In this document: piece by piece, positions 1 to 39,177 of the stretch
How the letters are laid out: every line of letters starts with the position of its first letter
Position numbering within the stretch: position 1 is the first letter of the stretch
Assembly (NCBI GenBank): GCA_913055825.1
Contig: CAJXKB010000019.1
Span: 1-39,177 of the forward strand
Length of the DNA: 39,177 nucleotides
Reading direction: 5' to 3'
DNA from: an uncultured Bacteroidota bacterium
GTDB taxonomy: Bacteria; Bacteroidota; Bacteroidia; Bacteroidales; F082
The notes under the pieces: generated by a model
The model's input: the letters and a program-made list of their open reading frames with translations, nothing else
Database searches by the model: none
Told to the model about the DNA's origin: nothing
Translations under genes and position numbers: made by a program

Positions 1-1242
1 ATTCATTTTATTCCAGATGATAAACTTATTACTTCTGAATACAATCAAGTAAGTTGGAATAATAAATATTTTATTGATGTTTTAAAAAAAGCAGAAGTTA
101 AAAATCTTGCAATCATCTTGGTTCATAATCATCCTGATGGAGTAAATAGATTTTCAGCAATTGATGACAATGGTGAGTATCATCTTTTTAAGTTAGCATT
201 TAATAGAAATGGAGGTGCCAATTCTCACGCTAGTCTAATTCTCTTACCCGAAGGCAATCTTGTTGGTCGAGTATGGAAGCATGATTTATCGACAGCACCA
301 GTTTCAATGATTAGAATAATTGGAGACAAGATAAAATTAAATTATCCTAATCAAACGGAAGAATATGAGTCTCCAAAGATTTTCAATAGACAGCAATTGG
401 CTTTTGGTCGTTCATTAATTCAAGATTTATCAAATTTAAAGATATCTATAATTGGCGCAGGAGCAACTGGTTCAGCAACGGCTCTTTTGTTAACAAGATT
501 AGGTATTGGAGAATTGTGTATAATAGATAAAGACACAATTGAAGAATCTAACTTAAATCGCTTACATGGAGCAACAATCTTAGATGTCGGCAAATTCAAA
601 GTAGATGTACTTCAAAAATATATTAATAATATTGGTCTTGGCACAAAAGTGAATGTAGTTAAAGAATGGGTATCAAATCAAAAAAGTATTGAGCAATTAA
701 AAACTAGTGATATTATATTTGGATGTACAGATGACCATGCTGGCAGAATCTTGCTTAATCGATTTGCGTATTTTTATTTAACTCCAATTTTTGATATGGG
801 ATTAGTAATTTCTGTAAAGAAACACTCTCTTGAATTAGAAAATTTACAAGGACGTATTTCATATCTATTTCCAGGAAGTGATTGTCTTGTTACCAAAGGA
901 TATATTAATATTGATATTGCATATTCTGAGAATTTGAGAAGAAATGAACCTGAGAATTTTAAAAAGTTGAAGGAAGAAGCCTATGTAATTGGAGAAGGTA
1001 ATCCATCTCCAGCCGTAGTTACATTTACAACTCAAATTGCAACTATGGCTGTTAATGAGTTTTTAAATAGAGTTCAAGGATTTAATCCTCAAGCTTTAAC
1101 TTCTAAGCACAAATTATTCTTCTTCCATCGTGGTATTGAGATATTTCCTGAGAATGTCGCAGTAAATGAATGTCGTATTTGTGGAAAAAGTAATTACTGG
1201 GGCAGAGGTGATATGGAACCCTTTTTAGATATGGTTATATAA
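1..1242 (+). CDS. JAB/JAMM - ThiF (E1-like) fusion protein, 5' truncated by window edge
   Basis: The frame is open from base 1, so the N-terminus lies outside the window; 413 residues are visible. The ATG-less stretch before base 118 continues the same frame, and the GTT-CAT-AAT-CAT-CCT region is inside the protein rather than at its start. A complete JAMM metal site H-x-H-x7-S-x2-D is present (H42, H44, S52, D55 of the visible part), as in Zn-dependent deubiquitinase-like isopeptidases. It is followed by an adenylating Rossmann domain with GAGATG (about residues 152-157), D-K-D...SNLNR (176-187) and GCTDD, the hallmarks of ThiF/MoeB/E1 enzymes. A cysteine in the PGSDC segment is the candidate thioester residue; the C-terminus has a CxxC followed by YWGRGD. 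The expected role is to activate a ubiquitin-like protein and remove or process it. The next gene starts directly at the stop codon. Family assignment is firm; pathway role is inferred from context. Confidence 0.88.
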   Translation: MHFIPDDKLITSEYNQVSWNNKYFIDVLKKAEVKNLAIILVHNHPDGVNRFSAIDDNGEYHLFKLAFNRNGGANSHASLILLPEGNLVGRVWKHDLSTAPVSMIRIIGDKIKLNYPNQTEEYESPKIFNRQQLAFGRSLIQDLSNLKISIIGAGATGSATALLLTRLGIGELCIIDKDTIEESNLNRLHGATILDVGKFKVDVLQKYINNIGLGTKVNVVKEWVSNQKSIEQLKTSDIIFGCTDDHAGRILLNRFAYFYLTPIFDMGLVISVKKHSLELENLQGRISYLFPGSDCLVTKGYINIDIAYSENLRRNEPENFKKLKEEAYVIGEGNPSPAVVTFTTQIATMAVNEFLNRVQGFNPQALTSKHKLFFFHRGIEIFPENVAVNECRICGKSNYWGRGDMEPFLDMVI

Positions 1243-1611
1243 ATGAGAAGACTAAATTTTTTAGAACGTAAAATTAGAGATATGCTATGGTCATTTAAGC
1301 AATTTCAATATAAAATTGAAATTATTTCTGATAATCCCAATCCAGATTCTCTTAAGAAAAATATTGTATATGTGGTTGGTGATAAAAACTATTCAAAGTG
1401 GGGTTATATGAAATGCCCATGCGGATGTGGGGATTTGATAATGTTATCTTTAAATAAAAATTCTTTTCCATCATGGTCAATAAAGCAGGACAAAATAGGT
1501 AGAGCAACAATTTCTCCTTCAATAAATAAATTAGACGGATGTAAAAGTCATTATTTTATACGAAAAGGTAAACTAATATGGGCTACATTTAATAATTACG
1601 ATGAACAATAA
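1243..1611 (+). CDS. DUF6527-like small Cys-rich protein of ubiquitin-like operons
   Basis: The 122-residue protein starts at the base after the stop codon of the JAB-E1 gene, so the two are translationally coupled. The central motif MKCPCGCG (about residues 57-64) and a later DGCKSHYFIRKGKLIWA segment give a Cys/His set that could hold one zinc. I recognise the arrangement (W/Y-x-K-CPCGCG-x-L near the middle, S-P-S-I, GC-x-SHF/YF-I-x-x-G-x-L-x-W at the end) as that of the DUF6527 family, whose genes commonly sit beside ThiF-type E1, E2 and multi-ubiquitin-domain genes. No biochemical function can be assigned from sequence. The gene is very AT-rich, like its neighbour, and ends only a few bases before an attC-like repeat. 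Confidence 0.75.
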   Translation: MRRLNFLERKIRDMLWSFKQFQYKIEIISDNPNPDSLKKNIVYVVGDKNYSKWGYMKCPCGCGDLIMLSLNKNSFPSWSIKQDKIGRATISPSINKLDGCKSHYFIRKGKLIWATFNNYDEQ

Positions 1612-1615
1612 AGCA

Positions 1616-1754
1616 CAAACCGCTAACAGCGGCTCATACCCCATGGCCGGCATAATACGTTGTTTGAAAAGAAAATAGTAAATTTGAAGAAATATATTTC
1701 AAAAAAAGTATAAGCTAAAAACCGGCCACAGTGTATAGCCGCAAAACGTTAGGC
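1616..1754 (+). repeat. attC-like imperfect inverted repeat
   Basis: A GC-richer block of about 139 bp sits between the DUF6527-like stop and the antitoxin promoter. The outer core on the right is GTTAGGC (1748-1754), a perfect match to the integron R' core GTTRRRY. The left partner CGCTAAC (1621-1627) shares CTAAC with the complementary core but misses the first two positions. Nested pairs run inwards: AGCGGCTCATAC (1628-1639) against GTGTATAGCCGC (1731-1742), and TGGCCGG (1644-1650) against CCGGCCA (1722-1728). Size, symmetry and position just after a gene end fit an attC recombination site, but no integron integrase is visible and one core is degenerate. Confidence 0.5.
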
Positions 1755-1780
1755 GTAAGTGCAGAAAAATCACATATATT

Positions 1781-1810
1781 TTGTCAGTACGGACTTTATT
1801 TGTATATTTG
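1781..1810 (+). promoter_or_regulatory. Bacteroidota-type promoter of the toxin-antitoxin pair
   Basis: TTG (1781-1783) is separated by 19 bp from TATATTTG (1803-1810), matching the -33 TTG / -7 TAnnTTTG pattern used by the primary sigma factor of Bacteroidota. The antitoxin ATG is 19 nt further on. A private promoter directly after the attC-like repeat means the pair does not depend on transcription from the genes before it. Confidence 0.6.
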
Positions 1811-1829
1811 CACGTATAAATAAATAATC

Positions 1830-2087
1830 ATGGACACAAAGTTAACTTTGAAACTAGACAAATTTGTGATTGAACAAGCAAAAGAATATGCATCTTCACA
1901 TAAAAGGAGTTTATCAAGAATTATAGAATCTTACTTGAGATCATTGATTAATCGTGACAAAAATGACGATGAATCAGATTTCGAAATTTCACCTTTTGTA
2001 AAAAGCATGTCTACCGGTGTTAATATTCCTGCAGACTTTGACTATAAGTCTGAGATTATAAATCATTTAACCGAAAAATACAAATAG
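1830..2087 (+). CDS. DUF6364-type antitoxin
   Basis: The 85-residue protein begins MDTKLTLKLDKFVIEQAKEYA and continues SLSRIIESYLRSL, the N-terminal pattern of the DUF6364 family: a short basic beta strand followed by two helices, resembling ribbon-helix-helix DNA-binding antitoxins. The acidic, less ordered C-terminal half (about residues 47-85) would be the part that wraps the toxin. The PIN-domain toxin gene starts 2 bases after its stop codon, the standard antitoxin-toxin order. Autorepression of the promoter just upstream is expected for such pairs but no clear operator palindrome is visible. Confidence 0.8.
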   Translation: MDTKLTLKLDKFVIEQAKEYASSHKRSLSRIIESYLRSLINRDKNDDESDFEISPFVKSMSTGVNIPADFDYKSEIINHLTEKYK

Positions 2088-2089
2088 AC

Positions 2090-2503
2090 ATGAAATTATT
2101 TTGGGACACAAATGTAATGTTTGACTTTCTGGGTGAACGTGATCCTTTCTACATTTCAGCCGCAAAAATTGCAACATTAGCAGACAAAAGAGAAGTAACA
2201 GTTATTGCCTCGGCTTTATCTTATGCAACTATAAGTTATTTACTAACTAAATACGAAGGAATAGAAAAAACAAAGGATAAATTAAGGAAGTTTAAAGTCA
2301 TCTCTGAAATATGTGAACTGGATGAATTAATAATAGAAAAAGGTTTAAACTCTGACTTTTCAGACTTTGAAGATTCATTACAATATTATAGTGCGTTGAG
2401 AACCGAATGTGACATAATAATTACCAGAAACGGAAAAGATTTTAAGAAATCTCAAATACCAGTAATGACACCTGATGAATTTCTAAATAGCATAAAGAAA
2501 TAA
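2090..2503 (+). CDS. PIN-domain toxin (VapC-like ribonuclease)
   Basis: The 137-residue protein is the length of a single PIN domain. It opens with the PIN signature LFWDTNVMFDFL, with D6 as first metal ligand. The acidic cluster SDFEDSLQ (D92, E94, D95) and DIIITRNGKDF with D108 and D117 supply the remaining catalytic positions. PIN toxins cut RNA, often tRNA or rRNA, in a Mg2+-dependent way, and are held inactive by the antitoxin encoded just before. The gene is AT-rich like the rest of the left island. Its target cannot be told from sequence. Confidence 0.85.
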   Translation: MKLFWDTNVMFDFLGERDPFYISAAKIATLADKREVTVIASALSYATISYLLTKYEGIEKTKDKLRKFKVISEICELDELIIEKGLNSDFSDFEDSLQYYSALRTECDIIITRNGKDFKKSQIPVMTPDEFLNSIKK

Positions 2504-2511
2504 ACACCTAC

Positions 2512-2539
2512 GCCCAGCAATGCATATAAGTCATTGGGC
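2512..2539. repeat. Short imperfect inverted repeat after the toxin gene
   Basis: GCCCAGCAATG (2512-2522) pairs with CATTGGGC (2532-2539) apart from a two-base bulge. It begins just 9 bases after the toxin stop. It could be a weak terminator (there is no T run) or a remnant of a second attC-like site closing the toxin-antitoxin cassette. Confidence 0.35.
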
Positions 2540-2574
2540 TAGTAATAGTTAAATAAACATTATGAATATAAATA

Positions 2575-2639
2575 AACGGCATAGCAAATTGAAAGATTGG
2601 GGTTTCAAAATGCCCACCTTATCATATTGCCAAACCGTT
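2575..2639. repeat. Imperfect inverted repeat at the island / core junction
   Basis: AACGG (2575-2579), followed four bases later by GCAAAT, is mirrored by ATTGCC and CCGTT (2635-2639), giving a ~65-bp structure with mismatches. It lies in the last 140 bases before the acyl-CoA dehydrogenase gene, where AT-rich accessory sequence gives way to ordinary chromosome. Its nature is unknown. Confidence 0.3.
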
Positions 2640-2713
2640 ATTAAAACCTGCTCTTACATCACTATTGAGGCTCGTGAAACCCGAAGGGTCCATTTCTCCT
2701 TTTGTCTTAATCA

Positions 2714-3967
2714 CTAATCATCATTATAAACTTTTTCCTCTGTCAGATCAGCATTTAGTGCGTCATTTTCTGTGTCGCGGCTTTCCAGCTTTTTGGACAG
2801 GAAATCTTTGAAAAACTCATGTTGTATCACCAAATCCATAATTTCGTTGGTGCCTGTCCAGATGGTGATCAGCCTGACATCGCGGAGCATTTTTTCGATG
2901 GGATAGACATCGGTATATCCGATTCCGCCCATCATTTGCATGGCGTGGTTCACTACTTCCCAGGCTGTTTCGGTAGAGAATTTTTTGGCTTCGGAAACCA
3001 ATCTGCGTATTTTCCCTGCCGGGGAATCCGAATCAGCCATTTTAGCAGCCATGAAGTTGAGGGCACGAGCGGCATCCAGTAAAGTGATACTTTGTGAAAC
3101 TTTGGTATTGACGGCTTCAAATTCGCGGATGAGGTGGCCAAAAGCTTTGCGGCGGTTGGTGTAGCGCGCAGCTACTTCAAAAGCGCCGCGTGCCATGCCG
3201 ATGGCTCCACCTGCCGAGGTCATGCGTTCGGGAACCATCATTTGATGAAAAACACGGGTTCCGTTGCCAATGCCTGCTTCACCGCCCAATACATTTTTCA
3301 GCGGGACAGCAGCGTTTTTAAATACCAGTCGCCCGGTTCCTCCGCCACGGGTTCCCATAAGTCCGTAAACATGTTCCACTTCTACGCCGGGGCCGCGTTC
3401 CACCAAAAAGGCGGTCATGGCTTTTTTCGGATTGTCAATACCTTCTACAATGGCATACACCAGAATTACATCAGCACCTTCGGCTCCTACCACAAAACGT
3501 TTCTGCCCGTTGAGGTAAAACACATCGCCTTTACGTGTAGCTTTGGTGGTGGCAGCAAAAAAGTCGGAGCCGCCACGGGGTTCGGTCAATCCTTCGGCTA
3601 CTCCGATTTCGCCTTTCAACATGGGTTTCAGGAAACGTTCTTTTTGTTCTTCGGTGCCAAACACATGAATGGCTTCCCCAACAATGGAAAACAGTGAATA
3701 CAAACATCCGAGCGAAGTCCCAAGTACACCTACTTCTTCGAGGGCGACCATTTCGCTGGTCCAGGGCATGGCCGATCCGCCCCATTTTTTATCAAAACGT
3801 AATCCCAGCAGATTTCTTTTCCCCGCTTCGCGGATAAATTCTTTAGGGTAACGTACCTTATCAGCATCCATATCCAGCAACAGCTGGCTGGGTACCCATT
3901 TTACAAATTCCTGTACTTTTTCTTTTAACAGCTTTTCTTCTGCTGTCATTAAAACATTCATTGACAT
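2714..3967 (-). CDS. Acyl-CoA dehydrogenase
   Basis: This 417-residue FAD enzyme would carry out the first oxidation step of beta-oxidation of an acyl-Co[13 protein letters not shown] (about 124-135) is the FAD/substrate motif, [16 protein letters not shown] (272-287) the core helical signature, and [21 protein letters not shown] (343-363) the C-terminal signature. The usual MCAD-type catalytic Glu (Y-E-G-T) is replaced here by Thr371 (W-T-G-T), while E247 in [10 protein letters not shown] aligns with the catalytic Glu used in isovaleryl-/long-chain-type enzymes, suggesting that subclass. It follows the acyl-CoA ligase gene 44 bp downstream on the same strand, so the two form an activation-oxidation operon. 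An internal ATG (MNVLMTAEE) is an alternative start two codons later. Confidence 0.92.
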
Positions 3968-4011
3968 GAGGTTATGTTTTTGTTTTTATTTCTTCTTTTA
4001 AATGAATCGGG

Positions 4012-5583
4012 TTAACCCGAATATTGGTCACGCAATACTTTTTTGTTTAGTTTTCCGGCACTGGTCAGCGGAATTTCATCTACGAAAGTAAAAGTATCCG
4101 GAATCCAGAATTTGGCCAGTTTACCTTCTTTCACTTTGGACAGGAGAAAATCGCGTAAAGCATTTTCTGAAACATCTGTTCTTTTTTTCAGTATCGCGAG
4201 AGGCCGTTGTCCCCATTGTTCATCTTTTTTTGGAATGACGGCTACCTGTGCTACCGCCTCATGTTCGGATATGATGGCTTCGAGCATGCCGGTTGGGATC
4301 CATTCGCCACCACTTTTAATGGCATCGCCTTCACGATCAGCAACATATAACAGGTGATTGGGATGGAAAAATCCCAAATCTCCGGTCCGGAACCAGCCAT
4401 CGATAAAATGTGCTTTTGTGATTTCAGGTTCCTTGAAATATCCGTTTGGCAGCCACGGACTTCTTACCCAAACGGCTCCCAGTGTTTTCCCGTCATGGGG
4501 AACTTCATTTCCCTGCTTATCGCGAATGGAAATTTCCACGAGTGGTAAGGGGCGCATCCCAACGCGACGCCATTCAAGGGCTTCTGCCGAGTCGGGTTCA
4601 ATATTTTCGGGAACTACCGAAATAGCAGTGGCCAACTGATCGGAACCGCCATAAATCAGGCTGAAATTTACACCGGCATCATGTGCACGTTTTGCAATAC
4701 CCGATGCAAACGGACTTCCTCCGGTAAGGATTTTTACATGACCGAAGTTTTTCTGCTCCAGCAACATTTGCAGTTGGGTGGGAACCATGTTAAGCCAGCT
4801 TACTTTTTCTTTTTCGATGATAGCTTGCTGTTTTGCAGCGTCAGCGGCTTCGGGTAAAACTAATTTGGCACCGAGATAAATAGGGAAAAAAGCCATACCC
4901 CAGGCATGAATGTGGAAAAAGGGAATCAACGGCATAAACACATCACGGCTGCTGACCCTTGCTCCGTATTTATGCAATGCCAGATGGTGAAAAAGCTGAA
5001 TAGCTCCTGTTAAGATAGTCTTGTGTTCGTAAGGAATTCCTTTGGGCTTTCCGGTTGTGCCTGTTGTGTAAAAAATGGAAAAAATATCTGTTTCTTTTAC
5101 TTCAGCAGCTTCAGAAATGGGGTTTTCGCTTCCTTCATTTACCAGATTCTCATAATGAAATGCCTGTTTGGCATCGGGAAGAGCCTGCGAAGTATCGTCG
5201 CTCATAAGTACCCATTTGGGAAATTTAGGTATGACAGGTTTTACAGCCGGGGCGAAAACATCTGATACAAAAATCCATTCGTCGCTAGCGTGAATCATAG
5301 AATAAACCATTTGCTCAGGCGCCAGTCTGAAGTTGATAGTATGCAAAACAGCACCCAGCATTGATAAGGCATAATGCATTTCGAGAAAACGGTGCGAATT
5401 TACATCCAACACCCCGACGACAGTCCCTTTTTTTACGCCGTGTACTTTCAGGCTGTTGGCCAATTTTAGGACACGCGAATGAAATTCACGAAAGGTAAAA
5501 CGGTGATTTCCCGATACGATTTCCTGTTCGGGATGGGCGATTAGCGCATGCTCAAGCAGCTGATGGACAACAAAATTTTTCAT
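4012..5583 (-). CDS. Fatty-acid--CoA ligase (AMP-forming)
   Basis: The 523-residue protein is a full-length adenylate-forming synthetase that would convert a fatty acid, ATP and CoA to acyl-CoA. The P-loop-like motif YTTGTTGKPKG is at about 171-181, the hinge motif GWFRTGDLG at about 396-404, the DREGDAIKSGGEWI segment follows, and the C-terminal catalytic lysine lies in SAGKLNKK near residue 514. Overall it resembles medium/long-chain AlkK-like ligases rather than acetyl-CoA synthetase, but the chain length cannot be read off. The gene is followed by acyl-CoA dehydrogenase in the same operon. No signal peptide or membrane span is seen, so it should be cytoplasmic or peripheral. The stop codon lies inside a 14-bp perfect palindrome at 4007-4020. 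Confidence 0.9.
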   Translation of the reverse strand: MKNFVVHQLLEHALIAHPEQEIVSGNHRFTFREFHSRVLKLANSLKVHGVKKGTVVGVLDVNSHRFLEMHYALSMLGAVLHTINFRLAPEQMVYSMIHASDEWIFVSDVFAPAVKPVIPKFPKWVLMSDDTSQALPDAKQAFHYENLVNEGSENPISEAAEVKETDIFSIFYTTGTTGKPKGIPYEHKTILTGAIQLFHHLALHKYGARVSSRDVFMPLIPFFHIHAWGMAFFPIYLGAKLVLPEAADAAKQQAIIEKEKVSWLNMVPTQLQMLLEQKNFGHVKILTGGSPFASGIAKRAHDAGVNFSLIYGGSDQLATAISVVPENIEPDSAEALEWRRVGMRPLPLVEISIRDKQGNEVPHDGKTLGAVWVRSPWLPNGYFKEPEITKAHFIDGWFRTGDLGFFHPNHLLYVADREGDAIKSGGEWIPTGMLEAIISEHEAVAQVAVIPKKDEQWGQRPLAILKKRTDVSENALRDFLLSKVKEGKLAKFWIPDTFTFVDEIPLTSAGKLNKKVLRDQYSG

Positions 5584-5603
5584 GAGGTTATGTTTTGGTT
5601 GTT

Positions 5604-5611
5604 CAAAATTA
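5604..5611 (-). promoter_or_regulatory. -7 box of the fatty-acid ligase operon
   Basis: Read on the minus strand this is TAATTTTG, matching TAnnTTTG, 20 nt before the ligase ATG. No convincing -33 TTG at the ideal distance is visible. Confidence 0.4.
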
Positions 5612-5707
5612 ACAAATTTTTTACCAAGAAAATAATTCCTGTTAATGTAAAATATGGCAATGCAGCTATTTAGAATATGTTCTAAATCAGTGTACCCTTA
5701 TGATAAA

Positions 5708-7171
5708 TCAAAAGTGTTGCGATTTTTGAAAGTTTTCGGTTGCCTGTTTTAATATTTTTTGAAAACCGGTGGAATTGGGGAGGGCGGCAGCTTTCCCCAG
5801 ACTTTTAATTCGCCCGGGGGCATTAAATCCAAGTTGAACTGCTTTTTGCATCAGGTTCAGGATGTCTTTTTCCGGGGCCCCTAACATGGCTTTTTGCTTT
5901 GCCTGCAAAAAATAAACTTCCGGATTAGTTGGGTCAACTTTTCCATAGATTATCAAAAATTTTGCTGATCCCCTCGGATTTCCCTGTTTCAGGTTGGCAT
6001 CGGCATACAAATATGACATCAGGCTGAGGTAGTTTAGCAATCGGCGGTTCATTAGCTTTGCTTCGTTGTTTTTAGCCATTTTTTCATTGTTGTACAATTG
6101 GGTAATTTCCTTTTTCCACCACGGTGTGCCTTTGGTTCTTAGTGCACCGGCCAGCATTTGTTGACTTTTGCTTTCCAGTCGGTATAAATTTTCCAGTTTT
6201 GCTTTTTCCCGCTGAAATGAAGGAAGCCTGCTTAGTTTTTCCATCTCATTTTGGTAAGTTTTAACCGGAACCAACCCATTGAGATAACTTACGAGTTTTT
6301 TATCAGCATTAAACTGTGCCAATGGGTTTGTTGTTGGATTGACAGCATTATGTTCATGTTCCAGTTTTGCTCGTATTTGTTTGATAATGAACCTGTTTTT
6401 GGGTGCCAACCTTCTACGCATGGCCTCGGTTTCTAAAAATAAAAATGCTTGTTTCATTACTGTAGCCGGGGGCCAGTCGTGTTTACCGTCATAAACCAAC
6501 AATTGATGGGGTTGATGAGATAATTTCATTTTTCGTTCCAGTGAAATCATTTCCAGAAAATTAAAATCTTTATTTCCCACAATACCTACATAAGGAAAAT
6601 TGGTCATGACAGAAGTTGATATTTGGGGATAACCTGCTGCACAACCAATTACACCGGCAATACCCTTGTTAAAAAGTGCGATTCCGGCAGCAATACGTGC
6701 TCCGCCTGAAAACCCTCCGGTATAAATCCTGCTGCTGTTGATGCTGAACCGCTGTTCTACATCGGCCATGAAAGCGTAAATAATCTCATTTCGTTTTGTA
6801 GAAGTTTGTCCGTTTTTTGAATTGTTGGAAGCAACCAGCATGTAACCCAAGCTATCGGCGATTTGGTGATATTTTTTAACCGGAAGCCATCCCCTGGCAT
6901 GGGCATCAAAGAAAAAAACTACAGGAAGATGATTGTCAGGATTATATTTTTTCGGAAGGTAAAGGGCATACGAGAAAAAAGGTTGTTTTGCGCAAACAAC
7001 TTTAGGATAAAATTTACCGGCTTGAAAATTTCGTTCTGAAGACAAAATGGTTTTTGGGTTTTCGGCTTTTTTCTTTTGCAACCCTGAGTTGCATGCTCCC
7101 GTCAACAACAGTAATATAAACAACCCTCTCAGTAGATAATTTTTGGCGGGGCTCAATCCGGACAATATCAT
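5708..7171 (-). CDS. Lipoprotein with alpha/beta-hydrolase (esterase-like) domain
   Basis: The 487-residue protein has an N-terminal hydrophobic segment ending in LTGAC (C27), a plausible lipoprotein signal, so it should be anchored in the cell envelope. Residues about 65-245 look like an esterase/depolymerase-type alpha/beta-hydrolase: YALYLPKKY and VVFFFDAHARGW at the start, the nucleophile elbow GGFSGG (S155), a candidate acid D202 in GNKDFNF and a candidate His231 in DGKHDWPP. The remaining half is helical and ends in TPR-like segments (NPEVYFLQAKQKAML, ILNLMQKAVQLGF). Fusions of this type are common as uncharacterised Bacteroidota lipoproteins. The substrate is unknown. It stands alone, divergent from lptE. 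Confidence 0.7.
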   Translation of the reverse strand: MILSGLSPAKNYLLRGLFILLLLTGACNSGLQKKKAENPKTILSSERNFQAGKFYPKVVCAKQPFFSYALYLPKKYNPDNHLPVVFFFDAHARGWLPVKKYHQIADSLGYMLVASNNSKNGQTSTKRNEIIYAFMADVEQRFSINSSRIYTGGFSGGARIAAGIALFNKGIAGVIGCAAGYPQISTSVMTNFPYVGIVGNKDFNFLEMISLERKMKLSHQPHQLLVYDGKHDWPPATVMKQAFLFLETEAMRRRLAPKNRFIIKQIRAKLEHEHNAVNPTTNPLAQFNADKKLVSYLNGLVPVKTYQNEMEKLSRLPSFQREKAKLENLYRLESKSQQMLAGALRTKGTPWWKKEITQLYNNEKMAKNNEAKLMNRRLLNYLSLMSYLYADANLKQGNPRGSAKFLIIYGKVDPTNPEVYFLQAKQKAMLGAPEKDILNLMQKAVQLGFNAPGRIKSLGKAAALPNSTGFQKILKQATENFQKSQHF

Positions 7172-7223
7172 AGCATGAATTTTTAATGCGAAGGTAGTTT
7201 TTTCAGGTGGAAAACAATATTTT

Positions 7224-7231
7224 TATCTTTG
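7224..7231 (+). promoter_or_regulatory. -7 box upstream of lptE
   Basis: TATCTTTG matches TAnnTTTG. It ends 13 nt before the TTG start of lptE, giving a predicted leader of only about ten nucleotides. Confidence 0.45.
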
Positions 7232-7244
7232 CAAAAAAAACACC

Positions 7245-7793
7245 TTGGCACAGAAAAAGAATCAACTTTTCAGCAGTTATAAAGTCTTGCTTTTAAGTGG
7301 GAAAATACTTTTTATGATTGTTTTGGCCGTATTAGTTACGGCTTGTGGTGTTTATTCATTTACAGGGGCTTCCATTCCACCCGGCGCCAAAACCATATCG
7401 GTTCAGTACTTTCCGAACAAGGCTTCTTTGGTAGAGCCTACATTGAGCTCGATTTTCACGAATGCGCTTCGCGATAAATTTACTTCGCAAACCAATTTGC
7501 GCATGGTGGAGAAAAACGGTGACCTCGCCCTGGAAGGAGAAATTACAGATTATAAAACGACACCGGTTGCCATCCAGGCCGACCAAACTTCAGCTCTAAA
7601 CCGCCTGACGATAACCGTTAACGTGCGCTTCACCAACAAACTGGAGCCAAAAAAAGATTTTGAATCTCAATTTTCACAATTTGTGGATTATCCATCTACT
7701 CAAAATTTAAGTGAGGTAAAAGATGATTTACTGAAACAAATTGTAGAAGACCTGGCCGATAATATTTTTAATAAATCGGTGGTAAACTGGTAA
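7245..7793 (+). CDS. lptE: LptE family lipoprotein (LPS assembly)
   Basis: The 182-residue protein fits the Bacteroidota LptE family, the outer-membrane lipoprotein that plugs the LptD barrel during LPS export. After the lipobox LVTACG come YSFTGASIPPGAKTISV and YFPNKA, then TNALRDKF and LALEGEITDYKTTPVAIQ, the usual LptE core. The TTG start at 7245 gives a signal with two lysines before the hydrophobic stretch. The only in-frame ATG (7314) would leave just ten residues before the lipid cysteine and no positive charge, so TTG is preferred. It leads a block with a TPR-like gene, secG, groES and groEL, a synteny seen in many relatives. Confidence 0.82.
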   Translation: MAQKKNQLFSSYKVLLLSGKILFMIVLAVLVTACGVYSFTGASIPPGAKTISVQYFPNKASLVEPTLSSIFTNALRDKFTSQTNLRMVEKNGDLALEGEITDYKTTPVAIQADQTSALNRLTITVNVRFTNKLEPKKDFESQFSQFVDYPSTQNLSEVKDDLLKQIVEDLADNIFNKSVVNW

Positions 7794-7819
7794 TCAAATC
7801 TTTTCCATAAATTCGCAGT

Positions 7820-8659
7820 ATGAATAAAGAACAATTTATCGAATATTTGCAGCAATCCGAAAAGCTAAAGGAGGCCTCACTTTCCGATTTGGTGAATTTG
7901 GTAAAGGATTTTCCATATTGCCAGTCGGCCCGGGTGTTGCTCACGATGAAGTTGTATGTCGATAAAAATGTTCTTTATGATGCTGAGTTGAAAACCACTT
8001 CCATTTATGCCGGAAGCCGGAGGATTCTTAAAAAACACATCGATCGGCTTAACGAATCCACTGTTCGTATTGTGTTGCCCGATGAAGAAAGTGTTGAAAT
8101 AAACAAGCCTGAGGTTAAACCAGTGCAATCGCAGGAAGAGAAAAATATTGAAAAAAAACGAACGGAAACAGTTGACCCGCAAATAGAAAATGCTGTTGAC
8201 AGTTCGTTGGCTGAAAAAACTATTGATGTGAGTACACAGGAATCTTCGGGTCAAAATGTTGAGCCCGAGGCTACAGCCCGATCTTATACCGTTGAGGAAT
8301 TAAAAAAAATGATTGAAGACCGGATTCGGGCGATCGAGGCGGAAAAAAAACAAAAGAAAAAACAAGTACAAAAATCTTCAAAAGCGAGAAGCAATCAGGA
8401 TATTATAGAAGATTTTATTAGAAAAGCACCATCCATTTCACGGCCAAAGAACAGTTTTTACGATCCGGTTGATTATGCAAAGCAAAGTGTAGTTGATCAG
8501 CAAAACATTGTTAGCGAGACACTTGCTAATATTTATATTGATCAGGGGCACTATGAAAAGGCTATCCGTATTTATGAAAAATTAATTTTGAAATTTCCCG
8601 AAAAAAGTACTTACTTTGCAGCCCTTATTAAAAAAGCTGAAAAGAACTTAAAAAATTAA
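7820..8659 (+). CDS. Conserved TPR-like protein of the lptE-secG block
   Basis: This 279-residue protein has three parts. A conserved helical N-terminus (about 1-80) includes LVKDFPYCQSARVLL and ILKKHIDRL. A charged low-complexity middle (about 95-190) is rich in E, K and Q and probably disordered or coiled. A C-terminal TPR-like hairpin follows (about 229-275; SETLANIYIDQGHYEKAIRIYEKLI then FPEKSTYFAALIKKAEKNL). No signal peptide is visible, so it is likely cytoplasmic. It lies 26 bp after lptE and 12 bp before secG, so it is cotranscribed with envelope-export genes. Function is unknown; a scaffold role is a guess from the TPR. Confidence 0.75.
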   Translation: MNKEQFIEYLQQSEKLKEASLSDLVNLVKDFPYCQSARVLLTMKLYVDKNVLYDAELKTTSIYAGSRRILKKHIDRLNESTVRIVLPDEESVEINKPEVKPVQSQEEKNIEKKRTETVDPQIENAVDSSLAEKTIDVSTQESSGQNVEPEATARSYTVEELKKMIEDRIRAIEAEKKQKKKQVQKSSKARSNQDIIEDFIRKAPSISRPKNSFYDPVDYAKQSVVDQQNIVSETLANIYIDQGHYEKAIRIYEKLILKFPEKSTYFAALIKKAEKNLKN

Positions 8660-8671
8660 AGATTTTAGACA

Positions 8672-9037
8672 ATGTATATTTTCATTTCCATACTGATTTT
8701 GATTGTTTGTGTCCTTCTCGGATTGATAGTTTTGGTACAAAATCCTAAAGGAGGCGGATTGGCTGCTAACTTCAGCAGCGGAACACAGTTTATGGGTGCC
8801 CGTCAAACTACCGATTTTCTTGAGAAAGCAACCTGGACACTCGCCGTGGTCCTTTTGGTGCTTAGCCTGACGGCTACGATGATCATCCCGCGAAACGGCG
8901 GTGCAGTTGATCAGCAAAATAGCGAATTACAGAATAAAATTAACAAGGTAAAACAACCTGCGGTTGATTTTACAGCACCCCCCATTCAACAAAATCCCAA
9001 CCAGGCAACACCTGATAAAAAAGGAAAGAAGAAATAG
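8672..9037 (+). CDS. secG: Preprotein translocase subunit SecG
   Basis: The 121-residue protein has the two SecG membrane spans: one at about 1-20 followed by VLVQNPKGGGLAANFSSG, the SecG signature loop, and a second at about 51-71 (WTLAVVLLVLSLTATMII). SecG stimulates protein export through SecYE in the inner membrane. The C-terminal tail (about 75-121) is hydrophilic, Q/K-rich and longer than in E. coli-type SecG ends, which is usual in this phylum. It closes the lptE block and is followed by a strong terminator. Confidence 0.93.
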   Translation: MYIFISILILIVCVLLGLIVLVQNPKGGGLAANFSSGTQFMGARQTTDFLEKATWTLAVVLLVLSLTATMIIPRNGGAVDQQNSELQNKINKVKQPAVDFTAPPIQQNPNQATPDKKGKKK

Positions 9038-9057
9038 TACAACATAATATTTTTATT

Positions 9058-9097
9058 AAAAATGTCAGAATGTCATAAGATTCTGACATTTTTTTTT
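9058..9097 (+). terminator. Intrinsic terminator after secG
   Basis: AATGTCAGAAT (9061-9071) pairs perfectly with ATTCTGACATT (9080-9090) around an 8-nt loop, flanked by A and T runs. This is a classical Rho-independent terminator, usable in both directions, and it separates secG from groES. Confidence 0.9.
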
Positions 9098-9170
9098 GCA
9101 ATCTCTTTTGGCATAAAATATGACAGCACTAAGGCAGTTCAAAATATATAACGATTAAAGCATTAAGAAT

Positions 9171-9449
9171 ATGGGAAAATTGAACATTAAACCGCTGGGC
9201 GACAGAGTTGTTGTTGAACCCGCCCCGGCAGAAGAAAAAACTGCCACAGGAATTATTATTCCTGACACGGCTAAAGAAAAACCACAGAAAGGAACAGTAG
9301 TGGCGATTCCGGACCCTGATAAGGATAGCAAAATCAGTGTAAAGGTGGGCGACTCGGTGTTATATGCCAAGTATGCCGGAACAGAAATTTCCATTGGTGA
9401 TAAAGATTATCTGATCATGCCTGAATCGGATATTTTAGCTGTCATATAA
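9171..9449 (+). CDS. groS: Co-chaperonin GroES
   Basis: The 92-residue protein is normal GroES length. [37 protein letters not shown] carries the N-terminal signature and the mobile loop (about 17-32) that docks on Gro[14 protein letters not shown] and the final [13 protein letters not shown] match the barrel end. It caps GroEL and closes the folding chamber. groEL starts 46 bp downstream, so the two are cotranscribed. Neither a CIRCE element nor a clear TAnnTTTG box is seen upstream, so the heat control of this operon is not apparent from sequence. Confidence 0.97.
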
Positions 9450-9471
9450 CAGGTTATTTAGAAATTATTAA

Positions 9472-11139
<1,668 letters not shown>

Positions 11140-11155
11140 AATTATTAACTATGAT

Positions 11156-11190
11156 AAAAAAAGGTTGTTCCGTAAGGGGCAACCTTTTTT
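11156..11190 (+). terminator. Intrinsic terminator after groEL
   Basis: GGTTGTTCC (11163-11171) pairs with GGGGCAACC (11176-11184) using two G-T pairs around a 4-nt loop, flanked by an A run before and a T run after. The next promoter box begins only 8 bases beyond the structure. Confidence 0.88.
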
Positions 11191-11197
11191 CTTTTCC

Positions 11198-11205
11198 TAT
11201 TTTTG
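11198..11205 (+). promoter_or_regulatory. -7 box of the tatD-like gene
   Basis: TATTTTTG matches TAnnTTTG and ends only 4 nt before the ATG at 11210, so transcription should begin at or next to the start codon. Confidence 0.5.
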
Positions 11206-11209
11206 CCAA

Positions 11210-11977
11210 ATGTTTTTGACAGATACACACACACATCTCTATGTTGAGGAATTTGATACAGATCGGTATCAGGTTGTTAAAAATGCGATTGATGCAGGAG
11301 TAAAAAGGATGCTTTTACCTAATATAGACAGCAGTACGCTGAAAGCGTTGAATGATATAAGCACTACTTTTCCTAATAATTGTTTTCCCATGATGGGTTT
11401 GCACCCTACCTCGGTAAAACCGGACTACGAAAAGGAGTTGGCAGTGGTTGAAGAGGAGTTGGCTTTACATAATTATTGTGGTGTGGGCGAAATAGGTATT
11501 GATTTATATTGGGATGAAACTTTTCGGGAACAACAAACCGACGCTTTTCGCAGGCAGCTGCAATGGGCCAAAAAGTACTGCCTTGGGGTTTCAATACATA
11601 CCAGGAACGCTTTTGAACTGACATATCAAATTGTTACAGAGGAGCTCACAGAAGATTTAAAAGGTGTTTTCCACTGTTTTACAGGAAGCCTCGCTGATGC
11701 CAAAAAAGTTATGGATGTGGGTTTCAAAATTGGAATAGGAGGGATTGTTACCTTTAAAAACAGCGCGTTGGCCGAAGTTGTAAAACAACTCCCTTTAGAC
11801 TGGATTGTATTGGAAACCGATGCTCCTTATTTAACACCAGTTCCTTTTCGTGGTAAAAGAAACCAGAGTGCTTACATTAAATATATTGCTGAGAAAGTGG
11901 CTGCTATAAAAAAAAGAAGAGTGGACGAAGTGACCGAATTAACCAATAAAAGTGCAGAAGAGGTGTTTTCAATTTAA
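11210..11977 (+). CDS. TatD family metal-dependent hydrolase/DNase
   Basis: The 255-residue protein is a TIM-barrel metallohydrolase. Metal ligands are visible in DTHTHLY near the N-terminus, GEIGIDLYW, SIHTRNA, HCFTGS and LETDAPYLTP, in the order of the TatD/YcfH family. Such enzymes act as 3'-5' DNA exonucleases or D-aminoacyl/oligonucleotide hydrolases. I start the gene at the ATG giving MFLTDTHTHL; a longer frame upstream runs through the groEL terminator and is not credible. The asparaginase gene begins 11 bp after the stop, so both are likely on one transcript. Confidence 0.9.
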   Translation: MFLTDTHTHLYVEEFDTDRYQVVKNAIDAGVKRMLLPNIDSSTLKALNDISTTFPNNCFPMMGLHPTSVKPDYEKELAVVEEELALHNYCGVGEIGIDLYWDETFREQQTDAFRRQLQWAKKYCLGVSIHTRNAFELTYQIVTEELTEDLKGVFHCFTGSLADAKKVMDVGFKIGIGGIVTFKNSALAEVVKQLPLDWIVLETDAPYLTPVPFRGKRNQSAYIKYIAEKVAAIKKRRVDEVTELTNKSAEEVFSI

Positions 11978-11988
11978 CTAGAATAAAC

Positions 11989-13020
11989 ATGGACGAACAA
12001 ATCAGCATTCTCATTATTTATACGGGTGGTACCATAGGAATGATAAAAAATCCTGAGACAGGTAGCCTTCAGCCTTTTAATTTTGAGGGAATTTATGACC
12101 AGATCCCTGAATTAAAGCGGTTCAATTATAAACTTGAATTTCATTGTTTCGACCCATTAATCGACTCCAGCGATATGCATCCTACCCATTGGGTGCAACT
12201 GGCCGACATCATTGAAAAAAATTACGCTTCCTTTGATGGGTTTGTTGTGTTACATGGTTCCGATACTATGGCCTATACTGCTTCCGCATTGAGTTTTATG
12301 TTGGAAAATTTGAATAAACCGGTCATTTTTACCGGTTCGCAACTTCCTTTGGGCGTTTTACGTACCGATGGCCGCGAAAATTTTATCACAGCTATTGAGT
12401 TGGCTGCCTCCCGTGAGGATAACACGCCAATAGTTCCCGAAGTCTGTATTTATTTCGAAAATCAGCTTATGCGGGCCAACCGTACAGTTAAATATAATGC
12501 GGAGAATTTTAACGCTTTCGTCTCGCCCAATTATCCTGTGCTGGCCGAAGCCGGCGTTTATTTAAAATTTGACCGGCACCATATTTTAAAACCCAATTTC
12601 AAAAACCTGAAAGTACACCGGGCTTTGGACAGGCGGGTGGGCATTTTAAAGATTTTTCCCGGAATTACGCGTGAATATGTCCATGCTATTATACATGAAG
12701 CCGGTTTACGGGCCATAGTGCTGGAAACTTTCGGATCGGGTAATGCCCCTACCGATGGTTGGTTTTTGGAAGAAATAAAACACGCTGTTGACCACGGGCT
12801 GGCAGTGGTAAATGTTTCACAATGCCCTGCCGGAGCTGTTGATCAAGGGAAATATGATACGTCGCTGGCATTAAAAAATATCGGAGTTTTAAGTGGATTT
12901 GATTCTACTACGGAGGCTATGCTGACCAAGCTAATGTTTTTATTGGGGCAAAACATGGAAGAAACAAAATTTAGAGAGAATCTGAATACCCCGATTCGGG
13001 GAGAAATATCCGCTGATTAA
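11989..13020 (+). CDS. ansA: Type I L-asparaginase
   Basis: The 343-residue enzyme would hydrolyse L-asparagine to aspartate and ammonia. YTGGTIGMI at about 11-19 carries the first catalytic Thr, and VVLHGSDTMAYTASALSFML (about 83-102) the second Thr-Asp pair with the downstream Lys region. ETFGSGNAPTDGW lies in the C-terminal domain. There is no signal peptide, so it is the cytoplasmic type I enzyme rather than the exported high-affinity type II. It is 11 bp behind the tatD-like gene and is followed by a tRNA gene. Confidence 0.92.
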   Translation: MDEQISILIIYTGGTIGMIKNPETGSLQPFNFEGIYDQIPELKRFNYKLEFHCFDPLIDSSDMHPTHWVQLADIIEKNYASFDGFVVLHGSDTMAYTASALSFMLENLNKPVIFTGSQLPLGVLRTDGRENFITAIELAASREDNTPIVPEVCIYFENQLMRANRTVKYNAENFNAFVSPNYPVLAEAGVYLKFDRHHILKPNFKNLKVHRALDRRVGILKIFPGITREYVHAIIHEAGLRAIVLETFGSGNAPTDGWFLEEIKHAVDHGLAVVNVSQCPAGAVDQGKYDTSLALKNIGVLSGFDSTTEAMLTKLMFLLGQNMEETKFRENLNTPIRGEISAD

Positions 13021-13031
13021 GAATATTTTTA

Positions 13032-13039
13032 TACTTTTG
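13032..13039 (+). promoter_or_regulatory. -7 box of tRNA-Ser
   Basis: TACTTTTG matches TAnnTTTG and ends 17 nt before the first base of the tRNA. Confidence 0.45.
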
Positions 13040-13056
13040 GCGTCTTAAAAACAATA

Positions 13057-13145
<89 letters not shown>

Positions 13146-13209
13146 AAGAAAAAAAACTGGCTATTTTGTGTGTATATATGAAAGCCAGATTAATTTAATA
13201 ATAAATCAG

Positions 13210-13239
13210 TTTGTTAATCAAATTTAATTTTTACTTTTG
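13210..13239 (+). promoter_or_regulatory. Promoter of the exbB-exbD operon
   Basis: TTTG (13210-13213) and TACTTTTG (13232-13239) are separated by 18 bp, a good -33/-7 pair for Bacteroidota. The exbB ATG is 47 nt downstream. Confidence 0.55.
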
Positions 13240-13286
13240 TACCCAATCAAAAAATGTAAAATCGTATTAATCAATTTTTAATCATC

Positions 13287-14111
13287 ATGAAAAAATTAAT
13301 TGCATTATTTTCAATTGCTGCCCTCTTAAGTTTTGGGTTTTCCAACCTGGTATTTGCCCAGGATGCTGCAGCGAATGATCAAGCCGTTGTAACTAACGAT
13401 TCAAGCGCTGTTACCAATGACTCAACCGCAGCCGATACTACTGCTGTAGCTGCTGCCACTGCTGCTCCTGCACAACCTAAATCTTTCCACCAGGTTCTGA
13501 AAGAGAAATTTATCGAAGGTGGTCCCGGGTTTATGGGCGTTATTTTGTTAACCCTTATTTTTGGTTTGGCTATCGCCATTGAACGTATTATTTATTTAAG
13601 TATGGCTTCCATTAATTCTAAAAAGTTGTTGAAAAATGTGGAAGAAGCGTTGAACAATGATAATGTGGATGGTGCCAAAGAAATTTGCCGAAATACACGA
13701 GGCCCTGTGGCTGCTATTTTTGCTGAAGGCCTCAACCGTTATGACAATGGGCTGGAAGATGTGGAAAAATCAATCATTTCTTATGGTAGCGTAGTTACAG
13801 GCCGTTTGGAAAGTGGTGTTAGCTGGATTTCTTTATTTATTGCATTGGCCCCTATGCTTGGTTTTATGGGGACTGTAGTTGGTATGATCAAGGCTTTTGA
13901 CGATATTGCTGTTGCAGGAGATATTAGTCCCGCAGTTGTTGCCGGAGGTATTAAGATAGCGCTGTTGACAACCGTATTCGGTTTGATTGTTGCTGTTATT
14001 CTTCAGGTTTTCTACAATTACATCATTTCTAAAATTGACAGCTTGGTAAACGATATGGAAGATACTTCCATTGCATTTATTGACCTTGTGGCTCAACATT
14101 ACAAAAAATAA
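13287..14111 (+). CDS. exbB: ExbB/TolQ/MotA-type proton channel protein
   Basis: The 274-residue membrane protein would form the proton channel that energises TonB-like transport together with ExbD. An N-terminal signal-like segment (1-24, ending VFAQ) is followed by a low-complexity linker rich in A, T, D and N (about 25-65), unusual compared with enterobacterial ExbB. The MotA/TolQ/ExbB domain follows: a span at about 77-96, a cytoplasmic helical part, and the signature stretch FIALAPMLGFMGTVVGMIKAFD (about 187-208) running into the last spans. It leads an operon with a small membrane protein and two ExbD genes, spaced by 1-10 bp. No tonB is in view. Confidence 0.9.
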   Translation: MKKLIALFSIAALLSFGFSNLVFAQDAAANDQAVVTNDSSAVTNDSTAADTTAVAAATAAPAQPKSFHQVLKEKFIEGGPGFMGVILLTLIFGLAIAIERIIYLSMASINSKKLLKNVEEALNNDNVDGAKEICRNTRGPVAAIFAEGLNRYDNGLEDVEKSIISYGSVVTGRLESGVSWISLFIALAPMLGFMGTVVGMIKAFDDIAVAGDISPAVVAGGIKIALLTTVFGLIVAVILQVFYNYIISKIDSLVNDMEDTSIAFIDLVAQHYKK

Positions 14112-14117
14112 GCTGCC

Positions 14118-14534
14118 ATGAAAGATAAAGTAGCAAATTTCACCCGTTGGATACTGTACGTGCTGTTAATTTTGTCAGCAGTGCCGGGGATTTTATTCTA
14201 CCTTGGCGCCATAAGTACAGATGCGTTCCTTAATTGGGGTAAATTCTTACTGGTACTGGGTGTGGCTGTCATAATTATTGCACCATTGTTCACCATTCTG
14301 GTAAACCCCAAGAATCTAATTAAAATGCTGTTAAGCGTTGTATTGCTGGTCGTTGTGTTGGTAGTTGCTTATGGCTTAGCCACCAATCAATTATCAGCAC
14401 TCCAATTGGAAAAATACCACATTACTGCCGAAACTTCCAAATTAGTAGGTATGGGCTTGTATGCAACGTATATTTCTTTTGGATTGTCAATACTTGCTAT
14501 CCTGTATTCAGGAGTTGTAAAATTATTTAAATAA
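14118..14534 (+). CDS. Small membrane protein of the exbB-exbD operon
   Basis: The 138-residue protein has four predicted transmembrane segments (about 9-31, 41-63, 69-88 and 112-134) with short loops, and no recognisable catalytic motif. It lies between exbB (6 bp before) and exbD (10 bp after) on the same strand, so it should be made with the proton-channel proteins and may be an accessory subunit. I do not recognise a named family; the function is open. Confidence 0.75.
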   Translation: MKDKVANFTRWILYVLLILSAVPGILFYLGAISTDAFLNWGKFLLVLGVAVIIIAPLFTILVNPKNLIKMLLSVVLLVVVLVVAYGLATNQLSALQLEKYHITAETSKLVGMGLYATYISFGLSILAILYSGVVKLFK

Positions 14535-14544
14535 ATAACAAATT

Positions 14545-15123
14545 ATGGCTAAAAGAGCAGCACCAGAAATTAATGCCGGGTCAATGGCGGATATCGCCTT
14601 TCTTTTATTGATTTTTTTCCTGGTTACCACAACCATGGATGTTGATACCGGTATCACCAGGAAGCTGCCCCCGCCTGTTGAGAATAAGAATGAAAATGTG
14701 GATGTTAAAGACCGAAATGTACTTAAAGTCCTCATTAACAGCCACGATCTTTTATTAGTTAATGGTAAACCGGGTAATGTTTCAAACCTGGCTGAAAAAG
14801 TAAAAGATTTTATGGCTATTCATCTCAATAATAAGGCTTATCCCGAGGTACAGGAAAAATATATACCTGAATTAGGTAAAAAAGTACTGATGACCAAAGG
14901 GATTATTTCTTTGAAAAACGACAGGGGAACTTCTTACGAAATGTATATTAAAGTTCAAAATGAACTGGCACGTGCCTTTAATGATATGAAGGACGAACAA
15001 TCGCTGAAATATTATGGCATAAAATACGATCAGCTGATGGATGATAAGAAAGTTAAGATCATCAATAAACTGGTTCCTGTTCGTGTTTCAGAGGCTGAGC
15101 CTGAAAATGTAGGAGGACAATAG
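14545..15123 (+). CDS. exbD: ExbD/TolR family biopolymer transport protein (first copy)
   Basis: The 192-residue protein has one N-terminal membrane helix, SMADIAFLLLIFFLVTTT, containing the conserved Asp (about D16) used in proton flow through ExbB/ExbD complexes. The long periplasmic domain (about 35-192) is larger than that of ordinary ExbD (about 140 residues) and contains an insertion around 75-115 rich in K and N. It is followed by a second exbD-like gene after a single base, which suggests translational coupling and a hetero-ExbD complex. Confidence 0.9.
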   Translation: MAKRAAPEINAGSMADIAFLLLIFFLVTTTMDVDTGITRKLPPPVENKNENVDVKDRNVLKVLINSHDLLLVNGKPGNVSNLAEKVKDFMAIHLNNKAYPEVQEKYIPELGKKVLMTKGIISLKNDRGTSYEMYIKVQNELARAFNDMKDEQSLKYYGIKYDQLMDDKKVKIINKLVPVRVSEAEPENVGGQ

Positions 15124-15124
15124 T

Positions 15125-15589
15125 ATGGCAAAATTTAAAACAGAAAGGACAAAAGGTTCATCAGCTATCAATACGTCTTCATTACCTGATATTATCTTTA
15201 TGCTGTTATTCTTTTTCATGGTAACAACTACCATGCGTGAGAATACATTATTGGTAAGGGTAAAGTTGCCGGAAGCTACTGAGGTTCAAAAATTGGAAAA
15301 AAAGTCGTTGGTTAGTTATATTTATATTGGTGAACCGGTTAATCAAACACTTTATGGAAATAATTCGCGTATTCAGCTTAACGATGCTTATGCAACAGTA
15401 GGTGATATCCAGCAGTTTGTAGTCAAAGAGCGCCAGGCACGTAACGAAGCCGACCGTAAGTTGCTTACCACTTCTTTAAAAGTTGATATGAATACCAAAA
15501 TGGGAATTGTGACGGATGTTAAGCAGCAGTTGCGTAAAGCAAATGCACTTAAGATTAATTATTCTACCCGAAAGGTTATACGTAAGTAA
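15125..15589 (+). CDS. exbD: ExbD/TolR family biopolymer transport protein (second copy)
   Basis: The 154-residue protein repeats the ExbD layout: a charged cytoplasmic N-terminus, a membrane helix LPDIIFMLLFFFMVTTTM with the conserved Asp near residue 22, and a compact periplasmic domain ending in KVIRK. It is more typical in length than the preceding copy and differs in sequence, so the pair is not a recent duplication. It closes the operon; a terminator follows. Confidence 0.9.
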   Translation: MAKFKTERTKGSSAINTSSLPDIIFMLLFFFMVTTTMRENTLLVRVKLPEATEVQKLEKKSLVSYIYIGEPVNQTLYGNNSRIQLNDAYATVGDIQQFVVKERQARNEADRKLLTTSLKVDMNTKMGIVTDVKQQLRKANALKINYSTRKVIRK

Positions 15590-15609
15590 ACTTTGTATCA
15601 TAATGAAAC

Positions 15610-15653
15610 AAAAAAGGCTGCATTCCCTGTTCGTGGGAATCAGCTTTTTTTTT
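15610..15653 (+). terminator. Intrinsic terminator of the exb operon
   Basis: AAAAGGCTGCATTCCC pairs with GGGAATCAGCTTTT with one bulged base, around a short loop, ending in nine Ts. Confidence 0.88.
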
Positions 15654-15796
15654 GATAGTTCCATTTTTTCAAAATCGTAATATCGTTAATCGGTGGTCGA
15701 TGTTCAGAAAATATATAATTTATAGCTTTTTGATAAGTAGTGTTTTTTAAACATGTAAACACTGCCTTAAGAAATGATACCGATGCTTCTTTTTCC

Positions 15797-15804
15797 TAAT
15801 TTTG
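15797..15804 (+). promoter_or_regulatory. -7 box upstream of the cyclophilin gene
   Basis: TAATTTTG matches TAnnTTTG, 27 nt before the ATG. The -33 region is not clear. Confidence 0.45.
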
Positions 15805-15831
15805 CAGCGCTGAATTAATGAATATTTTAGC

Positions 15832-16461
15832 ATGAAAAAAATTGTTTTTGTTTTAAGTCTTATAATAAGCATTCCCCTTATGGCACAAAATTCGAAACCT
15901 GAAACACTTATCATTATCCATACTAAATTTGGAGATATTACAGCTGTCCTTTATAACGATACTCCCCGGCATCGTGATAATTTTATTAAACTGATTAAAG
16001 AAGGATGGTTTAACCAATCTCCCTTTCATCGTGTTATTAAGGATTTTATGATTCAAGGTGGTGGAAATAAAGACGGTCGAAATGATCCTGGCTATACCAT
16101 TCCTGCCGAAATATTGCCCAATCATTTTCATAAGAAAGGAGCTTTAGCCGCAGCTCGCATGGGCGACAATGTTAATCCCCAAAAAGCCTCCAGTGGTTCG
16201 CAATTTTATATTGTTGTAGGGCAAAAAGTTGATGATAAATATCTCGATGCTGTTAGTGCCCGAACCGGCCACGTATTTACCAACGAAGAGCGGGAAACCT
16301 ATAAAACCCTTGGTGGCACACCTCATTTAGACGGCGGATATACCGTTTTTGGTGAAGTGGTTGACGGATTTGATGTGGTAGATAAGATTGATCATGTTCC
16401 TACAGACGCTCACGACAAACCGCTTGAACCTGTTACAATGACAATTACTGTTTTAGAATAG
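15832..16461 (+). CDS. Secreted cyclophilin-type peptidyl-prolyl isomerase
   Basis: The 209-residue protein begins with a signal peptide ([19 protein letters not shown], cleavage near residue 18), so it acts outside the cytoplasm. The cyclophilin core includes [13 protein letters not shown] (about 63-75, with the catalytic Arg in HRV), [12 protein letters not shown] (about 121-132) and [14 protein letters not shown] (about 164-177). An insertion of about 20 residues after VGQ separates the last two motifs, as in many Bacteroidota homologues. It would catalyse proline isomerisation during folding of exported proteins. pheS starts 14 bp downstream. Confidence 0.92.
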
Positions 16462-16475
16462 CAAAGAATATCAAG

Positions 16476-17495
16476 ATGAGAAATAAAATAGCTGCTTACT
16501 TAAAAGAAGTTGAAGCTTTTTCTGCTGAGAAGCCGGAGCAACTTGAGGAATTCAGAATCAAGTTTCTAAGCAAAAAAGGATTGATACCGGCTTTATTTGC
16601 CGACTTTAAATTTATTCCTGCAGAGCAGCGAAAAGAAACAGGTAAGCTTATTAATCGGTTAAAAACCGAGGTGCTGGAAAAAATTGTTCAGCTAAAAGAT
16701 ACGATGGACAGCCAAAACGAAGGGGTTGGCAGTGGTTTTGATTTGAGTTTGCCGGCCATGGATCCACTGGGTAGTCGCCATCCTCTTTCCATAGTGCGTA
16801 ATGAAATTATTGATATCTTTTCACGTATCGGCTTTACGGTTTCAGAAGGGCCTGAAATTGAGGATGATTTTCATAATTTCAGTGCTTTGAATTTTCCTGA
16901 AGACCATCCTGCCCGCGATATGCAGGACACTTTTTTTATTGAAAAGAATCCAGACCTTGCTTTGCGTACACATACTTCTTCGGTACAGGTGCGGGTGATG
17001 GAAAATTCGCAACCACCATTGCGGACCATTTCCCCCGGGAGGGTATTTCGTAATGAAGCAATTTCAGCCCGTGCACATTGCATTTTTCATCAGGTTGAAG
17101 GCCTTTATGTGGATGAGGGCGTTTCGTTTACCGATTTAAAACAAACTTTGTTTTATTTTGCACGTGAGCTTTTTGGTGAACATACAAAAATCCGCTTCCG
17201 CCCTTCCTACTTTCCTTTCACCGAGCCATCGGCCGAAATGGACGTTTCCTGTAATATTTGTGGTGGTAAAGGATGCAATATTTGTAAATATACGGGCTGG
17301 GTCGAAATTCTCGGATGTGGCATGGTCGACCCTAATGTATTGAAATCCTGTAATATAGACAGTGAAAAATATACGGGTTTTGCTTTCGGTATGGGAATTG
17401 AGCGCATTACTATGTTGAAATATCAGGTGAACGACTTACGCTTGTTTTTTGAAAACGATTTACGGTTTTTAAATCAATTTAAATCAGCGCGGTAA
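16476..17495 (+). CDS. pheS: Phenylalanine--tRNA ligase alpha subunit
   Basis: The 339-residue protein is full-length PheS. A helical N-terminus (about 1-90) binds tRNA. The class II catalytic core then shows [35 protein letters not shown] (motif 2 region), [16 protein letters not shown] and the motif 3 segment [12 protein letters not shown] near residue 313. It charges tRNA-Phe as a heterotetramer with PheT, which is not encoded next to it here: the gene ends at a terminator and the neighbour is convergent. Separation of pheS and pheT is common in this phylum. Confidence 0.97.
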
Positions 17496-17511
17496 TAAAA
17501 GTGTGTTAAAC

Positions 17512-17548
17512 ATCAAAAAAAGGGGGCAACACCTCCCTTTTTTTGATC
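17512..17548. terminator. Bidirectional terminator between pheS and the ATP-grasp gene
   Basis: A stem of ATCAAAAAAAGGG with CCCTTTTTTTGAT around a short loop has A and T runs on both sides, so it can stop transcription from either of the two convergent genes. Confidence 0.85.
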
Positions 17549-17558
17549 CTGTCAAATT

Positions 17559-18752
17559 TTAGTTTCCTGCTACAGTACTTTCTATATATTCTTTCAAATC
17601 CGATTTTAAGATTCGGTTAATTTCTGGTGAATTCTGATCGCTGGTTTCGCAAAACAAAAGACCAAACAAAGGATATTCTTTAAAATCTGCTTTTCGTATA
17701 TCTAGTGGTTTTTCAAAATCGGATAATAGTTTTTTATAGTTAAACGAACGGATGTCTTTTCCGTCGATTCCGGTACTGTTGTCCAAAATCACAATAGCAT
17801 ATACTTTATCATTTTTTTGTTGCAGGATATTTTTCCAATCAGGTTTTTTTCGGTTGAAAAAATATTCGTATTCATTAATTCCGAAGGCATACCATGCCAT
17901 ATCCGGAGAGGAGCACCAACCACCAAAACGCATGGGGTTTACCTCAATGGGTATTATTTTTCCGGTTTTGTCAATTCGCACTTCAATGTGGGCGGGGAAG
18001 TCCTTTACCTCGGCATAATCGGCCAATTTATTAAGAAATGCAGTCATTTTTTCAAGATGTGTTTCAATTACCTTTTTAGATGTGAAGTACAAACGGTCAC
18101 TTACATCTTTTCCCGAAGAAAAAATATGCTGCATCATATTTAAAATCACAGGTTTACCATCATTATCAAAATAGCAGTCTGTGGCAAATTCTTCACCCTC
18201 GATAGCCTGTTCGAGTATAAAATCGGTGGTGTCAATAACCTGTTTGGGATAGACAGCCTTGTTTTCGTTTATCTCTTTTTTGATTTTTTTCAGGGTTTCG
18301 GGCCATTCGGTCACGTTATCTACTTTGTAAACACCCATACTGAAGAATCCAATGGCCGGTTTGATAACAAATGGAAAATGGAGGGTTTCCATGTCTAATT
18401 TGTCCAGTTTATTGAATGGAACCCCTTTAAAAAAGTAATCGGGATACATGGGGCGAATCAATTCGCGAAAACGGATTTTATTTTTAAATAAACGGATTTT
18501 ATCCGGTAAGGATGAAAATTCCAGGTTTTTCTCAATCCATGAAATGGCATTCTCAGAATTTGAGTATACCAAAACGGTTTCATCTGATTTTTTGGTTGCT
18601 ATAGCAGCTTCTTGCGAAACTAAAGGCAATTTGTCGGATGATACCAGTTTGGGGTCCAGTTTGGTGTCAATAACCGAAAAATGATTTTTTGTTATTGTTT
18701 CTTTCAAAAAGTCGGAAACAAAGGGTTTATCGAGCAAAACTAAATTTTTCAT
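17559..18752 (-). CDS. ATP-grasp domain ligase of unknown substrate
   Basis: The 397-residue protein has the ATP-grasp layout: a variable N-terminal domain (about 1-95), then FPFVIKPAIGFFSMGVYKV (about 126-144, ATP-binding Lys and glycine-rich loop), FILEQAIEGEEFATDCYF (about 179-196), and IEVRIDKTGKIIPIEVNPMRFGGW (about 252-275) with the metal-binding E and N. The C-terminal part (about 290-397) is unlike known carboxylases or D-Ala ligases. Such enzymes join a carboxylate to an amine through an acyl-phosphate; the substrate cannot be read. It is divergent from an Lrp/AsnC regulator with a palindrome over its promoter, hinting at amino-acid- or peptide-related control. Confidence 0.82.
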   Translation of the reverse strand: MKNLVLLDKPFVSDFLKETITKNHFSVIDTKLDPKLVSSDKLPLVSQEAAIATKKSDETVLVYSNSENAISWIEKNLEFSSLPDKIRLFKNKIRFRELIRPMYPDYFFKGVPFNKLDKLDMETLHFPFVIKPAIGFFSMGVYKVDNVTEWPETLKKIKKEINENKAVYPKQVIDTTDFILEQAIEGEEFATDCYFDNDGKPVILNMMQHIFSSGKDVSDRLYFTSKKVIETHLEKMTAFLNKLADYAEVKDFPAHIEVRIDKTGKIIPIEVNPMRFGGWCSSPDMAWYAFGINEYEYFFNRKKPDWKNILQQKNDKVYAIVILDNSTGIDGKDIRSFNYKKLLSDFEKPLDIRKADFKEYPLFGLLFCETSDQNSPEINRILKSDLKEYIESTVAGN

Positions 18753-18761
18753 AACATTACT

Positions 18762-18777
18762 ATTTTGTTGACAAAAT
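18762..18777. promoter_or_regulatory. 16-bp palindrome over the ATP-grasp promoter
   Basis: ATTTTGT-TG-ACAAAAT is a palindrome with a 2-bp centre. It overlaps the minus-strand TAATTTTG (-7 box, 18772-18779) that sits 19 nt before the ATP-grasp ATG, so a bound protein would block this promoter. The divergent Lrp/AsnC protein is the natural candidate. Confidence 0.45.
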
Positions 18778-18902
18778 TATAAATACATACCTTTTATTTG
18801 GTAAAAAGTAGTAATTTTGAGAAATATTCCTTTTTTATATAAAATATTAGGAATAAATTCGAATATGATTTTGATTATTTATTGATTAAAGGAAAAATTC
18901 CC

Positions 18903-19364
18903 ATGCAAACACTAGATAACACAGATCGCACAATATTAGAATTGCTGCAGCAGGATGCAAAATTAAACATCAAAGAAATTGCTGCCCGTTTAAATATGAC
19001 AAAGACGCCGGTTTACGAACGTATTAAACGCCTTGAAAATAGGGGGGTCATTTCAAAATACGTGGCTGTGGTAAATCGCAAAAAAGTGGGGCCATCTGTT
19101 TTGGTGTTTCTTTCAGGTTCGCTCGAAGTCAAGAAATTTGATCAGATTCAGGAGTTTTATGATGCTGTGGGCAAAATACCTGAAATTATGGAATGTTACC
19201 TGATGGGTGGCGAAAATGATTTTTTATTAAAAGTGATTGTCCGCGATTTGGATGCTTATCATTCTTTTTATTCCAAACAGATTTCTACTTTGCCTCATGT
19301 GGGACAAATAAGGAGTTCATTTGTGTTGAATGAAGTAAAACATTCGACGGTGCTTCCTTTTTAA
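18903..19364 (+). CDS. Lrp/AsnC family transcriptional regulator
   Basis: The 153-residue protein has an N-terminal winged helix-turn-helix (LDNTDRTILELLQQDAKLN through IKRLENRGVISKYVAVVN, about 3-60) and a C-terminal ligand-binding RAM domain (about 67-150; GKIPEIMECYLMGGENDFLLKVIVRD). These regulators sense amino acids or related metabolites and often control a neighbouring gene. I choose the ATG at 18903, preceded by AAAGGAAA, rather than the TTG 21 bases upstream. It is divergent from the ATP-grasp gene. Its last 4 bases overlap the end of the convergent gene on the other strand. Confidence 0.9.
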   Translation: MQTLDNTDRTILELLQQDAKLNIKEIAARLNMTKTPVYERIKRLENRGVISKYVAVVNRKKVGPSVLVFLSGSLEVKKFDQIQEFYDAVGKIPEIMECYLMGGENDFLLKVIVRDLDAYHSFYSKQISTLPHVGQIRSSFVLNEVKHSTVLPF

Positions 19365-19762
19365 AAATGTATTTTGTGATAATCGTAGGTTTGGCTGTCG
19401 CGGAAATTTCTGATTTTTTGTGCCAGAATCAGGAAGATTTCAAGTTGGTTTTTTTTGAGCCATTCGATGGCTTCGGTTCGTTCGTTGACTGCATCGGCAA
19501 ATACCACTAAAAAGTCGAAATTATTTTTCCGCAACCAACTGTAGGCTCCCGCTTGCTTGTCAATGGCACCGTCAAGGGCAGCGAGATGCGGAAATTTATT
19601 TTTCAACAACCAATCAGCTGCTTCATAACTACCACGTATAGCACTACTTAATGCCGAAAGTTCGGGATATCCGTTTTGAATCAGCCAGTTTAGAAATTCT
19701 CCGTTTTTTTCAGAAAAAGTTTCACCAAAGGCAATAAGTATTTTTGGCGGATAGCTAAGCAT
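19361..19762 (-). CDS. Small protein of ~31-residue repeats, unknown function
   Basis: The 133-residue protein consists of about four helical repeats of roughly 30-33 residues with the pattern WL-x-x-N-x-[FY]-x-x-L-x-x-L-x-x-A[IV] (EFLNWLIQNGYPELSALSSAI, AADWLLKNKFPHLAALDGAI, AYSWLRKNNFDFLVVFADAV, AIEWLKKNQLEIFLILAQKI). This resembles ankyrin-like helical-hairpin repeats but without the ankyrin TPLH motif. There is no signal peptide. It lies downstream of the aldolase gene on the same strand, separated by a perfect 44-nt palindrome, and overlaps the convergent regulator by 4 bp. I do not recognise a family. Confidence 0.7.
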   Translation of the reverse strand: MLSYPPKILIAFGETFSEKNGEFLNWLIQNGYPELSALSSAIRGSYEAADWLLKNKFPHLAALDGAIDKQAGAYSWLRKNNFDFLVVFADAVNERTEAIEWLKKNQLEIFLILAQKIRNFRDSQTYDYHKIHF

Positions 19763-19768
19763 GCGATA

Positions 19769-19812
19769 AAAATAATGAATTCGGGGGTAGCTACCCCCGA
19801 ATTCATTATTTT
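19769..19812. terminator. 44-nt perfect palindrome, probable terminator of fba
   Basis: Two 22-nt arms (AAAATAATGAATTCGGGGGT-AG and its exact complement) meet with no spacer at 19790/19791. On the minus strand it begins 3 bases after the aldolase stop and is followed by a T-rich run, so it should fold as a terminator. It ends 6 bases before the start of the repeat-protein gene. Confidence 0.7.
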
Positions 19813-19815
19813 ATT

Positions 19816-20895
19816 TTAATAGCGGTCGAGGCAATTCAAATCTACAAAAGCCTGTTTCAGGCGATCCCTCATCGATTCTTCACCGGCACGAAGCCATTTG
19901 CGCGGATCGTAATATTTTTTGTTTGGAATATCTTCTCCTTTGGGATTTCCGATTTGCCCTTGGAGATAATCGTGATTATTGGCTTCATAATTACGAACAC
20001 CATCCCAAAAAGCCCATTGGGTATCGGTGTCAATATTCATTTTTACCACACCATACGAAACGGCTTCTTTAATTTTTTCAGGTTCGGAACCCGAGCCACC
20101 GTGAAATACGAAGTTTACCGGATTTTCAGCTGTGTTATGTTTTTTCTGAATATATACCTGTGAGTTGTGCAGGATAACAGGCTCCAGTTTTACGTTTCCG
20201 GGTTTATAAACTCCATGTACATTTCCGAAAGCTGCGGCAATTGTAAAACGGGGGCTCACCGAGAGAAGTTCTTCGTAAGCGTGGTTAACTTCTTCAGGTT
20301 GGGTATATAATTTGGAGTTTTCGATACTTGAGTTGTCCACACCGTCTTCTTCACCACCGGTAATGCCCAGCTCAATTTCGAGGGTCATCCCCATTTTGCT
20401 CATTCTTTTCAGGAAACGTTTGGAAATTTCAAGGTTTTCATCCAGGGGTTCAACGGACAAATCCAGCATATGCGAGCTGAAAAGTGGTTTTCCGTGTAAT
20501 TTGTAATACGCTTCTCCTGCGTCCAGTAATCCTTCAACCCATGGAATGAGTTTTTTTGCACAATGGTCGGTATGCAAAATAACCGGGATTCCATATTTTT
20601 CGGCAAGAAGATGTACCTGTTGCGCCCCTGCAATGGATCCGGCAATAGCTGCTTCTTGGCCTTCATTACTAATGGCTTTACCGGCAAAAAATGCACCGCC
20701 CCCGTTGGAAAACTGAATAATTATGGGAGAATTAACTTCTTTTGCCGCTTCCATAGCTGCATTGATAGAGTTGGAGCCTACAACATTTACAGCCGGAATG
20801 GCAAAATGTTGTTCTTTGGCGTATTGAAAAATAGTCTGTACATCGTCGCCGGTGGCTACGCCTGGTTTTATTTTGTCTGAAATTTTTGTTGACAT
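19816..20895 (-). CDS. fbaA: Class II fructose-bisphosphate aldolase
   Basis: The 359-residue zinc enzyme cleaves fructose 1,6-bisphosphate to two triose phosphates in glycolysis and forms it in gluconeogenesis. VILHTDHCAKK (about 105-115) contains the zinc His and catalytic Asp; LEIELGITGGEEDGVD (about 173-188) the following Glu ligand region; FHGGSGS (about 264-270) the phosphate-binding loop; and MNIDTDTQWAFWDG near 287 the DHAP contact. The length and NIDTDTQWA-type sequence place it in the E. coli FbaA-like class IIA. A TAACTTTG box precedes it by 30 nt. Confidence 0.96.
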   Translation of the reverse strand: MSTKISDKIKPGVATGDDVQTIFQYAKEQHFAIPAVNVVGSNSINAAMEAAKEVNSPIIIQFSNGGGAFFAGKAISNEGQEAAIAGSIAGAQQVHLLAEKYGIPVILHTDHCAKKLIPWVEGLLDAGEAYYKLHGKPLFSSHMLDLSVEPLDENLEISKRFLKRMSKMGMTLEIELGITGGEEDGVDNSSIENSKLYTQPEEVNHAYEELLSVSPRFTIAAAFGNVHGVYKPGNVKLEPVILHNSQVYIQKKHNTAENPVNFVFHGGSGSEPEKIKEAVSYGVVKMNIDTDTQWAFWDGVRNYEANNHDYLQGQIGNPKGEDIPNKKYYDPRKWLRAGEESMRDRLKQAFVDLNCLDRY

Positions 20896-20925
20896 GATAT
20901 TGTTTTTAATGTTTGATTTCGACTA

Positions 20926-20933
20926 CAAAGTTA
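20926..20933 (-). promoter_or_regulatory. -7 box of fbaA
   Basis: Read on the minus strand, TAACTTTG matches TAnnTTTG, 30 nt before the aldolase ATG. Confidence 0.45.
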
Positions 20934-21054
20934 ACGAAAAATGGGGGAGTACTGTTACGATTTGCCAACAGCTGTTTTCCTTAATTGAAATAGATAATTT
21001 TATGCGGTGCTCAATGAATGGGTTCAATCGATTGAAATACTGTTAGAGAAAAAA

Positions 21055-22110
21055 TTAGCGTACCAATTTGTATTTTTTATTGACCTGATAAATGTGCCGT
21101 ATCCAAATGGGAAGAATAATTACACCGGCAGCAAGATAGGGATAATAAGAGATAAGTCGCCAGATAATAGCCAGTGTGGTACCCCATGCCGGATTGGGGA
21201 TAAAATCGCCGAGAAAGTCGATAAATATATATTCAGAAATACCACTTCCACCCGGAGTAGGGCTAACCAGTAAGATAATCCACATGCTGAGTTGTCTCCC
21301 GTAAATCAGAAACTGGTCATAAAAATTATGGGAAGATTCAAAAAATGCCATTAACAGAAAGTTTACCACCCAATAGCGGCCCGTCCATGAAAGTATGGTT
21401 GACAGGCCGCTTTTGGCCCAATATCCGAATGATTTACCTTTTATTTCTTTTGACGTGTCAATGAGTTGGTTAGCTGATTTGCGGATGCGCATTCGCCAAC
21501 GACGGAGTAACGGAAATAGAAATACCCACGACAAAAATGATTTAAACAATTGCGGATTGATAAATAAAGCATAGGTTAGAAACAAGGTGTAAACGAATAT
21601 AACACCATATCCAATGTAAAAAGCGTAAATAATTTCAGCGTAATTTTTTGAATCGGGAGGGAAAATATTGTTTCCGTAAAAAAGATAAACTAACGGTACC
21701 GAGATAATGAAAAACATCTCATCCAAAAAAATAGCAGTTAAAACAACGGCCGTGCTTTTGCCGGCGCTAAGCCCTTCTTTGTAAAGAAAAAATATGGCGG
21801 GTGCTGTTCCCCCCACTACCGATGGCGAAATTGCAGAACTAAATTCCCAAAGCATGATGATTTGAAAAGCCCGTTTCCAGCTAAGGCGATATCCTGTAAG
21901 CACAATCAGGCGGTACATATATGAAACGTCTCGCACCAGCATCATCAGGATGGCAATTATTAAAAAAAGCAACGTATGCCACGTAATTACTACAAAACTA
22001 AAAGCGTTGGCATCAAAATTACGGTAGAGCAGCCAGGCACTGACACCTAACCCAATCAGTATGGGGATAAGTATCTTTCCGGGACGCAGGCTATTTATGA
22101 TTTTATCCAA
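21055..22110 (-). CDS. Lysylphosphatidylglycerol synthase TM-domain (UPF0104/YbhN-like) membrane protein
   Basis: The 351-residue protein has about eight hydrophobic segments, starting with ILIPILIGLGVSAWLLYRNF (about 14-33) and ending with YLAAGVIILPIWI (about 327-339). EFSSAISPSVVGGTAPAIFFLYKEG (about 89-113) and SPTPGGSGISEYIF (about 281-294) are the two conserved loops of the LPG-synthase TM / flippase-like family. The cytoplasmic lysyltransferase domain of MprF is absent, so it is the stand-alone membrane part. Members are proposed lipid or lipid-linked-sugar transporters. A TATCTTTG box (22132-22139, minus strand) lies 21 nt before the ATG. Confidence 0.88.
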   Translation of the reverse strand: MDKIINSLRPGKILIPILIGLGVSAWLLYRNFDANAFSFVVITWHTLLFLIIAILMMLVRDVSYMYRLIVLTGYRLSWKRAFQIIMLWEFSSAISPSVVGGTAPAIFFLYKEGLSAGKSTAVVLTAIFLDEMFFIISVPLVYLFYGNNIFPPDSKNYAEIIYAFYIGYGVIFVYTLFLTYALFINPQLFKSFLSWVFLFPLLRRWRMRIRKSANQLIDTSKEIKGKSFGYWAKSGLSTILSWTGRYWVVNFLLMAFFESSHNFYDQFLIYGRQLSMWIILLVSPTPGGSGISEYIFIDFLGDFIPNPAWGTTLAIIWRLISYYPYLAAGVIILPIWIRHIYQVNKKYKLVR

Positions 22111-22131
22111 TTTCTTTTACTTGATGCTTTG

Positions 22132-22165
22132 CAAAGATACAACATCAATATATTATACCGACAAA
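22132..22165 (-). promoter_or_regulatory. Promoter of the UPF0104-like gene
   Basis: On the minus strand TTTG (22165-22162) precedes TATCTTTG (22139-22132) by 22 bp, slightly longer than the ideal 19-20. Confidence 0.4.
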
Positions 22166-22329
22166 TATTTTATTCAGAACAAGTCATTTTGACATGATTA
22201 ACTCATTTAACATGACTATATGGCGTGCTTTTTCATTAAAAGCATCTGTTTTTTGTTTTGGTATTTAATTTGAAAGACGTGAGGTGTAAACTTAATTGTT
22301 AAACAAATTAAAATATGGAGGGTTTAGTC

Positions 22330-22752
22330 ATGAACTTAGTAAGATTTAATCAGTATCCAACCTTTACGGATTTGATAGAAAATCTGGAAAGAAATTTTTT
22401 GGGTCGTGTAGATGAAAACAGTGGTGATATTCCTGCCGTGAATATCAAAGAAGAAAATGACAAATTTATTCTTGAAATGGCTGCTCCCGGTATGAGCAAG
22501 GATGCATTCAAAATCAACCTCGACAATTATCAATTGACCATTTCGTCGGAGCAGAAAAAAGAGAAGAAAGAAAAAGAGGATAACTATACACGCCGTGAGT
22601 TTGTGTATAGCAGTTTTAGCCGCTCATTTACTTTGCCAAAAACCATTGATGTGGAAAAAATAAAAGCGGATTACAAGAATGGTATTCTGTTGCTGACATT
22701 GCCTAAAAAAGAGGAAGAAGCCAAATTGAGCAGGCAAATAAAAATTTCTTAA
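22330..22752 (+). CDS. Hsp20/alpha-crystallin family small heat shock protein
   Basis: The 140-residue protein is a typical small heat shock chaperone. The alpha-crystallin domain runs from about residue 30 to 125, with FILEMAAPGMSKDAFKINLD, the YTRREFVYSSFSRSFTLP segment and YKNGILLLTLPKK, and the tail has a short RQIKIS end. I start at the second ATG, giving MNLVRFNQYP, the usual N-terminus of these Bacteroidota proteins; the GGAGGG seven bases before it, inside the longer reading frame, looks like its ribosome binding site. It keeps unfolding proteins soluble in the cytoplasm. A terminator follows. Confidence 0.93.
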   Translation: MNLVRFNQYPTFTDLIENLERNFLGRVDENSGDIPAVNIKEENDKFILEMAAPGMSKDAFKINLDNYQLTISSEQKKEKKEKEDNYTRREFVYSSFSRSFTLPKTIDVEKIKADYKNGILLLTLPKKEEEAKLSRQIKIS

Positions 22753-22771
22753 AGGTTGTAATTAATTGTTG

Positions 22772-22800
22772 AAAAGCCCGGTATTTTCCGGGCTTTTTTT
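22772..22800 (+). terminator. Intrinsic terminator after hsp20
   Basis: AAAAGCCCGG pairs with CCGGGCTTTT around TATTTT, followed by a T run; it also faces the convergent lytic transglycosylase gene. Confidence 0.9.
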
Positions 22801-22812
22801 AGTTGTCGCTGA

Positions 22813-24240
22813 TTATTTGTTGATGAGTGTCCTATAGCGTTGGTAGCGGTCAAATATTTCATTTACAAATTGATACGTTTCCCATCCGCGCATATATCCG
22901 TTTCTGACTACCGGATCGTGGTAGTATTTCTTTTCTGATAAATGGAGTACGAAATAATCTACATTACCGCTCCATTTATTAGGATTTTTCCCGTTTTTGG
23001 CTGCTAAACGGCGTGCATCAAGTATGTGGCCAAGCCCACCGTTGTATGAAGCCAGTGTAAACTTAATTCGTTCAACAGAATCCGTAATTGTTCCGGGTAA
23101 TTGATTTTCAAAAGATCTGAGTAACCGGATACCGGCTTTAATTTGTGCACCAGGGCTCGAAGTTGTATCTACGTTGAACTCCTGCATGGTTTCGGGCATG
23201 AGTTGCATCAAACCATAGGCGCCTACCCACGAACGAACCGTTGGTTTAAATTGGGATTCCTGATAAATCATCGAAGCAAGCATGCGCCAGTCCCAACCCA
23301 GTTTTACAGCTGCCTTTTTGATTATCTCATCATAGGGAGAAAGTCTGTTTCCTGTATATGAAAAATATTCGCTTTTGGCAATTCGTCTGCTGCTTATGTT
23401 TTTAAAATATTTATTGTAAAGTAAGCGTGCTTCTAAGCTTTTGTCGAAAGTTGAAAGCCAGGAGTTCAGTGTATCTAACAATGCTTTTTGGTCTTTGCGT
23501 ACAGCCCACGCTATTTTTTGATGAAAACTTATGGGCATTTTCACATCAATACTGGGATAAATTTTGGCTGCGACTTTAGCAAGCACTTCGTCAGCCACCG
23601 TATAGCCTATCTTTCCTTTGGCTACCATGGCAATAAGCTGTTCTGTTTCAATGGTATCCTGAACAATATGGATGCTGTCGGCAATGTTGTTTTCAATATT
23701 TAGCAATTGTTTATAATAGATTGTACCTTTTTGAATGTGAATGGTTTTGCCTGCAAGGTCGATGGTATTTCTTATCAGGTGAGATTCAATCTCATCGGCA
23801 GTGGCCATTTTTTTATATCCTTTGGGCTTGCGTTGCACCAAAACCTGACGTGTAAAGAACAATGGCCGGGTAAAAAGCATATGCTGTTTTCGTTCAGAGG
23901 TTACGGTAAGCCCCATGGCCAGTATATCGACACGCATGTCGGCTAATTTCTGCATGCTGGCTTCCAAATCGTCATCAACTTGTAACTCGGCAGATACGTT
24001 CAGGTATTTTGCGAATTTTTTAAACAATTCAAATTGATACCCCATAGGTTGTCCGCGATAAATAAAGTAATTAGTTGAACTATAGTCGGTCAGGCCTGTA
24101 ATTTTTTTCCGTAACAAAATGGAATCCAATAAATTTACAGATTCCGGGGCTGCTGATTTTTCTTTATTCGAAAGAAAAGGATTTCTGCAGGCACCAAAGA
24201 AAACAGTAAAAATAATAGTAAAAATAAATGAATATTTCAT
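22813..24240 (-). CDS. MltF-like membrane-bound lytic transglycosylase
   Basis: The 475-residue protein carries a lipoprotein signal with FFGAC (C18). Residues about 50-275 form a solute-binding type 3 domain (TDYSSTNYFIYRGQPMGYQFELFKKFA, ILAMGLTVTSERKQHMLFTRP, GKTIHIQKGT). A soluble-lytic-transglycosylase domain follows (about 300-445), with the catalytic Glu328 in MIYQESQF, then AYGLMQLMPET and LASYNGGLGHILDARRLA. This is the MltF architecture, in which the binding domain regulates peptidoglycan cleavage. It should sit on the periplasmic face of an envelope membrane and cut glycan strands to form anhydromuropeptides. It stands alone. Confidence 0.92.
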   Translation of the reverse strand: MKYSFIFTIIFTVFFGACRNPFLSNKEKSAAPESVNLLDSILLRKKITGLTDYSSTNYFIYRGQPMGYQFELFKKFAKYLNVSAELQVDDDLEASMQKLADMRVDILAMGLTVTSERKQHMLFTRPLFFTRQVLVQRKPKGYKKMATADEIESHLIRNTIDLAGKTIHIQKGTIYYKQLLNIENNIADSIHIVQDTIETEQLIAMVAKGKIGYTVADEVLAKVAAKIYPSIDVKMPISFHQKIAWAVRKDQKALLDTLNSWLSTFDKSLEARLLYNKYFKNISSRRIAKSEYFSYTGNRLSPYDEIIKKAAVKLGWDWRMLASMIYQESQFKPTVRSWVGAYGLMQLMPETMQEFNVDTTSSPGAQIKAGIRLLRSFENQLPGTITDSVERIKFTLASYNGGLGHILDARRLAAKNGKNPNKWSGNVDYFVLHLSEKKYYHDPVVRNGYMRGWETYQFVNEIFDRYQRYRTLINK

Positions 24241-24385
24241 AAAAACTTAAGGCTTTTGTGCAGACCAAATTACAAAAAATGTTGAATTTTGTAAATTGTT
24301 ACTATATTGTTCTATGGGCTTATGTGTTGTTCCGTAAATTATTTTTACTTTTAGTGTTTGAAAAATTAATTATTTTTTTATGGAT

Positions 24386-25891
24386 ATGAAGAAGACACTT
24401 GTCATGCTTCTTGGGGTTGTGTTGATAGTTGCAACGGCTAAGGCTCAGGTATTCACAAAAGTAAATACCAAATTAAGTGGTGTAATGCAACCTGTTATGA
24501 GTTGGCTGGATGTTAATCATTCCGGTTTCCCGGATGTGTTTTTGGCCGGTGACAGATATTTGAATAGCCGCCATCTTGTTCTTTCCCAGGTGGTCCTTAA
24601 AGCAAAGGATAACCGGTTTATGCCAACAGCTTCTCCTTTTCAGGCCTTGTATCGGGGTGATGCGGCAGTGGCCGATGTAGATAAAGATGGTGATCAGGAT
24701 ATTGTAATGACAGGCCTCAACCAATTTAACAAGCCCGTTATGGTGTTGTACCGTAATGATGGTAATCGTCATTTCACACCGATGAAAACTTCTTTTACAC
24801 CGTTGACAGATGGTTCCCTGGAATGGGGCGATTTTGACCATGACGGTGATTTGGATATCCTCGCCACCGGGAAACGTTTTGACAACAGGTTGGTTACTAT
24901 CATTTATCGAAACGATGGCGGGTTGTTTACAAAAATGGTACTTGATGTTCCGGGCGTTTACGATGGCTCTGTCCGTTGGGGCGATTTTGACGGCGACGGT
25001 GATCTGGATTTATTAATTACCGGAAACGATGGCCGGGGTCCGTTTACCGCAATTTATCGTAACGATAATGGGAAATATTATAAAATCAGCCAATCATTTG
25101 TACCATTGGAGAATAGCGATGCCGCCTGGGCTGATTTTGACGGTGATGGCGATTTGGATTTTATTATAAGCGGTAAAAATAAGGAGGGGTACCCCGAATT
25201 ACATGTTTATTCCAATGAGGGTTCGTTTTTTCGGGATATGCCCGAAAGCATGCGCCCGCTGAAGTCGTGCAGTATTGATGTGGCCGATTTTGACGGTGAT
25301 GGTGATCCGGATGTGGTGATGACAGGCGAATCTATGGAAAGGCCTTACACGCTGGTTTATAAAAATAATAGTGCTTTTGATTTTGAGAAAATAGCTGCGG
25401 GTTTACCGGGATTGAGTAATGGTAAAGCTTTATGGTGCGACTATGATAAAGATGGCGATATGGATTTGTTGATCGCCGGGATTACTGTTTGCTATGATTT
25501 TGTTGGCGACGTTTATCGAAATAACATTAATCCGCCAAAGAAAGAAGCAGAAACAGGGACCAGTATTTTCATCAATGCCCCGTTACCGAAATACGACCGG
25601 GGTCCTTATTATTATTATGTTTTCTCTTCTTGTTATTGTGATCCGTCCGGAGGAAAAAAACCTAAATATCATCTGTTTATCAGTAATGTACACAAAGAGA
25701 AACAAGCCTACGACCTGAATTATAAATACAATAATATTTTATTGAAAACGGTTCCCAATTGGGGCAAAGCCGACCGTGGCCACAGGACTTCCAATGGTTT
25801 TAATACCAAAAAAGAAGCAGAGGCTTCCCGGGTTCAGGTAATTGAATCATATAAAGCTACCGGCTTTCAGGTACATTATATTAATTGGTAA
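24386..25891 (+). CDS. Secreted FG-GAP/VCBS repeat protein
   Basis: The protein (501 residues from the second ATG, MKKTLVML) has a clear signal peptide ending AKAQ. Six calcium-binding-type repeats of about 55 residues follow between about 45 and 370; each has a D-x-D-x-DGD-x-D core and then a (V/L)-x-x-TG or -SG strand, e.g. WGDFDGDGDLDLLITG. They should fold as an FG-GAP/VCBS beta-propeller. The C-terminal 110 residues (with YYYYVFSSCYC, then TSNGFNTKKEAEASRVQ) do not match the repeats and I do not recognise them. The protein is likely exported; its ligand is unknown. Confidence 0.82.
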   Translation: MKKTLVMLLGVVLIVATAKAQVFTKVNTKLSGVMQPVMSWLDVNHSGFPDVFLAGDRYLNSRHLVLSQVVLKAKDNRFMPTASPFQALYRGDAAVADVDKDGDQDIVMTGLNQFNKPVMVLYRNDGNRHFTPMKTSFTPLTDGSLEWGDFDHDGDLDILATGKRFDNRLVTIIYRNDGGLFTKMVLDVPGVYDGSVRWGDFDGDGDLDLLITGNDGRGPFTAIYRNDNGKYYKISQSFVPLENSDAAWADFDGDGDLDFIISGKNKEGYPELHVYSNEGSFFRDMPESMRPLKSCSIDVADFDGDGDPDVVMTGESMERPYTLVYKNNSAFDFEKIAAGLPGLSNGKALWCDYDKDGDMDLLIAGITVCYDFVGDVYRNNINPPKKEAETGTSIFINAPLPKYDRGPYYYYVFSSCYCDPSGGKKPKYHLFISNVHKEKQAYDLNYKYNNILLKTVPNWGKADRGHRTSNGFNTKKEAEASRVQVIESYKATGFQVHYINW

Positions 25892-25925
25892 ACAATTCAA
25901 TGATCACAAAACAAAACGGATAATT

Positions 25926-26477
25926 ATGAAATTCTTAAAAATTACTGGGCTATTTATTTTAGGCATTGTGGTGTTAGTACTGATCGCCGCTTTATTAGTT
26001 AATAAAAAATATGCTGTTGAACGCGAAATCACTATCAAACAACCGGTTTCTAAGGTTTTTAATTATGTGAAGTTACTTAAAAACCAAGATAATTTCAGCG
26101 TTTGGAACCAGATGGATCCAACGATGAAGAAAACCTTTACGGGTATCGACGGAACCGTTGGCGCTGTGGCTGGCTGGGAAAGTGAGAATAAAGAAGTAGG
26201 CAAAGGCGAACAAGAGATTGTTAGTGTAAATTCCAACAAAAAGATCAATTTTGAAATGCGATTTTATGAGCCTCAGGAAGCGACAGGTCACGCCTATTTT
26301 ATCACGGACAGCCTTGGCGATAGTCTGACCCTTGTGAAATGGGGGTTTTACGGAAAAATGAGTTATCCCATGAATCTGATGCTTGTGTTTATGGATATGG
26401 ATACCATGCTTGGGCCTCAACTGAAAACCAGTTTACAAAACTTGAAAGTTATTTTGGAAAAACCCGAAAAAAGATAG
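25926..26477 (+). CDS. SRPBCC (START-like) family protein with N-terminal membrane anchor
   Basis: The 183-residue protein starts with one membrane helix (about 5-25, ITGLFILGIVVLVLIAALLV), then a Bet v1/START-like ligand-binding fold of about 150 residues: EREITIKQPVSKVFNYV at the start, WNQMDP, GWESENKEVGKGEQEI and MDMDTMLGPQLKTSLQNLK in the last long helix. The last helix and the opening strand-helix are typical of polyketide-cyclase/SRPBCC proteins. The ATG at 25926 is chosen because the longer frame runs into the previous gene. It probably binds a hydrophobic ligand; the actual one is unknown. It converges on polA with a 7-bp gap. Confidence 0.82.
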   Translation: MKFLKITGLFILGIVVLVLIAALLVNKKYAVEREITIKQPVSKVFNYVKLLKNQDNFSVWNQMDPTMKKTFTGIDGTVGAVAGWESENKEVGKGEQEIVSVNSNKKINFEMRFYEPQEATGHAYFITDSLGDSLTLVKWGFYGKMSYPMNLMLVFMDMDTMLGPQLKTSLQNLKVILEKPEKR

Positions 26478-26484
26478 CATTGGT

Positions 26485-29253
26485 TTAGTGTGCTTCTAAC
26501 CAGTTGTTTCCGGTGTTTATGTCTACTATCAATGGCACATCCAACTCGATGGCATGAATCATTTTATCTTCAACCAAAGTTTTAAGCAGTTCCACTTCAT
26601 CTTTGTGTACGTCAAAAACCAATTCGTCATGTACCTGCAAAATCATTTTGGATTTTAGGTGTAGTTTTTGAATTTCATTAAAAACGTTGATCATCGCTAT
26701 TTTAATCATGTCGGCCGATGAACCCTGAATAGGGGCATTTATGGCATTTCGTTCGGCATAGCCCCGTACCACGGCATTAGCCGAATGAATATCTTTAAGG
26801 TAACGGCGCCTGCCAAGGATAGTTTCAACATAACCGTGTTCGCGGGCAAACTCCTTGGTGTTTTCCATGTACTGATGAATACCGGGATATTTTTCAAAAT
26901 AACTGGCAATAATATCAGCAGCTTCTTTTCGCGGAATGCCCAACCGTTCAGATAATCCAAAGGCCGAAATGCCATAAATAATTCCGAAATTCACTGTTTT
27001 TGCATGACGGCGCATCTCTTTGCTTACATCTTTTGGGGGGACGCCGTAAACCCTTGAAGCTGTGGCGATATGAATGTCCATTCCCTGTTGAAAGGCCTCC
27101 ATCATGGCCGCATCTTTGCTTAAATGGGCAATAATTCGCAGTTCGATTTGTGAATAGTCGGCTGCCAGCAATATAAAATCGTCGCTGCGCGGAATAAAAG
27201 CTTTTCTAATTTCCCGTCCTCTTTCGGTACGGATGGGAATATTTTGCAGGTTAGGATTGTTTGAGCTTAAGCGTCCTGTAGCCGCAACCGCCTGATTATA
27301 AGAAGTGTGAATGCGCCCGTCACGGGGGTTGACAAGTAAAGGGAGTGTGTCAACATAAGTCGATTTTAATTTAGTTAAAGAGCGGTATTCTAAAATATCC
27401 GCCACAATGGGATGACGATACGATAATTTTACCAAGACATCTTCACCGGTTGAATACTGGCCGGTTTTGGTTTTTTTAGGCTTCGATGAAAGTTGTAAGC
27501 GGTCAAACAAGACTTCGCCCAATTGCTTGGGTGATGAAATATTAAATTGGATGCCGGCCTGTTTGTGGATTTCTTTTTCCATTTTTTCTATCTCATCCTT
27601 CAGTTGAAAACTGAAAGTTTCCAGTGCCGGAATATCAATTTTTACGCCTTCGGCCTCCATGGAAGCTAAAACCGGTACAAGTGGCATTTCCGTCTCATAA
27701 AACAATCGATCGGTACCTGTTTCTTTGAGCAGGGGTTCAAAAACTTCGTGTAATTGCCAGGTAACATCCGCATCTTCGGCAGCGTATTCTTTAATAGTTT
27801 CCAAATCAATCACACGCATGCTCAACTGGTTTTTCCCTTTTTTGCCAATCAGGTTTTCAATGGGGACAGGATCGTAGTTAAGGTAAGTCCTTGCCAAATA
27901 ATCCATGTTGTGGCGTTGATCGGGCTGCAACAAATAATGGGCGATCATAGTATCAAAAAATTGTCCTTTCACTTCCGCATCGTACCACCGCAGGATGGAA
28001 ATATCGAATTTAATGTTTTGCCCTACTTTAATAATTTGTTCCGATTCAAAAACCGGTTTAAAAATTTCAACCAATTTTACGGCTTCGTGATAAACATCAG
28101 GAACCGGAACATAAAAAGCCTCATGGGCCTGAAATGAAAACGACATCCCAACCAATTCAGCCCGATTGGCATCTACCCCGGTAGTTTCCGTATCAAAACA
28201 AAACGACTTTTGCTTATTCAGCTTTTCGGCAAGTGCCTTGGCTTTTTCAGCTGTGTCGATGAGTCGATAACTATGGGAAGTATTTTCGATGGTTTTCAGG
28301 GCGGTTTCATTTTCTGTGTTATGTGAAGAAAATAAATCAGTTTGTACTCCCTGGCTTTCTCCCTTTTTTACCGACAGATAAGTAGATAATCGTTTGGCAA
28401 AATTACGAAATTCAAGTTCTTCAAAAAGTTTCGTCAATGCTGCCGTGTCGGGTTGCCCCAGCCGCAACTTTTCCTCCTCAAAAGCGATGGGCACATCTAA
28501 TTGGATGGTGGCGAGTTGCTTTGACATAAGTGCCTGGTCGGCGTATTTCTCAAGATTTTCTTTTAATTTACCTTTAAGCTGATGTGTATTTTGTAATAAA
28601 TTTTCGATGGAACCGAATTGTGCGATGAGTTTGGCTGCTGTTTTTTCACCAATTCCCGGTACTCCGGGAATGTTATCCACGGCATCACCCCAAAGCCCAA
28701 GGATATCAATAAATTGCTCAGGTGTTTGAATTCCATAACGTTTGCAAACTTCATCAACACCCCAAACTTCGGCTTTGTTCCCTCCGCGTGCCGGTTTATA
28801 CATGAAAATATTGGGTGAAACCAATTGTCCGAAATCTTTATCGGGAGTCATCATATAAGTAGTAAATCCTTTCTGTTCCGCTTTTTTGGCCATTGTTCCA
28901 ATAACATCATCGGCCTCATACCCATCCAGAAAAATTGCAGGTATGTTAAAACCTTTGATGAGTTCCATGATATAAGGCAGTGAAGCCGAAAGGTCTTCGG
29001 GCATCTTTTCCCGGTTGGCTTTATAAGCGGCAAAATCCTCCGAACGTTGGGTAGGCGCCATGGTGTCGAAAGCAATACCCAAATGCGTGGGGTTCTCGTT
29101 TTTAATAACATCAAGTAAAGTATTGGCAAAACCCAGGATGGCTGAGGTATTCAGTCCTTTTGAATTAATCTGCGGATGGCGGCTCATGGCAAAATAGGCC
29201 CGGTAAATGAGTGCCATGGCATCCAGTAAGAATATCTTTTTTTGCGTATCCAT
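26485..29253 (-). CDS. polA: DNA polymerase I
   Basis: The 922-residue enzyme has all three activities intact. The 5' nuclease domain (about 1-290) has LDGYEADDVIGT and PGVPGIGEKTA. The 3'-5' exonuclease has FDTETTG (D354, E356), GQNIKFD and YAAEDAD, i.e. the DxE, NxxxD and YxxxD proofreading motifs. The polymerase domain has motif A ADYSQIELR (D699), motif B RRHAKTVNFGIIYG (around 748-761) and motif C QVHDELVFD (D876). It fills gaps and removes primers. I use the ATG giving MDTQKKIF, not the TTG eight codons upstream. A minus-strand TACCTTTG box lies 21 nt before the ATG. Confidence 0.97.
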   Translation of the reverse strand: MDTQKKIFLLDAMALIYRAYFAMSRHPQINSKGLNTSAILGFANTLLDVIKNENPTHLGIAFDTMAPTQRSEDFAAYKANREKMPEDLSASLPYIMELIKGFNIPAIFLDGYEADDVIGTMAKKAEQKGFTTYMMTPDKDFGQLVSPNIFMYKPARGGNKAEVWGVDEVCKRYGIQTPEQFIDILGLWGDAVDNIPGVPGIGEKTAAKLIAQFGSIENLLQNTHQLKGKLKENLEKYADQALMSKQLATIQLDVPIAFEEEKLRLGQPDTAALTKLFEELEFRNFAKRLSTYLSVKKGESQGVQTDLFSSHNTENETALKTIENTSHSYRLIDTAEKAKALAEKLNKQKSFCFDTETTGVDANRAELVGMSFSFQAHEAFYVPVPDVYHEAVKLVEIFKPVFESEQIIKVGQNIKFDISILRWYDAEVKGQFFDTMIAHYLLQPDQRHNMDYLARTYLNYDPVPIENLIGKKGKNQLSMRVIDLETIKEYAAEDADVTWQLHEVFEPLLKETGTDRLFYETEMPLVPVLASMEAEGVKIDIPALETFSFQLKDEIEKMEKEIHKQAGIQFNISSPKQLGEVLFDRLQLSSKPKKTKTGQYSTGEDVLVKLSYRHPIVADILEYRSLTKLKSTYVDTLPLLVNPRDGRIHTSYNQAVAATGRLSSNNPNLQNIPIRTERGREIRKAFIPRSDDFILLAADYSQIELRIIAHLSKDAAMMEAFQQGMDIHIATASRVYGVPPKDVSKEMRRHAKTVNFGIIYGISAFGLSERLGIPRKEAADIIASYFEKYPGIHQYMENTKEFAREHGYVETILGRRRYLKDIHSANAVVRGYAERNAINAPIQGSSADMIKIAMINVFNEIQKLHLKSKMILQVHDELVFDVHKDEVELLKTLVEDKMIHAIELDVPLIVDINTGNNWLEAH

Positions 29254-29274
29254 AAATATTTTTTGTGTGGCAGA

Positions 29275-29282
29275 CAAAGGTA
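29275..29282 (-). promoter_or_regulatory. -7 box of polA
   Basis: On the minus strand TACCTTTG matches TAnnTTTG, 21 nt before the polA ATG; the rejected upstream TTG start lies inside this box. Confidence 0.45.
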
Positions 29283-29434
29283 AAGAAAAATGAGGCGGGA
29301 AAGCCGATGCTTTAGGTTCACAATTTTATTCACTTTAATTTGTTGGGAAATCGTGATGAAACGATGCAAAATATGCTGTGAATCCGGCTATTTTTACTTG
29401 GTAAAGTGTCAGCTCATATTTAAAATATACCATT

Positions 29435-30775
29435 ATGGCTAAAAGCAAACCGGCATCTTCCAGAAAAATATTTGTACTTGATACATCTGTTATTTTGTAT
29501 AATCACAATGCCATCAATAATTTTGATGATAATGATGTAGCGATTCCCATTACCGTGCTGGAGGAACTTGATAATTTTAAAAAAGGCAATAACACAAAAA
29601 ATTTTGAGGCACGTGAGTTTATCCGGTTTTTGGATGGTATTTCCGGAACAACGGCAATTACCCGCTGGCGTCGGCTTAATGGTCCCGAAAAAGGCTCGTT
29701 TAAGGTGGTGATGAACGAGCATAGCAAGAAAGATGTCAGGGTGGTGTTTGGGGAAGATAAAGCCGATCACAGGATATTAAATGCTGCACTGAAGCTAAAA
29801 GAAGATTACCCGGACAGGAAAGTGATTTTAGTGAGTAAGGATATTAATCTCCGCTTAAAAGCCAAAGCATTGAACTTGCAGGCTGAGGATTTTGAAACGG
29901 GAAAAATTAAGAATATCGATTCGTTGTACATCGGGAAATCTGAAGTGCCGAATGTTGAAAATATAGTAATTGAGAAGTTGTATAGTAGTGGATTTTGTGA
30001 ATTGGCCGATTTGAAAATAGAAAAACCATTGTCCAATCAGTATTTTATATTAAAGAGTGAAAGGGCTTCGGCGCTGGCGTTTTACAATCCTGTTACGGGG
30101 CGGGTTGAAAGAGTTGAAAAGCGAGCGGTATCACGTATTATGCCACGCAATGCCGAACAGGTTTTTGCGTTGCATGCCCTCCTGAACCCCGAAGTAAAAC
30201 TGGTAACTTTACAAGGAGTGGCCGGTACCGGAAAAACACTGCTGGCACTTGCGGGTGCCTGGGAACAAAGGCGGAATTTCAAACAAATTTATCTGGCGCG
30301 CCCCATTGTGCCACTGAGTAACAAAGATATCGGTTTCCTGCCCGGTGACATACATCAAAAGATTAATCCTTACATGGAACCGCTTTGGGATAACCTGAAA
30401 TTTATTCAAAACCAGTATGGCGAGCAGGACCAGGAATACCGGCGTATCAATGAAGCCATTGAAAGTGAGAAACTGATGATTACACCGCTGGCATACATTC
30501 GGGGCCGGAGTATTTCAAATGTGATTTTTATTGTGGATGAGGCTCAGAACCTGACGCCCCACGAAGTAAAAACCATCATTACCCGTGCCGGTGAGAACAC
30601 AAAAATTATTTTTACAGGTGATATTTATCAAATTGATACCCCTTATCTCGATTCACAGTCCAACGGACTTTCCGTATTAATCGACCGTTTAAAACAAAGT
30701 GAAATTTACGCCCACATCCGTCTCGAAAAAGGAGAGCGTTCCGAATTGGCTAACCTTGCTAACGATTTGCTTTAG
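29435..30775 (+). CDS. PIN domain - PhoH ATPase (YlaK-like)
   Basis: The 446-residue protein joins an N-terminal PIN domain (about 10-150) to a PhoH-like ATPase (about 235-440). In the PIN part D16 (FVLDTSVI), E44 (LEELD), D108/D111 and D136 make up a plausible metal site. The PhoH part has Walker A GVAGTGKT (261-268), ARPIVPLSNKDIGFLPGD (289-305), Walker B IFIVDEAQNLTP (364-375) and TGDIYQID. PIN-PhoH proteins are thought to be ATP-driven RNA-cutting helicase-like enzymes in RNA turnover. It is monocistronic, with no clear promoter box. Confidence 0.93.
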   Translation: MAKSKPASSRKIFVLDTSVILYNHNAINNFDDNDVAIPITVLEELDNFKKGNNTKNFEAREFIRFLDGISGTTAITRWRRLNGPEKGSFKVVMNEHSKKDVRVVFGEDKADHRILNAALKLKEDYPDRKVILVSKDINLRLKAKALNLQAEDFETGKIKNIDSLYIGKSEVPNVENIVIEKLYSSGFCELADLKIEKPLSNQYFILKSERASALAFYNPVTGRVERVEKRAVSRIMPRNAEQVFALHALLNPEVKLVTLQGVAGTGKTLLALAGAWEQRRNFKQIYLARPIVPLSNKDIGFLPGDIHQKINPYMEPLWDNLKFIQNQYGEQDQEYRRINEAIESEKLMITPLAYIRGRSISNVIFIVDEAQNLTPHEVKTIITRAGENTKIIFTGDIYQIDTPYLDSQSNGLSVLIDRLKQSEIYAHIRLEKGERSELANLANDLL

Positions 30776-30836
30776 ATGTGATATATTTTAAATTTATCCG
30801 AAAGACATCTGCTTGTTTGGGATGGCTATCTTTAAC

Positions 30837-30844
30837 TATTTTTG
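30837..30844 (+). promoter_or_regulatory. -7 box upstream of the LytTR gene
   Basis: TATTTTTG matches TAnnTTTG, 41 nt before the ATG; TTTG at 30816-30819 may be the -33 element with a short 17-bp spacer. Confidence 0.45.
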
Positions 30845-30885
30845 TAAACGAATTTAAAATGGGAATATCTTAAAAAAGAAAGATC

Positions 30886-31740
30886 ATGGCAAAATGGTTT
30901 GAGTTTTTGAAAAAGCCTTATCCGTTTAACGACGATCTTAAACAGAATACGAAGCTGATTTTTGTTACCAGCCTTATCCTGTTTTTGCTTTTTTTTATTT
31001 TTCAGCCATTTGATATTAAGGCTTTAAACAACCACGAGAAATATTCATTAATTGGTGGCCTGATTGTGGTTATTTTTCTAGGGCTAAGCATAAATTTGTT
31101 ATTGATACCGGCGCTTTTGGCCGATACGCGGTTTTTTAAAAAATGGACGGTTTTGTTGGAGATACTGTGGAATCTGTGGATTGTTTTTACTATTGCCACG
31201 GGATACTTTGTTTATTTTCAGCTTATCGGTGACTTTAGTTTTAGCTTTTATATTCTGATAAAAGTTTTGATTATAAGTGCTGTCCCTGTTAGTATTTTAA
31301 TTCCTTACAACCGGAACCGTTTACTGCGAATACATTTGCAATCTGCATTGGAGTTGAACCGGTATTTGGAAGAAAAGGCAAATCCGGCGCCGAAGGTTCT
31401 TCATCTGCAATCGGACTATGAAAAAGATGATTTGTCGGTGGATGTGAACGAACTTTTGTACATACGTTCTGCAAATAACTATATTGAAGTTTTTTGGCAG
31501 GATCGAAAAGGAGTCCATTCCAGAATGGTAAGGTGTACCTTAAATTCTGCCGAAGAAGCGGCCAAAGAGTACCCTTTTATTTTCAGGTGCCATCGTGCAT
31601 TTATTGTTAATATTACTAAAATCAAAAGGTTAGAGGGTAATTCGCAAGGGTATCTGCTTTATGTAGGTGAAGAAGAGCATGCTATCTCGGTTTCACGTAA
31701 ATATATGCTCCAGTTTAAAGAGTTGTTCTATAAAGTTTGA
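30886..31740 (+). CDS. Membrane-anchored LytTR DNA-binding regulator
   Basis: The 284-residue protein has four predicted membrane spans in its first half (about 22-42, 54-78, 87-114, 118-140) and a LytTR DNA-binding domain at about 180-284, with VNELLYIRSANNYIEVFW (188-205), FRCHRAFIVNITKIKR (233-248) and ISVSRKYMLQFKELF at the end. There is no receiver or kinase domain, so it is a one-component regulator that would read DNA from the membrane. LytTR proteins bind pairs of short direct repeats about two helical turns apart; such an array lies 160-230 bp downstream of this gene, in front of the next one. Confidence 0.9.
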   Translation: MAKWFEFLKKPYPFNDDLKQNTKLIFVTSLILFLLFFIFQPFDIKALNNHEKYSLIGGLIVVIFLGLSINLLLIPALLADTRFFKKWTVLLEILWNLWIVFTIATGYFVYFQLIGDFSFSFYILIKVLIISAVPVSILIPYNRNRLLRIHLQSALELNRYLEEKANPAPKVLHLQSDYEKDDLSVDVNELLYIRSANNYIEVFWQDRKGVHSRMVRCTLNSAEEAAKEYPFIFRCHRAFIVNITKIKRLEGNSQGYLLYVGEEEHAISVSRKYMLQFKELFYKV

Positions 31741-31903
31741 TTGGCGTTTTTTTTTATTCCCTGAAGTTTTCCTTTCATTGGTCATAATCTTTAGTTTAAA
31801 TTATACACCTTAAGTGCAACCTTCCAACCCTCCAACCTTTGTACCTTAGAAACCCTATGTGATTTTGTATAAACAAATGATATTCTAATCCATGGCGGTT
31901 TGG

Positions 31904-31973
31904 TTCACCCCTGTGACCGTGCTATTCGTCCCTAAATTTTAAGTTTGTCCCCAAATGGGTTCAGCTTAGCCCT
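31904..31973 (+). promoter_or_regulatory. Four phased direct repeats, candidate LytTR operator
   Basis: TTCACCCCT (31904-31912), TTCGTCCCT (31925-31933), TTTGTCCCC (31944-31952) and CTTAGCCCT (31965-31973) share TTYGTCCCY and start 21, 19 and 21 bp apart; the last three are followed by AAAT or AAT. The array ends 28 bp before the TATTTTTG box at 32002, the usual location of an activator site. Confidence 0.5.
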
Positions 31974-32001
31974 AATCTATTTTTCCTTCCTGTTGTGCGA
32001 C

Positions 32002-32009
32002 TATTTTTG
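32002..32009 (+). promoter_or_regulatory. -7 box of the nitronate-monooxygenase-like gene
   Basis: TATTTTTG matches TAnnTTTG, 22 nt before the ATG. There is no good -33 TTG, consistent with a promoter that needs an activator. Confidence 0.5.
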
Positions 32010-32031
32010 TTGCTCATAAAAAAACAATTTT

Positions 32032-33189
32032 ATGGATCGATTACGTATTGGAGATATTGAGGTTAATGTTCCCATCATTCAGGGGGGCATGGGTGTAGCA
32101 GTTTCTTTATCAGGTTTAGCTTCTGCTGTGGCTAATGAAGGGGGAATAGGAATCATTTCATCAGCAAGTATCGGTATGTTGATTCCTGATTTCTCAAAAG
32201 ATTTAAGACGGGCAAATAATATTGCTTTACGCGAAGAAATAAAAAAAGCCAGGAAAATGACAGCGGGCATCATCGGTGTAAATATCATGGTTGCCCTTTC
32301 TGATTATGAAGATCATTTGGTGGCTGCCGTTGAAGAAGGTGCCGATCTGATTATTTCAGGAGCAGGATTGCCCCTTCACATGCCGGATATTGTTATAAAA
32401 GATAAAGCCGGTAAGAACAAGACCAAATTTCTACCCATTGTTTCTTCTGCGAAAGCAGCGGGATTAATTTTCAGGTATTGGGAAAGTCATTATGGCGTTA
32501 TTCCGGATGCAGTGGTGGTGGAAGGTCCAATGGCCGGCGGGCATCTTGGATACAAAAAAGCGCAAATAGAAGATTCCGGATTTTCTTTAGAAAAAATAGT
32601 TCCTGAGGTGATTGAAATATTGAAGCCTTTTGAACAGAAGTTTGGAAAAGAGATTCCCGTAATTGCAGCCGGGGGGATTTATACCGGTGCTGATATGTTC
32701 AGGATGATGAAATTGGGAGCCAGTGGGGTACAAATGGCTACACGCTTTGTCCCAACTTATGAATGTGATGCCTCGCGCGAATTTAAAGAAGCGTATGTGA
32801 ACAGTAAACCGGAGGATATTGTGCTTATTGACAGCCCTGTAGGATTACCCGGAAGGGCGATTAACAATCAGTTTTTAAAGGATGTTTCTGCCGGGAAACG
32901 ACACCCGGTGAATTGTCCCTGGAAATGTTTAAAGACTTGTGATTATAAAAAAGCTCCGTATTGCATCTCACTTGCACTTATTAATGCAGCAAAAGGTAAA
33001 CTGAAAAACGGTTTTGTTTTTGCCGGAAGTAACGCTTTTAAAACTGAAAAAATACAATCTGTAAAAGAGGTATTTCAGGAACTTAAAGTAGAATATGAAA
33101 TATTCCGGTTAAAAGAAAACAGCCGAAAATACCAAAAAGCTTTTCAAACCTGGCAGGCTAAAAAAACAGGGCAGGTTATAGTTCGCTGA
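32032..33189 (+). CDS. Nitronate monooxygenase / 2-nitropropane dioxygenase family flavoprotein
   Basis: The 385-residue protein is a TIM-barrel FMN enzyme of the NPD/FabK-like superfamily. VPIIQGGMGVAVS (13-25), GVNIMVALSDY, SGAGLPLHMP, VEGPMAGGHLGYKK (163-176, with the family's His171) and IPVIAAGGIYTGADMF (208-223) are in the expected order. A late cysteine cluster (C295, C299, C303, C311) precedes a helical C-terminal tail. Members oxidise nitronates or reduce enoyl substrates; which applies cannot be told. The gene follows the LytTR regulator on the same strand, with an array of phased repeats before its promoter. Confidence 0.87.
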   Translation: MDRLRIGDIEVNVPIIQGGMGVAVSLSGLASAVANEGGIGIISSASIGMLIPDFSKDLRRANNIALREEIKKARKMTAGIIGVNIMVALSDYEDHLVAAVEEGADLIISGAGLPLHMPDIVIKDKAGKNKTKFLPIVSSAKAAGLIFRYWESHYGVIPDAVVVEGPMAGGHLGYKKAQIEDSGFSLEKIVPEVIEILKPFEQKFGKEIPVIAAGGIYTGADMFRMMKLGASGVQMATRFVPTYECDASREFKEAYVNSKPEDIVLIDSPVGLPGRAINNQFLKDVSAGKRHPVNCPWKCLKTCDYKKAPYCISLALINAAKGKLKNGFVFAGSNAFKTEKIQSVKEVFQELKVEYEIFRLKENSRKYQKAFQTWQAKKTGQVIVR

Positions 33190-33211
33190 CGTTTGAAAAT
33201 AGTGGGTTTTC

Positions 33212-34258
33212 TTATTTCCCCATCACTTTTTTAACCGATTGTGGATGGGCTTTAATAATCCCTTTTTCAGTAATAATCCCGGTAATGTATTTGGCAGGGG
33301 TTACGTCAAAAGCCGGGTTGAGTGCCCGTGAACCCGGTGAACAAACACGAACTTTCACCAAATTTCCGTTATCATCAGGGCCGGTTTGGTACAACACTTC
33401 ATCTTCCGAACGTTCTTCTATGGTAATGTCCTTTCCTGTGCGGCAACTCATGTCGAAAGTGGATGTGGGCGCTGCAATATAAAAGGGCACACCGAATTCC
33501 TTTGCCAGGATGGCCCTGTCGAAAGTGCCTATTTTATTGGCGGTATCCCCATTGGCGGCGATACGGTCGGCACCGGTGATGACCATGTCAATTTTTCCCT
33601 GTGCCATCAGCGATGCAGCTGCATTATCCGGAATAATCACATGGGGAACGCCGTCGTTTTTAAGTTCCCAGGCTGTAAGCCGTCCGCCCTGACTGCGTGG
33701 GCGTGTTTCATCAACATACACAAAAACATCTTTTCCCTGCCGTTTGGCAAGGTAAACGGGAGCGAGTGCTGTTCCGTAATCGACAAAGGCCAGCCATCCG
33801 GCATTGCAATGTGTGAGGATATTAGCCTTTTTGCCAATAAGTTCACTTCCGTAAACGCCAATGGCTTTTGAAAAAGTCATATCCTCCTGTGCTACCTTTT
33901 GTGCCTCCACTAAAGCGGATTCCGGCGAATTTAAACCGGCCTGATAAACCCGGTCCACAGCGTAAAATAAATTCCTTGCCGTCGGACGTGTGTTTTCAAT
34001 ATCCGTCCTGGCTTCGCGGATCATTACTGCTTTTTCTTTGGAAGATGAAGCCATAAATGCTTGTGCCATGGCAAAACCGGCAGCAGCACCAATTGCGCCT
34101 GCCCCGCGTACTATCATGTCGGTTATGGCCATGCAGGTATCCCAATAGGTTTTGCATTCGTGGATTTTGAATTCAAAGGGCAGCAGGTTTTGCTGTATCA
34201 TAAAAACGGAATTTCCTTCCATCCAAACAGTCTGATATGATTTATCGTTTACTAACAT
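33212..34258 (-). CDS. mtnA: S-methyl-5-thioribose-1-phosphate isomerase
   Basis: The 348-residue enzyme converts methylthioribose 1-phosphate to methylthioribulose 1-phosphate in the methionine salvage pathway. RGAGAIGAAAGF (51-62), RPTARNLFYAVDR, ILTHCNAGWLA with catalytic Cys151, ETRPRSQGGRLTAWEL (184-199) and ITGADRIAANGDTANKIGT with catalytic Asp231 are all present, which separates it from eIF2B-like relatives. No other salvage genes are nearby. It lies 52 bp after an M20 amidohydrolase on the same strand and has its own TATTTTTG box (34300-34307, minus strand), so it may be transcribed separately. Confidence 0.94.
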   Translation of the reverse strand: MLVNDKSYQTVWMEGNSVFMIQQNLLPFEFKIHECKTYWDTCMAITDMIVRGAGAIGAAAGFAMAQAFMASSSKEKAVMIREARTDIENTRPTARNLFYAVDRVYQAGLNSPESALVEAQKVAQEDMTFSKAIGVYGSELIGKKANILTHCNAGWLAFVDYGTALAPVYLAKRQGKDVFVYVDETRPRSQGGRLTAWELKNDGVPHVIIPDNAAASLMAQGKIDMVITGADRIAANGDTANKIGTFDRAILAKEFGVPFYIAAPTSTFDMSCRTGKDITIEERSEDEVLYQTGPDDNGNLVKVRVCSPGSRALNPAFDVTPAKYITGIITEKGIIKAHPQSVKKVMGK

Positions 34259-34299
34259 AATTTCATTTTTTTAAAAAAAATTTATCCAAAAAAACCGGG

Positions 34300-34307
34300 C
34301 AAAAATA
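34300..34307 (-). promoter_or_regulatory. -7 box of mtnA
   Basis: On the minus strand TATTTTTG matches TAnnTTTG, 41 nt before the mtnA ATG, in the short gap after the M20 gene. Confidence 0.4.
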
Positions 34308-34310
34308 CAA

Positions 34311-35498
34311 TTATTTCAAACTTTTTAAGGTTAGCCACGTCATTAAACCTGTTCCGATAGAAATGCTCTTCTCATCCACATCAAAAGTTGGAGTATGCAG
34401 GTTAGAGGTGATTCCCCGGCTTTGGTTTCCTGTCCCCAGCCGGTAAAAACAAGCCGGAACAACTTGTCCGTAACGTGCAAAATCTTCCACCGTCATGCGT
34501 TGGTTTAACTCCACCACATTTTCGTTTCCCAGAAATTCAATGGCGGCTTGTTGTGCCAGGGTTGTGGCTTTCTCATCATTTATCAATACAGGATAACCCT
34601 GGTCAATCACCACGTTGCATTGTGTATGAAATTTTGCTGCCGTTTCGTGTGCAGCAGTTTCAATCAATTGATGAGCTGTTTTGCGCCAGTTTTCGTCAAA
34701 AGTCCGGAAAGTACCGTGAACCTTTACTTCCGAAGGAATAATATTATGGGCGCCATCGGCTACGATTTTTCCAAAAGCCAATACGGAAGGAATTTTGCCG
34801 GGCTTACTTTTATCGAGTACTTTTTGCAAATTAATTAATATTTGAGCTGCTGCCAGTACGGTATTGTCATATGTTTCAGGCATAGCAGCATGCCCGCCTT
34901 TTCCTGTAATATATAGATTAATTTCGTCGGAAGAAGCCATATACCGCCCGCTTCTGAAGCCCACTTTTCCAGTCTCCAGTTCGGGATAAACATGCTGTGC
35001 AAAAATAAAATCGGGTGTTGGATTTTCGAGTACGCCGGCTTCTATCATTCTAATTGAACCTCCGGGAAGGCTCTCTTCTGCCGGCTGAAAAATAAATTTT
35101 ACACTGCCTTCAAAGGAATCTTTCCATTTGTTTAAAAGTTTTACAACACCCAGCAAACAAGTCATGTGTACATCATGTCCGCAGGCATGCATCACTCCTG
35201 TGTTCAGCGATTTATAATAAACTTGGTTTTGTTCGGAAATGGGTAATGCATCCATATCGGCACGTAAAGCAACGACTTTTTTATCAGGATTTACTCCTTT
35301 TATGATTCCGGTGATGCCGTGGCCGCCCACATTTTTTTCAAAGTCGATTTTCCACGTAGAAAGCAGTTGACAAAGATACGCTTCGGTTTGTTCTTCCCGG
35401 AAACTTAATTCGGGATGCGCATGCAAATGGTGTCGAATTCCAATTAATTCATCTTCAATGGAAGCGACGTGGTCTTTTATTTGTTGTATTGAAATCAA
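34311..35498 (-). CDS. M20 family amidohydrolase (N-acyl amino acid / hippurate hydrolase type)
   Basis: The 395-residue protein is a two-domain zinc amidohydrolase. RHHLHAHPELSFRE opens the catalytic domain, ALRADMDALPI (77-87) and MHACGHDVHM (103-112; C106, H108) supply metal-binding positions, and FQPAEESLPGG (137-147, E141/E142) the catalytic Glu. YITGKGGHAAMPE marks the dimerisation domain and SNLHTPTFDVDE the last metal ligand. Relatives hydrolyse N-acyl amino acids, hippurate or indoleacetyl-amino acids; the substrate is not determinable. No signal peptide is seen, so it is cytoplasmic. Upstream it abuts a 191-bp palindromic element, 20 bases from its ATG. Confidence 0.93.
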   Translation of the reverse strand: MISIQQIKDHVASIEDELIGIRHHLHAHPELSFREEQTEAYLCQLLSTWKIDFEKNVGGHGITGIIKGVNPDKKVVALRADMDALPISEQNQVYYKSLNTGVMHACGHDVHMTCLLGVVKLLNKWKDSFEGSVKFIFQPAEESLPGGSIRMIEAGVLENPTPDFIFAQHVYPELETGKVGFRSGRYMASSDEINLYITGKGGHAAMPETYDNTVLAAAQILINLQKVLDKSKPGKIPSVLAFGKIVADGAHNIIPSEVKVHGTFRTFDENWRKTAHQLIETAAHETAAKFHTQCNVVIDQGYPVLINDEKATTLAQQAAIEFLGNENVVELNQRMTVEDFARYGQVVPACFYRLGTGNQSRGITSNLHTPTFDVDEKSISIGTGLMTWLTLKSLK

Positions 35499-35517
35499 AT
35501 GCTGATGTTTAATTTTG

Positions 35518-35708
35518 TCTTATATCCGCAAGAGTCTGTCTGCTGCAAGCTCTAATAGCACGCCACTATTGACAATGCTCGCTTGAAGTTCCTCACCGTA
35601 GCTACCCCCGATGGTTATCGGGGACGCTTGCGGTACTTCTTCGCTGCGCTTCCCAATATTGACGCACTATTCAAGCTTTCGCAACGAAACACCCTTGCGG
35701 ATATAAGA
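35518..35708. repeat. 191-bp imperfect palindromic element with 15-bp perfect terminal inverted repeats
   Basis: TCTTATATCCGCAAG (35518-35532) is exactly complementary to CTTGCGGATATAAGA (35694-35708). The interior continues as an imperfect palindrome: the two arms of about 93 bases align with each other over most of their length. It centres on the hairpin CCCCGAT-GGTT-ATCGGGG (35606-35623). It has no credible ORF. This is the form of a MITE- or REP-like dispersed non-coding repeat, in the gap between two divergent genes. Confidence 0.7.
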
Positions 35709-35779
35709 TTTTTACAAAAATAAGGTTTTCCATTCAAAACTTTATTTCTTTAACTTTACCGCTTAAATTTTATTCGGTA

Positions 35780-37036
35780 ATGAAAAACAGAAAAACCCTT
35801 ATTTATATTGTAGTTGCCATTGTGTTTGTTGGATTGGTGTGGTATTTTTCAAGACCCGCATCCACTTCTAATCAAAGTATTGAAACCGTGGTAAAAAAGG
35901 GCCGGTTTGTGATTGATGTAACCACCACCGGTGAGCTGGAGGCATTAAGCAGCGAAAAAATTAAAGGGCCGAATCCGGTAGGGTTGCGTAATGCACGTAT
36001 CTGGAATTATACCATCGAAAGTATAGTACCTGATGGAACGGTGGTTGACTCAGGACAATGGGTAGCTACCCTGGATCGGAGTGATTTGGAAAACAAAATT
36101 AAAGATCAGGAACTTGAAGTTGAAAAACTACAAACCCAATTTACTAAAACACAACTTGATACAACCATTACCTTACGTGATGCACGTGATGAATTGGTGA
36201 ACATGAAATATGCTTTGGAGGAGAAACAAATTGTGGTGGACCAATCTATTTATGAGCCGCCGGCTACACAACGCCAGGTTAAACTCGATTTGGAAAAAGC
36301 ACGGCGAACCTTTAAACAAACAACTGAAAATTACAGTCTGAGAAAAGAAAAAGCACAGGCAGACATGAAAGAGGTAGAAGCCAACTTGAGCAAAGCCACC
36401 CGGAAATTGAACGAGTTAAAAAAGTTGAAAAAAGAATTTGTGATTTATGCTCCTAAATCGGGGATGGTGATTTATAAAAGAAGCTGGGAAGGAAAAAAGC
36501 AGGGTGTGGGAGCACAGATTTCGGCATGGGATAATGTGGTGGCCATGCTGCCCGATTTAAGTGCCATGAACAGTAAAACCTATGTGAATGAAATAGATAT
36601 CAGTAAAATAAAAAAGGGGCAAAAAGCCAAAATCAGTATGGATGCTTTTCCGGAAAAGAAATTTTCGGGTACAGTTACCGAGGTCGCAAATATGGGCGAA
36701 CAGATGAAAAATTCAAATGCCAAGGTTTATGAAGTAATTATTCGGGTTGATGGTTTTGATTCGGTGATGCGGCCGGCCATGACGACAAAAAATACGATCA
36801 TTACAGAAACTATCGACTCCGCACTTTTTGTGCCCATCGAAAGTGTGCACAGGAACGATTCGCTGAGTTTTGTGTATAAAGACCACCGAAAATACCAGGT
36901 GCTCACCGGTAAAAGTAATGACAACGATATTATCATTAAAGCCGGATTAAGCAAAGGCGATAAAATTTATCTTCAGGCACCCGAAGGGGCCGAAAAATGG
37001 CGATTAAAGGCTTTACCTGAAAAGGATAAAAAGTAA
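35780..37036 (+). CDS. HlyD/RND-type periplasmic adaptor protein
   Basis: The 418-residue protein has one N-terminal membrane helix (about 5-23) and then the membrane-fusion-protein fold. A beta/lipoyl part (about 35-105) includes VPDGTVVDSGQWVATLDRSDLE, the half-motif of the biotinyl-lipoyl domain. A long coiled-coil hairpin (about 107-215) is rich in K, E, L and Q. The second lipoyl half follows (FVIYAPKSGMVIYK), then beta-barrel segments to the C-terminus. Such adaptors link an inner-membrane pump or ABC permease to an outer-membrane channel. No pump partner is encoded next to it; dxs follows. Confidence 0.87.
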   Translation: MKNRKTLIYIVVAIVFVGLVWYFSRPASTSNQSIETVVKKGRFVIDVTTTGELEALSSEKIKGPNPVGLRNARIWNYTIESIVPDGTVVDSGQWVATLDRSDLENKIKDQELEVEKLQTQFTKTQLDTTITLRDARDELVNMKYALEEKQIVVDQSIYEPPATQRQVKLDLEKARRTFKQTTENYSLRKEKAQADMKEVEANLSKATRKLNELKKLKKEFVIYAPKSGMVIYKRSWEGKKQGVGAQISAWDNVVAMLPDLSAMNSKTYVNEIDISKIKKGQKAKISMDAFPEKKFSGTVTEVANMGEQMKNSNAKVYEVIIRVDGFDSVMRPAMTTKNTIITETIDSALFVPIESVHRNDSLSFVYKDHRKYQVLTGKSNDNDIIIKAGLSKGDKIYLQAPEGAEKWRLKALPEKDKK

Positions 37037-37107
37037 TTAGCTTTTTTACCCAAAACCGGTTTGATCATCTGCCCGGGCCGGAATACACTCACCGTTTCAA
37101 TTTTCGC

Positions 37108-37115
37108 TAATTTTG
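37108..37115 (+). promoter_or_regulatory. -7 box of dxs
   Basis: TAATTTTG matches TAnnTTTG and ends 6 nt before the dxs ATG, so the mRNA leader would be two or three bases long. Confidence 0.5.
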
Positions 37116-37121
37116 CAAGCA

Positions 37122-38999
37122 ATGAAAACAAATCCAATGGAATCGAATCCGGGGCCGTTATTGGCACGCATCAATTCTCCTGCCGACATCAAACAGCTCG
37201 ACAAAAAAGAGTTAAATCAACTTGCAACCGAATTGCGCAATTTTATCCTTGATGTGGTTTCGGTGCATCCGGGCCATCTGGGTTCAAGTTTAGGAGTGGT
37301 GGAATTGGCCATTGCCCTGCATAAAGTGTTCAATACGCCTTACGACCGTTTGATTTGGGATGTGGGCCATCAGGCTTATCCGCATAAAATACTGACCGGG
37401 CGGCGTGATGTTTTCCATACCAACCGGCAATTTAAAGGCATCAGCGGCTTCCCTTCACGACAGGAAAGCGAATATGACGCTTTTGGAACCGGACATGCAT
37501 CAACTTCAATCTCTGCTGCGTTGGGCATGGCCGTAGCTTCGGGACTCAAAGGAGAAAAAAACCGCCATCATATTGCTGTAATCGGCGATGGCGCCATGAC
37601 GGGCGGCATGGCCATTGAAGGGCTCAACAACGCAGGGGCATCCAAAGCCAATATCCTTATTATCCTTAACGACAACGGGATAGCTATTGATAAAAATGCA
37701 GGGGCCATCAAAGATTACCTTGCCGGGATGTTGGCAGGGAAAAAAATAACCGAGGCTATTGCGAGGCAAGCAGAAAAATCTACTAAACGGAACAACGTCA
37801 AAGAAGCTTTCTTGAGAAGTAGTAATCTTTTTGAAGCCTTTCAGTTTCAGTATTTTGGCCCTGTGGATGGAAATGATTTATCACTTCTGATTGACCTGCT
37901 CGAAAAAATCAAAAAACTGGATGGACCCAAAATTTTACACATCATTACTACTAAAGGCAAAGGTTTTGAGCAAGCCGAAAAGAAACAAACGTTGTTTCAT
38001 GCTCCGGGATTGTTTGACCGGAAAACAGGTGCTTTAATTGCCAAAGACCCCAAGAATCGTGTAACTTATCAGGAAGTGTATGGCAAAACTTTACTTGAAC
38101 TTGCTGAAGCTGATGAAAAAATTCTGGCCATCACCCCGGCCATGCCTTCCGGGTCGGCGTTGGGATTTATGATGAAAAAATTTCCCGAAAGGGTATTCGA
38201 CGTGGGTATTGCCGAACAGCATGCCGTTACCTTTTCAGCCGGATTGGCAGCTGAAGGTTTTACACCTTTCTGTACTATTTATTCCACCTTTCTGCAACGG
38301 GCCTACGACCAGGTAATTCATGATGTGGCGCTACAAAAACTACCGGTAATTTTTGGTATTGACCGTGCCGGGTTGGTGGGCGCCGACGGGCCAACGCATC
38401 ACGGGGTTTTCGATTTGGCAGTTTTAAACAGCATTCCCAACATGACCATTGCTGCTCCCATGAATGAGGTGGAATTGCGCAACCTTATGTTTACGGCCAG
38501 CCGGTTTAAAACAGGTCCGTTTGCCATTCGTTATCCCCGGGGATATGGTTTTATGAAAGCCGACGAATGGCAGCAGCCTTTTGTGAAACTGCCTTTGGGA
38601 AAAGGACAGCAATTAATTGACGGTGAGGATGTGGCCATCATCAGCCTGGGACAACCCGGAAATTATGCATTGGAAGCACGCAGGCAGCTCGGGCAGGATA
38701 ATATTTTTCCGGCCGTTTACGACCTACGTTTCCTTAAACCGATCGACGAAGAATTACTGCATAACATTTTCCACCGGTTCAGCAAAATTATCAGTATTGA
38801 AGATGGAGTGCTTCGTGGTGGGCTGGCTTCCACGCTGGTAACTTTCGCCAACCGGCATCATTATTCTGTTGAAATTAAATCCATTGGCATAGCCGACCAA
38901 TTTATTCCACACGGCAGTAAATCCGATTTGTATCAACTTTGTGGCATGGATGTGGAAGGGATTAAACGGGTAGTCAGAAAAATGATGGGCAATAGATAG
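37122..38999 (+). CDS. dxs: 1-deoxy-D-xylulose-5-phosphate synthase
   Basis: The 625-residue enzyme (from the ATG at 37122, MKTNPMESN) makes DXP from pyruvate and glyceraldehyde 3-phosphate, the first step of the MEP isoprenoid pathway; it uses thiamine diphosphate. TPP-binding GDGAMTGGMAIEGLNNAG (about 156-173) and later DNGIAID, the catalytic FDVGIAEQHAVTFSAGLA region (about 362-379), YSTFLQRAYDQVIHDVAL and GADGPTHHGVFDLA are intact, and the C-terminal transketolase domain is complete. The frame can be extended three codons to a TTG, but that TTG lies in the -7 box. It is preceded by an HlyD-like gene 85 bp away and probably has its own promoter. Confidence 0.96.
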   Translation: MKTNPMESNPGPLLARINSPADIKQLDKKELNQLATELRNFILDVVSVHPGHLGSSLGVVELAIALHKVFNTPYDRLIWDVGHQAYPHKILTGRRDVFHTNRQFKGISGFPSRQESEYDAFGTGHASTSISAALGMAVASGLKGEKNRHHIAVIGDGAMTGGMAIEGLNNAGASKANILIILNDNGIAIDKNAGAIKDYLAGMLAGKKITEAIARQAEKSTKRNNVKEAFLRSSNLFEAFQFQYFGPVDGNDLSLLIDLLEKIKKLDGPKILHIITTKGKGFEQAEKKQTLFHAPGLFDRKTGALIAKDPKNRVTYQEVYGKTLLELAEADEKILAITPAMPSGSALGFMMKKFPERVFDVGIAEQHAVTFSAGLAAEGFTPFCTIYSTFLQRAYDQVIHDVALQKLPVIFGIDRAGLVGADGPTHHGVFDLAVLNSIPNMTIAAPMNEVELRNLMFTASRFKTGPFAIRYPRGYGFMKADEWQQPFVKLPLGKGQQLIDGEDVAIISLGQPGNYALEARRQLGQDNIFPAVYDLRFLKPIDEELLHNIFHRFSKIISIEDGVLRGGLASTLVTFANRHHYSVEIKSIGIADQFIPHGSKSDLYQLCGMDVEGIKRVVRKMMGNR

Positions 39000-39105
39000 A
39001 TTGGATAAAGTTGGCTTGAGGGGAAGCTCAAACTGAGGTTAAAGAGGTTTTGGGTTTTATTCTGCATTCTTAATTTTTCATTTTTCATTTTTTGTTTTTC
39101 ATTTT

Positions 39106-39177
39106 CCTCTGTGGCAGGGATGGTAGCGGCAGCTCCCGCCAGCGAAAGGGGATGTGGAGCAGGCTGGCAAGTGCTGA
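39106..39177 (+). other. GC-rich stretch at the right edge, possibly start of a small or partial ORF
   Basis: About 65% of these 72 bases are G or C by hand count, against about 40% in the flanking core, directly after a T-rich run with repeated TTTTTCAT units (39078-39105). An ATG at 39120, preceded by GGCAGGG, opens a frame (MVAAAPASERGCGAG...) that runs off the window. Whether it is coding, or part of a dispersed repeat, cannot be decided here. Confidence 0.25.

Follow-up and report, generated by a model that had tools for sequence, protein, structure and literature searches.

The window, a 39,177-nucleotide stretch of Bacteroidota DNA whose first base coincides with an end of contig C19 in a 3.1-Mb genome (145 contigs; completeness, 96.88%), opens within a gene. 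A frame that is open at its 5' end and truncated by the contig end (positions 1 to 1242, forward strand; 413 amino acids) encodes a fusion of a JAB isopeptidase and an E1-type enzyme (JAB-E1), a homologue of BubCD, and its stop codon is directly followed by the ATG of a gene encoding a DUF6527 protein (positions 1243 to 1611, forward strand; 122 amino acids). An attC-like site recognized by its DNA fold, CGCTAACA ... stem ... CGTTAGGC, lies directly 3' of the DUF6527 gene (positions 1621 to 1754, forward strand). The next unit (positions 1830 to 2503, forward strand) consists of a DUF6364 gene (1830 to 2087) and a PIN-domain gene (2090 to 2503), a VapBC-like toxin-antitoxin pair that is a neighbor and stands outside the Bub operon described here. 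The GC content of bases 1 to 1500 is 0.309, compared with 0.341 to 0.474 across the other 25 bins of the window, in agreement with the AT-rich composition noted in the initial annotation. That annotation had also recognized a JAMM site and an E1-type adenylation domain in one polypeptide, immediately coupled to a DUF6527-like protein; the first point is confirmed by the motif, the PF00899 match, and the BubCD match given below, and the second by a match of the adjoining gene product to PF20137 (77.6 bits; cut-off, 23.6).

The JAMM motif of the JAB isopeptidase (H-x-H-x7-S-x2-D; residues 42 to 55, positions 124 to 165, forward strand), placed by translation and alignment columns, reads H42-N-H44-x7-S52-x2-D55 in the window, and its H, H, S, and D residues are invariant in a 14-row alignment of relatives. 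The catalytic Glu of this site, E26 in the relative L002 and near-invariant among the relatives, falls within the 49 residues of the window protein that lie beyond the contig edge. Loci whose E1 fits the BubCD profile (class I) and loci whose E1 fits a DUF6791-E1 profile (class II) were taken with their flanks, 36 and 12 in number, respectively; the JAMM pattern with 7 or 8 spacer residues was matched by 34 of the 36 class I loci, the exceptions being L040, which is off by one spacing residue, and L132, which has no such motif. The JAB part alone scored 15.5 bits against PF14464, under the Pfam cut-off of 25, and it is therefore assigned from the motif together with the alignment and the match to BubCD.

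The E1-type adenylation (ThiF) domain (positions 385 to 1107, forward strand; PF00899, 124.1 bits; cut-off, 28.1) carries the glycine motif GAGATGS, N-L-N-R, and FGCTD. Across the 14 aligned rows, G-x3-T-G-S and N-L-N-R are kept, and the single invariant Cys of the domain sits in FGCxD or variants of it. Each of Cys 344, 440, and 443 (L002 numbering) occurs in 11 of the 14 rows and is missing from L041, L046, and L047, a shared pattern of presence and absence as expected for a structural zinc site, which the C-terminal CxxC pair (residues 391 and 394, positions 1171 to 1182, forward strand; kept in 11 of 14 aligned homologues) probably represents. In a search of the PDB, the window protein found Citrobacter BubCD as its best match (9ea4; E = 1.6e-41, window residues 14 to 380), followed by Uba4 (2.6e-11), MccB (3.4e-10), ThiF (7.4e-9), and Cap2 structures (2.7e-7), so that the confident placement with ThiF/MoeB that would have overturned the initial annotation was not obtained. 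A profile built from the 14 JAB-E1 relatives reached BubCD at 1e-141, and one of the deposited BubCD structures is named D104A for a changed residue that aligns with the JAMM Asp.

A genome scan returned seven loci, five of which (L002 to L006) showed 71 to 93% identity, the JAB-E1 part of the window being 93% identical to that of L002. The genes in L002 to L005 follow the order ubiquitin-like (bubA; Multi_ubiq, single domain), E2-like (bubB; Prok-E2_E), JAB-E1, and DUF6527. The ubiquitin-like gene lies 5' of JAB-E1 in all five close relatives (80 amino acids in L002), the E2-like gene is intact in four of them and split over two frames in the fifth, L006 (127 amino acids in L002), and a DUF6527 gene is present in the four whose contig reaches that far. 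Pfam E values in L002 were 2.4e-14 for Multi_ubiq, 2.8e-40 for Prok-E2_E, and 2.6e-22 for DUF6527; its genes overlap by 1 and 4 bases, and its DUF6527 gene abuts JAB-E1 as in the window. JAB-E1 has 462 amino acids in all four complete relatives (L002 to L005), and by this comparison the window starts 49 residues into JAB-E1 and has neither BubA nor BubB. The initial annotation had placed the modifier and the E2 beyond the left edge, and the relatives fit that prediction; the upstream genes of the window's own organism are assumed from them.

When the upstream DNA of L002 was compared with the window's genome, the sole match was a 26-base overlap at bases 2 to 27, and no other contig matched. 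This result, together with the presence of the 3' half alone, would also be expected of a decaying remnant, an operon truncated and inactive in this genome, and broken relatives do occur: the E2 gene of L006 lies in two frames, and the E1 frame of L049 ends early beside a recombinase-like open reading frame. However, both of the remaining frames in the window are intact, JAB-E1 retains its high identity to L002, the motif residues that fall on the contig are all present, and the cut coincides with the contig end and is explained by assembly, all of which makes decay a distinctly unlikely explanation.

The four-gene operon of the relatives and a BubCD match far ahead of those to sulfur-carrier enzymes make it very likely that bases 1 to 1611 represent the 3' half of a Bub (bacterial ubiquitination-like) operon of Iyer type 6e, bubA-bubB-bubCD-DUF6527, working in the manner proposed below. 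The initial annotation had identified the nature of the locus correctly; the arrangement itself was already known, having been predicted in 2006, and structures of a homologue are in the PDB. Ordinary sulfur-carrier metabolism, in which a ThiF/MoeB-type adenylyltransferase would carry an accessory JAB domain, could draw on the homology of the adenylation domain and on the top NCBIfam models, two ThiF (79 and 77.1 bits) and then MoeB (62.8 bits), but it is highly improbable, as the equivalog cut-offs (159, 275.25, and 449, respectively) were all missed, BubCD outranks every other solved structure by 30 orders of magnitude, the partners in the relatives are Multi_ubiq, Prok-E2_E, and DUF6527 rather than ThiS/MoaD, and none of 11 same-genus genomes had a match to the protein. 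This last result indicates that the genus does without JAB-E1 and fits a horizontal gain; within the window's genome, there was no second ThiF-family gene besides JAB-E1 (E value limit, 0.001). Another ubiquitin-like defense system, type II CBASS (Cap2/Cap3) or Bil, as usually described, has as its hallmark an E2-E1 fusion (Cap2) or a separate JAB protein, and although the adenylation domain resembles both PADLOC E1-E2 models (top score, 63.8 bits across 117 residues) and the Cap2 structures, the JAB domain here is N-terminal to the E1 in one chain that has no E2 part, the E2 of the relatives is a separate protein without a conserved Cys, L002 to L005 have no fifth gene such as a CD-NTase, and BubCD is 34 orders of magnitude ahead of Cap2, leaving very little probability for such a system. 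Both the sulfur-carrier and the CBASS/Bil readings were thus rejected on scores and architecture.

The BubA domain ends in Glu-Gly in all 12 aligned rows; the Gly is the last residue in eight of nine separate BubA proteins (L044 has three extra residues), and in three fused proteins it precedes the BubB domain. An E2 profile, some rows of which include fused BubA domains, matched BubB (1.4e-50) and BubA (2.4e-14) in the PDB. The W-S-R-H motif of BubB is present in all 12 aligned rows and in 32 of the 36 class I loci, being missing from L132, L133, L134, and L135. No column of the 12-row E2 alignment contained 3 or more Cys residues, and, as far as the alignments go, no catalytic-type cysteine is conserved family-wide in either the E1 or the E2.

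In the proposed mechanism, the E1 domain would adenylate the C-terminal Gly of BubA using ATP, as suggested by homology and by the invariant Glu-Gly. Given the lack of a conserved catalytic-type Cys in both E1 and E2, the tag would then pass to BubB by transfer that does not involve a cysteine thioester, probably forming an ester on the Ser of W-S-R-H; Ye et al. are said to have described, in 2026, the use of an oxyester intermediate by Bub. The tag would finish on target proteins, from which the JAB domain of the same polypeptide would remove it, and in the members with fused BubA-BubB, the JAB domain would also cut after the BubA Gly and so free BubA. DUF6527 is hypothesized to take part in conjugation, whether as an adaptor, a substrate receptor, or an acceptor, since it persists in operons where other parts take the place of JAB and BubB. 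Adenylation, a serine-linked intermediate, and removal by JAB are thus the most likely chemistry predicted for these proteins, and the invariant E1 Cys may be more important than the thioester-free route assumes.

The DUF6527 protein of the window has a predicted zinc site, C-x3-C-x37-C-x2-H, at residues 58, 62, 100, and 103. DUF6527 was not found by profile in 7 of the 36 class I loci, two of them cut off or broken (L006 and L049) and five of them real misses (L128, L131, L132, L133, and L134), and it is therefore not strictly required. The core C-x-C-G-C ... P-S ... C-x2-H was kept in 16 of 16 aligned rows, those from phages included, and in another alignment the DUF6527 protein of the Bub member L043 was without two of the Cys residues. 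A structural model of the window protein, built with 11 diverse rows (pLDDT, 84.8; pTM, 0.79; a 6-row version was poor, with a pLDDT of 52.6, and was not used), matched nothing in a PDB fold search at an E value of 0.001 or less (best, 0.22). It gave one significant viral match, to an 89-residue protein (E = 1.2e-6; TM score of 0.85 by target length and 0.63 by query length). Neither DUF6527 nor DUF6791, the domain described next, was found mentioned by name in the literature searched.

Among 395 Bacteroidota genomes, DUF6527 matches were found in 25, the window's own included (19 strong and 6 weak, the latter with E values of 1.8e-4 to 7.4e-4 and probably unrelated), and Prok-E2_E matches were found in 8. 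Twelve of the strong DUF6527 loci outside Bub were examined with their flanks, and all 12 contained a different E1 of about 390 residues that precedes DUF6527 (its frame is split in L118 and L123). In L117, a Pfam scan recovered Multi_ubiq (1.4e-14), a DUF6791-ThiF protein (DUF6791, 6.7e-51; PRK06153), and DUF6527 (3.3e-25). Judged from their predicted proteins, these loci form a second operon type composed of Multi_ubiq, DUF6791-E1, and DUF6527, without JAB or Prok-E2_E: neither the JAB pattern nor W-S-R-H was present in any of the 12 class II loci, and their 12 genomes are absent from the Prok-E2_E matches. The class II operons share with Bub the modifier family and the DUF6527 family, both neighboring an E1, whereas an N-terminal DUF6791 replaces JAB, and the modifier has a C-terminal Ser in each of the seven loci read. 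The Cys of a G-[ED]-x-P-C motif in DUF6791 was kept in all six aligned domains. These operons are probably the "domain X" subset of Iyer 2006. An E1 likewise adjoins DUF6527 in three loci covered by short stretches (L098, L111, and L112), and a fourth, L103, has none within its 3.2 kb.

DUF6527 also occurs in phages, namely, on the IMG/VR contigs L084 and L085, which represent one phage type, and on L156, with weak matches (E values of 7e-6 to 1e-3) in Erwinia phage pEa_SNUABM_29, Thiobacimonas phage vB_ThpS-P1, and Dulem virus 40. No E1 was found near the phage copies in the surrounding stretches read, and 50,697 phage records contained no match to the class II E1 (E value limit, 1e-3) or to JAB-E1 (E value limit, 1e-5). 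Two phage copies lie near terminase genes, annotated as such in L147 and recognized by reading of the open reading frames in L084, and an ordinary phage role is therefore as possible as an anti-Bub role. Among 35 IMG/VR loci, a profile search found Bub enzyme genes besides the E1 in L048 and L049 only; 31 others matched the adenylation domain alone, and L080 and L081 matched nothing at the threshold.

The surroundings of the operon were compared across loci, including 21 plasmid loci chosen from 162 matching records for diversity and not at random. Fourteen of the 21 were annotated as encoding multiubiquitin/E2, ThiF, and DUF6527 proteins in that order, and a fifteenth, L135, has one intervening gene; DUF6527 was detected by profile search alone in L046, L136, L142, L143, and L144 and was absent from L134. 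A gene for an ImmA/IrrE-type peptidase precedes the E1 frame by no more than 5.5 kb in 20 of the 36 class I loci and in 7 of the 12 class II loci, and a sigma-like gene is present in 7 of 36 and 3 of 12, respectively; these figures are presence counts and not independent tests, because the profiles were seeded from the counted loci (the ImmA/IrrE profile with 15 of the 48 and the sigma-like profile with 5). Neither gene was found in the five loci of the window's clade, where the stretch upstream of E1 spans about 7.8 kb in four and about 2.6 kb in L002 (about 2 kb from bubA). Upstream of L047 are genes for a 368-amino-acid protein and a winged-helix protein, reminiscent of CapK+CapS.

Genes for two abortive-infection-type proteins, Abi_C and AbiJ_NTD4, neighbor the operon in L002, and a long open reading frame read from its sequence as a type I restriction subunit neighbors it in L004, so that both neighborhoods look like defense islands. 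According to PMC4963859, 70% of Multi_ubiq proteins adjoin an HTH and ImmA/IrrE pair, which is interpreted there as a toxin-antitoxin system. In a 2026 paper (PMC13373217), pairs of HTH protein and peptidase (CapH+CapP) are instead read as DNA-damage-responsive controllers, 219 of 544 Bub operons have CapW or CapH+CapP, and protection from phages by Bub operons is described as not demonstrated. Phage defense is a plausible candidate role for the Bub operon.

The operon may also have the boundaries of a mobile gene cassette. In the window, the site that follows the DUF6527 stop codon consists of CGCTAACA and CGTTAGGC around a long stem, and the DNA fold of positions 1612 to 1760 was much stronger than that of shuffled sequences, with z scores of -4.78 (bottom strand) and -3.60 (top strand). 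A box, AAAGCACGAAACGCTAACA, is found 3' of DUF6527 in L002 and L003 (AAAGCACAAACCGCTAACA in the window), and the sequences diverge beyond it; 5' of bubA, the local alignment of L002 and L003 extends over 74 bases and both begins and halts at ACCGTTAGC. The DUF6364 and PIN unit recurs elsewhere in the genome, at locus L176 of contig C45, with a different neighbor, and the likeness of this copy starts no more than 5 bases from a CGTTRGGC core. The flanking boxes and the position at which the likeness of the C45 copy begins give the operon the look of a gene cassette, and it is possible that integron-cassette-like sequences bound it in the window and in two relatives (L002 and L003), which we treat as a lead.

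Several results temper this lead. The consensus of an attC site, a hairpin site, has RYYYAAC and GTTRRRY ends; the right end of the window's site (GTTAGGC) fits, and the left end (CGCTAAC) departs from RYYYAAC, which is why a strict consensus scan of the 39-kb window and L175 to L177 returned no site, the window's own included. The four flanking sites of L002 and L003 gave z scores of -1.74 to +0.95, three being no better than chance and the fourth weak (-1.74), and the DNA fold of two control stretches from L004 was not significant. No cassette boxes were found at the corresponding places in L004, L005, and L006. The right arm of the stem (positions 1679 to 1748) recurs as a 94% copy on contig C1 without GTTAGGC after it, which counts against the cassette reading. 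No match to the integron integrase model TIGR02249 exceeded the cut-off in the window's genome, complete to the extent given above (top score, 87.8 of 265 bits); integrase-less cassette arrays do occur.

Within the Bub assignment, DUF6527 is the open and interesting part, as it stays with the E1 when JAB and the E2-like protein are exchanged and appears in phages without a detectable E1. If the phage copies of DUF6527 block conjugation, an anti-phage function of these pathways would be strongly supported. A joint reading, in which DUF6527, as a zinc protein with a fold not yet solved, would serve the conjugation side of both the Bub and the JAB-free DUF6791-E1 pathways as a substrate receptor or E3-like adaptor, free-standing phage copies of both sequence types would be decoys blocking the two pathways, and the whole Bub operon would be an integron-like cassette in some Bacteroidota, is speculative and, taken as a whole, unlikely.

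The locus has counterparts of different kinds in three known systems. With Citrobacter Bub (PDB 9ea4, 9ea5, 9ea8, 9eae, and 9eav) it has in common the JAB-E1 chain (BubCD) and, through its close relatives, the Prok-E2_E protein (BubB) and the Multi_ubiq protein (BubA). In comparison with that system, BubA of the window's clade (L002 to L006) contains a single ubiquitin-like domain and BubB is a protein of its own; the clade also keeps Cys 344, 440, and 443 (L002 numbering), whereas the Enterobacter plasmid homologue L047 does not. The Synechocystis plasmid pSYSX (NC_005232.1), as discussed in PMC4963859, carries four genes identical in kind and order, and its protein is 42.6% identical to the whole JAB-E1 of L003; it differs in its longer BubA (152 amino acids) and in a divergent HTH and ImmA/IrrE pair upstream that was not found in the window's clade. 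The features listed for type 6e in PMC1779556, a polyUbl or single Ubl, an inactive E2/RWD-like domain, a JAB domain at the E1 N terminus, and a metal-binding protein, have counterparts in the window or, for those beyond its left edge, in the relatives. The signature of the metal-binding protein is given there as C-x3-C-x(35-38)-H-x2-C, compared with C-x3-C-x37-C-x2-H in the DUF6527 protein of the window; the C-x3-C-x37 part fits this signature, and HCQCH in the Synechocystis DUF6527 is compatible with both the C-x2-H and the H-x2-C readings. Bacteroidota do not appear to be listed in the 6e row of Iyer, Burroughs, and Aravind 2006 (PMC1779556), and the window adds a compact Bacteroidota form of Bub with a single-domain modifier.

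The attC-like site at window positions 1621-1754, located 3' of the DUF6527 gene, is matched by boxes that bound the Bub operon in two close relatives, lying at positions 4383 and 1933 of locus L002 and at 9611 and 7160 of L003. An integron-like cassette may be the vehicle by which the operon travels. The genome contains two copies of a DUF6364-PIN toxin-antitoxin pair, one in the window (1830-2503) and a second on another contig (L176:2967-3640), and a CGTTRGGC core occurs just before the start of each.

The contig that holds the closest relative, L002 (93%), is 8.5 kb long and belongs to a MAG whose title reads Clostridiales; the remaining close relatives are titled Bacteroidetes, and the Clostridiales title may reflect either transfer or misbinning. 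In the close relative L006, the Prok-E2_E gene is broken across two frames (L006:7473-7854), and the E1 frame diverges from those of the other relatives near the contig end.

DUF6527 is also part of a second operon type, consisting of Multi_ubiq, DUF6791-ThiF, and DUF6527 (class II), which was found in Bacteroidota genomes (L114 to L125; for example, L117:5432-7278). Neither JAB nor Prok-E2_E was found with this type at any of these 12 loci. Within the sample of 395 genomes, the second operon type occurred in 12 genomes versus 8 for Prok-E2_E. One IMG/VR contig carries a class II operon (L154:3-3809), upstream of which lie two further genes, one HTH and one ImmA/IrrE-like; the contig also contains an open reading frame that we read as integrase-like.

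Phage DNA likewise encodes DUF6527 proteins, on two IMG/VR contigs (L084:4980-5285 and L156:3998-4255) and in three phage records (L146:1965-2234, L147:2396-2692, and L148:2001-2285), some resembling the Bub type and others the class II type. No E1 was seen near any of these five genes, whose products could be antagonists or else ordinary phage zinc proteins.

A three-gene set adjoins the Ubl operons at loci L041 and L044, IMG/VR contig L048, and class II loci L117 and L120. The set encodes a sigma-70-like protein (~185 to 245 amino acids), a protein of ~120 to 145 amino acids that might be a cleavable anti-sigma factor, and an ImmA/IrrE peptidase. At L048:4930-9682, the ImmA/IrrE and sigma-like genes accompany a Bub operon, and the genes that follow the operon appear Mu-like in our reading.

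Plasmids also carry Bub and Bub-like loci. A Natrinema (haloarchaeal) plasmid encodes a JAMM-E1 protein with small genes upstream (L134:5340-7904); neither a W-S-R-H protein nor DUF6527 was found at this locus, which is a distant Bub-like form. The operon of an IncHI2A Enterobacter plasmid (L047:5090-9712) comprises a BubA-BubB fusion, BubCD, and DUF6527. Ahead of it are genes for two proteins, one of 368 amino acids and one with a winged helix, which are candidates for CapK and CapS. On a Nostoc plasmid (L139:5084-11247), a nucleotidyltransferase gene and a SAVED-domain gene adjoin the Bub operon, and this pair is a CBASS-like neighbor.
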